Below, one piece after another: positions 1-43,750 of a stretch of DNA of 43,750 nt. The translations under genes and the position numbers were made by a program. Below the pieces are notes generated by a model. That model ran no database searches, was not told where the DNA came from, and was given only the letters and a program-made list of their open reading frames with translations. Position 1 is the stretch's first letter. Every line of letters begins with the position of its first letter. Source of the stretch: Haloplasma contractile (lineage in GTDB: Bacteria > Bacillota_I > Bacilli_A > Haloplasmatales > Haloplasmataceae); contig JAENYC010000029.1 of NCBI GenBank assembly GCA_016841945.1, positions 1 through 43,750 on the forward strand, read 5' to 3'.

Positions 1-1
1 A

Positions 2-676
2 CTTCCTTTAACTCAAGAATATGTAGCGGCTGTATTATATCAATTTTATTTAGATGTTACCGTTGCTTTTAGTTACGTTGAAGATGGAGCAAGTTATTTT
101 ATTAAAAATAAATCAGGTTATTACTTAGATATTAATTCAGGTAAATTAGCATTAAATACTGATCAAAATTGTTCAAACATGGAATTTAAAATACAGCTTA
201 ATGACGATGGTTCTTTTAGTATAATACCTAAATACTCAACCAATAAAGTTTTAACTATTAATGAAAATACTAATGATGTTGATTTTGAGTATTTTAGCAA
301 CGATATTAGCCAAAAATTTAAGTTTACTAGATTAGGAAATGTTTATCGAATTATGGTAGGATATTATGAAGGTGAGGGGAATTTTGCTTATGTATTGGGG
401 ATTGATGACTCAACAATAAGTATAGGAAGTGATGTTAAGTCATTAAATTATAATCCAGATAATTTAGGAGGAAATGGACAGGTTTGGTATTTGGAATTAC
501 ATCAACATACCCATGATATTATATATGGCGATTATACATATCATAGGGTAGAATGTAATATAGAAGGTTCTTTTTTAGAATCACATGAATGGGTTTATGA
601 TGGTACTAAAACATATTGTAAAAAGTGTGGAATGGTAAATGATAGAATATTTCCGTTTAATATAATTGAACAATAA
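2..676 (+). CDS. Partial (5'-truncated) possible surface protein, C-terminal part
   Basis: The reading frame is open from the first full codon of the window to the TAA at 674-676, so the true start lies upstream; an internal ATG at 179 has no ribosome site and is unlikely to be the start. The visible 224 residues include a segment around residues 32-45 (YFIKNKSGYYLDI) that resembles the start of a ricin-type beta-trefoil repeat, a weak similarity. The C-terminus carries a Cys/His cluster (HRVEC, then SHEW, then YCKKCG) of a kind seen in extracellular proteins of Bacillota and likely to bind a metal. I do not recognise the full protein. Extracellular location is inferred from these features only, since no signal peptide is in the window. 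Confidence 0.55.
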   Translation, partial: LPLTQEYVAAVLYQFYLDVTVAFSYVEDGASYFIKNKSGYYLDINSGKLALNTDQNCSNMEFKIQLNDDGSFSIIPKYSTNKVLTINENTNDVDFEYFSNDISQKFKFTRLGNVYRIMVGYYEGEGNFAYVLGIDDSTISIGSDVKSLNYNPDNLGGNGQVWYLELHQHTHDIIYGDYTYHRVECNIEGSFLESHEWVYDGTKTYCKKCGMVNDRIFPFNIIEQ

Positions 677-724
677 GAATAAATTTGTCTGATTCATAGA
701 TACATGATCATAAGGAGGAAAAAA

Positions 725-1222
725 ATGAAATTAGTTAGGTTAAGTAATATGATTTTTGGAAGTTTATTATTCATATTAATTTATTACATGGTTTTCTTTG
801 TAAAATATCCAATGGAAAATGATTTTCAACAGGTAATACATAGAACCCTAGCTCAAAATATCTACCGTCAATTTAAGTATATATTTAGATACAAACCAAT
901 TGACATTTTCATAATGTCTTCCATGTATTTATCTTTATTTATAATTCCTGTTTTATTCTTTTTTGTTGGTTTTAAGAAAAAATTCTCATCAATAATATTG
1001 GCACTATTATCATTATGTTCATTGATAAGTTTATTTGTTGTTACATTATCATTTTTTAATATAGGAAACCCAACAGGTGATCCAGGGAATACTTTTGATG
1101 AACCATTTATACCTTATATTATTTTATGTTCTGTAATAGCAGTTATTATTATCATACAGTATATTGTTAATTTGTTTTTTTATTTTATTAACAAAAGGAA
1201 ATTAAAAGAAAGAATGGAATAA
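725..1222 (+). CDS. Small multi-pass membrane protein of unknown function
   Basis: A 165-residue protein with about four hydrophobic segments (near residues 8-27, 62-84, 90-112 and 131-158) and a basic C-terminal tail (NKRKLKERME). The start at 725 is chosen because AAGGAGG lies 6 bases upstream; an ATG at 704 is in frame but precedes that ribosome site. It follows the partial gene by 48 bases and may be co-transcribed with it. I recognise no family motif. The loop between segments 3 and 4 is rich in Gly, Pro and Asp. Downstream is a decayed peroxiredoxin, so this flank seems to be under little constraint. Confidence 0.55.
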   Translation: MKLVRLSNMIFGSLLFILIYYMVFFVKYPMENDFQQVIHRTLAQNIYRQFKYIFRYKPIDIFIMSSMYLSLFIIPVLFFFVGFKKKFSSIILALLSLCSLISLFVVTLSFFNIGNPTGDPGNTFDEPFIPYIILCSVIAVIIIIQYIVNLFFYFINKRKLKERME

Positions 1223-1252
1223 GTTCTTGTAAAAATTACTGGATTTATTAAT

Positions 1253-1756
1253 ACATAACTGAGTTGTTGAATTCGCCTTAAATAATGAGAATTTTAAAAA
1301 TCTAAATACAGAATTAATTGGTTTATCCGTTGATCAAGTATATGCCCATATTAAATGGGAAGAATGGATTCGTAATAATTTAAAAGTAAACATACCTTTT
1401 CATTCATTAGGACGGGTATCTAAAAAATTAGGAATGATTAGTCCATTTAAAGCACCTAATACAGTGCGTGCTGTCTTTATAGTAGATGATAAAGGCATCA
1501 TTAGAACGATATTATACTATCCACAAGAAATAGGAAGAAACATAAATAAATATTACGTACGATAAAAGCACTTCAGACAGCCGATTAATATAAAGTCGCA
1601 ACACCTGCTAACTGGCCTTATAATACAATCATTGGAGATAAAGTAATACTACCACAACCAAATACAGTTCAAGATGCACAAGATAGAATCCAAAATGCAA
1701 AACAGCAAGGCTATAAATGTTTTGACTGGTGGTTCTGTGTTAAAAGTTTGATGTAA
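1253..1756 (+). pseudogene. Decayed peroxiredoxin (1-Cys/Prx6 type) remnant
   Basis: Joining frames restores a Prx6-type peroxiredoxin from just after the catalytic Cys region to the C-terminus. The first piece reads [10 protein letters not shown], then [13 protein letters not shown], and [20 protein letters not shown]. The frame is then lost near 1560, and the second piece reads IKALQTAD, a TAA at 1586-1588, then YKVATPANWPYN, IIGDKVILPQP and CFDWWFCVK, ending at 1754-1756. A one-base loss near 1264 is also needed to join TTEF to VEFA. The N-terminal third, with the peroxidatic Cys, is missing. With at least two indels, one nonsense codon and a lost active site this is dead. The family assignment rests on the conserved ATPANWP and DWWFC blocks. 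Confidence 0.8.
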
Positions 1757-1784
1757 AGAACACTTTTTTAAATCAAGAAATATA

Positions 1785-1793
1785 TGATATAAT
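1785..1793 (+). promoter_or_regulatory. Extended -10 promoter element
   Basis: TGATATAAT, a TGN extension plus a consensus -10 hexamer, lies about 60 bases upstream of the MBL-fold hydrolase start. No good -35 is seen, as expected for extended -10 promoters. Confidence 0.5.
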
Positions 1794-1852
1794 AAATAAG
1801 AAATAGAAAGAAAATCACCATATAATAAAAAATGATAGGAGAGATAAGGTTT

Positions 1853-2587
1853 ATGGATAAAGATACAGTTAAAGTAACCCATTTATTTCATAGTGGTTTT
1901 TTAATACAAACAAAAAATCACCACTTAATATTTGATTATTTTAATCCAAGACCCCGTATTGATGTAGATGAAACTTCACTTATTACTTCTGATTTTTTTA
2001 AAGACAAAAAAAATATATTTGTCTTTTCAACACATCGTCATATAGATCATTTCGATAGTAAAATATTAAGTTGGCATCATACCAATGAAAATATCAAATA
2101 TGTATTAAGTGATGATATTAAATTAGAACATTCTGAAAAATACCATTATTTTATGAAACCATATCAAGAAAAATCAATTGATGATATTCAAATTATTACC
2201 TATGGGTCTACTGATTTAGGCGTATCGTTTTTAGTAAATGTGGATGGTGTTTCAATATTTCATGCTGGTGATTTAAATTGGTGGCATTGGAATAGTAACT
2301 CTAAAGAAGATAATGATAAAGAAGAAAAGGATTTTAAAGCAATTGTAAATAAGATTATCGGAAAAGAAATAGATATTGCCTTTATTCCTGTCGATCCTAG
2401 ACTTGGTGAGTATTGTTATCAAGCTGGGGAATTCTTTGTTAATAAGGTTAAACCCAAAATGATTGTTCCTATGCATTTTGGTAATCATTATGCTATTTGT
2501 AAAGCATTTCATGATAAGATATCAAACTTTGATGTTTTATCTCCTATTTTGAGTGAAGATAATAAAAGTTTTACCTATCATTATTAA
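1853..2587 (+). CDS. MBL-fold metal-dependent hydrolase (UlaG-like)
   Basis: A 244-residue metallo-beta-lactamase-fold protein. Residues 61-66 read HRHIDH, the HxHxDH motif that binds the dinuclear metal centre, preceded by a strand ending VFST; further along are HAGDLNWWHW and PMHFGNHY, which fit the later metal-binding His and Asp positions. This short form without a signal peptide matches cytosolic UlaG/YycJ-like hydrolases. The substrate cannot be told from sequence. The start at 1853 follows TAAGG; an ATG at 1832 has no ribosome site. It converges with the thioesterase gene, with only 10 bases between the two stops. Confidence 0.85.
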   Translation: MDKDTVKVTHLFHSGFLIQTKNHHLIFDYFNPRPRIDVDETSLITSDFFKDKKNIFVFSTHRHIDHFDSKILSWHHTNENIKYVLSDDIKLEHSEKYHYFMKPYQEKSIDDIQIITYGSTDLGVSFLVNVDGVSIFHAGDLNWWHWNSNSKEDNDKEEKDFKAIVNKIIGKEIDIAFIPVDPRLGEYCYQAGEFFVNKVKPKMIVPMHFGNHYAICKAFHDKISNFDVLSPILSEDNKSFTYHY

Positions 2588-2597
2588 TAATTATCTT

Positions 2598-3008
2598 CTA
2601 TTTAATCGATAGATAAGCTTCATAGATATCTTTTGCGACTTTATCTACCTTGGTGATTCTAAAATTATCTTTATTAACACAAATAACAGTACTTTTGCCT
2701 TTGGCTTTTAGTTCGTTTTTTGTGTTTTTTATTATGTGTTCATATACTGTTTTAATCGATGTAAATTCTTTTACACGTGTTTCTACAATGAGTTTCTCAC
2801 CATATCGACAAGGTTTTAAGTACTGTACTTTTACTTCACGAACTGGAAAGATAATATTTCTATCTTCTAGCGATTGATAACAAAATCCTAAATCAGAAAG
2901 GAACTTCGTTCTTCCTAATTCAAACCAGATTAAATAATTAGCATGATAAACTACTCCCATTTGATCTGTTTCACTATATCGTACCTCGATTTCTTTTTTG
3001 GATATCAT
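2598..3008 (-). CDS. Acyl-CoA thioesterase, YbgC/4-hydroxybenzoyl-CoA type
   Basis: A 136-residue hotdog-fold protein. The N-terminus reads RYSETDQMGVVYHANY; Asp15 in this block is the catalytic Asp of the YbgC and 4-HBT families, which hydrolyse acyl-CoA thioesters. Length matches the family (130-140). The start at 3008 follows GAGGTG by 6 bases; a GTG at 3017 lies inside that ribosome site. It is transcribed away from the acetyltransferase gene. The exact acyl substrate is unknown. Confidence 0.85.
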   Translation of the reverse strand: MISKKEIEVRYSETDQMGVVYHANYLIWFELGRTKFLSDLGFCYQSLEDRNIIFPVREVKVQYLKPCRYGEKLIVETRVKEFTSIKTVYEHIIKNTKNELKAKGKSTVICVNKDNFRITKVDKVAKDIYEAYLSIK

Positions 3009-3078
3009 ATATAACACCTCTATTTGTTTATTATTTAGATATATTTTAACATTAATCAGGTTATCTTTTGTTAAAATC

Positions 3079-3107
3079 TTGAATTTTATATTCTATTTAT
3101 ATATAAT
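3079..3107 (+). promoter_or_regulatory. Promoter of the acetyltransferase gene
   Basis: TTGAAT at 3079-3084 and TATAAT at 3102-3107 are separated by 17 bases, 32 bases before the ATG at 3140. This is a standard sigma-A type promoter by sequence. Confidence 0.6.
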
Positions 3108-3139
3108 AGTTTTAGTTTGGCTGAAGGAGAGTTATTTAG

Positions 3140-3916
3140 ATGATAGTAAAAGTTGAACATGAAAATAGAAAAGTACTATTAGATTATGTCAAAAAAGAAC
3201 CATCTATCAATTTATTTATTATTGGTGATTTAGAACAATTTGGATTAGATGTTAATTTCATGGATGTGTATTTACAATATAATGAACATAATGATATTAC
3301 AGCCTGTGTGCTTCGCTATTATTCTCATGTTATTATTTATAGTGATAGGAATCAATTTAATATAGAAGAAATCATGCGCTTAATACAATCTTTTGATTAC
3401 AAAATGATTAGTGGTAAGAAGTCAGTCATAGATAAAATAGTTCCTTTTTTAAAACTTGATTATATGAAGGAGGAATGTTATTTTTGCAAGCTCAACAATA
3501 ATAAACAGCTCATAGAACCTACAAGAGATATTCATCAAGCAACTGTTGAGGACTTAGATAAAATTATTCCACTGATCAAAATGGTTGGTTTTTATCGAGA
3601 TACTTTTAAAGAAACGACGACAAGAAAGTTAGAAAATCGTGCAGGTAGACTATATTTTATGGAACAAAATGGATTAGTAATTTCTTCAGCAGCTACCTCA
3701 ATAGAGACAAGTGTCTCAGCAATGATTGGTGGTGTTTCTACACATGTTAATTATAGAAAGAAAGGTTTAGCTTCAGAAATCGTTTCAAAATTATGTTTAG
3801 ATTTACTGAATGAAAATAAGACACCTTGTTTATTCTTCCATAATCCTGATGCCGGTAAGATTTATCACCGTTTAGGATTTATTGATATTGATATGTGGAC
3901 GATGGTTTCAGTATAA
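3140..3916 (+). CDS. GNAT-family N-acetyltransferase
   Basis: A 258-residue protein with a GNAT domain in its C-terminal half. The acetyl-CoA pyrophosphate loop is visible at residues 199-211 (VSTHVNYRKKGLA, the R-x-x-G-x-A form), followed by an amphipathic helix and the last GNAT strand with NPDAGKIYHRLGF at 235-247. The N-terminal half (1-125) is a degenerate second GNAT-like or substrate domain, as in FR47-type enzymes. The start follows AAGGAGAG. It has its own promoter and ends at a terminator shared with the opposing rhodanese gene. The acetyl acceptor is unknown. Confidence 0.8.
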   Translation: MIVKVEHENRKVLLDYVKKEPSINLFIIGDLEQFGLDVNFMDVYLQYNEHNDITACVLRYYSHVIIYSDRNQFNIEEIMRLIQSFDYKMISGKKSVIDKIVPFLKLDYMKEECYFCKLNNNKQLIEPTRDIHQATVEDLDKIIPLIKMVGFYRDTFKETTTRKLENRAGRLYFMEQNGLVISSAATSIETSVSAMIGGVSTHVNYRKKGLASEIVSKLCLDLLNENKTPCLFFHNPDAGKIYHRLGFIDIDMWTMVSV

Positions 3917-3924
3917 CTAAAAAA

Positions 3925-3950
3925 TGGACTTTAAAAGTCCACTTTTATTT
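3925..3950. terminator. Terminator between convergent genes
   Basis: Inverted repeat TGGACTTT / AAAGTCCA followed by a T-rich run on the plus strand and preceded by an A run, so it can serve both the acetyltransferase (+) and the rhodanese gene (-). Confidence 0.6.
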
Positions 3951-3959
3951 TATAAAAGA

Positions 3960-4328
3960 TTACCAATTTTTATAACTTTCCATATCATATATATGTCGAT
4001 AACCTAAAGATTCTAAAGTTTTCGCTGCGATATTACTTCTTCTTCCAGTATTACAGTAGAGTATAATATGTGTATCTTTATCTGGATAATTAGCAGTTAT
4101 CATTTCTATTTGGTCATGGGGGATAAGAATACTTCCTGTAATACCAGTAGTTTGATACTCTTCTTCTGTTCTAACATCAATTAGGATGGCGTTATCAGAA
4201 TAAGTTTGTAGTATTTCTCTTGCTTCTTCACCATTTACTTTTTGAATATTATCTTTTTGTGACAAAATGATGATACCAATGATTAATAAGATGAAAATAG
4301 CACCAACAATCATAAATAATTTCTTCAT
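3960..4328 (-). CDS. Membrane-anchored rhodanese-domain protein
   Basis: A 122-residue protein with an N-terminal hydrophobic anchor (residues 3-23) followed by one rhodanese domain. DVRTEEEY at 51-58 and the active-site loop CNTGRRS at 92-98 are complete; Cys92 would carry the persulfide. The predicted topology puts the domain outside the cytoplasmic membrane. The start at 4328 follows GGAGG by 8 bases; longer upstream readings lack a ribosome site and run into the divergent gene. It is divergent from the VanZ-like gene, 70 bases apart. Confidence 0.85.
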   Translation of the reverse strand: MKKLFMIVGAIFILLIIGIIILSQKDNIQKVNGEEAREILQTYSDNAILIDVRTEEEYQTTGITGSILIPHDQIEMITANYPDKDTHIILYCNTGRRSNIAAKTLESLGYRHIYDMESYKNW

Positions 4329-4347
4329 TTTTTTTCCTCCTAATGGT

Positions 4348-4356
4348 ATTATATCA
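4348..4356 (-). promoter_or_regulatory. Extended -10 element for the rhodanese gene
   Basis: On the minus strand the sequence reads TGATATAAT, an extended -10, about 20 bases upstream of the start; this leaves a short leader that still holds the GGAGG site. Confidence 0.4.
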
Positions 4357-4398
4357 TGATGTTTTTTATAAATAAATAATTTGTTTAAGGAGTTCATT

Positions 4399-4809
4399 AT
4401 GAAACTATTATTTAAGTCTATTCTCTTAATATTATGGATGGGAATCATCTTTTATTTTTCTCATCAATCTGGTCATGAATCGGCTGAATCTAGTCAATTT
4501 ATTATTAGATATTTTAAGGTTAATCTTATTTTTGGTCAATACACATCACTTGTGATTAGAAAAGCAGCTCATGTTTTTGAATATTTTATTTTATCATTAT
4601 TGTTTTATCAACTTTTAAAAGATTTCTTTAAACATCCTGTATTTTTCTCAATATTTTATTCATTTTTATATGCTTGTACCGATGAAATCCATCAATTATA
4701 TGTGATAAATAGAGGTCCAAATATTTATGATGTATTAATTGATACAGTTGGTGCAATTCTTGCGATGATATTGATTATTCTTATGCAGAAAATAAAATAT
4801 GTGAGATAA
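4399..4809 (+). CDS. VanZ-like family membrane protein
   Basis: A 136-residue protein with about four membrane segments. VanZ-family signatures are present: FYFSHQSG after the first segment, RKAAHVFEYFIL in the second, and DEIHQLYV followed by an Asp-containing final helix (DVLIDTVGA). The family is named for a teicoplanin-resistance protein, but most members have no established function. The start at 4399 follows AAGGAG; the in-frame TTG at 4381 has none. No resistance genes are nearby, so a resistance role is not supported here. Confidence 0.85.
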   Translation: MKLLFKSILLILWMGIIFYFSHQSGHESAESSQFIIRYFKVNLIFGQYTSLVIRKAAHVFEYFILSLLFYQLLKDFFKHPVFFSIFYSFLYACTDEIHQLYVINRGPNIYDVLIDTVGAILAMILIILMQKIKYVR

Positions 4810-4852
4810 TCTAGAAGTTAAGTCCTATCTTTTTTGATAATATTCATAATAT

Positions 4853-4880
4853 TTGCATTTGGAAGGAAAACTAATAAAAT
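4853..4880 (+). promoter_or_regulatory. Possible promoter of the 554-residue membrane protein gene
   Basis: TTGCAT (4853-4858) and TAAAAT (4875-4880), 16 bases apart, about 20 bases before the ATG at 4901. Confidence 0.4.
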
Positions 4881-4900
4881 AAGAGAATGAGGTGAAAAAA

Positions 4901-6565
4901 ATGGATAAAAAATTAAATCGATTAAAATTTGTATTTATCTACAGTATTATATTAGGGTTATTATTTTTAATATTGTATATTGGGTTACTACCCATCTCCT
5001 TATATAGCAATGCATTTCGCTTTTGGCTTATTGTGTTTATTGGATTATGTGCTTTTCCTTTTTTAATCAAATTTAGAAGAGTTTATAAAAATCAATCACG
5101 AATGAATATTGATGTTTCTTTAAATAAAATAAAAAAACAAAAAGTAAGATATGTCTATTATGTGTTAGGTGGCTTGATTATTTTATTTATTATTTTAGGA
5201 ATTTCTACATGGCCACTCTTTAATACTAACCGATATAGAAATTTAATTGATGTAACAGAGAGTCAAGGTTTTGCTCAAAACATAGAAGATTTTAGTGAAA
5301 CGAAAGTACCAATTGTTGACAAAGATTTAGCTTTTCGGTTAGGTGATAAAAAGTTAGGAGAATTGAATTTAGGAAGTCAATTCACTGTGAATAATTATAC
5401 CATGATTGAGATGCAAGGAGAGTTATATTGGGTTGGTGCCTTAGAATACACTGGATTCTTTAAATGGCTAAATAAAAAGGATGAAGGAGTACCAGGATAT
5501 ATTAAAATAAACGCAACTGATACATCAGATGTTGATTTAGTAAGCGAGTATAAAATGAAATATGTCCCTTCTGCTTATTTTGGACAGGATTTAATGCGTA
5601 GAATATATTTTTCAGGAAATATGGATAAGGTATTTAGTGATTATACTGCCTTTGAACTAGATGAAGAAGGTAATCCCTATTATGTTAAGACCGTATTAAT
5701 GAAAAGGTTTGCCTATTCTAGAGGAAGAGATGCAATTGGTGTTGTGGTATTAAATGCGGTAAATGGCGATGTAGATTATTATGATATGAATGAAGTACCT
5801 CATTGGATAGACCGAATACAACCAACAGATATAATTATTGAACAGTTAGGTTATTATGGTAGATATGTTCATGGATATTTTAATACCTTATTTGCGAAGA
5901 AGGAAGTCCTTCAAGTATCAGAAGGATATAGTTATGTATATAATGATGGTAGTTTTTATTTATACACGGGGCTAACCTCAATTGGTGCAGATGAATCTAT
6001 TGTAGGATTTACTTTAACCGATATGAGAACAAAAGAAACCATATTTTATCGAATAGGTGGTGCGACAGAGTTTTCAGCTCAAAATTCAGCCCAAGGTGCG
6101 GTACAGGATTTAGGCTATCGTGCAAACTGGCCTATCTTGGTTAATTTTGAAGAAACACCAACTTATTTTATGACATTAAAAGATGCCGAGGGATTAATTA
6201 AAAAATATGCTTATGTGAATGTAAAGGATTATTCTGTCTTTGGTATTGGTGATTCTTTACAATCAGCTCAAAGTAATTATCGTGAAAACTTAAGAGCTGC
6301 CACAACTAATCCTAATAAAGGAACGGATTTAACGACCGTAACGTCTACTGTTGTTCGAATTGTACCTGTTAATGGTACTTCTAATTATTATTTTGTTTTA
6401 GCAAATGACTCAACCATTGGTTATGTCGTTGCGTTTAATGTCAGTTTTGAAGTTGCGCTTACAGAAGTAGGTGATACGGTCACTATTCAATACTATGAGG
6501 TGAACAATACAAATGTTTATACCGTTGATTCATTTGATAATCTGGCATTAGATATTAATGAGTAA
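4901..6565 (+). CDS. Large membrane protein of unknown function
   Basis: A 554-residue protein with three hydrophobic segments in the first 110 residues (about 11-31, 40-57 and 84-106), followed by some 440 residues without membrane segments. With three N-terminal segments and positive residues between the second and third (KFRRVYKNQSR and KIKKQKVR), the large C-terminal part is predicted outside the membrane. That part is rich in Tyr, Gly and Asp. I do not recognise a family. The start at 4901 follows GAGGTG; a GTG at 4892 lies within that site. It is a single-gene unit with its own terminator. Its size and intact frame suggest a real envelope function. Confidence 0.7.
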   Translation: MDKKLNRLKFVFIYSIILGLLFLILYIGLLPISLYSNAFRFWLIVFIGLCAFPFLIKFRRVYKNQSRMNIDVSLNKIKKQKVRYVYYVLGGLIILFIILGISTWPLFNTNRYRNLIDVTESQGFAQNIEDFSETKVPIVDKDLAFRLGDKKLGELNLGSQFTVNNYTMIEMQGELYWVGALEYTGFFKWLNKKDEGVPGYIKINATDTSDVDLVSEYKMKYVPSAYFGQDLMRRIYFSGNMDKVFSDYTAFELDEEGNPYYVKTVLMKRFAYSRGRDAIGVVVLNAVNGDVDYYDMNEVPHWIDRIQPTDIIIEQLGYYGRYVHGYFNTLFAKKEVLQVSEGYSYVYNDGSFYLYTGLTSIGADESIVGFTLTDMRTKETIFYRIGGATEFSAQNSAQGAVQDLGYRANWPILVNFEETPTYFMTLKDAEGLIKKYAYVNVKDYSVFGIGDSLQSAQSNYRENLRAATTNPNKGTDLTTVTSTVVRIVPVNGTSNYYFVLANDSTIGYVVAFNVSFEVALTEVGDTVTIQYYEVNNTNVYTVDSFDNLALDINE

Positions 6566-6571
6566 AAATTA

Positions 6572-6612
6572 GAAAGCATCTAACAAATATTGATGCTTTC
6601 TTACTTTTTTTG
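6572..6612 (+). terminator. Rho-independent terminator
   Basis: GAAAGCATC (6572-6580) pairs with GATGCTTTC (6592-6600), followed by a T-rich run (TTACTTTTTT). Confidence 0.75.
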
Positions 6613-6689
6613 TCATTTTACGACATAATTATGTGTTACAATTTATATATATGTTGTTATTTGTATAAAAATAGAATGGTGTGATGGTT

Positions 6690-8021
6690 ATGAATAAGGG
6701 AAATAAGTATGGATTACTGAATTATTCAACTGCATATGAATTAATCCATAGTATCATTAAAAAATATGATGATTTTGATAAGGTTTTAAAAGAAGTATTT
6801 GAAATAATGGGTCATTTATTAGGTGTTGATATTTTAGAATTAAATATATATGATCAAAGCTATACTGGTTTTATTAAAAAACAAGTTTGGAAAAGATCAG
6901 GATTAGAGTCCAAACGCTTTTTGAGTATGAAATCAATTTCTTTTGAAAATTCATTGTTTAGTGTTTGTCGAAACTACGAATACATAAAGATAGATGACAC
7001 AAGAAAATTAGATGATGAAATAAAAGATTTTCGTAAGTATTATAAAATGCTTCATATAAAATCACTTTGCGTTTTTCCAATTCATGTCAATGGGGAGACA
7101 GTTGCAGGAATATATTTAAAACATCACATAAAACGAAGGAAATTTACTGAGGAACAAATACAGTTTACCAAGCAATGTCATCAATTAATTGAAAAACGTT
7201 TTGTAAAAGAATATCATAAGATATTACTCGATTTAAATAAAAAAAACTATTTAAAAATTTTTAAAAATTTATTGTATCCATTAGCATTAATTGATTATGA
7301 TTTTAATCTTATTATGGTTAATGATCAATTTGAATCATTATTTAAAGTAACAAATAAAGAATTATTAACACAAGATTTTTTTGAATTTATATCAAAATTT
7401 GAACGAAATCAAATTATAAATATTTGTAAGAAAGCAATGAAACATGAACAAGAAGATTATGAAGTCTTTAAAATGATTGACACAGAAAAGAAAATGATAC
7501 GAATTATCCCCATTCCAATAAATGACAAAGGAGTCAATATTATTGCGATTTTATTTAAAGATGTAACTAAATATAAAATGTTAGAAAGATATTATATTAA
7601 AAAGGCAAATTATGATTTGGTTACTGGTTTACATAATAGGAATTATTATACCAAAGTGTGTAATCAATTATCTGATGAAGATTATCATACAATAGGAATC
7701 GTTGTTTTAGATATTGATAAATTAAGTGAAATAAATCGCTGTTATGGATATGAAAAAGGGAATGAGGTCATTAAAAATGTTTCAGAAGCTTTAAAAATGA
7801 TATTTTATAATGAACATTTAATTTCTAGAATAGGAGATGATGAATTTATTGTCATTATATTGGATCAAACAAAAGATATAATAATACAAAAAATAAAAAA
7901 ATTAAAAAATTTAGTTGAGAAGCAAAAAGTAGGGAATTGTATTACCATTGGTTATAGTTTTTCTAATACTAAAGTTAATTCTATTCAAGAGATAGTAGAA
8001 AAAGTAAAATTAAGACATTAG
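6690..8021 (+). CDS. GAF-PAS-GGDEF protein with altered active-site motif
   Basis: A 443-residue cytoplasmic protein. Residues 15-170 form a GAF-like domain (CVFPIHVNGETVAGIYLKHH at 127-146), residues 185-295 a PAS-like domain, and residues 305-443 a GGDEF domain. The GGDEF start YDLVTGLHNR (308-317), LDID (340-343) and the Asn at 349 are present. The signature is RIGDDEF at 380-386, where GGDEF would be expected, so the second Gly is Asp. The domain also ends early, lacking the usual ALYKAK helix. The family makes c-di-GMP; this copy may be inactive or a GTP or c-di-GMP sensor. There is no membrane segment and no RxxD inhibitory site. The start at 6690 is preferred because GGTGTGATGG precedes it. 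Confidence 0.8.
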   Translation: MNKGNKYGLLNYSTAYELIHSIIKKYDDFDKVLKEVFEIMGHLLGVDILELNIYDQSYTGFIKKQVWKRSGLESKRFLSMKSISFENSLFSVCRNYEYIKIDDTRKLDDEIKDFRKYYKMLHIKSLCVFPIHVNGETVAGIYLKHHIKRRKFTEEQIQFTKQCHQLIEKRFVKEYHKILLDLNKKNYLKIFKNLLYPLALIDYDFNLIMVNDQFESLFKVTNKELLTQDFFEFISKFERNQIINICKKAMKHEQEDYEVFKMIDTEKKMIRIIPIPINDKGVNIIAILFKDVTKYKMLERYYIKKANYDLVTGLHNRNYYTKVCNQLSDEDYHTIGIVVLDIDKLSEINRCYGYEKGNEVIKNVSEALKMIFYNEHLISRIGDDEFIVIILDQTKDIIIQKIKKLKNLVEKQKVGNCITIGYSFSNTKVNSIQEIVEKVKLRH

Positions 8022-8045
8022 ACCGATAATTCGGTCTTTTTTTTT
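8021..8045 (+). terminator. Rho-independent terminator
   Basis: GACCGA and TCGGTC flank a TAAT loop and are followed by nine T; directly after the GGDEF gene stop. Confidence 0.85.
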
Positions 8046-8053
8046 GAAAAGAT

Positions 8054-8082
8054 TTGATAAATTACTTTCTTTTTAGTACAAT
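8054..8082 (+). promoter_or_regulatory. Promoter of the broken DUF4097-like lipoprotein gene
   Basis: TTGATA (8054-8059) and TACAAT (8077-8082) with a 17-base spacer, 18 bases before the ATG at 8101. The promoter looks intact although the gene is interrupted. Confidence 0.6.
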
Positions 8083-8100
8083 GTAGTTTGAGGTGAAAAT

Positions 8101-9063
8101 ATGAAAAGTGTGAGCCATTTAATTGTAGTATTTATAACAGTTATAATATTATCTTCATGTCAGTTTAATTTTAATTCAACTGATTTAGTTGAAATAAATG
8201 ATTTTGAAAAACAGAAACTAATTCAGTATGAATTAAATGATTATAACATTTTACAATTAGATATAAATGTTTGTACAACACAGTTTGAAATATTGACAGA
8301 AGATAGACAAGATATTGAATTAACCGTTTATTATGATGAAGATGAAGTTATGGATAAATTGAACTTTGATTATTTTAATAAAGAAATTTTAGAAATAACA
8401 AATGAAGAACAAAAAAGTGATAATTGTTCTAAAATCAAAGCACTTGATTCATTTATAACAATACATTTACCCGAGACATTAAATATTGCAAATATTGATG
8501 TCAATAGCTATCATACTATGGCAGATTTTAGAAATATTGTGACATCTGATTTTATTTATCAACATGTAAATGGAAATGTATCTATGTCAAATGTTACAAG
8601 AAATGATGAAGAAGTATCTAATGTTGAGATAGCCATTAGTAATGGCAATATAAACGTCAATGATTTTGATATAGAAGAAGCATCCTTTCAGACAGTAAAT
8701 GGTAATATTGAGGTCAAAAATGGAAAAAAACTATATAAATTATTTGTAAAAACGAGTAATGGTAATTTATAACTAAGAAACAGTACAGTAAATAGTCAAC
8801 TAACCGTCTCAACTTCTAATGGAAATGTGATAGGTGAAGATATCTTGCAGGATGATGGTACTAGTACAGTATGTCATTTCTTAACCACAAATGGTAATGT
8901 CATGTTAACAAATATTTATTGTGATCATGTTAAAATGAAAACAGTGAATGGTAATTTGTCTTATGAAAATGAAGATAAAGATTTTTATATTGATTTTATG
9001 ACTTACAAAATCACAAATGGTGTTACTCATTTTGATATTAATGGAAATATTATAGAAGAATAG
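8101..9063 (+). pseudogene. DUF4097-like beta-solenoid lipoprotein gene split by in-frame TAA
   Basis: The gene starts after GAGGTG with a lipoprotein signal (ILSSC, Cys20). A repeating NGN motif (VNGNV, SNGNI, VNGNI, SNGNL) about every 20-30 residues is typical of DUF4097-type beta-helices. Codon 224 is TAA (8770-8772), then the same frame resumes at once (LRNSTVNSQLTVSTSNGNV) and runs 96 more codons with more NGN motifs to the TAG at 9061-9063. Removing the stop gives one 320-residue protein. Only one lesion is seen, so this is a very recent nonsense mutation, a sequence error or, less likely, readthrough. A truncated 223-residue lipoprotein could still be made. It lies 10 bases before the MscS gene and probably shares its transcript. 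Confidence 0.8.
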
Positions 9064-9073
9064 GAGTGTTAGG

Positions 9074-9916
9074 ATGTTAGTAGATTTTAAATGGCCTGAT
9101 TTAAGCCAAATTGATTACAGCAAAGTATATGATGTCGTTTTAATGTATGGTTTAAGAATTATTGTTGCGTTAGTTTTATTATTCATAGGATTAAAATTAA
9201 TAAAATGGTTAATTAAAAGAATTAATCGTCGATTAGATAAATCAAAAATCGACTCATCTTTAAAGTCTTTTGTATCACCATTAATTAGTATCATTTTAAA
9301 AGTAACATTATTATTATCAATTGTTAGTATGTTTGGTATACAAGTGACTTCATTTATCGCATTACTCGGTTCTATTGGTTTTGCGATAGGTTTAGCATTA
9401 CAAGGAAGTTTATCAAACTTTGCTGGTGGTGTGTTAATCTTAATCCTTAAACCATATAAAGTTGGAGACTATATCGAAGCACAAGGTTATAGCGGAACTG
9501 TAAAAGAAATTCATATCTTTTATACCGTTTTAGTGACATTTGATAATAAAAAAGTTGTGATTCCTAATGCTTCTTTGTCGAATGCTAGTCTTACAAATTA
9601 TACCTCTTATCCAACCAGAAGATTAGAACTCAAAATATCATGTAGTTATGATAATGATGTATTGGAAGTACAAAAAGTATTAGAGAATTATATTAAAAGC
9701 CATTCTAAGGTCTTAGAAGACCCAGAACCAGGTGTATACTTAACAGCGTATGGAGATAGTGCAATTACTTTCTCTATTCGTGGATTCACAAAATCAAGTG
9801 ATTACTGGGAAACCTATTATGATTTAATGCTTCATATGAAAAGTGAATTAGATAAACATCACATAACAATTCCATATCCACAATTAGATGTACATGTTAA
9901 AAAAACTCATCAATGA
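9074..9916 (+). CDS. mscS: MscS-family mechanosensitive channel
   Basis: A 280-residue small-conductance mechanosensitive channel protein. Three N-terminal membrane segments occupy roughly residues 18-42, 62-85 and 90-128; the third is the Gly/Ala-rich pore helix (SIGFAIGLALQGSLSNFAGGVLI split over this region), followed by LKPYKVGDYIE, the start of the beta domain, and a cytoplasmic vestibule to the C-terminus. Length matches the family (about 280). These channels open under membrane tension to release solutes in osmotic downshock. The start at 9074 follows AGGAGTGTTAGG. It is the second gene after the interrupted lipoprotein gene and ends in a terminator. Confidence 0.93.
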   Translation: MLVDFKWPDLSQIDYSKVYDVVLMYGLRIIVALVLLFIGLKLIKWLIKRINRRLDKSKIDSSLKSFVSPLISIILKVTLLLSIVSMFGIQVTSFIALLGSIGFAIGLALQGSLSNFAGGVLILILKPYKVGDYIEAQGYSGTVKEIHIFYTVLVTFDNKKVVIPNASLSNASLTNYTSYPTRRLELKISCSYDNDVLEVQKVLENYIKSHSKVLEDPEPGVYLTAYGDSAITFSIRGFTKSSDYWETYYDLMLHMKSELDKHHITIPYPQLDVHVKKTHQ

Positions 9917-9932
9917 TGATGAGTTTTTTAAT
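9901..9932. terminator. Bidirectional terminator
   Basis: AAAAACTCATC and GATGAGTTTTT flank AATGAT, giving a T run on both strands between the convergent MscS and VOC genes. Confidence 0.8.
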
Positions 9933-9935
9933 AGA

Positions 9936-10340
9936 TTAATATTTACTTTGAGGTGCGTTTTCACTGATTTGCATAAACTCTATAGGATTTCCATCTGGGT
10001 CTTTAACCCAACATTGCAAATTCTTATCTTTACCTTGTATGATGTCTACATCTAGTTTAATATTGTGTGCAATTAACTGTTCTTTCATTATATATATATC
10101 ATCTACTTCAAAGCATAAGTGAGAATAACCAATAACTGGTCTTTCTTTTATCTTTTCATCATGAGTATAAAATAACTCAATAAATTGATTTTTGTTTATT
10201 TTAATATAGACAATCCAAGGATTATCTTGCTCATCATGAATCTCGAATGCTTTTTCAAGGCCTAATACTTCACAATAGAAATGAAGACTCTTGTTCATAT
10301 CCAATACATTATACGCAATATGTCCAATTCCTTTAATCAT
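9936..10340 (-). CDS. VOC (glyoxalase/bleomycin resistance) family protein
   Basis: A 134-residue vicinal oxygen chelate protein with two beta-alpha-beta-beta-beta modules. Candidate metal ligands are His in GIGHIAYNV near the N-terminus, Glu in QFIELFY, His in YSHLCFEVDD and Glu in GNPIEFMQ near the C-terminus, the pattern of glyoxalase I-like enzymes. The full set of four ligands suggests an active metalloenzyme, possibly lactoylglutathione lyase-like, but members have many substrates. The start at 10340 follows AGGAGAGG; the longer in-frame start upstream lies in the promoter. Confidence 0.82.
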   Translation of the reverse strand: MIKGIGHIAYNVLDMNKSLHFYCEVLGLEKAFEIHDEQDNPWIVYIKINKNQFIELFYTHDEKIKERPVIGYSHLCFEVDDIYIMKEQLIAHNIKLDVDIIQGKDKNLQCWVKDPDGNPIEFMQISENAPQSKY

Positions 10341-10372
10341 TTTTAACCTCTCCTTATTTAAATTGTATATCA

Positions 10373-10381
10373 ATTATATCA
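10373..10381 (-). promoter_or_regulatory. Extended -10 element for the VOC gene
   Basis: The minus strand reads TGATATAAT about 33 bases before the chosen ATG, which also argues against the upstream start at 10373. Confidence 0.5.
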
Positions 10382-10480
10382 CTTTTTTACAATTATTAAA
10401 AAAAGATTGCACTTATTATGATATAAATGATAAACTATTAGTATAATGAAGTAGGTTATAAAAGAATAGGGAGGAATTGT

Positions 10481-11992
10481 ATGAGAAAAGTTATATTTGT
10501 TTTTGTGATAATATGTTTTATATTATTGACATCCTGTAGTAGGAAAAGCGACAGTTATATTAATGGATATTATTCACCTATATATAATGAAATATTTAAC
10601 ACAGAAGAATATGAATCAATAGAGGAGAATCCCATACAGGATACATTAACTTCACCACTTTCAACTTTTTCAATCGATGTAGATACAGCATCTTATTCAA
10701 ATGTTAGACGGATATTGAATGAGGGAAGAATCCCTACAAAAGGTGCTATACGTACTGAAGAGATGGTTAATTATTTTACATATGATTATCCATCACCTGA
10801 GGAGGGTCCTCTTGAAGTGTATACGGAAGTCGCCAATTGCCCATGGAATCCTTTGAGGGATTTAGCCATGATTACGATTCAAGGAGAGAAACTCGACCCA
10901 TCAGTCTTTCCACCAAGTAATTTAGTCTTTCTTATTGATGTATCAGGTTCTATGTCAGCCAGTAATAAATTACCACTTGTTAAAAGTTCTTTAAAATTAT
11001 TAGTGAATCATTTAAGAGACGATGATTATATTTCTATTGTGGTATATTCTGGTTCTGCTGGAGTTGTATTAGAACCGACAAGAGGTGATCAAAAAGAAGA
11101 GATAGAATTAGCCATTGATAATTTAAGTGCAGGTGGAACAACGGCAGGTGGTGCAGGTATTCAACTGGCGTATCAACAAGCTAAAGAGTATTTTATAGAA
11201 GGTGGTAATAACCGTGTCATTTTAGCGACTGATGGTGATTTTAATATTGGAATTCGTTCTGATAGTGAACTTGTGGAACTAATAAAAGAAAAGCGAGATG
11301 AAGGTATATTTTTAAGTGTATTAGGTTTTGGTACTGGAAATTATAAAGATTCAAAAATGGAAAAACTAGCTGATAATGGAAATGGAAATTATGCATATAT
11401 TGATACATTTAATGAAGCAAATAAAGTATTGGTTGAACAGATGGCGTCTACCTTATTAACCATCGCAAAAGATGTTAAAATACAAATTGAGTTTAATCCC
11501 GCAACAGTGAAAGGATATCGCTTAATAGGATATGAAAATCGTGTGCTTGAAAATGAAGATTTTAATGATGATGAAAAAGATGCTGGTGAGTTGGGTGCAG
11601 GTTTTACTGTTACCGCATTTTATGAATTAATTCCAGCTGATTCTACAGAAGAAATACCTGAAATAGATGATTTAAAGTATCAAGAAAGAGAATTTACTAA
11701 TTTTTTAGATTTAATGACAGTAAAATTAAGGTATAAAGAACCAGATAGTGATACAAGTCAATTACTTGAAAAAGTAATTAAGGTAACTGATATAACGGAT
11801 AATCCAACAGAAAACTTCTTATTTGCGAGTGCTGTTGCAGAATTTAGTTTATTATTAAGAGATTCTCCTTATAAAGGTAATGCAGATTATGATCAAATAA
11901 TCAGTAGAGCTACAATAGCTAAAGGTGAAGATAGAGAAGGTTATAGAAGTGAGTTTATTCAGTTAGTTGAACTGGCTAAAAATCTAGAATAA
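10481..11992 (+). CDS. VWA-domain lipoprotein, YfbK type
   Basis: A 503-residue lipoprotein: hydrophobic signal with lipobox LTSC (Cys19), then the N-terminal domain that accompanies this family (STFSIDVDTASYSNVRR at 61-77 and TEEMVNYFTYDY at 92-103), the von Willebrand A domain with a full MIDAS (DVSGS at 153-157, a Thr in AGGTTAGG, and Asp in ATDGDFN), and a C-terminal DUF3520-like region. Such proteins bind partners through a divalent metal; their role in Bacillota is not well known. The start follows GGGAGGAATTGT. It is a single-gene unit with a terminator; no MoxR ATPase is next to it. Confidence 0.9.
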   Translation: MRKVIFVFVIICFILLTSCSRKSDSYINGYYSPIYNEIFNTEEYESIEENPIQDTLTSPLSTFSIDVDTASYSNVRRILNEGRIPTKGAIRTEEMVNYFTYDYPSPEEGPLEVYTEVANCPWNPLRDLAMITIQGEKLDPSVFPPSNLVFLIDVSGSMSASNKLPLVKSSLKLLVNHLRDDDYISIVVYSGSAGVVLEPTRGDQKEEIELAIDNLSAGGTTAGGAGIQLAYQQAKEYFIEGGNNRVILATDGDFNIGIRSDSELVELIKEKRDEGIFLSVLGFGTGNYKDSKMEKLADNGNGNYAYIDTFNEANKVLVEQMASTLLTIAKDVKIQIEFNPATVKGYRLIGYENRVLENEDFNDDEKDAGELGAGFTVTAFYELIPADSTEEIPEIDDLKYQEREFTNFLDLMTVKLRYKEPDSDTSQLLEKVIKVTDITDNPTENFLFASAVAEFSLLLRDSPYKGNADYDQIISRATIAKGEDREGYRSEFIQLVELAKNLE

Positions 11993-11996
11993 GTAT

Positions 11997-12029
11997 AGAA
12001 GGGATGATTTCCCTTCTTTTTCTTTTTAC
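11997..12029 (+). terminator. Rho-independent terminator
   Basis: AGAAGGGA and TCCCTTCT flank TGATT and are followed by a T-rich run, right after the VWA gene. Confidence 0.8.
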
Positions 12030-12105
12030 ATAATTTGCTAAAACAAGATAATGCATGATAAATCAAATATTGAAAATAATAATATGTAAATAAGGAGTGA
12101 TTGAA

Positions 12106-12327
12106 TTGGATGATAAACGAGATAAGGATATTGAAAAAAGTGAAATAATAAATGATGAAAAATACAGTGTTGAAGTAGCAAAAGATTTTACTATACAGTC
12201 CATTCCTAATCAATTGATTGATGTTGATAAAGAAATTACAGGTTATACTGCTGGTTTAATTACTCGAGATTTAGTATCAAGGGGTGAAGAAATTGTAAAG
12301 GATAAAAATAATAAGCAAAAAAAATAA
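12106..12327 (+). CDS. Small protein resembling a divergent alpha/beta-type spore SASP
   Basis: A 73-residue, highly charged protein. The start is most likely the TTG at 12106, 8 bases after AAGGAG; the upstream GTG at 12097 overlaps that site. The middle and end (VEVAKDFTI, then GYTAGLITRDLVSRGEEIV) resemble the two conserved blocks of alpha/beta small acid-soluble spore proteins (EIAxELGI, and GxVGGxITKRLVxMAEE). The Gly-Gly of the second block is Ala-Gly here and the usual spacing differs. SASPs coat DNA in dormant spores. No other sporulation gene is in the window, so the call is tentative; it may be an unrelated small DNA-binding protein. Confidence 0.45.
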   Translation: MDDKRDKDIEKSEIINDEKYSVEVAKDFTIQSIPNQLIDVDKEITGYTAGLITRDLVSRGEEIVKDKNNKQKK

Positions 12328-12352
12328 AGAATTCATAAAAATTCTTTATTTT
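12321..12352. terminator. Bidirectional terminator overlapping two stop codons
   Basis: AAAATAAAGAATT (12321-12333) pairs with AATTCTTTATTTT (12340-12352). The stem includes the stop codons of the small SASP-like gene (+) and of zur (-). Confidence 0.7.
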
Positions 12353-12759
12353 TTACAATTTGGACATATGCCAAACATTTCTAGTTTATGATTAGTAATG
12401 GTGTATTTTGTTTCAGATTCTATTTTTTTTTCAAATCCATTAAAGGGACAGAAATCAATTTCAACCATTTTTTTACATTTACTACATATTAAATAATGTT
12501 TATGTTCATGATGGTTAAGCGTAAAACAAGAGGTCGTATCATTTTTTATAAAAGGTTTAATCACAATACCTTTTTCTAAAAATATATCTAGAGTTCGATA
12601 GACGGTGGATAAATTGATGGCTTTTTCATACTTTTGACATTCAAGATAGATTTCTTCTGCAGTTAGAGGTTTATTTGCTGATTTTAATATTTTAAGTACA
12701 GATAAACGTGGTTTTGTTTTTTTAAGTCCAGTTTGTGTTAAAATGAGTTCTTGTTTCAA
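12346..12759 (-). CDS. zur: Fur-family zinc regulator Zur
   Basis: A Fur-family repressor of about 137 residues. The winged helix (KKTKPRLSVLKIL, then LSTVYRTLDIFLEKGIV) is followed by the His-rich dimer region (NHHEHKHYLICSKCKK) and a second CPNC; the two CxxC pairs form the structural zinc site. It is the last gene of the znuACB operon, so Zur is favoured over Fur or PerR. The TTG start at 12759 is preferred because AAGGTGG lies 8 bases upstream; a GTG at 12771 would give 141 residues but overlaps that site. It overlaps the 3' end of znuB by 4 bases, indicating coupled translation. Confidence 0.88.
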   Translation of the reverse strand: MKQELILTQTGLKKTKPRLSVLKILKSANKPLTAEEIYLECQKYEKAINLSTVYRTLDIFLEKGIVIKPFIKNDTTSCFTLNHHEHKHYLICSKCKKMVEIDFCPFNGFEKKIESETKYTITNHKLEMFGICPNCKK

Positions 12760-13589
12760 CTTTTTCGCCACCTTAATTTCTTTTTTAAATAAAATAATAT
12801 AAATAACAATCCATTTATTACAACGATTGTAGCACCAGTTGGAGAATCAATGATGATGGATAAAAATAAACCAGTGATGATACTTAAGACTGAAACAACT
12901 AAAGCAATTTTTATGGTTGATTTAAACCCCTTTGATATTTGTAAAGCTGTAACAGTTGGAAAGATGATTAAACTAGATATTAATAAAGTTCCAACAACAC
13001 GAATACCAAGGACAATGGTGAGGGAAGTGAGGATGGAGATTGTATAATTTAATTGTTTTGTATTAAGTCCTATTACCTTCGCAAATTCTTCATCATAAGT
13101 TAAGGCGAAGAAACTATTGTATAAAATTAAAACCGTAATCGTAACAACAATGGATAGGAGAATGGATAAATACATATCTAGATTACTGATTAATAGGATA
13201 TTACCAAATAAATAATCTGATAAACTAACAGAAAATCCATGGGTATAACTCGCTATTAAATAGCCCAATGCAACAGAGAATGAAGCAACTAAACCAATGG
13301 CAGCATCTCCATGAATGTCAGTTTTTTCATTGAGTATTAAAATCATGATTGAGGCAATACTGACTAAAATAATGGATGTCACAAGTGGTAACCAACCAAA
13401 TACTAAGGCAATCGCAATGGTTCCAAAACTGACATGTGCTAAACCGTCACCAATCAGGGCATATTTTTTTAAAACAAGAAAAGTACCTAAAAATGAACTA
13501 CAAATGGCGACCAAAATCCCAACTAATAGTGCTTTTAATATAAAATTTGAAGTAATGGCTTCTAAAAATATATGGATGGTTTCATGCAT
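12756..13589 (-). CDS. znuB: Zinc ABC transporter, permease
   Basis: A 277-residue ABC-3 family permease with about eight membrane helices. Family features include KKYALIGDGLAHVSFGTIAIAL near residues 42-63 and GTLLISSLIIFPTVTALQISKGFKS near 205-230. It would form the membrane channel for Zn(II), or Mn(II), delivered by the lipoprotein znuA and powered by znuC. The start follows GGAGG by 8 bases. It lies between znuC (15 bases upstream) and zur (overlapping). Confidence 0.92.
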   Translation of the reverse strand: MHETIHIFLEAITSNFILKALLVGILVAICSSFLGTFLVLKKYALIGDGLAHVSFGTIAIALVFGWLPLVTSIILVSIASIMILILNEKTDIHGDAAIGLVASFSVALGYLIASYTHGFSVSLSDYLFGNILLISNLDMYLSILLSIVVTITVLILYNSFFALTYDEEFAKVIGLNTKQLNYTISILTSLTIVLGIRVVGTLLISSLIIFPTVTALQISKGFKSTIKIALVVSVLSIITGLFLSIIIDSPTGATIVVINGLLFILFYLKKKLRWRKS

Positions 13590-13604
13590 ATTTTAACCTC
13601 CGAT

Positions 13605-14279
13605 TTATAAGTGATTTGAGATTGTAAAGTTTTCACGTTTTCCATAGTAAACCACTTCTTGATTAATATAAAGTACTTTGTTACCACTGTCTTCTAAGCC
13701 ACTGATATCATGGGTAATATGTAAAATCGTCATCTGATATTCTTGATTTAGTTTTTTTAAGAGTTTGTAAAACTCTTTTTTAAATTTAGGATCTAAAGCA
13801 CTAGTGGGTTCATCTAGTATTAACATACTAGGCGTATTAACAATTGCGCGTGCAAGTAAGACACGTTGTTGTTGTCCACCAGATAGTAAACCGATTCTTC
13901 TGTTTGCTAGATTTGCAATGTGTAGTTTATTCAAGGTATTCATTATTTGTTTTTGATCACTGACTGTGATGATTTTAGGATGTTTTTTTGTAGCGAGTAA
14001 ACCTAAAGACACAATTTCTTTAACCGTTGCAGGAAATATTTTTTCTGTAGAATAGGTTTTTTGTGGTAGGTAACCAATTCTATCTTCATGATATTTAATG
14101 TTTCCTCTATACTCTGGTATTAATCCTAATATCGCTTTTATAAGGGTAGTTTTTCCTGCACCATTTGGACCAATGATATTAACATAATCACCCTTAAAAA
14201 CTGAAAAAGAAATGTTTTTTATAATATCAAATTGATTAAAAGAAATCGTTAAATTTTCAATTGTTAATATCTCACTCAT
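13605..14279 (-). CDS. znuC: Zinc ABC transporter, ATP-binding protein
   Basis: A 224-residue ABC ATPase with all nucleotide-site motifs: Walker A GPNGAGKTT (residues 37-45), Q-loop GYLPQK, signature LLSGGQQQRVLLARA, Walker B MLILDEPTSALD, and the switch His in ITHDIS. It powers metal uptake with znuB. The start at 14279 overlaps the end of znuA by 8 bases, so the two are translationally linked. Slightly short for the family (about 240-250), but complete. Confidence 0.93.
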   Translation of the reverse strand: MSEILTIENLTISFNQFDIIKNISFSVFKGDYVNIIGPNGAGKTTLIKAILGLIPEYRGNIKYHEDRIGYLPQKTYSTEKIFPATVKEIVSLGLLATKKHPKIITVSDQKQIMNTLNKLHIANLANRRIGLLSGGQQQRVLLARAIVNTPSMLILDEPTSALDPKFKKEFYKLLKKLNQEYQMTILHITHDISGLEDSGNKVLYINQEVVYYGKRENFTISNHL

Positions 14280-15192
14280 TGTATATAAGCCCCTTTTTTA
14301 AATTGTCTATATTTTTATACATGATGGACAAATATGTGACATTTTGATTAAAATCTTCTTTTGAAATATTACCTGCACCATTTAGTGGTAACATCTTAAC
14401 ACCAGTTTCAGATGAAATGACTCTGGCAACTCTGGGTTCTATCAGTTCTTCATAATAAATGATTTGCACACCTGTTGAATGAATGACATTGATTAATTCC
14501 TGTACTTTCCTTGGCGTAGGTAAAGTATCAGGAGAAAAACCCTTATAAGGTGATATGTACTCGATACCATATCGATTTGCTAGATAACCAAAAACAAAAT
14601 GACCACTAAAAATAATGGTATTGTATCTTGTGTTTTCAAATAAATCCCGATAGGCTAAATCAAGCTTTTCTAGTTCATCTTTATAATAATTCGCATTTTG
14701 TTCATAGATTTGTTTGTTTTCTGGATCAATTTTTACTATCCCTTCTAGAATATTGTCAACCATTATGATCGCATTATTTGGATCAAGCCAAATATGTGGG
14801 TCATACGATGCATGATGATTTTCATCATGGGATAAGAGTCCTATTCCTTGACTTGAGTTAATCACTGTGACAGAATCCTCATCCAATACCTCTATGATTT
14901 TATTAGCCCAGACTTCTAAGAATTCTCCTGTATAGATAAACATATCAGCATTGCGAATTTCAAATATAGATCTTGGTTTAGGATCAAAGGTATGGGGTTC
15001 ATAACCAGGTGGTAGGATTAATTTAACATCAATTTTATCTTTTACGATTTGCCTTGTAAAATCGTATAGAGGAAAAATTGTTGTGACAACAGTGATTTTA
15101 TCATTTTTGTATTCATCTAGTTGACAACTTGAAAACATTAAAAGAAATATGAATGAAAAGCTAAACGTGATACAATATTTAAAGAACTTCAT
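14272..15192 (-). CDS. znuA: Zinc-binding lipoprotein of the ABC transporter
   Basis: A 306-residue cluster A-I substrate-binding protein. The lipobox is FSSC (Cys23). Ligand-type residues are visible: His in PPGYEPHTFDPKP, His in DPHIWLDPNNA, and His in FSGHFVFGYLANRYGI. A short His-rich stretch (HDENHHASYDPH) stands where zinc-specific proteins carry a longer His loop, which favours zinc over manganese. The start follows AGGAGG by 5 bases. First gene of the znuACB-zur operon; the promoter overlaps a perfect palindrome of Zur-box type. Confidence 0.92.
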   Translation of the reverse strand: MKFFKYCITFSFSFIFLLMFSSCQLDEYKNDKITVVTTIFPLYDFTRQIVKDKIDVKLILPPGYEPHTFDPKPRSIFEIRNADMFIYTGEFLEVWANKIIEVLDEDSVTVINSSQGIGLLSHDENHHASYDPHIWLDPNNAIIMVDNILEGIVKIDPENKQIYEQNANYYKDELEKLDLAYRDLFENTRYNTIIFSGHFVFGYLANRYGIEYISPYKGFSPDTLPTPRKVQELINVIHSTGVQIIYYEELIEPRVARVISSETGVKMLPLNGAGNISKEDFNQNVTYLSIMYKNIDNLKKGLIYNE

Positions 15193-15242
15193 GGGTTCCT
15201 CCTAGATAAGTGTTCACCATATGATGTAAAATACTATAAAAT

Positions 15243-15271
15243 ATTATGCATTAAAATGAATGCAAATGCAA
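15243..15271 (-). promoter_or_regulatory. Promoter of the znuACB-zur operon
   Basis: On the minus strand TTGCAT (15271-15266) and CATAAT (15248-15243) are separated by 17 bases. The -35 lies inside the Zur-box palindrome, so a bound repressor would block RNA polymerase. Confidence 0.65.
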
Positions 15272-15284
15272 ATTATTTGCATTT
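15264..15284. promoter_or_regulatory. Zur-box-like operator
   Basis: A perfect 21-base inverted repeat: arms AAATGCAAAT and ATTTGCATTT around a single T. The Bacillus Zur, Fur and PerR boxes share this 21-base form with an AAT-N-ATT core; the core here is identical. The position over the -35 of an operon that includes zur indicates zinc-dependent autoregulated repression. Confidence 0.8.
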
Positions 15285-15290
15285 AATTAT

Positions 15291-15325
15291 AAAAAAAAAC
15301 AAAAAGAGAGGATATCATCCTCTCT
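15291..15325 (-). terminator. Terminator of the zinc-ribbon gene
   Basis: AGAGAGGAT and ATCCTCTCT flank three bases; on the minus strand the stem is followed by a long T-rich run. It separates the zinc-ribbon transcript from znuA. Confidence 0.85.
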
Positions 15326-15332
15326 AAACCAC

Positions 15333-15491
15333 TTAACGATAGTTACGATTTCGGTTTTTTCTTGCTCTACGACAGTCTGAACATCTTACAGGGTCATTTT
15401 CAAACCCCTTTTCTTTGTAAAATGCTTGTTCACCTTCAGTAAAGACAAAATCTTTACCACATTCTTTACAGGTTATTTTTTTGTCAGCCAT
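15333..15491 (-). CDS. Small zinc-ribbon domain protein
   Basis: A 52-residue protein. It begins MADKKITCKECGKDFVFTEG and continues AFYKEKGF, then RCSDCRRARKNRN. The two CxxC pairs form a zinc ribbon, and the pattern is that of the common zinc-ribbon domain proteins of Clostridia and Bacilli, whose function is unknown. The start is fixed by AAGGAGGT 5 bases upstream. The basic C-terminus suggests nucleic-acid binding. Its place beside the zinc uptake operon, with its own terminator, may be coincidence or part of zinc homeostasis; no Zur-type box precedes it. Confidence 0.85.
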   Translation of the reverse strand: MADKKITCKECGKDFVFTEGEQAFYKEKGFENDPVRCSDCRRARKNRNRNYR

Positions 15492-15512
15492 GGTCTACCT
15501 CCTTCTAAGAAC

Positions 15513-15568
15513 AGGTACAATATTCATTTTACTTTCCAAGGAGGAGGTAAATTAGAATATTAGTGCCT
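15513..15568. other. Long imperfect hairpin upstream of the zinc-ribbon gene and rnr
   Basis: Left arm 15513-15525 pairs with 15555-15568 (13 pairs, one bulge), continuing inward through 15528-15536 with 15543-15551. About 24 pairs in total. Three are G-U pairs in plus-strand RNA but A-C mismatches in minus-strand RNA, so the fold is more stable on the plus strand. On the minus strand it would sit in the 5' leader of the zinc-ribbon gene, and its apex includes a CCTCCTT tract complementary to that gene's ribosome site. There is no clear T run, so it is not a plain terminator. The rest of the 290-base gap before rnr (15492-15781) shows only AT-rich sequence. Confidence 0.5.
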
Positions 15569-15781
15569 AAAGTTTACGAAACAATTGTATCATATTACCA
15601 TTTTAAAAACAATAGTTTTTTTTAATATATAACTTACATTATTGATGTTAAAAAGGTAATTTATTATATTTATATGAATTTCATCATTTATTATGCATAT
15701 TTGATAAAAAATAATGGTATAAGATTATATTATTAATAAATTATGTCAAAATATGGTAAAATATAAGTGGAGGTTTTAAAA

Positions 15782-17974
15782 ATGAAAGATAAGATTTTAA
15801 ATATTATGAATCAGAAAGATTATAAGCGTTTAACCATTGATGAAATGGCAAAAGAACTAGCACTAGAATCATCTGATGATTTTAAAGAATTGGTTAAGAC
15901 TGTTGTAGAGCTAGAAGACACATTAATTCTTTACCGCGATAAACATGACCGTTATGATTTAATTGAACGATTTGGTTTTAAACCTGGTCGTTTACAAGTG
16001 AATAAAAAGGGTTATGGTTTCGTTACGTTGTTAAATGAAGATAGTGATGATATATTTATTCCTAAAAAGTCTTTGAATGGTGCTTTTAATCAGGATAAAG
16101 TATTAATTAAAATATTAAAGAAAAAAACAGGGAATAGTCTTGAAGGTGAAATCGTAAAAGTCGTTGAGCGTGGAACAAATGAGGTTATTGGTATTTATAA
16201 TGAAGGTAAAGAAGTCGGTTATGTGAAAAGTGATGATAAACGTTTTAAAGCACGAATTATCATTAATAAAAAGTATTCTAAAGGTGCCATGACAGACCAT
16301 AAAGTGAAGGTACACATCTATAATTATATATCAGATGAATTAGTAGAGGGGAAAATAGTAGAGATATTAGGTCATAAAAACGACCCTGGAATAGATATTA
16401 TTTCTGTTGTCTATAAACATGATATTCCAACTGTTTTTCCAAAAGAAGTATTAGACCAAGCAGAAAAAGTTCCATCAGAAATTATAGATGAAGATTTATT
16501 GGGTAGAAGAGATTTGCGTCATGAGCAGATTGTAACAATCGATGGAGAAGATGCCATGGACTTAGATGATGCCGTAACAGTTAGTCAGTTGGATAATGGA
16601 AATTATAAATTAGGCGTACATATCGCAGATGTTTCTTATTATGTAAGAGAAAATGACCCAATTGATAAAGAAGCATTAAAAAGAGGAACAAGTGTTTATT
16701 TAGTGGATCGTGTCATTCCCATGATTCCCCATCGTTTATCCAATGGTATATGTTCTCTAAATGCCAAAGTTAATCGGTTGGTTATATCCTGTGAAATGGA
16801 AATTAATGAAAATGGACAAGTAGTTAAATATGAAATATTTCCAAGCGTTATTAAAACGGTTGAAAGAATGACATATACCAATGTAAATAAAATACTTGTA
16901 GATAAAGATAAAACAATCATGAAACAATATGAAGATTTGCTTTCACTATTTAACAATATGTATGAATTATATAAAATTTTAAATCAGCGAAGAAAAGAAC
17001 GGGGTTCAATTAATTTTGAAACCAATGAAGCAAAAGTGATTGTCGATGAAAATGGAAAACCGATAGAAATAGAACGAAGAGAACGTGATGTAGCTGAGAA
17101 AATGATTGAAGAATTCATGTTATGTGCCAATGAAACAGTTGCAGAACATTTTCATTGGTTGAATTATCCATTTATCTACCGTGTACACGAAAAACCAGAT
17201 AGTGAAAAAATCAGACGTTTTTATCAATTATGTAATGCTTTAGGTTTTGTTGTGAAAGGAAAAGAAAATACGGTTCATCCAAAATCACTTCAAAAAATAT
17301 TAGAAAAGGTTGAAGGTACTAAAGAAGCGGCTGTTGTGAATACTATGTTAGTTCGTTCTATGGCAAAAGCAAGATATTCAGAACAAAGTATTGGTCATTA
17401 TGGACTAGCAACTGATTATTATACCCATTTTACATCTCCAATCAGACGTTATCCTGATACGATTGTGCACCGATTAATTAGGGAGTTTATCTTCGAATCA
17501 AGATGTGATGAGAAAAATTTTGAAAAATATAATGCTTTATTAAAAGATATAGCCTATCATACATCTAAATGCGAACGTGCAGCAGTTGATTGTGAGCGTG
17601 AAGTTGATGATATGAAAAAAGCTGAGTTTATGGAAGATAAAATAGGAGAAGAATATGAAGGAATTATTAGTTCTGTGACAAGTTGGGGTATTTATGTAGA
17701 ATTACCTAACACCGTTGAAGGATTGGTACATGTACTTGATATGACAGATGATTACTATCAGTTTGATGAAAAAACCATGTCATTGATTGGTGAAAAAACA
17801 AAGAAAGTTTATCGTTTAGGTGATGAAGTAAAAGTTAAGGTTATAGATGCGAATAAAGAAGAAAGAGAAATAGATTTTGAAGTTGTGGGTATTAGATCAC
17901 GAAAACGAAGTAAAGTTGTGATTTCAGATGATAAAAAAAATAATAAGAGAAAAAAAAGAAAAAGAAAGTCATGA
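15782..17974 (+). CDS. rnr: Ribonuclease R
   Basis: A 730-residue 3'-5' exoribonuclease with the full RNase R layout: an N-terminal helix-turn-helix region (1-60), a cold-shock OB domain (GRLQVNKKGYGFV then DIFIPKKSLNGAF), the RNB catalytic domain (IDGEDAMDLDDAVTV with the metal-binding Asp cluster, HIADVSYYV, and PHRLSNGICSL), an S1 domain (EYEGIISSVTSWGIYVEL) and a Lys/Arg-rich tail. It degrades structured RNA and works with tmRNA in other bacteria; smpB and ssrA are not next to it here. The ATG at 15782 follows GGAGG by 8 bases; the GTG at 15767 precedes that site. Confidence 0.96.
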   Translation: MKDKILNIMNQKDYKRLTIDEMAKELALESSDDFKELVKTVVELEDTLILYRDKHDRYDLIERFGFKPGRLQVNKKGYGFVTLLNEDSDDIFIPKKSLNGAFNQDKVLIKILKKKTGNSLEGEIVKVVERGTNEVIGIYNEGKEVGYVKSDDKRFKARIIINKKYSKGAMTDHKVKVHIYNYISDELVEGKIVEILGHKNDPGIDIISVVYKHDIPTVFPKEVLDQAEKVPSEIIDEDLLGRRDLRHEQIVTIDGEDAMDLDDAVTVSQLDNGNYKLGVHIADVSYYVRENDPIDKEALKRGTSVYLVDRVIPMIPHRLSNGICSLNAKVNRLVISCEMEINENGQVVKYEIFPSVIKTVERMTYTNVNKILVDKDKTIMKQYEDLLSLFNNMYELYKILNQRRKERGSINFETNEAKVIVDENGKPIEIERRERDVAEKMIEEFMLCANETVAEHFHWLNYPFIYRVHEKPDSEKIRRFYQLCNALGFVVKGKENTVHPKSLQKILEKVEGTKEAAVVNTMLVRSMAKARYSEQSIGHYGLATDYYTHFTSPIRRYPDTIVHRLIREFIFESRCDEKNFEKYNALLKDIAYHTSKCERAAVDCEREVDDMKKAEFMEDKIGEEYEGIISSVTSWGIYVELPNTVEGLVHVLDMTDDYYQFDEKTMSLIGEKTKKVYRLGDEVKVKVIDANKEEREIDFEVVGIRSRKRSKVVISDDKKNNKRKKRKRKS

Positions 17975-17989
17975 TTTTCAACAATATTA

Positions 17990-17998
17990 TGATATAAT
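17990..17998 (+). promoter_or_regulatory. Extended -10 element for the chromate transporter pair
   Basis: TGATATAAT about 36 bases before the start of the first transporter gene, just after the rnr stop. Confidence 0.5.
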
Positions 17999-18033
17999 AA
18001 TTAATCGTAGAAGAAATATAGGATGTGATCATC

Positions 18034-18642
18034 ATGGAGAAACAAGTGAGTCTTTATCGCTTATTTTGGAAATTTTTTAAAATAGGAATGTTTACGTTTG
18101 GTGGGGGATATGCGATGATCCCCCTTATAGAAAGAGAAGTTGTCAAAAATAATTGGATTGATAAAAAAGAAATTGCTGATATCGTTGCTGTTAGTCAATC
18201 GATACCAGGTGCTGTTGCGGTAAATATGTCTTTATTTACAGGGTTTAAAATTGCGAAAAAAAAGGGTGCTATCGTTGCTGTATTAGGATGCATTATCCCA
18301 TCTTTTATCATTATACTCGTCATTGCGATACTGTTAAGTAATTATCAAGATGAAAAAATCGTCCAACATGCCTTTACTGGAATATTATCTGCAGTCGTAG
18401 CGCTCATTATTTTATCGGCTGTTAAAATTGCAAGAGTGGCGATATTAGATTTTATGACTTTAATTATAACCATTATTACAATCACAACATTATTATTAGG
18501 ACAACTAACGATAATATCTAATGCGTTGGCGGGTTTATTGCCCATCTTACTCATTATTTCAGGTGCTTTAACAGGTTTATTAATGTATTACATTTTTCCT
18601 AGAAAAGTACGGCATCTGTTTAAGGATGGTGAAGATAAATGA
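18034..18642 (+). CDS. chrA: Chromate transporter family (CHR), first half
   Basis: A 202-residue short-chain CHR protein with about six membrane segments. It has the family blocks FTFGGGYAMIPLIEREVV near residue 20 and SQSIPGAVAVNMSLFTGF near residue 55. In long CHR proteins two such halves are fused; here the partner is the next gene, overlapping by 4 bases (ATGA). The pair would form a heterodimer that exports chromate or another anion in exchange for sulfate. Actual chromate transport is not shown for most such pairs. The ATG at 18034 is favoured over the upstream GTG at 18025. Confidence 0.88.
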   Translation: MEKQVSLYRLFWKFFKIGMFTFGGGYAMIPLIEREVVKNNWIDKKEIADIVAVSQSIPGAVAVNMSLFTGFKIAKKKGAIVAVLGCIIPSFIIILVIAILLSNYQDEKIVQHAFTGILSAVVALIILSAVKIARVAILDFMTLIITIITITTLLLGQLTIISNALAGLLPILLIISGALTGLLMYYIFPRKVRHLFKDGEDK

Positions 18643-19271
18643 TAGGACTATTGTTACGTTTATTTTTTACTTTCTCTAAAATTGCACTGTTTAATTTTGG
18701 AGGAGGTTTTGTGATGATATCATTGATTGAACAAGAAATGGTAGGTGCAACAGGTTTTGGATTAACGGAGCTAGAATTTAGTAATATCATTGCGATATCT
18801 CAAATGACACCAGGTGCAATTGCGATAAATACCGCAACTTATGTTGGCTATAAAATATCAGGTGTGTTAGGAGCAGCATTTGCAACATTAGCTATACCGA
18901 TTCCCTCATTCTTCATTGTTATATTCATTTCGCCTATATTAGTAAAATATAAAGAACATCCCCTTAATAAAATGATTTTCTATGGTATTCGTGCAGTCGT
19001 AGTGGGTCTCATCATTAACGCAGCTATCATCGTAAGTAAAACCCCATTTTTCGCCTATGAAGATGAAGCAAAGGGTATCTATAGTCGTTTTCAACTTGTC
19101 AGAATTTTCAAACAATTTAAATTACCACAATTTTTAAATTTATTAAACTTAGGTAGTCTTTTTATATTTATGATAAGTTTTTTCTTACTCATAAAGTATA
19201 AAATGAATCCTATCTTTGTGATATTGATTTCAGCTATTTTAGGTATATTAATTTTTCATTTTAATGTTTAG
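18639..19271 (+). CDS. chrA: Chromate transporter family (CHR), second half
   Basis: A 210-residue CHR protein, the partner of the preceding gene. It shows the same blocks (FNFGGGFVMISLIEQEMV and SQMTPGAIAINTATYVGY) with opposite predicted topology expected for the second half. Its start overlaps the first gene's stop by 4 bases, so translation is coupled. There is an insertion of about 30 polar residues (AYEDEAKGIYSRF region) between the last helices. No terminator is evident before htrA. Confidence 0.88.
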   Translation: MIGLLLRLFFTFSKIALFNFGGGFVMISLIEQEMVGATGFGLTELEFSNIIAISQMTPGAIAINTATYVGYKISGVLGAAFATLAIPIPSFFIVIFISPILVKYKEHPLNKMIFYGIRAVVVGLIINAAIIVSKTPFFAYEDEAKGIYSRFQLVRIFKQFKLPQFLNLLNLGSLFIFMISFFLLIKYKMNPIFVILISAILGILIFHFNV

Positions 19272-19326
19272 ATTTTTTAAAAAGGCATAAATTAATGGTA
19301 GACTTATTAAAAAAAGAGTGATGGTT

Positions 19327-20382
19327 ATGAAACATTTTTTTTCTCATTTTGTAAGTGCTATTTTAGGTGCCTTTTTTGTTGTGATATTAATGATTGGTTT
19401 TGATAAAATATCTAGTGTTTATCCTATATATGTTCCAAATTTATTTTATAAAGAACAAATCAATTATACTGTGAATGTTGATTCAAAAGTGAGTGAAGCA
19501 GTTAACAACAATTTAAACAATGTTGTGCAAATCAACACGTATCTTGGAAATGATAGACTAGGAAGTGGCTCAGGTGTTATTTATAAAATAACAAGTGATC
19601 AAGCCTATATTGTCACGAATTATCATGTCGTTGAAAATGCCTCTCAAGTTGAAGTTTTAACGAGTACAGGTTATCAGGCATTTGGTAAAATCATAGGCAC
19701 TGATGTTGTCACAGACCTTGCAGTGCTCACGATTCCTAAAGGCTTAATCGATTATTATATAGAGTTTTCGGATTCTAAAAATCTTAGAGTGGGTGAATAT
19801 GTCATCGCGATTGGAAATCCATTAGGTTTATCAGGCAGTGTGACTTTAGGGATCATCTCATCAAAAGAACGTTTAGTACCTGTTGATACGAACAATGATA
19901 ATCAAGATGATTGGTATGCAAGTGTTTTACAAACAGATGCACCGATTAATCCTGGTAATAGTGGAGGAGCACTCATTAATCTTGATGGAAAATTAATAGG
20001 CATTAATTCAATGAAGATTGCTGAGAAAAATGTTGAGGGAATTGGTTTTTCTATACCATCGAACTTAGTCAGTAGAGTTATATCAGAACTTGAAACCAAT
20101 GGAGAAGTCAATCGCAACATTCGATTACTTGGAATCACCATACAAATGAACCAATACAATGGTAAAAACGCATTGAAAATATTAGAAGTCTTACCAGATT
20201 CAAAAGCAAAAGCAATGGATTTAAAAGTGGATGATTTAATCATTGAAATCAATCATAAAGACATTATGTATTATTTTGATTTGAAATATTATATATCAAG
20301 TGCAAAAGTAAATGACAGGATAACCTTATCGATTGTTCGGAATGACCAAAGGATTGAAAAAGATATCATTATTACAGAATAG
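19327..20382 (+). CDS. htrA: HtrA/DegP-like membrane-anchored serine protease
   Basis: A 351-residue S1C protease: N-terminal anchor (residues 8-24), trypsin-like domain with His100 (TNYHVVENAS), Asp130 (TDVVTDLAVL) and Ser212 (NPGNSGGALINLDG), and one C-terminal PDZ domain (about 265-345). The complete triad indicates an active enzyme on the outer face of the membrane for quality control of exported proteins. The start at 19327 is preferred because GAGTGATGG precedes it; ATG at 19321 is also possible. It ends at a clear terminator. Confidence 0.93.
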   Translation: MKHFFSHFVSAILGAFFVVILMIGFDKISSVYPIYVPNLFYKEQINYTVNVDSKVSEAVNNNLNNVVQINTYLGNDRLGSGSGVIYKITSDQAYIVTNYHVVENASQVEVLTSTGYQAFGKIIGTDVVTDLAVLTIPKGLIDYYIEFSDSKNLRVGEYVIAIGNPLGLSGSVTLGIISSKERLVPVDTNNDNQDDWYASVLQTDAPINPGNSGGALINLDGKLIGINSMKIAEKNVEGIGFSIPSNLVSRVISELETNGEVNRNIRLLGITIQMNQYNGKNALKILEVLPDSKAKAMDLKVDDLIIEINHKDIMYYFDLKYYISSAKVNDRITLSIVRNDQRIEKDIIITE

Positions 20383-20402
20383 GTGCAATAGCACCTTTTT
20401 TA
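20382..20402 (+). terminator. Rho-independent terminator
   Basis: GGTGC and GCACC flank AATA and are followed by seven T, right after the htrA stop. Confidence 0.8.
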
Positions 20403-20445
20403 ATAGACAAATTTATCAATTTTTGTATAAATTTAAACAAATTTG

Positions 20446-20474
20446 TTGATATTGAATACACTAAGTATTATAAT
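20446..20474 (+). promoter_or_regulatory. Near-consensus promoter of cadC-cadA
   Basis: TTGATA (20446-20451), 17-base spacer, perfect TATAAT (20469-20474). Transcription would start at about 20481, within the operator palindrome. Confidence 0.8.
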
Positions 20475-20478
20475 GTTA

Positions 20479-20500
20479 CATATGAACAATCATTCATATG
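20479..20500. promoter_or_regulatory. Operator palindrome for the CadC-type repressor
   Basis: Perfect inverted repeat CATATGAA and TTCATATG around six bases, at the predicted transcription start and 10 bases before the cadC ATG. ArsR/SmtB-family operators are imperfect or perfect 8-12 base arms rich in ATTCAAAT/TGAA elements; the TGAA-N6-TTCA core fits. Confidence 0.75.
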
Positions 20501-20510
20501 AGGTGATATA

Positions 20511-20879
20511 ATGAATCAATCAAAAAACACTGTTTGTGATGTAACTGTTATACATGAGGATGTAGTTAAAAAGGTTAAAAATGAATTACCACATTCACAA
20601 GAAGTAAAGAAATGCGCTTCTTTATTTAAAATTTTAGGTGATCATACGAGATTTAAAATTATCACTACATTACTAAAGGAAGAAATGTGTGTATGTGATA
20701 TTTCATATTTATTAGATATGAGTCAATCGCTTATTTCACATCAATTACGAGTATTAAGAGATGCGCGTTTAGTAAAACATAGAAGAGAAGGTAAAGTCGT
20801 TTATTATTCACTTGATGATAGTCATATAGAGAAGATTGTAAAATATGGTTTTGACCATATAAAAGAAAGTAGTGAGTAG
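20511..20879 (+). CDS. cadC: CadC-type ArsR/SmtB metal-responsive repressor
   Basis: A 122-residue winged-helix repressor. The metal residues can be matched to staphylococcal CadC with a constant shift of two: Cys9, Cys60 and Cys62 correspond to CadC Cys7, Cys58 and Cys60 (the Cd/Pb/Bi sensing site), and Asp103, His105, His116 and Glu119 correspond to its alpha5 zinc site. The dispensable CadC Cys11 is absent. Expected behaviour is release from the operator when Cd, Pb or Zn binds. The start follows AGGTGAT. The next gene, the ATPase, starts one base after its stop. Confidence 0.92.
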   Translation: MNQSKNTVCDVTVIHEDVVKKVKNELPHSQEVKKCASLFKILGDHTRFKIITTLLKEEMCVCDISYLLDMSQSLISHQLRVLRDARLVKHRREGKVVYYSLDDSHIEKIVKYGFDHIKESSE

Positions 20880-20880
20880 G

Positions 20881-22980
20881 ATGAAAAATGAAGAGAATAA
20901 AAATTATAAATATCAGATAAGGAATTTAAATTGTCCAAATTGTGCACTGAAAATAGAAAATAAAATAAGCAAATTACAAGATGTTTCTGATATTAGTATT
21001 GATTTAGTCCATCATCAAATGCTTGTATCATCATCATCGGAAAATAAATCATTGTTGAAAAGAATTAATAAAATCGCTAATCATATTGAACCTGGTATAA
21101 TGATTAGTGATTCATTAGATCATGATGAAACAGTAAATATGATTGAAATACTAAGGATAGTCATTGGGTTTATCATATTTTTACTGGCTTATCTTAATGT
21201 GTTTTCTACTTCTTTAACCATCGTTTTATTTATCAGTGCATATGCGCTTGTTGGATATGAAGTGATATATAAGGCGTTTAGAAACATTTCCAAAGGATAT
21301 TTTTTTGACGAAAACTTTTTAATGACAATTGCAACCTTAGCTGCTGTTTATGTGAAGTCTTATCCAGAGGCAGTTGCTGTGATGTTATTTTATGAGGTGG
21401 GAGAATTCTTTCAGGAGATGGCAGTCAATCGAAGTAGGAAGTCTATTAAACAATTAATCGATATTCAACCTAAATATGCACATTTAAAACAAGGTGATGA
21501 ATGGATTAGAGTAGAACCATCTAAAGTAAAAGTCAATGATCAAATAATCGTCAAACCTGGTGAAAAAATACCGCTAGATGGTATAGTGATTCAAGGTCAA
21601 TCAACTGTTGATACTTCGCAATTAACGGGAGAATCAATCCCAAGAAATATTGAAACTGATGATGAAGTTTTAGCTGGATTTATAAATTTCAATGGTTTAT
21701 TAACAATAAGTGTTACGAAACGTTATGAAGATACAGCGGTTAATAAAATTTTAGAACTGGTTCAAAATGCACAAAGTAAAAAGGCCAAAGTAGAAAAGTT
21801 CATCACTAAGTTTGCAAAAGTTTATACGCCAATTGTCATTTCTCTTGCTATCATGATTGTGACCATACCAATGTTATTTATAGAGAACTATAAATTTAAT
21901 GATTATCTTTATCGTGGTGCAATATTTTTAGTGGTATCCTGTCCTTGTGCATTAGTGGTCTCTATTCCATTATCTATATTTGGCGGGATTGGTGCATCGA
22001 GTCGACAAGGTATATTAATCAAAGGGGGAAATTATCTTGATGTTATAAGGAAAACGGGTTTAGTCGTTTTTGACAAAACAGGAACCCTCACAAAAGGTAA
22101 TTTTGTCGTTACGAAGGTTGTTCCTATTAATATCAAGCGACAACAACTAATCGAAAAAACAATCATTGCTGAAAGCTTATCTAATCATGCAATTGGTAAG
22201 GCAGTCGTAGAATATCAATCAATAGATGTGAATCAATCAAAAATAAAATCTTTTGAAGAAATATTTGGTCATGGGATAAAGGCTCAAATAGAAGATGAGT
22301 TTATCTTAGCGGGTAACGCAAAGCTCATGAGACGTGAAAATATCATGTTTAATGAAACTTTAGAGATTGGAACAATTGTATATGTTGCAATCAATAATAA
22401 GTATGTGGGATATTTCGTGATAGAGGATGAAATTAAAGAAGAAGCAGTAAATACAATTACTCAATTGAAAAGAACTGGAATTCATACTGTGATGTTAACA
22501 GGAGATAATCAGAAAGTTGCTGATGAGGTTGGAAAAAGGCTAACTATTAATAAAGTATATGCTGATTTATTACCTGAGGATAAATTAAAAATTTTAAAAC
22601 AACTAAAAATAAATCAATCTAAAACCACAATGTTTGTTGGCGATGGTGTTAATGATACACCTGTCATGATGGCAGCTGATGTTTCTGTTGCAATGGGGGG
22701 ATTAGGTAGTGATGCTGCCATTGAAACAAGTGATGTGGTGATTATGAATGATAATATAAAAAAAATAATTATCGCAAAAGAGATTGCAGAAATGACTCAT
22801 CATAAGGTTTGGCAAAATATATCTCTTGCATTAGGCGTAAAATTTATTGTTTTATCTTTAAGTGCATTTGGTATTGCCACAATGTGGGGAGCAGTATTTG
22901 CTGATGTTGGTGTCTCTTTATTAGCGGTAATCAATTCAATTTTGATATTAAGATACAAAAATAAACAGAATGATTTTTAA
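20881..22980 (+). CDS. cadA: Heavy-metal P1B-type ATPase (Cd/Zn/Pb efflux)
   Basis: A 699-residue P-type ATPase. An N-terminal HMA domain has Cys18 and Cys21 (NCPNCA). The catalytic cycle motifs are complete: TGES (249-252), membrane metal site CPC (354-356), DKTGT with Asp398 phosphorylated, and GDGVNDTP near the hinge. An Asp in the last helix pair (FADVGVSLLAV) is typical of Zn/Cd/Pb-transporting members rather than Cu. It would pump divalent toxic metals out of the cell. Cotranscribed with cadC and ending in a hairpin. ATG at 20881 is chosen over an upstream GTG inside cadC. Confidence 0.95.
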   Translation: MKNEENKNYKYQIRNLNCPNCALKIENKISKLQDVSDISIDLVHHQMLVSSSSENKSLLKRINKIANHIEPGIMISDSLDHDETVNMIEILRIVIGFIIFLLAYLNVFSTSLTIVLFISAYALVGYEVIYKAFRNISKGYFFDENFLMTIATLAAVYVKSYPEAVAVMLFYEVGEFFQEMAVNRSRKSIKQLIDIQPKYAHLKQGDEWIRVEPSKVKVNDQIIVKPGEKIPLDGIVIQGQSTVDTSQLTGESIPRNIETDDEVLAGFINFNGLLTISVTKRYEDTAVNKILELVQNAQSKKAKVEKFITKFAKVYTPIVISLAIMIVTIPMLFIENYKFNDYLYRGAIFLVVSCPCALVVSIPLSIFGGIGASSRQGILIKGGNYLDVIRKTGLVVFDKTGTLTKGNFVVTKVVPINIKRQQLIEKTIIAESLSNHAIGKAVVEYQSIDVNQSKIKSFEEIFGHGIKAQIEDEFILAGNAKLMRRENIMFNETLEIGTIVYVAINNKYVGYFVIEDEIKEEAVNTITQLKRTGIHTVMLTGDNQKVADEVGKRLTINKVYADLLPEDKLKILKQLKINQSKTTMFVGDGVNDTPVMMAADVSVAMGGLGSDAAIETSDVVIMNDNIKKIIIAKEIAEMTHHKVWQNISLALGVKFIVLSLSAFGIATMWGAVFADVGVSLLAVINSILILRYKNKQNDF

Positions 22981-22995
22981 ATCACTCTGTTTTTT
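22963..22995 (+). terminator. Rho-independent terminator
   Basis: AAACAGA pairs with TCTGTTT, with inner TGAT/ATCA and one mismatch, followed by a T run; it overlaps the cadA stop codon. Confidence 0.7.
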
Positions 22996-23055
22996 AAATA
23001 AATATGAATAGTTTGTATCATAATGATTAAAAGTATTTAATTTTATCTATCTAAA

Positions 23056-23064
23056 TGATATAAT
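23056..23064 (+). promoter_or_regulatory. Extended -10 element
   Basis: TGATATAAT 36 bases before the ATG of the YbhN-type gene. Confidence 0.5.
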
Positions 23065-23100
23065 TAAAACTTGGGAATAAAAACCAAAGAGGTAGATAGC

Positions 23101-24183
23101 ATGAAAGAATTTATTAAAAAATACAAAAAAAACTTTATTCTAGTTTTTATTATAGGGTTTGGTATTTATTTTTATATTTTATTTAGACATGATGTAGTTG
23201 AAGTTGCCAATAAAATTAAACAGATTAATATTAATTATATATTTGTTGTGTTTGCACTTTTATTGGCTTATGTTGCTTTAGAAGCACTAGTCATTTTTAA
23301 ATTCGCTAATGAAAAAGTAAAGGGTGTCTCTTATTTAGATGCTTTCCGTCTAAACTTATCAACACAATTTTTTAATTCCATAACCCCTTTTGCCGCAGGA
23401 GGACAACCTTTTCAAGTTCTCTATCTAAGTGCGAGAGGAATAAAGGCTAAAGATTCAACTAGCATTATATTAATGAATTTTATTACCTACAATATATCAG
23501 TCATTATTGTAGGTTTATTGAGTTTAATATTAAAGTTTAATTATTTTAATAATATAATAGAAGGTATAGAATTCAAATATTTTTTATTAATTGGTTTTGG
23601 AGTCAACGTATTCATAACGGTATTAACTTTTGTATTAGCTTTTTCTAGAAGAATATATCATATAATCATTGAAGTAATATGGATAAAGGTGATTCGTTGG
23701 CCTTTGTTGAAGAAATTTAAACTAGAAAGAAAAACAGAAAAAATAAAGATAGCGATTAATGAATTTAATCATGAAATAAAAGAATTAAATAAACATAAGC
23801 GTTTGTGGATACAAGGTGTTTTATATCATGTCATCCGAAATATTCTTTTTTTCATGATTCCACTTTTTATATTCATTGCATTAGGAGAAAATGTGTCAGG
23901 TAATGAAATAAATCTAGTTGTTGGTGTTGTATTTGTCATGATGGTGATGTCTTATTTCCCATTACCTGGTGGAAGTGGTGGAGCAGAATTATTTTTCACA
24001 CTTATCTTTGGTGCTTTCTTTATCAATTCAGTCATTGTGGCAGGTGTCTTATTGTGGCGTTTTATTACATACTATTTATATTTATTACTAGGGTTTATTG
24101 CTTTAATTACATTAAATTATAAGAAAAACCTAGATAATATAAATTATCCTAAAGATGACTTAGCAGTAGAAGAAACGCTATAA
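23101..24183 (+). CDS. YbhN/UPF0104 flippase-like membrane protein
   Basis: A 360-residue protein with about eight membrane segments, of the lysylphosphatidylglycerol synthase transmembrane-region family (YbhN/UPF0104, the fold of the MprF flippase half). Family marks are NSITPFAAGGQPFQVLYLS near residue 88 and a Gly-rich SYFPLPGGSGGAELFF near residue 285. There is no C-terminal aminoacyl-transferase domain, so it would not make lysyl-lipids. It may move a lipid or glycolipid across the membrane; the substrate is unknown. The start at 23101 follows AGAGGTAG. Confidence 0.85.
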   Translation: MKEFIKKYKKNFILVFIIGFGIYFYILFRHDVVEVANKIKQININYIFVVFALLLAYVALEALVIFKFANEKVKGVSYLDAFRLNLSTQFFNSITPFAAGGQPFQVLYLSARGIKAKDSTSIILMNFITYNISVIIVGLLSLILKFNYFNNIIEGIEFKYFLLIGFGVNVFITVLTFVLAFSRRIYHIIIEVIWIKVIRWPLLKKFKLERKTEKIKIAINEFNHEIKELNKHKRLWIQGVLYHVIRNILFFMIPLFIFIALGENVSGNEINLVVGVVFVMMVMSYFPLPGGSGGAELFFTLIFGAFFINSVIVAGVLLWRFITYYLYLLLGFIALITLNYKKNLDNINYPKDDLAVEETL

Positions 24184-24197
24184 ATTTAGCGTTTTTT
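24173..24197 (+). terminator. Rho-independent terminator
   Basis: AAACGCTA and TAGCGTTT flank six bases and run into seven T; the stop codon of the YbhN-type gene lies in the loop. Confidence 0.8.
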
Positions 24198-24262
24198 TAA
24201 TTTGAATATAGATCTATATAGGTATTATAATTAAAAAAATAAATAAAATATAGTGTAGTACC

Positions 24263-24291
24263 TTGCGTTACAATATACCATGTGTTATAAT
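24263..24291 (+). promoter_or_regulatory. Promoter of the padR operon
   Basis: TTGCGT (24263-24268), 17-base spacer, TATAAT (24286-24291) with TG one base upstream (TGTTATAAT). The PadR start at 24280 suggested by a longer frame falls inside this promoter and is rejected. Confidence 0.65.
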
Positions 24292-24298
24292 GAACATG
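24279..24298. promoter_or_regulatory. Possible PadR operator
   Basis: Inverted repeat CATGT and ACATG, 10 bases apart, centred on the -10 box. PadR-family operators are often ATGT-N8-ACAT; the spacing here is 10, so the match is close but not exact. Position suggests autorepression. Confidence 0.45.
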
Positions 24299-24318
24299 TT
24301 AATAAAAGGAGGACAATG

Positions 24319-24642
24319 ATGAATATACAATTTAAGAAAGGTGTTTTGGAATTATGTGTACTCTCAATACTTGATAGAAAAGATTGTTATGGGTACGAGT
24401 TGGTTAATAATATTTCAAAAAGTTTCTCAATTAGTGAAGGAACAATTTATCCCTTATTATCTAGATTAAAAAAAGAAGGTTATGTCACAACCTATTTAGA
24501 AGAGTCTAATGAAGGACCGATTCGAAAGTATTATGAATTAACAGATACTGGGAAAAATATATTAAGTTCATTAAAAGAAGAGTGGATGACCTTTACAAAA
24601 GGTGTTAATCGATTATTGGAAGGACGTGAAGAATATGAATAA
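24319..24642 (+). CDS. PadR-family transcriptional regulator
   Basis: A 107-residue PadR winged helix: [24 protein letters not shown] at the N-terminus, [16 protein letters not shown] as recognition helix and wing, and YYELTDTGK. Length and motif match the small PadR subfamily that controls HAAS/DUF4097 envelope operons. ATG at 24319 is 6 bases after GGAGG; ATG at 24316 is too close. The next gene overlaps its 3' end by 8 bases. Confidence 0.92.
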
Positions 24643-25210
24643 GCAAACATTTATGAGTATCTTAAGAACTCAATTAAAATCAATGCCTGAAGAAGATAAA
24701 AAAGACATCTTATATGATTATGAAGAACATTTTGCAGTTGGTTTAAGTGAAGGAAGAGATGAAGAAGAAATTGCTTCATCACTTGGTAATCCAAAACAAT
24801 TAGCTAAACAAATCAAAGCTAATTATATGATTACAAAAGTAGAAAATGAATTTACAATTGGTAATTTCTTTCAAGCATTGTTTGCAACAATTGGTTTAGG
24901 TTTCTTTAATTTAGTTGTTGTATTTGGACCATTTGTTGCCATAGCAGCAACTCTTTTATCGTTTGTTGTTGTTGGTATTGCACTTGTCGGAAGTGGGCTT
25001 GCAGTGATTATCGCAATGTTTTTCCCACAATTTTTACAAAATGCACCTCATCCATTAATTGGTATCTTCACAGGATTAGGGTTAATTTCATTTGGTGCAT
25101 TATGGACAATAGGTTCTTTATATTTAAGTAAATGGTTCTATTTACTAGCAATTAAATATCTTAAATTAAATTTAAATATAATAACAAACAGGAGGATGAA
25201 AAATGACTAA
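24635..25210 (+). CDS. DUF1700 (HAAS domain) membrane protein
   Basis: A 191-residue protein. The N-terminal HAAS domain ([45 protein letters not shown]) spans about residues 14-60 and is the signature of DUF1700. Four hydrophobic segments follow. The family is usually next to PadR regulators and DUF4097 proteins, as here, and is thought to act in envelope stress sensing, though its biochemistry is unknown. It overlaps both neighbours by 8 bases, so the three genes form a tightly coupled operon. Confidence 0.9.
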
Positions 25211-26102
25211 AAAAATAATTATTATCTTAGTATGCGTTTTTGTGTTTTCAATCATTGGTATTGTGATTACATATAGTGCAACAGATAGTGTGGATTTTGG
25301 GAAAACCATCACAATAGATGAAGAAAAAACATTTACAATAGATGAAGTAAATAATATTAAAATTAATACATCTAGTTCTGATGTAAATTTCATATTAGTA
25401 GATGGTAATGAAACAACAGCGAAATATTATGGAGAAGTTCATTGTTTTGCATGTAATTTGAAGTATAAATTAACTGGAGATAAAATGAATAATACTGTAG
25501 AATTCAAAACAAGATTTACTTCATTTGGAATACAGCTTTTCTCAGATGTTAACTTAGATATTTATATACCTAGAACATATGCGAATAAACTAAATATCAG
25601 TACTTCTTCAGCTGATGTTATTATTAAAGACTTATCATCAACATTAAGTGATTTAGTCATTGATACTTCATCAGGAGATATAGAACTTGTAAACATTGAG
25701 GTAGAAAACAAAACTGATTTAAGTACGTCATCAGGTGATATTACACTAAAATCAGTGTCATCAGATATCGATTTTTATACTTCATCAGGAGATTTAGATG
25801 TGTCTAATCTAGATGGTGATTTTATTGGTATAACTAGTTCTGGTGAAATTGATCTCCACTCAATTAGTGAAAACTTTTATATCAATATACGAACTTCATC
25901 AGGAGATGTTGATGTAAATGTTAATAATGAAGCATCATTTGACTTTACAACAAGCACCTCATCAGGAGATATAGAAGTCAACTTCACCTATACTGTTGAT
26001 GGTACAACAAATACAGAAGATTATATTACAGGAAGCGTTGGAGAAAGCAGTAATAATGAGTTGATTATTAATACCTCATCAGGAGATATCACTATTAGTT
26101 AA
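25203..26102 (+). CDS. DUF4097 beta-helix protein with SSGDI repeats
   Basis: A 299-residue protein with an N-terminal membrane anchor (residues 4-24) and an extracytoplasmic repeat domain. TSSGDI/V-type motifs recur about every 16-20 residues from residue 155 on, the mark of DUF4097 beta-solenoids. A segment with FACNLKYK near residue 83 holds a possible Cys pair. Third gene of the padR operon, start overlapping the second by 8 bases. A paralogous lipoprotein with NGN repeats at 8101-9063 is broken. Function unknown; presumed envelope role. Confidence 0.88.
   Translation: MTKKIIIILVCVFVFSIIGIVITYSATDSVDFGKTITIDEEKTFTIDEVNNIKINTSSSDVNFILVDGNETTAKYYGEVHCFACNLKYKLTGDKMNNTVEFKTRFTSFGIQLFSDVNLDIYIPRTYANKLNISTSSADVIIKDLSSTLSDLVIDTSSGDIELVNIEVENKTDLSTSSGDITLKSVSSDIDFYTSSGDLDVSNLDGDFIGITSSGEIDLHSISENFYINIRTSSGDVDVNVNNEASFDFTTSTSSGDIEVNFTYTVDGTTNTEDYITGSVGESSNNELIINTSSGDITIS
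25665..26098 (+). repeat. Coding repeats of TCATCAGGAGAT type
   Basis: The SSGD motif is coded almost identically (TCATCAGGAGAT or one mismatch) at about 25668, 25728, 25782, 25895, 25959 and 26076. The repeats are conserved at the DNA level, which can favour recombination. Each contains an AGGAG string. Confidence 0.75.
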
Positions 26103-26114
26103 ATGTTTGGTAAT

Positions 26115-26158
26115 AAGCTCGTGAATCACTAGGATAGTGGTGATGACACGAGCTTTTT
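26115..26158 (+). terminator. Long rho-independent terminator
   Basis: AAGCTCGTG (26115-26123) pairs with CACGAGCTT (26147-26155), with an inner TCACTA/TAGTG stem, then a T run. Ends the padR operon. Confidence 0.8.
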
Positions 26159-26280
26159 AACTAAATACTATGTGCAAGAAAAAATTTTTACTCTTTATAT
26201 ATCCTTTTTATATTTTTATAATAAGTAAACAATATACTTACTCAAAATTTTATTCATAACTTGATGGTTGATGATATTAT

Positions 26281-26289
26281 TGTTAAAAT
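26281..26289 (+). promoter_or_regulatory. Extended -10 element
   Basis: TGTTAAAAT 36 bases before the CPBP gene start. Confidence 0.4.
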
Positions 26290-26325
26290 GAAAACTGATG
26301 TATATCTATAAAGGAGATTTAAATC

Positions 26326-27069
26326 ATGAGAAGTAAAGTTAAAACTGTAATATTGGGAATAAGTTTTATCATTATAGCGTTTGTGATTCAAAAAACTGCA
26401 AGTACATTCGGTGGATGGATTGCTGATTTATTTGCTTATGATAATAATGATGTAGAAAAGTTTGATCCATATATTATCTGGATTACAATCCATCATATCA
26501 TGATGATGTTAGCTACATTGTTCATCATCATGATATTGAAAAGAATATTTAAAAAAGATTTTGGATTAAAACTAGGAAATAGAAAAACCGGTGTAAAATA
26601 TTCCATTATCGTAACGATTATTTTAATCTTTTATGCATTATTGTTTTATAGTATTATGTATCTATTAAATCAATCTTTTATATATGATTATTCACTTAAT
26701 GCTCAAAATATTGTAGGATATTTAGGATTTCAACTGTTTATTAGTGGACCTTCTGAAGAAATTCTATTTCGTGCTATACCAATTACCCTATTTCTTATAA
26801 TCTTTAGAAGAAGTATCCATATTAAATGGGGGATTTCTTTAGAAGTGGTGATGGCTGCCTTATTATTTTCCATTGCTCACACAAATTTGAGCCTTATACC
26901 GTTTCAAATTTCATTAGATAATTGGTATCAATTAATATATGCTTTAATTACAGGTATTGTTTTTGGTGTTATCTATCAAAAAACTGACAGTATTATTTAT
27001 CCTATGTATCTTCACAGTATTAGTAATGTGATAATGGTTGGGTTTGGTTATATATTTTCAATGATTTAA
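26326..27069 (+). CDS. CPBP intramembrane metalloprotease
   Basis: A 247-residue multi-pass protein of the CAAX/bacteriocin-processing (CPBP) family. The catalytic motif is SEEILFR with Glu144, Glu145 and Arg149, followed by His in FSIAHTNLS and by YLHSISN near the C-terminus, the usual three-part active site inside the membrane. About seven hydrophobic segments. Bacterial members process peptides or anchor proteins; no bacteriocin genes are nearby. The start follows AAAGGAG. Confidence 0.9.
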   Translation: MRSKVKTVILGISFIIIAFVIQKTASTFGGWIADLFAYDNNDVEKFDPYIIWITIHHIMMMLATLFIIMILKRIFKKDFGLKLGNRKTGVKYSIIVTIILIFYALLFYSIMYLLNQSFIYDYSLNAQNIVGYLGFQLFISGPSEEILFRAIPITLFLIIFRRSIHIKWGISLEVVMAALLFSIAHTNLSLIPFQISLDNWYQLIYALITGIVFGVIYQKTDSIIYPMYLHSISNVIMVGFGYIFSMI

Positions 27070-27104
27070 GTTTTTTGTAATATATTCTATTATTGAATTA
27101 ATTG

Positions 27105-27113
27105 TGATATAAT
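27105..27113 (+). promoter_or_regulatory. Extended -10 element for galU
   Basis: TGATATAAT 25 bases before the galU start. Confidence 0.5.
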
Positions 27114-27137
27114 AAAGAAAATGACATAGGAGGAGAA

Positions 27138-28025
27138 ATGATGCAAAGAGTAAGAAAAGCAGTCATTCCTGCTGCTGGTTTTGGAACAAGATTTTTACCA
27201 GCGACTAAAGCTCAACCTAAAGAAATGCTGCCAATAGTTGATAAACCAACGATACAGTATATTATAGAGGAAGCTGTGAGGTCAGGTATTGAAGAAATTT
27301 TAATTATCACAAGTGGTCAGAAACGATCCATTGAAGATCATTTTGATAAATCATATGAATTAGAAGATATATTGCGTAAAAAGGGTAAAGAAGATCTACT
27401 TAAAATGGTAGAAGAAGTATCAAATATGGTTAATATTCACTATATTCGACAAAAAGAAGCTAAGGGATTAGGACATGCTATTCATTGTGCGAAGGTGTTT
27501 ATTAAAGATGAACCATTTGCGGTGTTATTAGGTGATGATGTCGTTGTTAATAAAAACGGTGAACCAGCATTGAAACAACTAATTACGCAATATGAAAAAG
27601 TTGAAGCAAGTGTCGTTGGTGTTCAAACCGTACCATTAGAAGATGTGAGTAAATATGGAATTGTAGAAGTTTCAAAATCTCATGAACCAAGAGGTAGATT
27701 ATATCAACTTGCTAATATGGTAGAAAAACCTAAAGTGAGTGAAGCACCAAGTCAATTAGCGGTTTTAGGTCGATATATATTAACACCTGAAATATTTGAA
27801 ATGCTTGAAACACAAGCACCAGGTAGTGGAAATGAAATTCAATTAACCGATGCCATTAAGCGATTGATGACACGTCAAACGGTTTATGCTTATGATTTTG
27901 TTGGTCATCGATATGATGTAGGAGATAAGTTTGGCTTTATCAAAGCGACGATTGATTTCGCCCTTGATAGAGAAGATTTACATGAACAAGTCTTAAATTA
28001 TTTAAAAGAAACAGTGAAAAAATGA
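27138..28025 (+). CDS. galU: UTP-glucose-1-phosphate uridylyltransferase
   Basis: A 295-residue nucleotidyltransferase that makes UDP-glucose from UTP and glucose-1-phosphate. The signature AAGFGTRFLPATKAQPKEML is intact at the N-terminus, with VDKPTIQYIIEEA, GLGHAIHCAK and LGDDVV following, and EKP near the sugar site. Length is as expected. Next is ugtP, a UDP-glucose user, after a terminator, so the two have separate promoters but a shared pathway. The start is 27138 or the adjacent ATG at 27141; AGGAGG lies just upstream. Confidence 0.95.
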   Translation: MMQRVRKAVIPAAGFGTRFLPATKAQPKEMLPIVDKPTIQYIIEEAVRSGIEEILIITSGQKRSIEDHFDKSYELEDILRKKGKEDLLKMVEEVSNMVNIHYIRQKEAKGLGHAIHCAKVFIKDEPFAVLLGDDVVVNKNGEPALKQLITQYEKVEASVVGVQTVPLEDVSKYGIVEVSKSHEPRGRLYQLANMVEKPKVSEAPSQLAVLGRYILTPEIFEMLETQAPGSGNEIQLTDAIKRLMTRQTVYAYDFVGHRYDVGDKFGFIKATIDFALDREDLHEQVLNYLKETVKK

Positions 28026-28026
28026 A

Positions 28027-28052
28027 AACACCATTGATATGGTGTTTTTTTT
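28027..28052 (+). terminator. Rho-independent terminator
   Basis: AACACCAT and ATGGTGTT flank TGAT and run into eight T, after galU. Confidence 0.85.
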
Positions 28053-28080
28053 AAAAATTATATATTTATTTTCCAATAAA

Positions 28081-28089
28081 TGTTATAAT
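28081..28089 (+). promoter_or_regulatory. Extended -10 element for the ugtP-recX-glg operon
   Basis: TGTTATAAT 29 bases before the ugtP ATG; this may drive the whole ugtP-recX-glgB transcript. Confidence 0.5.
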
Positions 28090-28117
28090 AATAATGATAT
28101 CTTAGGAGGTTATCGTT

Positions 28118-29287
28118 ATGAAGAAACTTAAAATATTAATCATTACAGCACCATATGGAAATGGACATTTTGCTGTTTCTAATAGTTTAATTGAAGTACT
28201 TAAAGAACATCAAAATATTGAATACATCTTATATGATTTATATACAGAAGATTATCCAGCAACAACAAGGTTTATTAAAAAGTTTTATTTAAGTACCTAT
28301 AAAAAAGGATTGAATCAACAAGCCTATCGTTTTTTTTATTATGGTTCTGATAAATTATTTGATTTAAAAATTGCTAAACCCTATGTTATGTTTGGCATTA
28401 AAAAATTAATTAAAAAATTAGAGGAAATAAGACCTCATATTATTTTAAATACTTTTCCGGTGAGTTGTACATATAGTTTAAAAGCTGAAGGATTTAATAT
28501 TCCTGTATATACAGTTATCACAGATTATTTTGCTAATACAAATTGGATTAGTAAACATACCCGTATTCATTTTTTGGCAGCACCGAGTGTATCGATGCAA
28601 TTAAGACATAAAGGAATCGATAAAAGTCAATATGAAGTGACAGGTATTCCTGTGAAACCCATTTTCTATAAAGAATATAGTGATGAAGAGATTAGTCATT
28701 TAAAGAATAAGTTCAAAATCGATGAAAATAAAAAAATTATATTACTCGTTGCAGGTGCGCATGGTGTGGTCCCAAATATGAAAAAGATTATTTCTTCTAT
28801 CACAAGTGAAGAAAATATACAATTACTTGTTGTATGTGGTAAAAACCGTCGTTTATATAATCGATTGAATCGTAAATTTGGTAGACTCAAAAATTTGCAA
28901 ATATTTGAATTTGTATATAATATGCATGAACTAATGCGGGTTTCAGACATCATGCTTACAAAACCCGGTGGAATTACGATGACAGAAGCAGCCAATATTG
29001 GAATACCCGTTATATTATATCGCCCGGTTTATGGGCAGGAGTTAGAGAATGCGATTTATTTCAGTAGTAAACGAGCAGCTACTATTGCCTTACAGGAAGA
29101 TGAATTAGTTTATAAAGCATTGACCATTTTAAATGATGAAGAATTACTAAATGATATGAAACATAATATAAAAAAAATCTCGATAAAGCATTCTGCCTCA
29201 CTTATTATTGATACATTAATTCGTGATTATCAGTTATTTTTAAAGGAGCAACATGAAAATAAATCGTATAAAGAAATTAAAAAATGA
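28118..29287 (+). CDS. ugtP: Diacylglycerol glucosyltransferase
   Basis: A 389-residue GT28 glycosyltransferase close to Bacillus UgtP (YpfP). Recognised blocks are APYGNGHFAVSNSL, INTFPV, VAGAHGV, VVCGKN and TKPGGITMTEA, then PVYGQELENA, all in the order of the Bacillus protein. It transfers glucose from UDP-glucose to diacylglycerol to make glucolipids, the anchor for lipoteichoic acid in other Bacilli. The start follows AGGAGG. It directly follows galU, its likely supplier of substrate, and its last 35 bases overlap recX. Confidence 0.93.
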   Translation: MKKLKILIITAPYGNGHFAVSNSLIEVLKEHQNIEYILYDLYTEDYPATTRFIKKFYLSTYKKGLNQQAYRFFYYGSDKLFDLKIAKPYVMFGIKKLIKKLEEIRPHIILNTFPVSCTYSLKAEGFNIPVYTVITDYFANTNWISKHTRIHFLAAPSVSMQLRHKGIDKSQYEVTGIPVKPIFYKEYSDEEISHLKNKFKIDENKKIILLVAGAHGVVPNMKKIISSITSEENIQLLVVCGKNRRLYNRLNRKFGRLKNLQIFEFVYNMHELMRVSDIMLTKPGGITMTEAANIGIPVILYRPVYGQELENAIYFSSKRAATIALQEDELVYKALTILNDEELLNDMKHNIKKISIKHSASLIIDTLIRDYQLFLKEQHENKSYKEIKK

Positions 29288-30053
29288 TTTATATGAAATA
29301 TCGATTGAATGCCAAGATGAAATAAAAAAACTAAAAATTTCTGAAGACTTTGTGATTAAATATCAATTGTATCAAAATAAACAAATAAGTGATGATGACC
29401 TTTTATTATTAGAACAACTAGGGAATTATTCTAAATTATATAGTAAAACATTAAATTATATTTCATATAAAATGCGAACAGAAGATGAGGTTGTAACTTA
29501 TTTGGAAAAGAAGGGATGTTTAGAACCTTATTTATCTGAAATAATAAATAAACTAAAAAGACTTAATTATATAAATGATAAAATGTATGCTGATATGTAT
29601 GTAAAACATCAATGCGATGTGAATAAAAAGGGGCCAAGGTTAATACAATCAGAGTTAACTAAGAAAAATTTAAACAAAGAGATGATAAATCGCAGTTTAC
29701 AGTTTATTACTGTAGAAAAAATTAATCAAAATATTCATTATTTAATATCCTATTATGATAGATTAAATAAAAATAAATCAATTAAGAAGTTGAAAGAGAA
29801 CATCTTACGTAATTTAATGGGTAAAGGATATGAATATGAAATGATTAAAATTTTATTAAATGATTATCCATTTTCTGACCATAATAATGATGTAGCATTA
29901 CTTGAAAAAGAAGTAATTAAAGTATATCAAAAATATCAAAAGAAATATCAAGGTTTTGAATTAAAAAATCGTGTGATAAAATCATTACTTAATAAGGGAT
30001 TTTTGTATGATGATATTTTGAGTTCATTGGCATCTATTCATATGGAGGGATAA
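29253..30053 (+). CDS. recX: Regulatory protein RecX
   Basis: A 266-residue RecX. Helical repeats are visible: TLNYISYKMRTEDEVVTYLEKKG, then INDKMYADMYVKH, GPRLIQSELTKKNL and LRNLMGKGYEYEMI. Length equals that of Bacillus RecX (264). It modulates RecA filaments; recA is not in the window. The start at 29253 has AAGGAG 5 bases upstream and overlaps ugtP by 35 bases in another frame. Its stop lies 3 bases before the glgB start, so it is embedded in the glucan operon. Confidence 0.92.
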   Translation: MKINRIKKLKNDLYEISIECQDEIKKLKISEDFVIKYQLYQNKQISDDDLLLLEQLGNYSKLYSKTLNYISYKMRTEDEVVTYLEKKGCLEPYLSEIINKLKRLNYINDKMYADMYVKHQCDVNKKGPRLIQSELTKKNLNKEMINRSLQFITVEKINQNIHYLISYYDRLNKNKSIKKLKENILRNLMGKGYEYEMIKILLNDYPFSDHNNDVALLEKEVIKVYQKYQKKYQGFELKNRVIKSLLNKGFLYDDILSSLASIHMEG

Positions 30054-30056
30054 TTT

Positions 30057-31940
30057 ATGACAGAACCCACTGATTTTATTAAATATTTATTTCATAAGGG
30101 AGAATTAAAAGAAGCATATCATCATTTTGGTAGTCATGTGATTTTCGATGATATGAAAAATGTGATAGGTGTTTCTTTTTGTGTCTATGCACCTCATGCT
30201 AAGGAAGTCAGTGTGATAGGGGATTTTAATGGTTGGGATTGTTCTAAGAATCCTATGAAAAAAGTCTCAGATGAAGGGATATGGACTATTTATATAGAAG
30301 GTGTGAAAGAGTACGATAACTACAAGTATGAACTCATTACATGGGATAATCATCATATAAAAAAAGCAGATCCTTTCGCCTTTCATTCAGAAACGAGACC
30401 TAAGACAGCGAGTAAAGTATATCATATAGATGGATATGAATGGCATGATATAAAGTATTTAAATAATTTAAAAGAAAAGAACATATATGAAATCCCAATA
30501 TTAATTTATGAATTTCATTTTGGGACCTGGAAGAAAAAAGAAGATCAAAATTATTACTCCTATAGTGAAATGGCTGATGAGGTCATTCCATATTTATTAG
30601 AACAAGGGTTTACCCATATTGAAGTATTACCCATTATTGAACATCCTTATGATGGATCTTGGGGATATCAAGGAACGGGTTATTATTCCGCAACAAGTCG
30701 TTATGGCACACCTAAAGATTTGATGTACTTTATTGATCGTTGTCATCAGGCAGGTATTGGTGTCATATTTGATTTTGTACTCGGACATTTCTGTCGCGAT
30801 GAACATGGACTCTATCTATTTGATGGAGAACCAACTTATGAGTATCCCTTTGATGATGTAAGAGAAAATCCTGTTTGGGGAACGGCTAATTTTGATTTAG
30901 GTAAAAATGAAATAAGAAGTTTTCTTATATCTAGCATCATGTTTTGGATGGAATATTACCATGTAGATGGTTTTAGAATCGATGCTGTATCCAATATTAT
31001 ATATTGGCTAGGCGATAAGAATCGTGGTGTAAATTATAAAGGGATTGAGTTTTTACGTTTATTGAATACAGCTGTTTTTGATTTTCAGCCCAATGCATTA
31101 ATGATCGCTGAGGATTCTACAGATTTTCCGATGGTTACAAAACCTGTCTATATGGGAGGTTTGGGCTTTAACTATAAATGGAATATGGGATGGATGAATG
31201 ATGTATTAGAATATTTTGAAGAGGATTCTTTATTTAGAAAGTATTTACATAATAATATTACCTTTGGGTTAGTATATGCTTATTCAGAAAACTTTATCTT
31301 ACCATTTTCACATGATGAAGTGGTACACGGTAAACGGTCTTTAATTAACAAAATGCCAGGTGATTACTGGCAAAAATTTGCAAATTACAGACTTTTAATG
31401 GGATTTTTAATGACTCATCCTGGTAAAAAATTAATCTTTATGGGCGGTGAATTTGCCCATATGCATGAATGGAAAGATAAAGAACAATTGGATTGGCATT
31501 TATATCAATATCCATCGCATGATTCAGCTAATCGATTTGTTCGCGATATCATGCAAATCTATAAAACAGAGAAAGCATTGTATGAAACCGACCACATAGG
31601 CGAAGGCTTTTTATGGATTGATTGTGATAATGCTGATCAAAGTATTTTTTCTTTTATAAGAAAAAGTAAAGCTAATGAAGAGGTGTTATTGATTATTATG
31701 AACTGTACACCACTTGTTTTTCATCATTATAAAATAGGCGTACCATATGAAGGAACCTTTGAAGAAATTATAAATAGTGATAAAGATTATTATGGTGGTT
31801 CTAATCAGTATAATGGAGATTTGATTCATACATTTAAGGGTAAAATGCATGGATATAATCAATATATAAAAATATTAATACCTCCATTAGGTATATCAAT
31901 ATTAAAATTAAAAAGTAAGAAGGTTAAGGCGGGAGAATAG
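30057..31940 (+). CDS. glgB: 1,4-alpha-glucan branching enzyme
   Basis: A 627-residue GH13 branching enzyme with an N-terminal CBM48 domain (about 20-115; VCVYAPHAKEVSVIGDFNGW region). Catalytic residues are Asp309 in DGFRID, Glu352 in IAEDST, and the transition-state pair His419-Asp420 in SHDEVVHG. YDGSWGYQGTGYYS and the ends DGFRIDAV are standard for GlgB. It introduces alpha-1,6 branches into glycogen. Starts 3 bases after recX. A hairpin terminator overlaps its stop codon, yet glgC follows closely. Confidence 0.96.
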   Translation: MTEPTDFIKYLFHKGELKEAYHHFGSHVIFDDMKNVIGVSFCVYAPHAKEVSVIGDFNGWDCSKNPMKKVSDEGIWTIYIEGVKEYDNYKYELITWDNHHIKKADPFAFHSETRPKTASKVYHIDGYEWHDIKYLNNLKEKNIYEIPILIYEFHFGTWKKKEDQNYYSYSEMADEVIPYLLEQGFTHIEVLPIIEHPYDGSWGYQGTGYYSATSRYGTPKDLMYFIDRCHQAGIGVIFDFVLGHFCRDEHGLYLFDGEPTYEYPFDDVRENPVWGTANFDLGKNEIRSFLISSIMFWMEYYHVDGFRIDAVSNIIYWLGDKNRGVNYKGIEFLRLLNTAVFDFQPNALMIAEDSTDFPMVTKPVYMGGLGFNYKWNMGWMNDVLEYFEEDSLFRKYLHNNITFGLVYAYSENFILPFSHDEVVHGKRSLINKMPGDYWQKFANYRLLMGFLMTHPGKKLIFMGGEFAHMHEWKDKEQLDWHLYQYPSHDSANRFVRDIMQIYKTEKALYETDHIGEGFLWIDCDNADQSIFSFIRKSKANEEVLLIIMNCTPLVFHHYKIGVPYEGTFEEIINSDKDYYGGSNQYNGDLIHTFKGKMHGYNQYIKILIPPLGISILKLKSKKVKAGE

Positions 31941-31958
31941 TTAAAATCCGCCTTTTTT
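31926..31958 (+). terminator. Intra-operon terminator between glgB and glgC
   Basis: AAGGCGG (31926-31932) pairs with CCGCCTT (31948-31954), followed by six T. The glgB stop TAG is in the loop. No promoter is visible in the 25 bases before glgC, so partial readthrough is implied. Confidence 0.7.
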
Positions 31959-31983
31959 ATTGTTTTAGAAAGGATGATCTGAT

Positions 31984-33102
31984 TTGCATAAAGAAGTGGT
32001 GGCCATATTACTTGCTGGTGGTAGAGGCTCAAGATTAAAAGCATTAACTGATACAATCCCTAAGCCTGCCCTGCATTTTGGAGGAAAATATCGAATGATT
32101 GATTTTCCTTTAAGCAATTGTACCAATAGTGGAATTGATACCATTGGCATCATTACACAATATGAACCTATTGAGTTAATGTCTTATATAGGAATAGGAA
32201 GTGCTTGGGATTTAGACGTACTAGATGGTGGTATTACTGTATTACCACCTTACACCTCGAAACAAAAAGGTTTTTATTGGCAAAAAGGTACTGCCCATGC
32301 TGTTTATCAACATTTAAATTATTTAGAATTATATCATCCAAAATATGTTTTAATTTTATCAACTGACCATATATACAAAATGGATTATAGTGAATTAATC
32401 GATTATCATACTCAAAAAAAAGCTGATTTAACGATTTCATCCATCAAAGTAACAGAGGAAGAAGCTAAACAATTTGGTGTATTAACGATTGATAAAAATA
32501 ATAAAATTATCTCGATTAAAGAAAAGCCAAGTACACCAGAATCATTACTGGCTTCTCAAGGAATATATGTATTTAATTATGAAATTTTGAAGCGATTATT
32601 AAAAGACATAACAAATGAAGATGCTAATGAAACTGATTTTGCTAAACATGTCATTCCCTACATGATTGACAAATACTCTGTTTATTCTTATTTATTTAAT
32701 GGTTACTGGAGAGATATTGGAACGATTTATTCGTTATGGAAGACAAATATGGAATTAATTGATTATCCAAAAGGAATGAATCTATCAGATAAGAAATGGC
32801 CGATATTTTCAAATAGTGAACATAAACCAGCGCATCGCGTTTATGCACAGGCACAAATTCAACAATCCCTTGTGAGTGAAGGGTGCAAGATATTTGGGAA
32901 CGTTTATCACTCAGTTTTATCAAGTGGTGTTTTTATCGATAGAAATAGTACCGTGAAAAATTCCGTTATTATGCCAATGGTACAAATAGGAAAAGGTTGT
33001 TTAATTGAAAACGCCATTGTTAAAATGAATCTTAATATTGCAGATGATAAAAAATTGATTTATGATGAAGTAATGTTAGTGACAGAAGAGGTGTTAACAT
33101 GA
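31984..33102 (+). CDS. glgC: Glucose-1-phosphate adenylyltransferase, catalytic subunit
   Basis: A 372-residue ADP-glucose pyrophosphorylase. The nucleotide loop AGGRGSRL (11-18) and KPALHFGGKYRMIDFPLSN are intact, as are GTAHAVYQ, EKPSTP and GYWRDIGT. It forms ADP-glucose, the donor for glycogen synthase. The start is a TTG at 31984 after AAAGGATGAT, with no ATG alternative. Its stop overlaps the start of the glgD-glgA gene by 4 bases (ATGA). In other Bacillota GlgC pairs with the non-catalytic GlgD, here fused to GlgA. Confidence 0.94.
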   Translation: MHKEVVAILLAGGRGSRLKALTDTIPKPALHFGGKYRMIDFPLSNCTNSGIDTIGIITQYEPIELMSYIGIGSAWDLDVLDGGITVLPPYTSKQKGFYWQKGTAHAVYQHLNYLELYHPKYVLILSTDHIYKMDYSELIDYHTQKKADLTISSIKVTEEEAKQFGVLTIDKNNKIISIKEKPSTPESLLASQGIYVFNYEILKRLLKDITNEDANETDFAKHVIPYMIDKYSVYSYLFNGYWRDIGTIYSLWKTNMELIDYPKGMNLSDKKWPIFSNSEHKPAHRVYAQAQIQQSLVSEGCKIFGNVYHSVLSSGVFIDRNSTVKNSVIMPMVQIGKGCLIENAIVKMNLNIADDKKLIYDEVMLVTEEVLT

Positions 33103-35501
33103 AGTCATTATTACTAGGTGTGATAGATGCCACAGTTTTATATCATGATTTACATCAATTGACACTTCATCGTTTACCAAGTGCGATTCAATTTGGTGGG
33201 CGATATCGTTTAATCGATTTTAGTCTATCTAATTTTAAAAATTCTGGTATTAGAAATGTGGCTATTTTTCCTAATGGTAATTATCGCTCATTAACCGACC
33301 ATGTTTCATCAGGGAAAATCTGGGATTTAGACAGGAAGAAGGATGGATTATTCATATTACCTCCAAAAAGAAAGATAGAACAAACTAAAGCGTTTATATC
33401 CTTCAATCGTTTAAAAGAACACATGGTTTATTTTTTACGAAGTAAACAAACCTATGTTGTGATTACAAGTGGTGTCATTGTATGGAATATTAGTTTTATT
33501 GAGCCATTAAAGCAGCATATAGAAACAAAAGCAGATATTACAGAAATTAAATATAAAAACAAACGATTAAATACATTTATTTTAAAAAAAGAATATTTAA
33601 TCCATCTTATATTACAACATGAATATTTAGGTTTTCATAATTTGATCGAGGTTATCGCATTTTCTAAGAATAATAAAATAAATGTGTATAATCATGATGG
33701 ATACACTAAAATGATTACGACCATTCATGACTTATATGAAAGCCATATGGATATGTTAGATGAAACAATAGAGAAACAAGTATTTAGAATAGATAGACCT
33801 ATTCTTTCTAAAACAAAGGACTTACTACCAGCTTTTTATAAAGACAAAGCAGTTGTAAAGAATGCGATGATTGCCAGTGGTACTCAAATTAACGGTCATA
33901 TAGAAAATAGTATTATCTCAAGGGAGGTAAAAATTAGCGATGGCGCGAAAATAAATCATTCAATTATTATGCAGGAATCGATTATAAAACCCAATGCGAT
34001 TTTAGAGTATTGTGTAATTGATAAACATGCGGTAATCGGTCACAATGTTGTATTAAAAGGAACAAGAGAAAGGCCATATGTTGTCTCTAAAGAAGAAAAA
34101 ATAATAACAAGATCAAAAATGAGAATTTTGCATTTGGCAACTGAATGTGCACCATTTGTTAAAGCGGGTGGACTTGCAGATGTTTTAGCTGCTTTACCAA
34201 AACATCAACGTGATTTAGGAATAGAAGTGAGTGTTTGTATTCCTTTATATAAACAAATTAAAAATAAGTATCAAAATAAAATGCAGTATTATCATCAATT
34301 TTCAATTGATGATAATACTTGTAAAATATTTTCATTCAATCGAGATGGAGTTCGTTATTATTTTATAGAAATCGAACAATACTTTAATACAGCAAATATT
34401 TATGGGAATGAAGATGATTTTATTCGTTATTATTATTTAAATCTTTGTACCATCGAGTTAATTAAACAGCTTGATTATAAAATTGATTTGGTTCATTTAC
34501 ATGATTATCATTTTGGATTAATTCCTATATTATTAAAGAAAAGGTTTAACTATCGAGTCAAAACCTGTTTAACGATACATAATTTAAAATATCAAGGAAT
34601 ATATCATGATAAAATATTAGTGAATAAATATTTGCATGATATTATAAGTGAATCAAAGATTAATTTTATGAAACTAGGAATTATGTATGCAGATATTATC
34701 ACGACTGTATCTGAAACATATAGTAAAGAGATACAGTATCCATTTTTTGGTGAAAATTTACAAGATATTATTATTAAAAGAAAAAAGGATTTATATGGTG
34801 TTTTAAATGGTTTGGATGAAGAAATCTATAATCCAAAAACTGATATATCAATTGTTAGTAATTATGATATTCATACAATTGATAGAAAATTAGAGAATAA
34901 ACGGTTTCTTCAAAAGCAATTTTCATTTACTGTAGATGAAGATATACCGTTAATTGGAATGGTATCAAGATTGGTTTTACAAAAGGGTATAGATTTAGTC
35001 TTAGGTGTATTTGATGAAATAATGAAAATAGAACATGTACAATTTGTTTTATTAGGGACTGGGAATAAAGATTACGAAATACAGTTTACAGAATTAGAAA
35101 AAAAATACAATCATCGTGTTAAAATGAATATTGGATTTAATTCCTTTAATCCTAACCAAATATATGCAGGAACTGATATCTTTTTAATGCCGTCCAAATA
35201 TGAACCTTGTGGATTATCACAGATGATTGCCCTAAAGTATGGAAGTATTCCAATTGTAAGAGAAACTGGTGGATTAAAGGACACTGTTTTTGCTTATAAT
35301 GAATTCACAAGAAATGGGAATGGATTTACTTTCACAAATTATAATAGAGAAGATATGTTGCATACTATTAAACGAGCCATTAGTTTTTTTTATCAAAAGA
35401 AACACTGGATAAGAATTATTGAACATGCGATGAAAAGTAATTTCAGTTATCAAAAAACAGCTAGAAATTATTATTCTTTGTATGAATCTGTATTGAAATA
35501 A
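33099..35501 (+). CDS. glgD-glgA: GlgD-GlgA fusion: ADP-glucose pyrophosphorylase regulatory subunit plus glycogen synthase
   Basis: An 800-residue protein in one frame. Residues 1 to about 330 are GlgD: they start LLGVIDA, then FGGRYRLIDFSLSNF; the nucleotide loop GGxGxRL is lost, which fits the non-catalytic GlgD subunit, and a left-handed beta-helix end is present (PYVVSKEEKI). Residues 341-800 are a full GT5 glycogen synthase: MRILHLATECAPFVKAGGLADV at 341, the Glu-containing PSKYEPCGLSQM, and RETGGLKDTV. The joint is about 12 residues. An ATG at 34119 opens the GlgA part but has no ribosome site. In relatives these are usually two genes. The start overlaps glgC and the stop TAA is one base into the glgP region. 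Confidence 0.93.
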   Translation: MKSLLLGVIDATVLYHDLHQLTLHRLPSAIQFGGRYRLIDFSLSNFKNSGIRNVAIFPNGNYRSLTDHVSSGKIWDLDRKKDGLFILPPKRKIEQTKAFISFNRLKEHMVYFLRSKQTYVVITSGVIVWNISFIEPLKQHIETKADITEIKYKNKRLNTFILKKEYLIHLILQHEYLGFHNLIEVIAFSKNNKINVYNHDGYTKMITTIHDLYESHMDMLDETIEKQVFRIDRPILSKTKDLLPAFYKDKAVVKNAMIASGTQINGHIENSIISREVKISDGAKINHSIIMQESIIKPNAILEYCVIDKHAVIGHNVVLKGTRERPYVVSKEEKIITRSKMRILHLATECAPFVKAGGLADVLAALPKHQRDLGIEVSVCIPLYKQIKNKYQNKMQYYHQFSIDDNTCKIFSFNRDGVRYYFIEIEQYFNTANIYGNEDDFIRYYYLNLCTIELIKQLDYKIDLVHLHDYHFGLIPILLKKRFNYRVKTCLTIHNLKYQGIYHDKILVNKYLHDIISESKINFMKLGIMYADIITTVSETYSKEIQYPFFGENLQDIIIKRKKDLYGVLNGLDEEIYNPKTDISIVSNYDIHTIDRKLENKRFLQKQFSFTVDEDIPLIGMVSRLVLQKGIDLVLGVFDEIMKIEHVQFVLLGTGNKDYEIQFTELEKKYNHRVKMNIGFNSFNPNQIYAGTDIFLMPSKYEPCGLSQMIALKYGSIPIVRETGGLKDTVFAYNEFTRNGNGFTFTNYNREDMLHTIKRAISFFYQKKHWIRIIEHAMKSNFSYQKTARNYYSLYESVLK

Positions 35502-35515
35502 TGGAAGGTGAATGC

Positions 35516-37945
35516 ATGCCGACAGGAATTTTTAGAAATAAAAAAATATTTACTGAGACTTATATTCAACGCATTGAAGATATGTATGGTAAGAGATTCA
35601 ATGAAACATCTCATCATCAAAAATATTATGCACTGGCTACTTTAGTCAGGGAATATGTGAGTAAAAATTGGATTGAATCTAAAGAAAATACAGAAAAAAA
35701 TAAACACAAACAAGTTTTTTATTTTTCTTTAGAGTTTTTAATGGGTCGATTATTAACCAATAATTTAGTTAATTTAGGCATAAGAGATACAGTTAAAAAT
35801 GCATTGTCAGATTTGAATTTAGATATAGGTGAGATAGAAGAGGTAGAAAATGATGCAGGATTAGGTAATGGTGGCTTAGGAAGACTGGCAGCTTGTTTTC
35901 TTGATTCACTGGCTTCATTATCTTATCCTGGTCATGGGAATTGCATAAGATATCGTTATGGTTTTTTTAACCAAAAGATTATTAATGGTTATCAAGTTGA
36001 AATTCCTGATCAGTGGCTTCAAAGGGGATTTGTTTGGGAGGTTAGAAAATCAAATGAAAGTATATCTGTTCCATTTTATGGTGAGATTCGGGTTGAAAAA
36101 AATAATGGGAAGATTATCTTTAGTCATGAAAACTGTATTTGTGTGAAAGCAGTTCCTTATGATGTTCCAATTGTTGGTTTTGATACAAAGACAGTTAATC
36201 ATTTAACTTTATGGTCAGCAGAACCATGTGAACATTATCCTGAAGGTATCAACGCTGCTGATTATGAAAAAGATGTGAGAAAGATATCTGAGTTTTTATA
36301 TCCAGATGATTCAACCGATGAAGGAAAAATTTTACGATTAAAACAACAATACTTCTTTGTAGCGGCAGGATTAAGACGAATCATCCAACATCATAAAGCA
36401 CTGTATAAAACCGTGAACAATTTTCATGAAATGGTGACCTTACATATAAATGATACCCATCCTGCATTAATTGTACCTGAATTAATGCGTTATTTAATCG
36501 ATGAAGAAGGTTTAGATTGGGATAGTGCTTGGGTTATTACAAGTCATACTTGTGCTTATACAAACCATACTATCTTAGCAGAAGCACTAGAAAAATGGCC
36601 AGTTCGTCTTTTTAAACCATTGTTACCAAGAATTTATATGATAGTAGAAGAGATGAATCGTCGGTTCTGTTTAGAATTAATCAATCGATATGGAAAAAAT
36701 AATTCTAAGGTGACAGAATTAGCTATTATCAGTCATGATTTAGTTCATATGGCACACATCGCGATAGTCGGTTCATTTAGTGTGAATGGCGTAGCTGAAC
36801 TACATACTAAATTATTAAAGAATTTTGAAATGAAAGAATTTAATAAAATCTTTCCAAATAAATTTAATAGTAAAACAAATGGAATCACCCATAGGAGATG
36901 GGTGTATCAAGCCAATCCAGAGTTGACAGATTTTTTAAATCATTATTGTGGTAAAAATTGGGTAAAAGATATAACAAAATTAAAGAATTTGTTACCATAT
37001 GTAAAAGATGAAAAAGCTAAGAAAGAGTTTTATAAAGTTAAACAAGCAAGGAAAAAAGTACTAGCAGAAAAAATTAAAAATACACAAAGTATTCAACTAG
37101 ATGTTAATTCAATATTTGATATACAAGTTAAAAGGCTTCATGAATACAAAAGACAATTGATGAATGTATTACATATCATGTATTTATACAATCGATTGAA
37201 AGAAGAACAATCCTTTTATCATCATTTTTATCCTCAATCTTTTATATTTGGAGCAAAAGCAGCCAGTAGTTATTTTTTAGCTAAAAAAGTCATTAAGTTA
37301 ATCAATTCTGTGAGTGAAATCATTAATAAGGATGAACACGTCAATGATAAAATAAAAGTAGTATTCGTTGAAAATTATAATGTTTCATATGCTGAAGACA
37401 TTATGCCTGCAGCTAATTTATCTGAACAAATTTCAACTGCTTCTAAAGAAGCGTCAGGGACTGGAAATATGAAATTTATGATGAACGGTGCTATTACCAT
37501 AGGAACTTTAGATGGCGCAAATATTGAAATATCAGAACTTGCTGGTATTGAAAATGAGTTCATCTTTGGATTAAGTGCAGATGAAGTGAATGATTTATAT
37601 GAAAACAATACCTATAGTCCTTGGGATATATATCATAAAGACCCTAGCTTGCAACGCGTACTAGATCAATTAATTAATGGCTTCTTTAAGAATGTGCAAA
37701 AAGATGAGTTTAAAGATATTTATGATAATTTATTACATCGTGGAGATAAGTACTTTGTATTAAAGGATTTTGATAGTTATAGAAAAACACAGGAAAAAGC
37801 AAATCAAACTTATAAAAATCAAGATAAGTGGTTAGAAATGTCACTGATTAATATTGCCAATTCCTATTACTTTTCAAGTGATAGAACGATTGAACAATAT
37901 GTTAAAGAGATATGGCATTTAGAAAAAATGGTTTTTGATGAATAA
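35516..37945 (+). CDS. glgP: Glycogen phosphorylase
   Basis: An 809-residue GT35 enzyme with the pyridoxal-phosphate Lys653 in GTGNMKFMMNGA, NDAGLGNGGLGRLAACFLDS near residue 113, and RVKRLHEYKRQ-like KRLHEYKRQ near 535. It releases glucose-1-phosphate from glycogen ends. The start at 35516 follows GGAAGGTG; the ATG at 35501 lies in the preceding stop (TAATG) and has no good site. It is the last gene of the glg run and is followed by a strong terminator. Confidence 0.96.
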   Translation: MPTGIFRNKKIFTETYIQRIEDMYGKRFNETSHHQKYYALATLVREYVSKNWIESKENTEKNKHKQVFYFSLEFLMGRLLTNNLVNLGIRDTVKNALSDLNLDIGEIEEVENDAGLGNGGLGRLAACFLDSLASLSYPGHGNCIRYRYGFFNQKIINGYQVEIPDQWLQRGFVWEVRKSNESISVPFYGEIRVEKNNGKIIFSHENCICVKAVPYDVPIVGFDTKTVNHLTLWSAEPCEHYPEGINAADYEKDVRKISEFLYPDDSTDEGKILRLKQQYFFVAAGLRRIIQHHKALYKTVNNFHEMVTLHINDTHPALIVPELMRYLIDEEGLDWDSAWVITSHTCAYTNHTILAEALEKWPVRLFKPLLPRIYMIVEEMNRRFCLELINRYGKNNSKVTELAIISHDLVHMAHIAIVGSFSVNGVAELHTKLLKNFEMKEFNKIFPNKFNSKTNGITHRRWVYQANPELTDFLNHYCGKNWVKDITKLKNLLPYVKDEKAKKEFYKVKQARKKVLAEKIKNTQSIQLDVNSIFDIQVKRLHEYKRQLMNVLHIMYLYNRLKEEQSFYHHFYPQSFIFGAKAASSYFLAKKVIKLINSVSEIINKDEHVNDKIKVVFVENYNVSYAEDIMPAANLSEQISTASKEASGTGNMKFMMNGAITIGTLDGANIEISELAGIENEFIFGLSADEVNDLYENNTYSPWDIYHKDPSLQRVLDQLINGFFKNVQKDEFKDIYDNLLHRGDKYFVLKDFDSYRKTQEKANQTYKNQDKWLEMSLINIANSYYFSSDRTIEQYVKEIWHLEKMVFDE

Positions 37946-37949
37946 TAAA

Positions 37950-37982
37950 AAATCACCAATTTATCAAATTGGTGATTTTATT
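37950..37982 (+). terminator. Rho-independent terminator
   Basis: Perfect 13-base arms (AAATCACCAATTT and AAATTGGTGATTT) around ATC, after glgP. Confidence 0.8.
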
Positions 37983-38078
37983 TAATGATTAAATACATTA
38001 AAGTACTAATTGACATGATTATTATTACAAAATCTATCCATTATTAAACAGATTTTAATAGATTTTTTTAAACTGTTT

Positions 38079-38453
38079 CATACCCAGATTCATGACTCAC
38101 ATACAAAAGGGACGTTTGTTGGGCAATCTTATAAATCATTCAAGGAAACAATTAACACAAGTGATATTAGAAGGAGTAGCCTTCGCATTAATGGGTTCCT
38201 TTGAAATCAATAAGTTTCTTGGTGTTAAAATCGATATTGTTCGTATCACTGGTGGTGGCACATAATCATCACAATGGATACAAATTATCGCTGATATCTT
38301 AAATGTAAAAATTGTAATGAGGGTCCAGTTTTAGCGGCTGCAATACTTACTTCTGTTAGTTGTGATTGTTATCAAACCGTCTCAGAAGCTTGTGAAAAAA
38401 TGATAAGTATTAAAAACTTAATGGAACCTAAAAAAGATAATATTCATTTATGA
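38079..38453 (+). pseudogene. xylB: Decayed xylulokinase (FGGY kinase) C-terminal remnant
   Basis: In three frames the sequence reads IHDSHTKGTFVG, then INHSRKQLTQVILEGVAFAL and VRITGGGT, a TAA at 38263-38265, SSQWIQIIADILNVKI, and after a further shift EGPVLAAAILTSV and QTVSEACEKM, ending at TGA 38451-38453. These are the conserved blocks of the xylulokinase C-terminal half, in order. At least two frameshifts, one nonsense codon and loss of the N-terminal half show it is dead. It lies between the glgP terminator and pulA; nothing else is seen in the 650-base gap apart from this remnant and the flanking terminators. Confidence 0.85.
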
Positions 38454-38511
38454 AGATAAGTATAGAAACTGTTGTATCCTGCTTTAAAAGATGTATTTAA
38501 GCAGATAGAAT

Positions 38512-38542
38512 AATACCTTCTTTATGAAGGTATTTTTTTTAT
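38512..38542 (+). terminator. Rho-independent terminator
   Basis: AATACCTTC and GAAGGTATT flank TTTAT, followed by eight T. It probably belonged to the lost xylB gene. Confidence 0.8.
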
Positions 38543-38596
38543 TAGATTCCGCCATCCTAATAGAAAAGAATATATATGTAAAATGGAGGAATTCAG

Positions 38597-40717
38597 GTGA
38601 GACACTTATTTAATGCATATTTAGATGATTTTAATAAAGTAACCATTTTACTTCCAAAGGAATATTTCCATGGAAAAAGTCAATATTTTACATTAGTAAA
38701 TGAATATGAGGAATTTGATTTATATATTGAACATACTGCTGATATCGGAGATTATATAAAATATATTTGTTTATTACCAGCTTTTATTGAATTAGGTGTA
38801 TTATACTTTGTCAAAGATGAATATGGTAATCAAACAGTTTTACAATCAGGTGCAATTGTTAGAAGTGAAAGATTTGATATTTTATATTATTATGAAAAAA
38901 AGGATTTAGGGTTTACTTATTATCCTGACCATACCATTTTTAAATTATGGGCACCAACTGCGACAAAAGTATCATTAATATTAATCAATCAGAATAATGA
39001 ACAATTTTTTGCAATGCAAAGAAAACAAAAAGGAATATATGAAGTGTCAGTTTCTGGTGATTTAGATTCATGCTTATATAGATATTTAGTTACAAACAAC
39101 AACAACGATAAAGAAATCATTGATATATATGGTATTAGTTCTAATGCAAATTTTAGATATAGTGCAGTTATTAATCCTAATAAACTAATAGATGTGAAAC
39201 CCCTTATGAATCCAATTGAAAATCCAACTGATGCAATCATTTATGAAATGAGTATAAGAGATTTTACAATAGATAAAAACAGTGGTGTTAAAAATAAAGG
39301 AAAGTATTTAGGATTAACAGAAAAAGGGACTAAAACCAGTAAAAATCATGTCAGTGGTATAGATTATTTAGTAGAATTAGGCATTACTCATGTTCAATTG
39401 CTTCCATTTTTTGATTTTGGGGGAATTGATGAATTAGAACCTGAAAAAATGTATAATTGGGGTTATAATCCCGAGCAGTATAACACACCAGAAGGGAGTT
39501 ATAGTTTAAATCCTAATGATGTTTATTCTCGATTAAATGAGATAAGACGGATGATTAATACTTTTCATGAACATAATATTGGGATTATTATGGATGTCGT
39601 TTACAATCATGTACATGATATCAGATATTTTCCCTTTGATTATATGGTTCCTGGTTATTTTTATAGATATGATTATCATGGTATGCCATCAAATGGTTCT
39701 GGTTGTGGCAATGACATTGCATCAGAAAGAGAAATGGTTCGAAAATTCATCATTGATTCAGTGAAATATTGGGCTAGGACTTATAAAATAGATGGATTTC
39801 GTTTTGATTTAATGGGTATGATAGATATAGAAACGATGAATCGAATCAGGCGTGAATTGTATGATATCAATCCACATATTTTGATATATGGAGAAGGATG
39901 GAACTTAAATACACCATTACCTAACTCAATGAAATCAACCATTACAAATGCTTATAAATTACCAGGCATTTCATTTTTTAATGACAAGTACCGAGATATG
40001 ATAAAAGGAAATACATTTCAGGAAAAACATTTTGGTTATCCTTTTGGTCATTTTGGGTATATAGAGGATGTTAAACAGTTATTAGCTGGTAGTGTAGGGT
40101 ATAAAAAACAAAAAACTTATATGTTTTATGAACCCTATCAAACCATTAATTATCTAGAATGTCATGATAATATGACAATGTATGATAAAATTAAAATAGC
40201 GTTAGAACATAAACCTAAAGAAGAAAGGATAAGAAGGCAAAGACTTGCAACGAGTATGTTGTTGTTGTCGCAAGGCATTCCCTTTATTCATGCTGGACAA
40301 GAATTTTATCGGACTAAGTATGGTGTAGAAAATAGTTATAATTCTCCTGATAAAATTAATATGATTAATTGGAAAAGAATGGATGACTATATTGATGATG
40401 TGAATTATTTTAAAGAGCTCGTAAAAGTGAGAAAGCATCATCAAGCCTTTCACCTTAAATCTACCTCTCTGATTAAAAGACACCTTACTTTTTTAGAAAG
40501 TGAAAAAGGAATCATTATTATGATTTTAAAAGATGTTTCAAAATATGGAATCTTTAATGATATACAGATCATTTTTAACTGTAAAAATGAGGAATTTGTC
40601 TATAAGTTTGAAGATGATTACAAATTAATTTTTGATGAAAAAGCTTTTATTAAAGGCATAGATATCCCTAATTATTACACGATTAAAGCAATTAGTGTGG
40701 TTGTTATCGGAAAATAA
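38597..40717 (+). CDS. pulA: Type I pullulanase (glycogen debranching)
   Basis: A 706-residue GH13 pullulanase. N-terminal accessory and CBM48 domains (about 1-185; TIFKLWAPTATKVSLIL) precede the barrel. The type I signature YNWGYNPEQYNTPEGSYS is complete, with MDVVYNH, the nucleophile Asp in DGFRFDLMGM, Glu in IYGEGWNL and His-Asp in LECHDNMT. There is no signal peptide, so it acts in the cytoplasm on alpha-1,6 branches left by glgP. The GTG start has GGAGG 7 bases upstream. Confidence 0.95.
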   Translation: MRHLFNAYLDDFNKVTILLPKEYFHGKSQYFTLVNEYEEFDLYIEHTADIGDYIKYICLLPAFIELGVLYFVKDEYGNQTVLQSGAIVRSERFDILYYYEKKDLGFTYYPDHTIFKLWAPTATKVSLILINQNNEQFFAMQRKQKGIYEVSVSGDLDSCLYRYLVTNNNNDKEIIDIYGISSNANFRYSAVINPNKLIDVKPLMNPIENPTDAIIYEMSIRDFTIDKNSGVKNKGKYLGLTEKGTKTSKNHVSGIDYLVELGITHVQLLPFFDFGGIDELEPEKMYNWGYNPEQYNTPEGSYSLNPNDVYSRLNEIRRMINTFHEHNIGIIMDVVYNHVHDIRYFPFDYMVPGYFYRYDYHGMPSNGSGCGNDIASEREMVRKFIIDSVKYWARTYKIDGFRFDLMGMIDIETMNRIRRELYDINPHILIYGEGWNLNTPLPNSMKSTITNAYKLPGISFFNDKYRDMIKGNTFQEKHFGYPFGHFGYIEDVKQLLAGSVGYKKQKTYMFYEPYQTINYLECHDNMTMYDKIKIALEHKPKEERIRRQRLATSMLLLSQGIPFIHAGQEFYRTKYGVENSYNSPDKINMINWKRMDDYIDDVNYFKELVKVRKHHQAFHLKSTSLIKRHLTFLESEKGIIIMILKDVSKYGIFNDIQIIFNCKNEEFVYKFEDDYKLIFDEKAFIKGIDIPNYYTIKAISVVVIGK

Positions 40718-40719
40718 AA

Positions 40720-40750
40720 AAAACCTTTCAAAATTCTTGAAAGGTTTTAT
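40720..40750. terminator. Bidirectional terminator
   Basis: AAAACCTTTCAA and TTGAAAGGTTTT flank AATTC between the convergent pulA and lipoprotein genes. Confidence 0.75.
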
Positions 40751-40756
40751 CTTCAA

Positions 40757-41134
40757 TTAGGATAGTTCCCAACTCAGGGAAAAGTTACCACCATGATTAT
40801 CACCTATTACCTTTATGCGGTATGTACTATCTTTAGGGATGTTAAGCTGTGTATCATCTTCTATCGTTCCTATCAACTCATTACTATCTTCATCTAATAA
40901 TTCCGCTTTTATTGAACCTTTATTAGTATGAATAGTAAAATGAAAGGTCAATACATCATCCTTTTTTAATTCAATATTTTTATAATAAAAACCATCAAAA
41001 GTTTTTTAATTTCCAGTAATGGATTGATCATGTGCTGATAAATTTCCCATAATTAATTTGTAACTCCCGCCAGCACAACTAAATAAAAATATTAATGAAA
41101 TGAAAAATATAAATAATATCATCATTTTTTTCAT
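40757..41134 (-). pseudogene. Small lipoprotein gene split by in-frame TAA
   Basis: The gene starts at 41134 after GGAGG with a lipoprotein signal (LFLFSCAGG, Cys20). It reads 42 codons to SITGN and meets TAA at 41008-41006; the same frame then continues KTFDGFYYKNIELKKDDV and runs without further lesions to WELS and the stop at 40757. Restoring the codon gives a 124-residue protein with a probable beta-sandwich domain. A downstream TTG at 40951 opens only a fragment without an export signal. One lesion only, so it is a recent mutation, a sequence error or readthrough. Family not recognised. Confidence 0.75.
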
Positions 41135-41258
41135 TCAAAAACCTCCTTGTACTAATATATTATAAAAGGTAATTAAATAATTGTCTAGAGAAAATATTAT
41201 TTGAAAAATTATATAGATTATAATATACTTAATAAAGGTACGTTATAGGAGGATATCG

Positions 41259-42710
41259 ATGGATGATTCGAATAAACTAATCAATTTGAAAATTAAAGTA
41301 ATTGGTATAAACGATAAACGCATCTTCATTGCGATTAACAAGTTAATTAAGGCTTTTAATCGTCAAAATGTAATCGTCACAAGTGATTACGATTACTTAA
41401 TTCACGTTTCCTCCCTTATTAAAGAAAAAAAGATAAAAGTGATATTAACATGCGGAAGTGAAATAATTAAAGATGAGACTGAAATATTCGAAGATGTTTT
41501 ATCTGATAAGAAATATTTAATATTGGCTTGTATCTATCGATTATTCGTTAAAATTTCGAAGAAAGAATTGAGTTATGGCGTATTAACCGGTATAAGACCA
41601 ACTAAATTAGTTCATCGTTATAAAGAAAAATATTCTGATGATATAGTTTTGTCAATACTACAAAAAAAATATTTAATAACGAAAGAAAAAGCTGAGCTTT
41701 TACTTTTGATAGCGAATTATCAAAAGCAGTTAGTAGATTTTCCAAAGCTCAAGGATGAAGTGAGTATTTATATTAATGTACCTTTTTGTTTATCTAAATG
41801 TAGTTATTGCTCGTTTACGTCTTATCCAATTGACTTAAAAGAATTGATTCCAAAACAGTATCTAACTGTTTTGCTTGATGAGATTAAAATAATGGGTGCC
41901 TATTTGAAAGAGAAACATATTCCTATTACAACTATTTATGTAGGGGGTGGCACACCTAGTGCATTAAATTATGATCATCTAAAGTCATTACTTTATCATA
42001 TCGAAACTTACTTAATCAATGATTCAGTACTTGAGTTTACATTAGAATGTGGAAGACCAGATTCTTTAACTTTAGATAAGTTAAAACTGATAAAAGAGTT
42101 CTCTGTTACAAGAATTAGCATTAATCCACAAACTTTTAATAGAGATACTTTAAAACAGATGAATAGAAGGCATTCAATTGATGATATTATTAAAATATAT
42201 CAAGGAGCGAGAGATATAGGGTTTGATAATATTAATATGGACTTAATTATAGGACTTCCTAATGAAACAATTGAAGATTACAAACATTCGATTGATGAAA
42301 CGATAGGATTAGCGCCCGATTCTATTACAGTTCATTATCTTGCACAAAAACGAGGTTCAAAATTATTTAATGAACAGATTGAAATGAAAAGAAGTGATTA
42401 TTTCACACTATTTTCTTATGCATACAAACAACTGATAGAACATCATTATAGCCCTTATTATTTGTATAGACAAAAAAATATAGTGGGGAATTTAGAAAAT
42501 ACTGGATATTGTCAAAAAGAGAAAGTATGTCTATATAATATCTTAATGATTGAAGAAGCACAAAATATTATTGGATTAGGTTGTGGCGCATCAAGTAAGT
42601 TTTTAAATCATGATATAGTTCTGAACCCTAAGGATATAAAAAGTTATATAACGAGTTATCAAAAGTATATAGATAAAAAAATAAATAATATGAATGAAAA
42701 TATAAAGTGA
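41259..42710 (+). CDS. hemZ: Radical SAM coproporphyrinogen oxidase-like protein HemZ
   Basis: A 483-residue radical SAM protein. The iron-sulfur motif is Cys177-x3-Cys181-x2-Cys184 (CLSKCSYC), followed by YVGGGTPSALN. The N-terminal extension with YGVLTGIRPTKLVHR is typical of HemZ rather than HemN or HemW, and the length fits Bacillus HemZ (501). The family is annotated as oxygen-independent coproporphyrinogen dehydrogenase, but its true role is uncertain, and no other haem gene is here. The start follows AGGAGG. Its end overlaps the region just before yhaM. Confidence 0.9.
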   Translation: MDDSNKLINLKIKVIGINDKRIFIAINKLIKAFNRQNVIVTSDYDYLIHVSSLIKEKKIKVILTCGSEIIKDETEIFEDVLSDKKYLILACIYRLFVKISKKELSYGVLTGIRPTKLVHRYKEKYSDDIVLSILQKKYLITKEKAELLLLIANYQKQLVDFPKLKDEVSIYINVPFCLSKCSYCSFTSYPIDLKELIPKQYLTVLLDEIKIMGAYLKEKHIPITTIYVGGGTPSALNYDHLKSLLYHIETYLINDSVLEFTLECGRPDSLTLDKLKLIKEFSVTRISINPQTFNRDTLKQMNRRHSIDDIIKIYQGARDIGFDNINMDLIIGLPNETIEDYKHSIDETIGLAPDSITVHYLAQKRGSKLFNEQIEMKRSDYFTLFSYAYKQLIEHHYSPYYLYRQKNIVGNLENTGYCQKEKVCLYNILMIEEAQNIIGLGCGASSKFLNHDIVLNPKDIKSYITSYQKYIDKKINNMNENIK

Positions 42711-42724
42711 AAGGTGATGGATTT

Positions 42725-43687
42725 ATGAACGATTTATTTAACTTAGAAGTAAAGAAGGTAAGGGATGTTAGGAATAAAGAAAGTATTTCATTATATGCTA
42801 AAATCGAAAATTTAAATGTTCAACAGGCAGCCAATCAAACAGATTTTTTAAATCTATTATTAGCTGATGAAACAGGTTGTATTTATGCAAAAAAATGGAA
42901 TATTTCAGAAGAAGAAAAGAAACATTTTAATAATGGACAATTGGTTTATGTAACGGGTTATGGCAATGAATACAATAATAAAACACAATTGATTATTGAA
43001 AATATGCGTTTAACAACGGATGAGGATGAAATTGACCTAAATTTATTTTACCAATCTTCACCTATTCCAAAAGAAAGTTTAGATCAAAATATATCTTCAT
43101 ATATTGAAGCAATTAATAATCCATCTTTAAAAAATATTACAAAATCATTATATAAAAAATATAAGGATGAATTTTTGGTATTTCCTGCGGCATCAAAAAA
43201 TCACCATGCTTATATTTCAGGTCTTGCTCATCATGTTTCTACGATGCTTGATGTAGCTAAATCTTTAGGAAACTGTTATAAAGAGATTAATTTAGATCTT
43301 CTTTATTCTGGTATCATCCTTCATGATTTAGGCAAGGTTATTGAATTATCTGATTATTTAGCACCTGAATATACTAAAGTCGGAAAGCTTATTGGGCATA
43401 TTAATATTTGTTTTGAAGAAATTAAACTAATTGCCAATGAATTAAGAATTGATAATGAAGAGGTGATGCTCTTACAACATTTAATCTTATCCCATCATGG
43501 ATACTTAGAATATGGTTCACCAAAACGACCATCAATTTTAGAAGCAGAAGTCCTACATCAAATTGACATGATTGATTCGAGAATGAATATGATGATGCAA
43601 GAATTAAATGAAATAGAAAATAATGAGTTTACAAAAAGAATTTATCCTTTGGAGGGAAGAGCATTTTATAAACATCATATTGAATAA
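42725..43687 (+). CDS. yhaM: 3'-5' exoribonuclease YhaM
   Basis: A 320-residue protein with an N-terminal OB fold (about 15-105; LLLADETGCIYAKKWN) and a C-terminal HD domain (AYISGLAHHVSTM, then GIILHDLGKVIEL and HLILSHHGYLEYGSPKRP). This arrangement and length are those of Bacillus YhaM, a 3'-5' exoribonuclease active with Mn or Co. The start at 42725 follows AAAGGTGATGG; a GTG at 42707 overlaps the hemZ stop. The C-terminus appears complete. It is the second exoribonuclease in the window after rnr. Confidence 0.93.
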   Translation: MNDLFNLEVKKVRDVRNKESISLYAKIENLNVQQAANQTDFLNLLLADETGCIYAKKWNISEEEKKHFNNGQLVYVTGYGNEYNNKTQLIIENMRLTTDEDEIDLNLFYQSSPIPKESLDQNISSYIEAINNPSLKNITKSLYKKYKDEFLVFPAASKNHHAYISGLAHHVSTMLDVAKSLGNCYKEINLDLLYSGIILHDLGKVIELSDYLAPEYTKVGKLIGHINICFEEIKLIANELRIDNEEVMLLQHLILSHHGYLEYGSPKRPSILEAEVLHQIDMIDSRMNMMMQELNEIENNEFTKRIYPLEGRAFYKHHIE

Positions 43688-43689
43688 AA

Positions 43690-43750
43690 ATGAGGGGTAG
43701 TGTAAAATAGATTGTGTAAAATAGTAGAATGAACTTAAGGCGCCAGGTTC
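43690..43750. mobile_element. Possible terminal region of an IS256-like insertion sequence (cut by window end)
   Basis: After the yhaM stop there is a GAGGGGTAGTGTAAAATAG start and a direct repeat of GTGTAAAATAG at 43700-43710 and 43714-43724. G-rich tips followed by GTGTAAA strings resemble ends of IS256-family elements. No transposase is in the window, so the call is weak; it could be ordinary intergenic sequence. Confidence 0.3.

Follow-up and report, generated by a model that had tools for sequence, protein, structure and literature searches.

A fused GlgD-GlgA protein of Haloplasma contractile and its relatives that probably tethers glycogen synthase to ADP-glucose pyrophosphorylase

The committed step that makes ADP-glucose and the step that uses it are normally carried out by separate soluble enzymes. 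In G. stearothermophilus, GlgC and GlgD are reported to form an unregulated heterotetramer, in which GlgD lifts the catalytic efficiency about 3-fold (PMC9093745). A precedent for association of the two steps is starch synthase SSIII, which associates with AGPase (cited in PMC4507757). Through the analysis of a 43,750-nt stretch of H. contractile DNA (hereafter called the window), we found a single gene, glgDA, that joins GlgD to GlgA. It lies in an operon with the order glgB-glgC-glgDA-glgP, with a pullulanase-type gene beyond, and the features of this region are as follows.

30057-31940, + strand: glgB, branching enzyme.
31984-33102, + strand: glgC, catalytic subunit of ADP-glucose pyrophosphorylase, 372 aa, TTG start; 4-nt overlap (ATGA) with glgDA.
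33099-35501, + strand: glgDA, fused GlgD-GlgA of 800 aa in one open frame, above the curated cut-offs of TIGR02092 and TIGR02095; 57 genomes of the class share the frame.
33099-34088, + strand: GlgD domain, short type, catalytically dead, residues about 1-330; nucleotidyltransferase-like fold, with a left-handed beta-helix from about residue 243.
34089-34121, + strand: joint, residues 331-341; K331 invariant, Q333 in 55 of 58 sequences; pLDDT 75.
34096-34101, + strand: A6 run; loss of one A would lead to a stop (out-of-frame TAA TAA just before the GlgA ATG at 34119).
34119-34121, + strand: relic GlgA start codon (Met341), with no Shine-Dalgarno sequence 5' of it (3 of 6 matches); lost in 52 of 58 sequences.
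34119-35498, + strand: GT5 glycogen synthase domain, residues 341-800.
35501-37945, + strand: glgP, glycogen phosphorylase; its ATG shares one base with the glgDA stop codon, and the order is repeated in related loci.
38597-40717, + strand: pullulanase-type debranching enzyme, also found downstream in the sister species.

Just 5' of glgB, window positions 28118-30053 hold an MGDG-synthase-type glycosyltransferase gene and a RecX-like gene overlapping its end.

Is the fused frame real? The glgDA frame in the window starts with ATG and runs through 800 codons with no internal stop, and both halves score above the curated NCBIfam cut-offs: the GlgD half against TIGR02092 with 281.6 bits (cut-off 236.6; the match extends to residue 334), and the GlgA half against TIGR02095 with 503.3 bits (cut-off 328.45; residues 341-797). 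Since the A6 run is followed by an out-of-frame TAA TAA, a one-base assembly error that merged two genes is a fair suspicion. The orthologues rule it out, however, and we consider such an indel vanishingly improbable, because the identical frame recurs in 56 further genomes of the class (57 of 395 in all), several of them single-contig assemblies. No stop interrupts the frame in the orthologues from the sister species (70% identical), from a second genus of the family (52%) or from more distant families (about 37-45%). The first-pass annotation had claimed one uninterrupted GlgD-GlgA frame of 800 aa, and the open reading frame, both NCBIfam models and the orthologues bear this out. The search that it suggested for other proteins with GlgD followed by a GT5 domain recovered the fusion in these 57 genomes, and the error that might have removed a stop is thereby excluded. 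Its further claim, that the fusion had not been described before, is supported as far as the open-access full texts searched extend, none of which was found to describe a GlgD-GlgA fusion. The first 300,000 characters of a 2024 review of glycogen-pathway fusions name other fusions and do not mention GlgD (PMC11046441). The predicted tryptic peptide GINVVQISTECVPFYK of T. bilis MMM721 (locus L005) would start no later than any separate GlgA; the main text of a T. bilis proteome paper mentions no glycogen proteins.

How widely is the fusion distributed? Among the 395 genomes sampled from the class, 65 match GlgDA at E <= 1e-130, and 57 of these have an unbroken joint. Left out of the 57 are six genomes of family f19, in which a stop separates the halves, and two genomes with separate genes (G074 and G082). 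The unbroken fusion spans five families (f1, f11, f12, f20 and f22). Its carriers include T. faecis TC023, T. sanguinis MOL361, T. bilis MMM721, Xianfuyuplasma coldseepsis zrk13 and the metagenome-assembled Mollicutes bacterium B1Sed10_81, in whose family 33 of the 41 sampled genomes match the fused frame. With the GlgD half as the query, almost every short-type GlgD found in the class proved to be fused; the unfused ones are a 109-residue fragment in G214 and the free copies in H. contractile, its sister species, G074 and G082. The fusion is absent from the 349 genomes of the class of Robertmurraya and from the 196 genomes of the class of Maledivibacter, where the best matches all have stops between the halves. 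A contig scan gave mostly unfused loci and one fused locus among the matches listed. We conclude that the fusion is real, old and widespread in one branch, including the gut genus Turicibacter and deep-sea wall-less bacteria, and is not peculiar to the H. contractile genome. Two other candidates were rejected: in families f16, f17 and f19, the matches that suggested a GlgD-GlgA frame (about 850 residues) contain an internal stop, and the inspected loci have separate genes, and a GlgC-GlgA fusion suggested by frames of 886 and 894 residues in two Turicibacter genomes has a stop between the two open reading frames.

Next, we compared the GlgD half with the GlgC encoded upstream in the same operon, whose active-site motifs are intact in the alignment. 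The GlgD half has neither the GGxGxRL loop nor the catalytic Asp, and it is missing a strip of about 36 residues, which includes the EKP segment that binds glucose-1-phosphate, together with its Lys. Free GlgD shows the same deletion of about 36 residues both in Bacillaceae and in the H. contractile genome, and the deletion is absent from the GlgD of about 370 residues in Clostridium and Paenibacillus. As the deletion is shared with free GlgD, the fused half belongs to the short type and its inactivity is older than the fusion. The GlgD half has diverged no more quickly than the GlgA half (49% and 48% identity in the mean over pairs; identity to the sister species 72% and 68%), which indicates that it is under constraint. 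Moreover, the alignment shows strongly conserved GlgD motifs common to the fused half and free GlgD.

The GlgA half is predicted from its sequence to be an active glycogen synthase. Residues K355, H494, R624, K629 and E702, which are invariant in 54 aligned fusions, correspond to K15, H161, R300, K305 and E377 of E. coli glycogen synthase, which we take to be its catalytic and donor-binding residues. The KxGGL donor-site loop of GlgA adjoins the N-terminal GlgD half. The first-pass description of a non-catalytic GlgD-like half without the GGxGxRL loop thus agrees with the alignment, and that of a complete GT5 half with the TIGR02095 score and the active-site residues; the joint, put there at about 12 residues, measures about 11 and is constant in length in 58 sequences. 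From K309 to E349 inclusive, all 58 distinct fused sequences have 41 residues, and several GlgA loops vary; this constancy could be mere inheritance. The GlgA start Met is retained in six of the 58. Synthesis of a separate GlgA from an internal start was rejected, as only one of the 58 has, near the joint, an in-frame start preceded by a good Shine-Dalgarno sequence.

AlphaFold2, using the 54-sequence alignment, modelled GlgDA with a pLDDT of 91.8 and a pTM of 0.63. The predicted GlgD and GlgA folds are secure, and their relative orientation in the model is not fixed. Foldseek matched a GlgDA model built from 12 sequences to E. coli glycogen synthase with a TM-score of 0.90 (by target); the other matches were ADP-glucose pyrophosphorylases, with TM-scores of about 0.6.

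How might the fused protein act? In 28 of 30 loci glgC either adjoins glgDA directly or overlaps it, and contig ends cut the remaining two; this makes a GlgC-GlgDA complex the simplest mechanism. We favor the view that GlgDA is a pathway fusion in which GlgD docks on GlgC and so tethers glycogen synthase to ADP-glucose pyrophosphorylase; it is the most economical reading, and on the present evidence a fairly probable one. The supplier and the consumer of ADP-glucose would then probably be held in one complex. The non-catalytic GlgD half has most likely kept its pairing with GlgC, the product of the gene directly 5', as is the case for free GlgD in Bacillota; the assembly would probably be GlgC2-GlgDA2, and GlgA would hang from the GlgC/GlgD core via the joint of about 11 residues. 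Such a complex would produce ADP-glucose and consume it at once in a fixed stoichiometry, which would raise the local ADP-glucose concentration and recruit the pyrophosphorylase to the growing glucan. This reading stops short of strict channeling. Shared allosteric control, which the first-pass annotation had offered beside channeling, appears less likely than tethering: the fused GlgD is of the short Bacillaceae type, and the characterized GlgC/GlgD of Bacillales, from G. stearothermophilus, is reported to be unregulated (PMC9093745). We regard as rather unlikely the stronger proposal that GlgC and GlgDA form an ADP-glucose metabolon, which evolved once, was kept across the family of Haloplasma, Turicibacter and the Izemoplasma-type lineages, and hands the donor to the tethered synthase so that little of it mixes with the bulk pool.

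The catalytic death of GlgD, and its placement N-terminal to GlgA beside the donor-site loop, would also suit a GlgD half that has lost its pairing with GlgC and become a regulatory or localization domain of glycogen synthase. This seems very unlikely to us, since glgC lies directly 5' wherever the locus is visible, often with overlapping ends, and since the fused GlgD keeps the motifs that it shares with free GlgD.

How did the fusion arise? All of the fused rows fall on one side of a branch, with SH-aLRT values of 90 in the GlgD tree, 98 in the GlgA tree and 100 in the combined tree, all three being quick searches without bootstrap. These trees are compatible with a single origin, whether or not the fusion later passed from one family to another. 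In G082, the TAA stop of GlgD directly abuts the ATG of GlgA in the same frame, and removal of this TAA codon would yield, by count, the same 41-residue spacing; in Robertmurraya, glgD and glgA overlap. These arrangements suggest the route, namely that the stop codon was lost between abutting or overlapping short-type glgD and glgA. G074 and G082 are an analogue of the pre-fusion state, not a demonstrated ancestor, because the GlgA tree and the combined tree both place them with Bacillaceae. Two genomes of family f11 (L099, 2420-4900; L100, 3318-5783) have short glgD and glgA abutting in frame, with only a stop codon between them.

As glgD and glgA are neighbors at many loci of Bacillota, and genomes with short GlgD already have them abutting or overlapping, one small mutation would be enough to fuse them. 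The loss of the stop may have been fixed by drift, with GlgD binding GlgC and no kinetic gain beyond a 1:1 supply, and the lack of a fixed interface between the halves in the AlphaFold2 model is consistent with this. We hold this neutral origin to be possible, if on balance unlikely: no return to split genes is seen within the fused clade, whose 58 sequences have diverged to about 40% identity, and the joint has kept its length.

Second, unfused glycogen genes occur in several carriers. The H. contractile genome has a second set (G000:C22, L049 8145-9566; G000:C70, L050 3569-5730), with a free GlgA of 473 aa, a GlgC of 382 aa and a short GlgD of 338 aa, the last being 39% identical to the fused half. 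The sister species has a free glgA with an in-frame TAA near its start (G001, L032 about 5555-6976), either broken or misread, so that the fused copy is the apparent intact synthase there. Turicibacter and Izemoplasma-type genomes have a second pair of glgC and glgA with no glgD beside it (L035, L036, L038, L042, L043, L057 and L058). The presence of separate GlgC and GlgA in several carriers indicates that the fusion is dispensable for glycogen synthesis as such, and the fused system may therefore serve a different condition or glucan pool.

The covalent link, kept over a wide divergence and beside separate GlgC and GlgA in several carriers, makes cultured organisms available as a natural system for tests. 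It also suggests that a dead GlgD subunit may serve as a scaffold, and GlgDA is a ready-made tool for engineering glucan synthesis. For annotation, the carrier genomes would be misread by searches that expect glgD and glgA as two genes, and by pipelines that assign a single name to the whole protein.

The closest arrangement is found in Bacillaceae (Robertmurraya, Neobacillus, Cytobacillus and Bacillus sp. FJAT-27225), which have a free short GlgD of 339-351 aa, 39-43% identical to the fused half, the same GT5 GlgA and the gene order glgBCDAP. Unlike GlgDA, however, these are two proteins, encoded by overlapping genes in different frames. The GlgC/GlgD pyrophosphorylases of G. stearothermophilus, Ruminococcus albus and Streptococcus mutans likewise pair an inactive GlgD with GlgC (PMC9093745), but no GlgA is attached to their GlgD. 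Among other fusions, the GlgA-GlgB protein of Criblamydiaceae and Waddliaceae is also a glycogen-pathway fusion with GlgA; it joins the synthase to the branching enzyme, in organisms with a defective GlgC-GlgA pathway, whereas GlgDA joins the synthase to the donor-making complex (PMC11046441). TreS-Mak/Pep2 of the GlgE pathway resembles GlgDA in that consecutive steps toward a glucan donor are fused, but in other enzymes and in another pathway (PMC11046441).
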